This document shows, piece by piece, positions 1 through 10,100 of a stretch of 10,100 nt of DNA (position 1 is its first letter; each line of letters starts with the position of its first letter). The stretch is from an uncultured Desulfobulbus sp. GTDB lineage: Bacteria > Desulfobacterota > Desulfobulbia > Desulfobulbales > Desulfobulbaceae. The notes beneath the pieces are model-generated. The model was not told where the DNA came from, ran no database searches, and saw nothing but the letters and a program-made list of their open reading frames with translations. The position numbers and the translations under genes are program-made. Location: contig CAMNHX010000021.1 in the NCBI GenBank assembly GCA_946539945.1, forward strand, positions 1 through 10,100, read 5' to 3'.

Positions 1-548
1 GTTACGGCTGGCTGGCTGGTTTCCTGTATCTGGCTGCCACGGCGCTTCGCCTGGCCCGCTTCAACGTGCAGGCTGCCAGCGAGGTGACCTCGGACGGCAA
101 CTTCACGGGCCTGCCCTGCCCGGCAGCAGCGGTCATGATTGCCGCTTCCGTGCTGTTCAGCACTGAAGTCCTCAACAACAGCGATCCGGTGCGCCACATC
201 TTCCTGCTGCTTCTGGTCTATCTGCTCTCCTATCTGATGATCTCCACGCACCGTTACCAGAGCTTCAAGCACCTGCGCATTCCCCGGAAACAGCGTTTTC
301 AGGCACTGGTTGGTCTGATTCTGATTCTGGCGCTTCTGGCTACCGAACCGCCCATAACCCTCTGCGTGGTCATGTTTCTGTACGTGCTTTCTGGGCCGGT
401 CATGGCAACGTACCGGCTTCTGGCCAGGCAGAATCGGCTTCCCTGGAAAAAATCCAGACAGATGCCTGTTTCCACACCTTCCGGCGAGTCTGGCCAGAGT
501 GGCCCGAATGGTCAGACTGGTCAGAGCAACCCGGAAGCCGGGACCTGA
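1..548 (+). CDS. pssA: CDP-diacylglycerol--serine O-phosphatidyltransferase, 3' part (5' end outside window)
   Basis: This is the C-terminal part of phosphatidylserine synthase, an inner-membrane CDP-alcohol phosphatidyltransferase that joins CDP-diacylglycerol and serine, the first step toward phosphatidylethanolamine. The first full codon in frame is at position 3, and the frame is open to the window edge, so the start lies upstream. The readable part begins YGWLAGFLYLAATALRLARFN and continues with FTGLPCPAAA, which match the ARFN and GLPxPxAA segments of bacterial PssA. Several hydrophobic membrane stretches follow (about 125-235 and 310-405 in bases). The CDP-alcohol catalytic motif itself is not in the window. 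The protein ends in a hydrophilic tail containing four Gly-X-Y triplets (GQS GPN GQT GQS, 492-527), which I do not associate with this enzyme. Only 5 bases separate its stop from rsmD, which suggests cotranscription. Confidence 0.85.
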   Translation, partial: YGWLAGFLYLAATALRLARFNVQAASEVTSDGNFTGLPCPAAAVMIAASVLFSTEVLNNSDPVRHIFLLLLVYLLSYLMISTHRYQSFKHLRIPRKQRFQALVGLILILALLATEPPITLCVVMFLYVLSGPVMATYRLLARQNRLPWKKSRQMPVSTPSGESGQSGPNGQTGQSNPEAGT

Positions 549-553
549 AGCCA

Positions 554-1156
554 GTGCGCATCAGCGGGGGCATAGCCCGGGGTTGCCGCCTGCTCGGGCC
601 AAAAGACGAACAGCGCTTTCTCCGTCCCACCTGCGACAGGGTACGGGAAGCGCTGTTCAACATTCTGGGCAGGCGCGTTCAGAACGCGGTAACGCTTGAC
701 CTCTTTGCCGGCACTGGCGCCTGGGGGCTTGAAGCCTTGAGCCGGGGAGCCAGGGCTGTACTCTTTGTGGATGAATCCCCGGAAGCGGGACGGCTGGTGG
801 CAGCCAACCTGCGCCACTGCCTGCCTGAAGTTGAAGCAGCCGGACAGGCGGGTTTTCTTCGCCTGCGTCTGGGACCTGGCAGCAGGCTGAATGTTCTGGC
901 AGCAAAAGTGCCAGCCCCACACCTGTTTGATCTGGTCTTCATGGACCCGCCCTACCAGAAAAATCTGGCGGCGCAGGTTCTGAAAAGGGTGGAAGAGGCG
1001 CAGATTCTTTCTCCCCAGGCCCTGGTCGTGGCAGAAGAGCATCAGGCAGTTGTTCTGCCAGAGCGCGTGGGCAGGCTGCACGCGGTTGATCGTCGGCAAT
1101 ACGGGGAAAGCAGCCTGTGGCTTTTTGCCCTCAACAGCCAGTCAAATGGAGCATGA
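554..1156 (+). CDS. rsmD: 16S rRNA (guanine(966)-N(2))-methyltransferase RsmD
   Basis: This SAM-dependent enzyme methylates G966 of 16S rRNA during small-subunit assembly. The 200-residue product has the family's normal length and landmarks. The N-terminus MRISGGIARG resembles the usual RI(I/S)GG..RG opening. RPTCDRVREALFNIL (24-38) is the conserved RPTxDRVREALFNIL block. LDLFAGTGAWG (48-58) is the SAM-binding motif I, and DPPY (131-134) is the N-methyltransferase catalytic motif. The start is GTG, chosen because it places the conserved N-terminus exactly at the beginning. The gene follows pssA by 5 bases and precedes coaD by 3 bases. The rsmD-coaD pairing is common in bacteria and supports both calls. 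Confidence 0.93.
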   Translation: MRISGGIARGCRLLGPKDEQRFLRPTCDRVREALFNILGRRVQNAVTLDLFAGTGAWGLEALSRGARAVLFVDESPEAGRLVAANLRHCLPEVEAAGQAGFLRLRLGPGSRLNVLAAKVPAPHLFDLVFMDPPYQKNLAAQVLKRVEEAQILSPQALVVAEEHQAVVLPERVGRLHAVDRRQYGESSLWLFALNSQSNGA

Positions 1157-1159
1157 AGC

Positions 1160-1681
1160 ATGGACGCCTCCAATCTGCCCTGTCCTAGAGAGTCGGGCAC
1201 GGCCCGCAGCGCCCTCTATCCGGGAACCTTTGATCCCATTACCAACGGCCATCTGGACATCATCAGCCGGGGTCTTTGTGTCTTTGAAAAGATCACGGTT
1301 GTTGTGGCCAAGAACGTGAAGAAGCAGCCACTCTTTGATCTGGAAGAGCGCTGCCAGCTTATCCGTGACTGCTTTGTCGGGCTTGAAGACCGGGTGACTG
1401 TGGACGCTACCAGCGGACTGGTGGTGGACTATGCGCTCGAACACGGCATTGACGCCATTATCCGGGGCCTGCGCGCAATTTCCGACTTTGACTACGAGTT
1501 CCAGCTTGCCCTGATGAACCGCAGGCTTGCGCCCTCGGTGGAAACCGTGTTCCTCATGACCGGCTTTCGCTGGATCTACATCAGTTCAACAGCCATCAAG
1601 AATGCGGCCCGCTTTGGTGGCCATATCTCCGGGTTGGTGCCGGAGCACGTGGAAGCAGCACTGAAACGCAAATTCGGGTGA
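1160..1681 (+). CDS. coaD: Pantetheine-phosphate adenylyltransferase (PPAT)
   Basis: This cytoplasmic nucleotidyltransferase transfers AMP from ATP to 4'-phosphopantetheine to give dephospho-CoA, the penultimate step of coenzyme A synthesis. The 173-residue protein carries YPGTFDPITNGH (20-31), with the T/HxGH-type nucleotide-binding motif TNGH. It also has IIRGLR (100-105) and the C-terminal ISSTAIK segment (141-147), all standard in CoaD. The N-terminus is about 16 residues longer than in typical CoaD, which starts just before the AxYPGTFDP strand. I see no better internal ATG, GTG or TTG close to that strand, so the ATG at 1160 is kept, but the first 17 residues are uncertain. The gene is packed between rsmD and the VanZ-like gene. 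Confidence 0.95.
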   Translation: MDASNLPCPRESGTARSALYPGTFDPITNGHLDIISRGLCVFEKITVVVAKNVKKQPLFDLEERCQLIRDCFVGLEDRVTVDATSGLVVDYALEHGIDAIIRGLRAISDFDYEFQLALMNRRLAPSVETVFLMTGFRWIYISSTAIKNAARFGGHISGLVPEHVEAALKRKFG

Positions 1682-1685
1682 TCCT

Positions 1686-2645
1686 GTGCCTCTGATCCGC
1701 CGCCTTGTTCCGGCGTTGCTCCTTCTGTGCCTGCCCCTGTTCTTTGTGGGCGGGCCGGGCTTTTATTCTCCCCGATCCTCGGTCGCCTTCTGGGATCTGG
1801 GCCATGTGGGCTACTTTGGCCTTTTGACCCTGTGGCTTGCTGCCTGGTCGCCTGTGCAGCGCCCCGGTCTTTCCGGTCTGGCGCGGCTGGCGCTGTTGAC
1901 GCTGCTTCCCTTTTTGGCAGGTCTTGCCGTTGAAGTCCTACAGTTTTTCGTGCGCGGTCGTTCCGCTGGTTTGGGCGATCTGGGGCGAGACCTCGTGGGT
2001 ATAGTTCTGGCCCTGGCCTTTTTCCCCTGGCCGCAGGCAGAGCGCTGGAAACAGGTGTTGCGAGCTTTGCGGGTTCTGGCACTGGCGCTCCTGCTGCTTG
2101 CTGTCTGGCCCTTTTTGCGGGCCATGCTGGATGAAGACCGGGCCAGACGGGACTTTCCTGTTTTGGCTGATTTTGAGACCAAGGACGAGTTGTCCCGCTG
2201 GTATCACGCCAACCAGTTCAGGCTGGACGATCAGATTGTGCGGCACGGCAGGCATTCGGCCCGCATCCAGCTTTCCACAGCCAGAATTTCCGGTGTTACC
2301 CTGCTGCACTTCCCCTCGGACTGGCGCGGTTTCCAGTGGCTGTTGTTCAGCGTGTACAATCCCCTGACCAGACCTTTGGAACTCCACTGCCGCCTGAACG
2401 ACGCGCAGCACCGCCGCACCCGCAGTCCTTACAGTGATCGCTTCAACACGAGGTTCATGCTGCAACCTGGCTGGAACGATCTGCGTATTTCCCTGGATGA
2501 GGCTGCAGCAGCGCCCAAAGGCCGCCGGATGAACATGGCGCAGATTGCCGGTTTTGCCCTCTTTGTGGTGCAGCAGGAGGAGGCGATGGCGCTGCGGCTG
2601 GACAATGTGCGGTTGGAGGAGAGTGGAGAGAGGAGTGAGGAGTGA
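1686..2645 (+). CDS. VanZ-like membrane protein with C-terminal sandwich-like domain
   Basis: This 319-residue membrane protein has two parts. Residues 1-145 hold about five hydrophobic segments (near 5-22, 34-53, 66-82, 100-114 and 127-145). They include GHVGYFG (39-45), EVLQFFVRGRSAGLGDLGRD (83-102) and a following hydrophobic helix, the pattern of the VanZ-like family (an E...Q/R segment followed by a D..D/N in a helix). Residues about 157-315 lack membrane segments and read as a beta-rich domain: it opens LADFET, contains WRGFQWLLFSVYN and GWNDLRISL, and ends LRLDNVRLEE. That resembles galactose-binding or carbohydrate-binding jelly rolls (CIA30/CBM type), inferred by pattern only. The function is unknown. 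VanZ itself gives low-level teicoplanin resistance, and envelope roles are usual for the family. The start is GTG, 4 bases after coaD. The last codons sit in a purine-rich GAGGAGTGA-like stretch. Confidence 0.75.
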   Translation: MPLIRRLVPALLLLCLPLFFVGGPGFYSPRSSVAFWDLGHVGYFGLLTLWLAAWSPVQRPGLSGLARLALLTLLPFLAGLAVEVLQFFVRGRSAGLGDLGRDLVGIVLALAFFPWPQAERWKQVLRALRVLALALLLLAVWPFLRAMLDEDRARRDFPVLADFETKDELSRWYHANQFRLDDQIVRHGRHSARIQLSTARISGVTLLHFPSDWRGFQWLLFSVYNPLTRPLELHCRLNDAQHRRTRSPYSDRFNTRFMLQPGWNDLRISLDEAAAAPKGRRMNMAQIAGFALFVVQQEEAMALRLDNVRLEESGERSEE

Positions 2646-2740
2646 AGAGTTGGACAAGTGGTCTCGCTTTGCGCGGCAAAACAACTTCCCGCTTCTGGAG
2701 AGGTTGCGGTTCACTGCTTTGCAGGACAGCTTGAGCGCTC

Positions 2741-2962
2741 TAACGCAGTTCCGTTTTCACTTTTTATATCATGTTGAGCGAAGCGGGCAAGATCTTGTCA
2801 TGCTGAACAAAGCGAAGCGGTAAAAGTCCATCTCCTGAAGGATACCGAAACCTCGGCAAGAGCCGCTCCTGCCAGCATTCCGCTATTCTTCAGCGCTTCG
2901 CGCTTCAGAATGACTTTCCAGCGAAGCGGTGAAAGTCGTAAAAAGACAAAGCGGAAACGCTC
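2741..2962. repeat. Palindromic, MITE-like intergenic repeat, copy A
   Basis: The 349-base gap between the VanZ-like gene and the convergent DUF1992 gene contains no credible gene. It is filled by a repeat-like element. The left end contains TTCCGTTTTCACTTT (2749-2763), identical to copy B at 7718-7732. The right end contains TGACTTTCCAGCGAAGCGG (2911-2929), identical to 7758-7776, and CGGAAACGCTC (2952-2962), identical to 7799-7809. The two ends are imperfect inverted repeats of each other (TTCCG..TTT against AAAGCGGAA). Inside are two degenerate direct units of the form TCATG(C/T)TGA(A/G)C..AGCGAAGCGG (near 2769-2787 and 2799-2820) and a GCGCTTCGCGC hairpin region (2894-2904). No transposase is encoded, so any mobility would be non-autonomous. 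Confidence 0.65.
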
Positions 2963-2994
2963 AAAAACATTGAGGCTGCAAGCAGGAGAGGAGA

Positions 2995-3372
2995 TCACTT
3001 TCTGGACAGCCGTTCTGTTACCCGGACGAAGTAGGGACCGTCCTCGTCCAGATGCACGGGACGTCCCATGCTGGCTTCCAGTTTGGCGCACAAAAGGCTG
3101 ATGCGACGTAGGTGTCCAAGCTTTTCCCGTTCTTCTGTCGCATGGGCCAGCAGATCCTGGGTGCGGCGGATTTCCTGGTGCAAGGCCAGTTCTTCCGGGA
3201 TATAGCCAGCGTTTTTCAGAACCTTGTAGGCCATACGCAAATCAGGCGCGACCATGCGCATCTCGGTATCATCAGGCAGGGGCCGGTTTTTCCAGTGACT
3301 CAAATCAGGGAAGGCTCCGGTCTCCAGGGCTTCGCAGATCCGCCGCTCGGCAATGGTTTGAAAGATGCTCAT
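2995..3372 (-). CDS. DUF1992 (DnaJ homologue subfamily C member 28-like) protein
   Basis: This small 125-residue cytoplasmic protein belongs to the DUF1992 family, which also occurs as the conserved region of DNAJC28. Matching features are AERRICEALETGAFPDL (8-24), corresponding to the family's AExxIxEAxxxGxFdnL opening, then a short NRPLPDD segment (29-35), and PDLRMAYKVLKNAGYIPEE (43-61), the most conserved block. The remainder is a charged helical region. There is no J-domain HPD motif, so it is not itself a DnaJ co-chaperone. The biochemical role is not established. The ATG overlaps the stop of the upstream lipoprotein gene by 4 bases (ATGA), which implies translational coupling. An AGGA ribosome-binding site lies just upstream, inside that gene. 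Confidence 0.85.
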   Translation of the reverse strand: MSIFQTIAERRICEALETGAFPDLSHWKNRPLPDDTEMRMVAPDLRMAYKVLKNAGYIPEELALHQEIRRTQDLLAHATEEREKLGHLRRISLLCAKLEASMGRPVHLDEDGPYFVRVTERLSRK

Positions 3373-3845
3373 CTGTCCTGAATCTGCTTTTCCAGATAGC
3401 GCCAGAAATCCGACCGCTCCAGATCGGAAATGCTGCGGGCAAAGTGCAGCACTTTCCAGACCAGCAGGGAATCCACGCCGTCAATGACAGCGCCGGGTTC
3501 CAGCGTGGCAGAAGAGCTGCCGCCCAGATCGCCCAGGCTGCGCACCAACATGGACGCATGAGAGGCATCTGTCGGGTCAGAGTCAATGTAGCAGGCCAAA
3601 GGCGGCTTCAGACCTGCCCACTTGTCGTTGTCAATACGGATACGGACAGCAGCCTTGCCGTCCTTGAGACCAAGGCTGACAACCCTGCCGATAACAATGC
3701 CCGACTGATACACCTTGTCAGCCTTGGCAATACCCTTGCCGTCGGCAAAAAGGACGGTGATTTCCTTGCCCGGCTGGCAGGCGGCGATCAGCAGGCAGAG
3801 CAAAACGGGACAGACAAACTGAAAAAGGACTCTGGTGTGTTTCAT
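3369..3845 (-). CDS. MCE-domain (MlaD-like) lipoprotein
   Basis: This is a predicted exported lipoprotein of 158 residues. The N-terminus has two positive residues, a hydrophobic core and the lipobox IAAC (20-23), so the mature protein would start at Cys23. Gln at +2 does not suggest inner-membrane retention. Residues about 28-74 resemble one MCE domain: [19 protein letters not shown], then IGRV and a beta-rich stretch ending [11 protein letters not shown] proteins such as MlaD bind and move phospholipids across the periplasm. Here the domain is unusually small and the permease and ATPase partners are not next to it, so the role is inferred. I chose the ATG at 3845 over an in-frame one at 3935 because it gives a proper signal peptide. 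The ribosome-binding site is weak. The gene overlaps DUF1992 by 4 bases. Confidence 0.7.
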
Positions 3846-3977
3846 GGAGCTTGTTTCGATCGTATGTGAAGGGCAGATTACGATCTGTCTGTTTACTCCG
3901 TTTTTGCGCTCATTTCGACAGCAAAACCGCTGCAACCAGGGCCAGCAGGAGGTTTCAATTTTTTCTCGATTTTTCTG

Positions 3978-4006
3978 TTGACAGAGGAGGCTCCTTCCGG
4001 TATTTT
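3978..4006 (+). promoter_or_regulatory. Sigma-70-type promoter for tRNA-Gly
   Basis: A perfect -35 hexamer TTGACA (3978-3983) is followed after 17 bases by TATTTT (4001-4006). T-rich runs lie just upstream (3958-3976), as in strong stable-RNA promoters. Transcription would begin near 4013, about 22 bases before the tRNA. It is the only obvious promoter upstream of both the tRNA and rplM-rpsI. Confidence 0.7.
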
Positions 4007-4034
4007 TGCGCCTCGCAATGTTACCTCATGCAAA

Positions 4035-4109
<75 letters not shown>

Positions 4110-4121
4110 TCAAAAGGTTCC

Positions 4122-4150
4122 AGGCTCGAACCGTTGTTCGAGCCTTTTTT
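4122..4150 (+). terminator. Intrinsic terminator after tRNA-Gly, just before rplM
   Basis: The perfect 9-bp stem AGGCTCGAA (4122-4130) and TTCGAGCCT (4137-4145) encloses a 6-base loop and runs into six T residues (4145-4150). It ends only 18 bases before the rplM start, so any transcript from the tRNA promoter must read through it to express rplM-rpsI. Confidence 0.85.
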
Positions 4151-4168
4151 CTGTCAGGACAAGAGCAG

Positions 4169-4600
4169 ATGAAAACCTATCTTACTCCGGTCGACGAAAT
4201 TGTGCGGAAGTGGTATGTGGCAGACGCCGACGGTAAAGCCTTGGGGCGTATTGCTTCTGAAATTGCCATCCTCTTGCGTGGCAAGCACAAGCCGACCTTC
4301 TGCACCTTTCAGGATAACGGTGATTTTGTGATCGTGGTCAATGCCGAACGGGTGCATCTGACCGGCAACAAGCTGGACAAGAAAGTTTATTATCGCCATT
4401 CCGGCTATCCGGGTGGCATCAAGGAACAGACTGCCCGTGAACTGCTGGCAAAAAACCCTGAAGAACTGATCCGTAAGGCAGTTCGTGGTATGCTTCCCAA
4501 GAACAAGCTGGGACGTGCCCAGCTGAAAAAGCTAAAGGTGTACGTGGGGCAGGAGCATCCCCATCAGGCGCAGAAGCCGGAAACTTACGAGATTCGCTAA
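4169..4600 (+). CDS. rplM: 50S ribosomal protein L13
   Basis: L13 is an early-assembling protein of the large ribosomal subunit that binds 23S rRNA. The 143-residue length is normal. Family hallmarks are [17 protein letters not shown] (19-35 region), LLRGKHKP, the [10 protein letters not shown] strand, the [11 protein letters not shown] loop and the [15 protein letters not shown] helix. The open frame extends far upstream through the tRNA, but homology begins at MKTYL, so the ATG at 4169 is the start. The purine-rich GGACAAGAG at 4157-4165 serves as the ribosome-binding site. It is followed after 15 bases by rpsI, the usual L13-S9 operon. Confidence 0.97.
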
Positions 4601-4615
4601 CAAGGAGAGCGATCC

Positions 4616-5008
4616 ATGGCACAGGAAAAGACCTACGCAACCGGCAAAAGAAAGACTGCCATCGCTCGTGTCTGGTTGACTCCGGGGAGCGGTAAAGTGG
4701 CTGTCAACACACAGGACGTTGCCGCGTATTTTGGCAATATCTATTTTGAGCCTAAATTGGCAAAGCCTTTTGCCGTTACCAATACCACGGACAACTATGA
4801 CGTGGTTGCCACAGTGGCGGGAGGCGGTAAATCCGCGCAGGTTGACGCCTTGGTGCATGGCATTGCACGTGCCCTGCAGGAGCTGGACCCGGAGATGCGT
4901 CTTCCTCTGAAAAAGGCCGGACTCCTGACCCGTGATCCGCGTGCCAAGGAACGCAAGAAGTATGGCTTGCGTTCTGCCCGCGCCCGTTTCCAGTTCTCCA
5001 AGCGTTAA
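4616..5008 (+). CDS. rpsI: 30S ribosomal protein S9
   Basis: S9 belongs to the small-subunit head, and its C-terminal tail reaches the P-site tRNA. The 130-residue protein shows the standard N-terminal [13 protein letters not shown], the [10 protein letters not shown] segment, the [19 protein letters not shown] helix and the basic C-terminus ending in FSKR, the universally conserved terminal K-R. A clear AAGGAG ribosome-binding site lies at 4601-4606, ahead of the ATG. It is the second gene of the rplM-rpsI operon and is followed by a strong terminator. Confidence 0.97.
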
Positions 5009-5063
5009 ACTTCAGTCAAACGTCGGCGATTGCGGGACGGATTCCAGTTTGCAAAGAAGGTTC

Positions 5064-5098
5064 AAGGGATGGCGAGTCCGCTCGTTATCCCTTTTTTT
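5064..5098 (+). terminator. Intrinsic terminator of the rplM-rpsI operon
   Basis: A 13-bp stem with two G-T pairs is formed by AAGGGATGGCGAG (5064-5076) and CTCGTTATCCCTT (5081-5093) around the tetraloop TCCG. It runs directly into a T tract (5092-5098). This closes the ribosomal operon before argC. Confidence 0.88.
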
Positions 5099-5142
5099 AT
5101 CTGTATTTCACGGCGCTTTTCAAAGCACAAGGAGACTGCGTT

Positions 5143-6183
5143 ATGCTCAAGGTTGGCATTATCGGCGCTTCCGGTTACACCGGCGCGGAACTGGCCCGGA
5201 TTCTGGCAACGCATCCAAAAGTCAAGCTCACCGTTGCGACTTCCAGACAGTATGCCGGGCAGAAGCTGTCTGATGTTTTCCCCAGCCTGTACAAGCGGGT
5301 TGACCTGGTTTGCGAGAATCTGGCGGTGGAGGAACTGGCGTCCCGTGCAGATTTTTTCTTTACCGCTGTCCCCCACAAGACCGCGATGGGCATTGTGCCG
5401 CAACTGTTGGCAGCAGGCAAAAAAGTGGTGGACTTGAGCGCTGACTACCGCATCCGCGACCAAAAGGTGTACGAGAAATGGTATCAGTCCCACAGCAGCC
5501 CGGAATTGCTGAAAGAGGCTGTGTATGGTCTGCCGGAGCTGTACCGGGAAGAGATCAAGGGGGCCAGGCTGGTGGCCAATCCTGGCTGCTATCCTACTTC
5601 TGTCATTCTGGCACTGAACCCGATTTTGCGGGCTGGTCTGATTGAGGCAGGCACGATTGTCATTGATTCCAAGTCCGGAGCGTCCGGGGCAGGTCGCAGC
5701 GCCAGTGTGGCAAACCTGTACTGCGAGCTTGCCGACAGTTTCCGGGCCTACAAGGTGGGCGGCAAGCATCGCCACATACCGGAGATTGAGCAGGAGTTGA
5801 GCCTTGCCGCAGGCGGGCCAGTGCGCGTCACCTTTACCCCGCACCTTTTGCCCATCTCGCGGGGCATTTTGAGTACCATCTACGCCACACTCACACCAGA
5901 AGGCGCAAAGGCTGACCTCTTTGCCCTGTACAACAAAACGTACAAGAAAGAACCCTTTGTGCGGATTCTGGAACCGGGCAAGCAGCCTGCCACCCAGAAC
6001 GTGCGCGGGTCCAACTGTTGCGACATCGGCTTTGAGCGCGACCGGCGCACGGGCCGTCTGGTTCTGACCTCGGTTATTGACAATATCGGCAAGGGCGCTT
6101 CTGGCCAGGCTGTGCAGAACATGAACCTCATGCAGGGCTTTGCCGAAAAAGCCGGACTGGCAGGGACTGCCTTCTTTCCCTGA
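5143..6183 (+). CDS. argC: N-acetyl-gamma-glutamyl-phosphate reductase
   Basis: This enzyme carries out the third step of arginine synthesis, NADPH-dependent reduction of N-acetylglutamyl-phosphate to the semialdehyde. The 346-residue length is normal. [15 protein letters not shown] (5-19) is the NADP-binding loop. [12 protein letters not shown] (71-82) follows, and NPGCYPT (146-152) holds the catalytic Cys149. The conserved SGASGAGR and [10 protein letters not shown] stretches come next, with GSNCCDIGF and [16 protein letters not shown] toward the C-terminus. AAGGAG at 5129-5134 positions the ATG. The stop shares one base with the truA start (TGATG), so the two are translationally coupled although functionally unrelated. 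I see no ARG-box-like operator that I can defend in the 44-base leader. Confidence 0.96.
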
Positions 6184-6959
6184 TGACCCGCATCATCCGG
6201 TTGCTCCTGTCCTACGACGGCACGGCTTACGCGGGCTGGCAACGGCAGAGGCAGGGAGAACGCACTATTCAGGCCACGCTGGAAGACTGCCTGCGCACAC
6301 TGTGCGGGCATCCAGTCACAGTGCATGGGGCAGGCCGTACAGATGCCGGGGTTCATGCGTTGGGTATGGTTGCCCATTTTCATACCCCGGTCGACCATCC
6401 TTTGACAGCCTTTTCCAAGGGACTGAACTCGCTTTTACCGCCGGACATCCGCATTTTTGAGGCCAGGGAGGCTGCTCCGGACTTTCACAGCCGCTTCAGC
6501 GCCTGCGCCAAAATGTACCGTTACGATTTTTGCACCGGCGAGGTCCTGCCGCCGGAGAGACGGCTGTATATGGGCCACTTTCCGGGAAAGAGCCTCTTTG
6601 ATCTGAAGGCCGTTTCCAAAGCCCTGCATCATCTGTGCGCCACCCACGATTTCACAGGTTTTGCCCACGCCTTGGAACTGCATGAAGGCGGACGCGGCGC
6701 GGTGCGCACACTTCTGGCTGCACATTGCGAGCCGATTCCCGGCTTGCCCGGCGGTTGGTCTCTGCGGCTCAAGGGCGACGGTTTTTTGCGGCAAATGGTA
6801 CGCATCATCACCGGTACAGTGGTGGAAGTGGGGCAGGGCAGGCGGAACGCGGACAGCGTGCTTGAGATTCTCGCGGCCCGTGACCGTCGTCTGGCAGGCA
6901 AGACCGCGCCTGCCTGCGGTCTTTTTCTGGAAAGGGTCCTGTATCCCGAAGGAGTGTGA
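6183..6959 (+). CDS. truA: tRNA pseudouridine(38-40) synthase TruA
   Basis: TruA isomerises uridines 38, 39 and 40 in the anticodon arm of many tRNAs. The 258-residue protein has the family's N-terminal LLLSYDGTAYAGWQRQ (7-22) and the active-site motif GAGRTDAGVHA (49-59), with the nucleophile Asp54. It also has the C-terminal DGFLRQMVRIITGTVVEVGQG segment, in which the RxMVR..(V/I)G.. pattern is characteristic. The start overlaps the argC stop by one base, and maf begins one base after the truA stop. Confidence 0.96.
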   Translation: MTRIIRLLLSYDGTAYAGWQRQRQGERTIQATLEDCLRTLCGHPVTVHGAGRTDAGVHALGMVAHFHTPVDHPLTAFSKGLNSLLPPDIRIFEAREAAPDFHSRFSACAKMYRYDFCTGEVLPPERRLYMGHFPGKSLFDLKAVSKALHHLCATHDFTGFAHALELHEGGRGAVRTLLAAHCEPIPGLPGGWSLRLKGDGFLRQMVRIITGTVVEVGQGRRNADSVLEILAARDRRLAGKTAPACGLFLERVLYPEGV

Positions 6960-6960
6960 A

Positions 6961-7578
6961 ATGTTTGTTGCCGCCTGTCCCCTGGTTCTGGCCTCTGCCT
7001 CACCCCGCCGTCACGATCTCTTGCAGTCGCTGGGACTGTCTTTTTCCTGCGTGCCAACAGAGATTGACGAAACGCCACGCGCCAACGAAGAGCCAGCAGC
7101 CTTTGCCATGCGCATGGCCAGAAGCAAGGCGGAAACTGCTGGCAAGACGCAGCCCGCTTCAGCTTGCGTGGTAGCGGCAGACACGGTGGTGGCGGTGAAC
7201 AACCGCATTCTGGGCAAACCGAAGGATCACAGCGAAGCGCTGTCCTTTCTCTCGCAACTGAACGGCCAGATGCACACCGTCATTACCGGTTACTGTGTAC
7301 AGGCCCCTTTCCGTAACCTGGATTATACCGACCATGTTTGCACCCGGGTGCAGTTCGGCCAGTTTGAAGAAAACGTGCTGGCTGCCTATGCCGCAGGCAG
7401 CGAGCCGATGGACAAGGCAGGAGCTTACGCCATGCAGGGCACGGGGTGTTTTCTGGTGTCCGCAGTGAGTGGGTCCAGCACCAACGTCATTGGTTTGCCA
7501 GTGGAAGAAGTGGTGCAGCTTCTCCTGGAGTACCAGCTCATTGCCCCGGTCGCTGATATGGCCTCGCTGGCAGCCTGA
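6961..7578 (+). CDS. maf: Maf-family nucleoside triphosphate pyrophosphatase
   Basis: Maf proteins hydrolyse non-canonical or pyrimidine nucleoside triphosphates to monophosphates and are linked to septum inhibition and house-cleaning. The 205-residue product carries LVLASASPRRHDLL (8-21), the signature ASxSPRRxxLL. It also has VVAADTVV (70-77) with the catalytic Asp, ILGKP (83-87), the DKAGAYAMQG segment and a C-terminal NVIGLPVEEV. This is closer to the dTTP/UTP pyrophosphatase (YhdE) type than to the m7GTP type, but I cannot settle the substrate by eye. The frame is open far upstream inside truA; the ATG at 6961 is chosen from homology and from the AAGGAG at 6948-6953. Confidence 0.92.
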   Translation: MFVAACPLVLASASPRRHDLLQSLGLSFSCVPTEIDETPRANEEPAAFAMRMARSKAETAGKTQPASACVVAADTVVAVNNRILGKPKDHSEALSFLSQLNGQMHTVITGYCVQAPFRNLDYTDHVCTRVQFGQFEENVLAAYAAGSEPMDKAGAYAMQGTGCFLVSAVSGSSTNVIGLPVEEVVQLLLEYQLIAPVADMASLAA

Positions 7579-7585
7579 AGCGCTA

Positions 7586-7700
7586 TTAGAGCGCTTTCGC
7601 TTTGATTTGTTATCGCGAAGCGGAGTATTCAACCTTCCTCCCGGAAAAGCCGGGTCTCCGGCACGCCATTTTCAAAAAACAAAGTAAAAATGCTCTCTTA
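7586..7700. repeat. Degenerate palindromic repeat, copy C
   Basis: Just after maf, TTAGAGCGCTTTCGCTTTGATTTG (split at about 7586-7609) resembles the left end of copy B. CAAAGTAAAAATGCTCTCTTA (near 7680-7700) resembles its inverted right end with several mismatches. Between them lie CGCGAAGCGG (7613-7622), the internal motif of the family, and a short CCCGG/CCGGG hairpin. A hairpin AAGCGCT-ATTAG-AGCGCTT (7578-7596) at the left end could also terminate maf transcription, although the T tract is poor. This is an older or diverged copy and the call is tentative. Confidence 0.4.
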
Positions 7701-7709
7701 CTCCGGCAA

Positions 7710-7811
7710 TAGAGCGTTTCCGTTTTCACTTTGTATGCCATGCTGAACGGAGCGAAGTGACTTTCCAGCGAAGCGGGAAAGGATGTAGAAAGACAAAACG
7801 GAAACGCTCTA
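7710..7811. repeat. Palindromic, MITE-like repeat, copy B (best preserved)
   Basis: The element has perfect 17-bp terminal inverted repeats, TAGAGCGTTTCCGTTTT at 7710-7726 and its complement at 7795-7811. Its total length is 102 bases. The interior carries CATGCTGAACGGAGCGAAG and TGACTTTCCAGCGAAGCGG (7758-7776), both shared with copy A about 5 kb upstream. No coding capacity is present. It lies between the core gene maf and the accessory segment. Confidence 0.75.
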
Positions 7812-7882
7812 ATAAAATCAAGGGGTTAGCGCCCGTATTTTGGAACAAAAACGAATTTTTCAACGGGCTGCCAAGCGACACG

Positions 7883-8125
7883 TCATTTCATAAGACGGGC
7901 CACCAGTTCGACTCCCTCTTTGGGATCAATCTCCAGTTTTTTGCAAAAGTACACGAATTCAATCACATCCAGCCGCCGTTCTCCTTGCTCCACTTTGGCA
8001 ACCAAGGAGTTGGGCGCATCCAACAGAGCGGCAAACGCTCGTTGCGTCAGTTTTTTCTCTTGCCGCTTGCCCACCAGCCAAGCCCGAAAGGTCTCGTATT
8101 CTGCGGAGTACAGCGTTTTTTGCAT
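7883..8125 (-). CDS. XRE-family helix-turn-helix regulator (small)
   Basis: This 80-residue protein is essentially a single HTH domain. Residues 13-20 (FRAWLVGK) start helix 1. KKLTQRAFAALLDAPNSLVAKVEQGER (24-50) is the classic Cro/C1-type pattern: LTQ at the turn into helix 2, a Ser-Leu-Val-Ala-Lys-Val-Glu recognition helix and the closing EQGER. DVIEFVYFCKKLEIDP (53-68) matches the last helices. I chose the ATG at 8125 over an upstream in-frame one (8257) because AAGGG sits 5 bases before it and the extra 44 residues do not look like protein. It is divergent from the peptide cassette, which starts 214 bases away, so it may control itself and the cassette. The target and signal are unknown. 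Confidence 0.8.
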   Translation of the reverse strand: MQKTLYSAEYETFRAWLVGKRQEKKLTQRAFAALLDAPNSLVAKVEQGERRLDVIEFVYFCKKLEIDPKEGVELVARLMK

Positions 8126-8339
8126 TTTACCCTTGCTCCCATTTTCGGAACAAGGTATAAGGGAAGCGCTCTGCTTCCAAAATCGGAGCAAAACGCCGCC
8201 CAATCTGCTTGGATCGTGTCTTTTGCCCAAAAGGTGGTTGCCGCAATCCGGCTCCATTATGTCGCGAACGCACGCTCACGGCAGATTTCGGGAAAATCAA
8301 TTTGTGCCATATCAACCCAGAAAATGAGGAGGTAGAATT
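8126..8339. other. Divergent intergenic region between the XRE gene and the peptide cassette
   Basis: The region holds the - strand promoter candidate and, at its right end, a very strong ribosome-binding site GAGGAGGT (8326-8333) for the precursor peptide. Frames crossing it on both strands are open but have no start or composition that I would call coding. I could not identify a convincing -35/-10 pair for the + strand cassette. Composition changes from GC-rich to AT-rich near 8290-8300. Confidence 0.5.
8154..8181 (-). promoter_or_regulatory. Candidate promoter and operator of the XRE gene
   Basis: On the - strand, TTTGGA (8181-8176) and TATACC (8159-8154) are spaced by 16 bases and precede the XRE start by about 30 bases. 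Nearly all of the spacer is an inverted repeat, GGAAGC-GCTCT-GCTTCC (8162-8178), a suitable size and position for binding of an HTH dimer. This is pattern-based and unproven. Confidence 0.35.
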
Positions 8340-8453
8340 ATGGCGTATGAGACACCGGAGATGGTAAAAGTTACTGTTGTTTTAGAGAAGGATGTCGCGA
8401 TTGGTCCTGAAAACTGCTCCGGCGGTTTTAATGGGTGTTGCTGGAAGGACTGA
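8340..8453 (+). CDS. RiPP precursor peptide candidate, 37 residues
   Basis: This short gene encodes a leader-core type peptide. It begins MAYETPEMVKV, where Y3-E-T-P6 is a YxxP motif like the one bound by PqqD-type recognition elements in lasso-peptide and related leaders. An acidic/hydrophobic stretch (LEKDVAIGPEN, 15-25) follows. The C-terminal end is CSGGFNGCCWKD (26-37), with Cys at 26, 33 and 34, three Gly and one Trp, plausible substrates for a radical SAM enzyme. The start is fixed by GAGGAGGT 6 bases upstream, the best ribosome-binding site in the accessory part, which fits high precursor output. A hairpin terminator follows, then the PqqD-like and radical SAM genes. I do not recognise the core as a named family. 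The modification, the cleavage site and the mature product are unknown. Confidence 0.75.
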   Translation: MAYETPEMVKVTVVLEKDVAIGPENCSGGFNGCCWKD

Positions 8454-8474
8454 CAGTTTATTCAAGATTCATAT

Positions 8475-8516
8475 AAAGAGCCGTGAAGTGAAATGTAACT
8501 TCATGGCTCTTTTATT
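8475..8516 (+). terminator. Hairpin terminator between precursor and modification genes
   Basis: AAAGAGCCGTGAAGT (8475-8489) and ACTTCATGGCTCTTT (8498-8512) pair over 15 positions, with one G-T wobble, around an 8-base loop, followed by the short T-rich tail TTTTATTA. It lies 21 bases after the precursor stop and 25 bases before the next gene. Partial termination here would give excess precursor over enzymes, a layout common in peptide cassettes. Confidence 0.75.
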
Positions 8517-8537
8517 ATAGTAGGTTAGGGTATTATA

Positions 8538-8810
8538 ATGCTCACACTCAACAATGATTTTGTATATAGAGAAATATTCGGCGTAAGATTATTGTTTCCG
8601 GTGAGAAGAAACAATATATCGAATGATGTGCTTTCTTTGAATGAAACAGCAGGAAGCATATTTGAAGAATGTTCTCAATCTAGAAACTCTCATGATTTGG
8701 CGATGCTCCTTTGTGAAAAGTTCATCGATGTTGACAAAGAAAAAGTATATGCAGAATTGAAAGCATATACTGAAAAATTGATTTCCATCGGATTGTTGAT
8801 AGAGAGGTAA
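8538..8810 (+). CDS. PqqD-like RiPP recognition element protein
   Basis: This 90-residue protein resembles stand-alone PqqD-like peptide chaperones, which bind the leader of a precursor and present it to the radical SAM enzyme. The N-terminal half is beta-rich (residues 7-34: DFVYREIFGVRLLFPV, then ISNDVLSLN). Next come LNETAGSIFEEC (34-45), matching the family's L(N)xxGxxIwxxl pattern, and two helices with a D..KV..(D/E)L..Y...L...GLL ending (65-88), as in PqqD and MftB. It would act in the cytoplasm as a partner of both neighbours. The ribosome-binding site is weak (TTAGGG, 8525-8530), in contrast to the precursor gene. It is strongly AT-rich relative to the core genes. The specific leader contact with the YxxP motif is inference. 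Confidence 0.8.
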   Translation: MLTLNNDFVYREIFGVRLLFPVRRNNISNDVLSLNETAGSIFEECSQSRNSHDLAMLLCEKFIDVDKEKVYAELKAYTEKLISIGLLIER

Positions 8811-8816
8811 TGACCA

Positions 8817-9932
8817 ATGGATTGCTTGATAGGAGAGGTAAAGTGGCCCCAATTTATTGAGAAGCATTTCAAGAATATTAGATCTCCATTTTCAGCAGGA
8901 ATGGAATTGTTGCCCGAATGTAATTTTAGATGTGTTCACTGTTATGCTGAATCCGACAGGTGCAATACAGAGAATCAAATGACTACAGAACAGATATGTA
9001 AAATCATTGACATTCTTGTTGAGCACGAATGTTTCCAATTATATTTTACAGGTGGAGAATGTTTGTTGCATAAGGACTTTTTTGATATATACAAGTATGC
9101 AAAAAAGAAAGGAATGCTTGTTTCCGTTCTGACTAACGGGTCACTGATTAATCAGAAGCATATTGAACTGTGGCGTGAATATCCACCAGAATTGGTTTCC
9201 ATATCAATGTATGGAGCAACATCTGGTACATATTATAGTATTACAAAAGATAAAAATGGATATAACAAGTTCATGAGTGCAATATCACTATTGGAAGAAA
9301 ACAATATTCATCACGAGTTGAAAATCGTGGGAATGAAACAAAATATCAACGATATTATAGTGATGAGAGAATTTATTCGAGGACGTGGTCAAATCAACTC
9401 AATACTGGCTTGGGATATTCGTCCAATGAACAGCGGCGATCAAGGTCCCATCGGTGATTGTCGCGTTACTCCAGAGCAGGCTATGGAAATCGAATTACAG
9501 GATCCTGAACGTCGGGAATTTATGAAACGCAAAGCTCTGGATGAACAGAGAGAGGAAAAAACCGAACGTCAAAAGGGGGGCTACTTATATCCTTGCGATG
9601 CAGGCAAACAGTTTGTTTTCATTACTTATGCAGGATATATGCAAGCGTGCGTGAAAGCGGTGGATCCAAGATATGATTTACTGCATGGAGACTTTGATGA
9701 AGGATGGGAATTTCTCCGCAGGGAATTTGTTGACAAGAAAGCATCTCAAAATTTCACGTGTCTGCAATGTAAAAAATTCAAGTACTGCGGGCAATGCACG
9801 GCAGCATTTAAGATTGAAATGGGTGATCCGGAAATTCCCGTTCCATTCTATTGCGAATTGGGCGAATTACGTAAGCAATACATGGATGATGTGGCAAAGG
9901 GGGCGGATTCTCCATCAGAAAGAGTAAGTTAG
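8817..9932 (+). CDS. Radical SAM/SPASM peptide-modifying enzyme
   Basis: The 371-residue enzyme has the radical SAM cluster motif C35-xxx-C39-xx-C42 (ECNFRCVHCYAE). It also has GGE (79-81) in FTGGECLLHKDF for SAM binding, and a TNGS strand (107-110), all in the expected barrel order. The C-terminal SPASM region has seven cysteines: C260, C278 (with the G273-x4-C278 pattern), C315, C318, C324, C327 and C346. These would bind two auxiliary [4Fe-4S] clusters. The canonical CX2CX5CX3C is CX2CX5CX2C here. The spacing and the small precursor next door fit enzymes that crosslink or rearrange RiPP cores (thioether, C-C or decarboxylative). A charged insert (about 221-254) separates the two halves. 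The ATG lies 6 bases after the PqqD-like stop, with GAGAGGT overlapping that gene's end. The exact reaction cannot be told from sequence. Confidence 0.92.
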   Translation: MDCLIGEVKWPQFIEKHFKNIRSPFSAGMELLPECNFRCVHCYAESDRCNTENQMTTEQICKIIDILVEHECFQLYFTGGECLLHKDFFDIYKYAKKKGMLVSVLTNGSLINQKHIELWREYPPELVSISMYGATSGTYYSITKDKNGYNKFMSAISLLEENNIHHELKIVGMKQNINDIIVMREFIRGRGQINSILAWDIRPMNSGDQGPIGDCRVTPEQAMEIELQDPERREFMKRKALDEQREEKTERQKGGYLYPCDAGKQFVFITYAGYMQACVKAVDPRYDLLHGDFDEGWEFLRREFVDKKASQNFTCLQCKKFKYCGQCTAAFKIEMGDPEIPVPFYCELGELRKQYMDDVAKGADSPSERVS

Positions 9933-10100
9933 GAAGTTGATTCGTACATTTGCGTCAAATTTCCGATATATCAACGCGCAGTTGAAGATACATTGTTGTT
10001 TCTAGCCAAGTTGCAAAAAGGAGTATGGTCATGACAAACGAAGCAATTAGGGGGTGTTTACTCGAATGAAGAAACTGTATTCACAATAGTGAAATGAATA
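9933..10100. other. AT-rich tail without an identifiable gene
   Basis: After the radical SAM stop there are only tiny frames. An AAAAGGAG ribosome-binding-site-like sequence (10016-10023) precedes an ATG at 10031 that encodes 12 residues (MTNEAIRGCLLE) before a stop. An ATG at 10066 gives 7 residues, and another frame reads GVYSNEETVFTIVK. They could be the start of a gene broken by a frameshift in the GGGGG run (10050-10054), or chance. No terminator hairpin is evident after the cassette. Confidence 0.3.

Follow-up and report, generated by a model that had tools for sequence, protein, structure and literature searches.

Several described peptide-modifying systems come close to the locus analyzed here. 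Ruminococcin C, whose producer is reported to be a human-gut Ruminococcus, has a cysteine-containing precursor and SPASM radical SAM enzymes guided by a RiPP recognition element (RRE) (PMC8172795, PMC8188230), and both of these enzymes, RumMC1 and RumMC2, carry the cysteine pattern CX13GX4C-X36-CX2CX5CX2C-X18C (PMC8172795). Our locus shares these traits with near-equal cysteine spacing, a likeness to the published spacing, whereas the RRE of RumMC is described as fused N-terminally (residues 16-94) and RumC as longer in its core and conserved at four cysteines (PMC8172795, PMC8188230). Discrete RREs adjoining radical SAM enzymes are already on record (PMC7470986), and therefore the architecture of our cassette is not new. 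W/Y/LxxP is reported as a common RRE recognition motif, PqqD groups included (PMC12710340, PMC13381572), and the lasso peptide systems described in these sources share with our locus a discrete RRE and the [Y/W]xxP motif of the leader. Reading the ORFs of our contig, which ends 168 b past the radical SAM gene, revealed neither a lasso cyclase nor a leader peptidase. The ranthipeptide system PapA/PapB would be similar in that PapB is a thioether-forming radical SAM enzyme (PMC9413430), and mycofactocin loci are similar in having a small precursor, a discrete PqqD-like protein and a SPASM radical SAM enzyme.

The window, meaning the whole stretch of DNA analyzed (10,100 b), is one entire contig (C21) of a 2.09-Mb, 406-contig, 75%-complete assembly. 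The first-pass annotation had described a precursor, a PqqD-like protein and a SPASM radical SAM enzyme in a single orientation, and all three ORFs were found where it had placed them, on the + strand. They are a precursor peptide gene of 37 aa (8340-8453), preceded by a good Shine-Dalgarno site, GAGGAGGT (8326-8333, +), read directly 6 nt 5' of the ATG; a PqqD-like discrete RRE of 90 aa (8538-8810); and a predicted SPASM-type radical SAM peptide maturase of 371 aa (8817-9932). We consider it very probable that this gene set is a peptide-modifying RiPP cassette. The last 168 b of the contig, 3' of the radical SAM gene, contained no convincing gene. On the other side, a divergent helix-turn-helix protein of 124 aa (7883-8257, - strand) may be a regulator or part of the flank, and its membership is unsure: its HTH_3 match (E 5.3e-4, 20.4 bits) lies under the Pfam gathering score of 23, and no match to the gene at E ≤ 1e-5 was found in 22 other same-genus genomes. 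Positions 1-7578 (57.5% GC) were read by eye as ordinary chromosomal genes. Gene content, together with the AhbD-like heme genes of same-genus genomes (410-437 bits against a cut-off of 500), suggests a Desulfovibrionaceae-like sulphate reducer as host. A tRNA-Gly(gcc) gene lies at 4035-4109, upstream of two ribosomal-protein-like ORFs that we take to be L13 and S9. Positions 7700-7830 and 2749-2965 contain copies of a repeat that is about 100-130 b long and inverted at its ends (GAGCGTTTCCGTTTT...AAAACGGAAACGCTC); 50 matches to it were listed across the genome, and it looks like a MITE-type element.

With a precursor of only 37 aa, its recurrence adjoining a homologous enzyme was the key evidence that it is real. 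Among 5.8 billion proteins, a single near-copy (P0088) was found, 86% identical to the window precursor (P0001). A 36-aa peptide in genome G915 (P0089, locus L056) is 33% identical and adjoins its own PqqD and enzyme; this is the one close homologue of the enzyme with readable context, so the expectation that a short peptide would be conserved beside homologous enzymes was borne out there. Together, the near-copy and the G915 peptide show that the precursor is not a chance ORF. The cores are CSGGFNGCCWKD (window, P0001), CSSGFNGCCWKD and CSTDWSGCCYNG (the end of the G915 peptide), and C-S-x-x-[F/W]-x-G-C-C-[W/Y]-x-x is common to all three precursors found, a comparison of three sequences and two core types in which the near-copy P0088 has no context. 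C26, S27, G32, C33 and C34 are identical in 3/3, and positions 30 and 35 are aromatic in 3/3; the predicted C-x6-CCW end thus recurs in the L056 peptide as C-x6-CC-aromatic. Residue 37 is Asp in P0001 and P0088, where C33-x3-D37 would fit the CX3D/E motif of PapB-type ranthipeptides (PMC9413430), and Gly in P0089, in which the locus is unlike PapA/PapB.

A protein search with the three-precursor profile matched only P0001, P0088 and P0089 (3 of 4 candidates). The C-terminal DNA pattern gave one match in the window, one in L056 and none in 200 shuffles of each; this was a check on chance and not an independent test, because these same two sequences had supplied the pattern. A control search of the viral collection with it gave 22 stretches, of which 14 have a stop within the core, 7 lack an in-frame start and 1 (L094) has a start, and no relatives of the enzyme were found in these 22 stretches. 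The precursor itself had no NCBIfam match at E ≤ 0.1 and nothing in Pfam or PADLOC, and its only matches in the viral, plasmid and phage collections were at chance level (E 2 to 6).

The PqqD-like protein matched Pfam PF05402 over the gathering score (E 4.4e-10), as would be expected of a discrete-RRE radical SAM RiPP system. Its identity to the PqqD of L056 is 36%. The PQQ equivalog PqqD (TIGR03859) was rejected, at 15.6 bits against the 46 needed. A single-sequence structure model of the protein was too poor to be informative (pLDDT 43.5). Across the precursors the leader reads [Y/F]-E-x-P ([Y/F]xxP), with YETP in the window peptide, and P6 and E16 are invariant in five of five aligned leaders (the three precursors and the peptides at L020 and L021). 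The earlier proposal that the PqqD-like protein binds a YxxP leader fits the W/Y/LxxP recognition reported for RREs.

The enzyme matched Pfam PF04055 (E 6.2e-22), and the Pfam SPASM domain model was absent from its Pfam matches. It carries CX3CX2C as C35/C39/C42 and the auxiliary-cluster cysteines of a radical SAM RiPP enzyme, which read CX12GX4C-X36-CX2CX5CX2C-X18C at the C-terminus. At E ≤ 0.001, 85 proteins matched, the enzyme included, the aligned ones being 75% down to 27% identical; of the 84 homologues besides the window's own, 4 have a source name, none of them beyond radical SAM/SPASM. CX3CX2C lies within the first 160 residues in 82/85, and CX2CX5CX2C is present in 77/85 (6 have CX3C and 2 neither). 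The full SPASM pattern matched 60/85, and these 60 have X36 in 51 cases and X18 in 57. The CX16 printed for L056 reflects a pattern that starts from an earlier cysteine. MftC has CX3C and X17 in 2/2, AhbD-like rows have X17 in 5/5, in line with the CX2CX5CX2CX17C reported for AhbD (PMC10452713), and X18 occurs at 17/20 host-class loci (L005-L024). Cysteine spacing therefore separates the enzyme from MftC and, only weakly, from AhbD.

In the tree, the enzyme falls with PqqD-linked radical SAM proteins, apart from the AhbD-like, NirJ and MftC rows; joins beyond the 22-row clade are under the starred level and carry a long-branch warning, and L024 is labelled PqqD-linked, yet no PqqD was found there. 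The tree holds no anSME, PqqE or RumMC rows, so anSME was compared by profile scores and fold alone. The structure model of the enzyme reached pLDDT 92.3, and comparison of this model suggests that SuiB and ChlB only tie and that anSME ties with the peptide enzymes. The view that the enzyme does not group with non-peptide SPASM families was thus upheld against the AhbD-like and NirJ rows, while for anSME the comparison ended in a tie.

None of the 25 NCBIfam families listed, of 69, reached its cut-off for the enzyme, and RumMC has no model among these matches. The sactipeptide maturases StsB, AlbA and SkfB were rejected at 80.3 of 625, 70.6 of 850 and 50.9 of 300 bits, as were PqqE (TIGR02109, 51.4 against 381.35 bits needed) and PapB (NF047865, 57.9 against 340); the cassette is also unlike PapA/PapB in having its RRE as a separate protein. 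PADLOC returned three viperin-type matches to the radical SAM domain. For both the enzyme and the PqqD-like protein, matches were to generic domains only or, among the families listed, below cut-offs.

We searched further genomes with the enzyme and found a close relative in 0/394, 1/391, 1/38, 1/51 and 1/359, which was G915 each time (47% identity), and for this reason the precursor could be compared at just one other locus. No close relative was found in the viral collection (30 loci matched, the best of them at 6e-21 and 25% identical), no match at 1e-30 in the plasmid collection (97 records at 1e-5, best 2e-23 at 26%) and none at 1e-20 in the phage collection. Scanning genome contigs turned up a single weak match, L004 (32% across 47 residues), and searching the genome concerned yielded nothing at 1e-5. 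The G915 cassette lies on one strand and runs from the 36-aa peptide through PqqD to the enzyme, with a second, short radical SAM gene (L057, 9994-10938, -) between precursor and pqqD. The window lacks this extra gene, for which 25 of 44 NCBIfam families were listed, all of them under their cut-offs. An isopentenyl-diphosphate isomerase gene (L057, 8029-8589, -), over two NCBIfam cut-offs, begins 2 b past the SPASM gene, as if in one operon with it. Up to about 5.3 kb from the G915 precursor, at L057 12406-16461, Pfam matches identify an integrase of the phage type and a large serine recombinase, and a second recombinase-like ORF was recognized there by eye.

Enzymes 27-34% identical were carried by 16 of 144 other relatives at E ≤ 1e-30. 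The PqqD-linked loci of the host's class (L005-L023) resemble the cassette in having PqqD beside a radical SAM gene at 27-34% identity; PqqD was found at 19/20 of L005-L024 (L018 and L022 share one), and CX2C occurs in 19/20. Precursor-like peptides with a P-Y-x-P-P-K leader of the YxxP type and two cysteines lie by the PqqD-radical SAM pairs of L020 (755-904, +) and L021 (2832-2987, -). Unlike our cassette, the host-class loci have other cores, and at 12/20 (L005-L012, L014-L017) a large conserved gene ending ..YNxxGDxx.. lies 5' of pqqD. No small peptide was recognized at these 12 loci, which are a different system using related enzymes. A further conserved ORF lies 3' in many cases.

We weighed several explanations for the chemistry of the cassette. 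Cysteine thioethers are the most likely product, a preference held with middling confidence, because of the three invariant cysteines and the RumMC-like spacing. Both of these points count against a carbon-carbon (or C-O) crosslink made from the conserved aromatics (F30/W35), streptide- or cyclophane-like, with the cysteines forming a disulphide or binding metal; a W-x-D ring is likewise not conserved, because of the Gly at residue 37 of the third precursor. This crosslink is nevertheless kept as a less probable outcome, on account of the conserved aromatic positions and the tie of SuiB and ChlB in fold. The order precursor-PqqD-radical SAM equals mftA-mftB-mftC, as at L122, and the MftC model (TIGR03962) matches enzyme residues 19-338, which would suit a route like that of mycofactocin or PQQ, with the C-terminus of the core undergoing oxidation or decarboxylation and being excised as a small redox cofactor. 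That match, however, reaches 73.9 of the 265 bits needed; the conserved C-terminus of MftA (TIGR03969; defined in PMC3023750) was not matched by the precursor, whose core end differs, as the first-pass annotation had remarked; MftC has CX3C/X17 against CX2C/X18 and lies apart in the tree; and no cofactor-tailoring gene was recognized on the contig, so that we regard a cofactor product as improbable. AhbD (TIGR04545) gave the best NCBIfam score among the families listed, and this score and the CX2CX5CX2CX17C pattern reported for AhbD speak for AhbD/NirJ-like tetrapyrrole chemistry on a non-peptide substrate with the peptide incidental. The score was 91 bits against 500, though; AhbD-like genes from same-genus genomes (L098-L102, 410-437 bits, themselves under the 500-bit cut-off) form their own 100/100 clade outside the enzyme's group (5/5 rows), and PqqD and a conserved peptide adjoin the enzyme in two distant genomes, leaving this explanation very improbable.

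The origin of the cassette was weighed in the same way. GC content is 47% for the precursor, 34% for pqqD and 39% for the enzyme, against about 57.5% in the host part, and 36.7% at the G915 locus. Since GC drops from about 58% to 34-39%, a low-GC donor is the probable source of the cassette, a judgement from composition on a contig that ends 168 b past the enzyme. The same drop, the contig end at 10100 and the lack of a close copy in other genomes of the class (1/257 at E ≤ 1e-60, the genome itself) could also come from mis-assembly, in which a sulphate-reducer-like chromosome end was joined to a foreign cassette that is real but not the host's. Against this, a repeat with 50 matches in this MAG ends about 0.5 kb left of the cassette; peptide and enzyme each occur on 3 database contigs, which may be one assembly deposited repeatedly; and the integrase and recombinase close to the L057 relative make transfer plausible. 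We therefore consider mis-assembly unlikely, and horizontal transfer of the cassette fits.

Taken as a whole, the best explanation, to which we give about even confidence, is a minimal RiPP cassette of the discrete-RRE SPASM type that makes a thioether ring. Ribosomal synthesis would yield an excess of the 37-aa precursor, since a 15-bp RNA hairpin 3' of its gene (8475-8512, +), between the precursor and enzyme genes, would let only some transcripts pass into the enzyme genes. This hairpin folds at -23.6 kcal/mol (z -8.36, none of 200 shuffles as strong), and the stretch 3' of the L056 precursor folds too (z -5.38, no U run); a simple terminator scan did not list the window hairpin, which we infer to be a probable terminator or attenuator, acting partially and favouring precursor over enzymes. 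By analogy with known RREs, the PqqD-like protein would bind the leader at YxxP and at the strand after it and would present the 12-residue core to the SPASM radical SAM enzyme. The enzyme would then cleave SAM, remove a hydrogen from the carbon of one core residue and join the sulphur of a core cysteine to that carbon, giving a thioether ring of the sactipeptide or ranthipeptide type. If the system has an exporter and a protease for the leader, these would be encoded past the end of the contig or elsewhere.

Machinery of this kind is known, and the peptide has no named family match in the libraries searched. The claim that the class is unrecognized stands on three sequences: neither a named class nor a matching core was found in the open literature searched. 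We tentatively raise the possibility of a new RiPP class, with a 36-37-aa precursor, a [Y/F]xxP leader and a CSxx[F/W]xGCC[W/Y]xx core, in which a PqqD-guided, unnamed SPASM family might make an undescribed linkage, for example on the adjacent Cys pair or from Cys to the neighbouring aromatic; further steps might come, in some lineages, from another radical SAM enzyme and perhaps also from a co-directional isopentenyl-diphosphate isomerase, with spread between anaerobes by mobile elements. The cassette is a compact three-gene discrete-RRE system, small enough for full reconstitution, and its enzyme belongs to a family without a specific name. If the product is a sactipeptide, it would represent chemistry like that of RumMC but with an RRE that is not fused to the enzyme, and if the adjacent cysteine-aromatic core bears a new linkage, SPASM chemistry would be extended.
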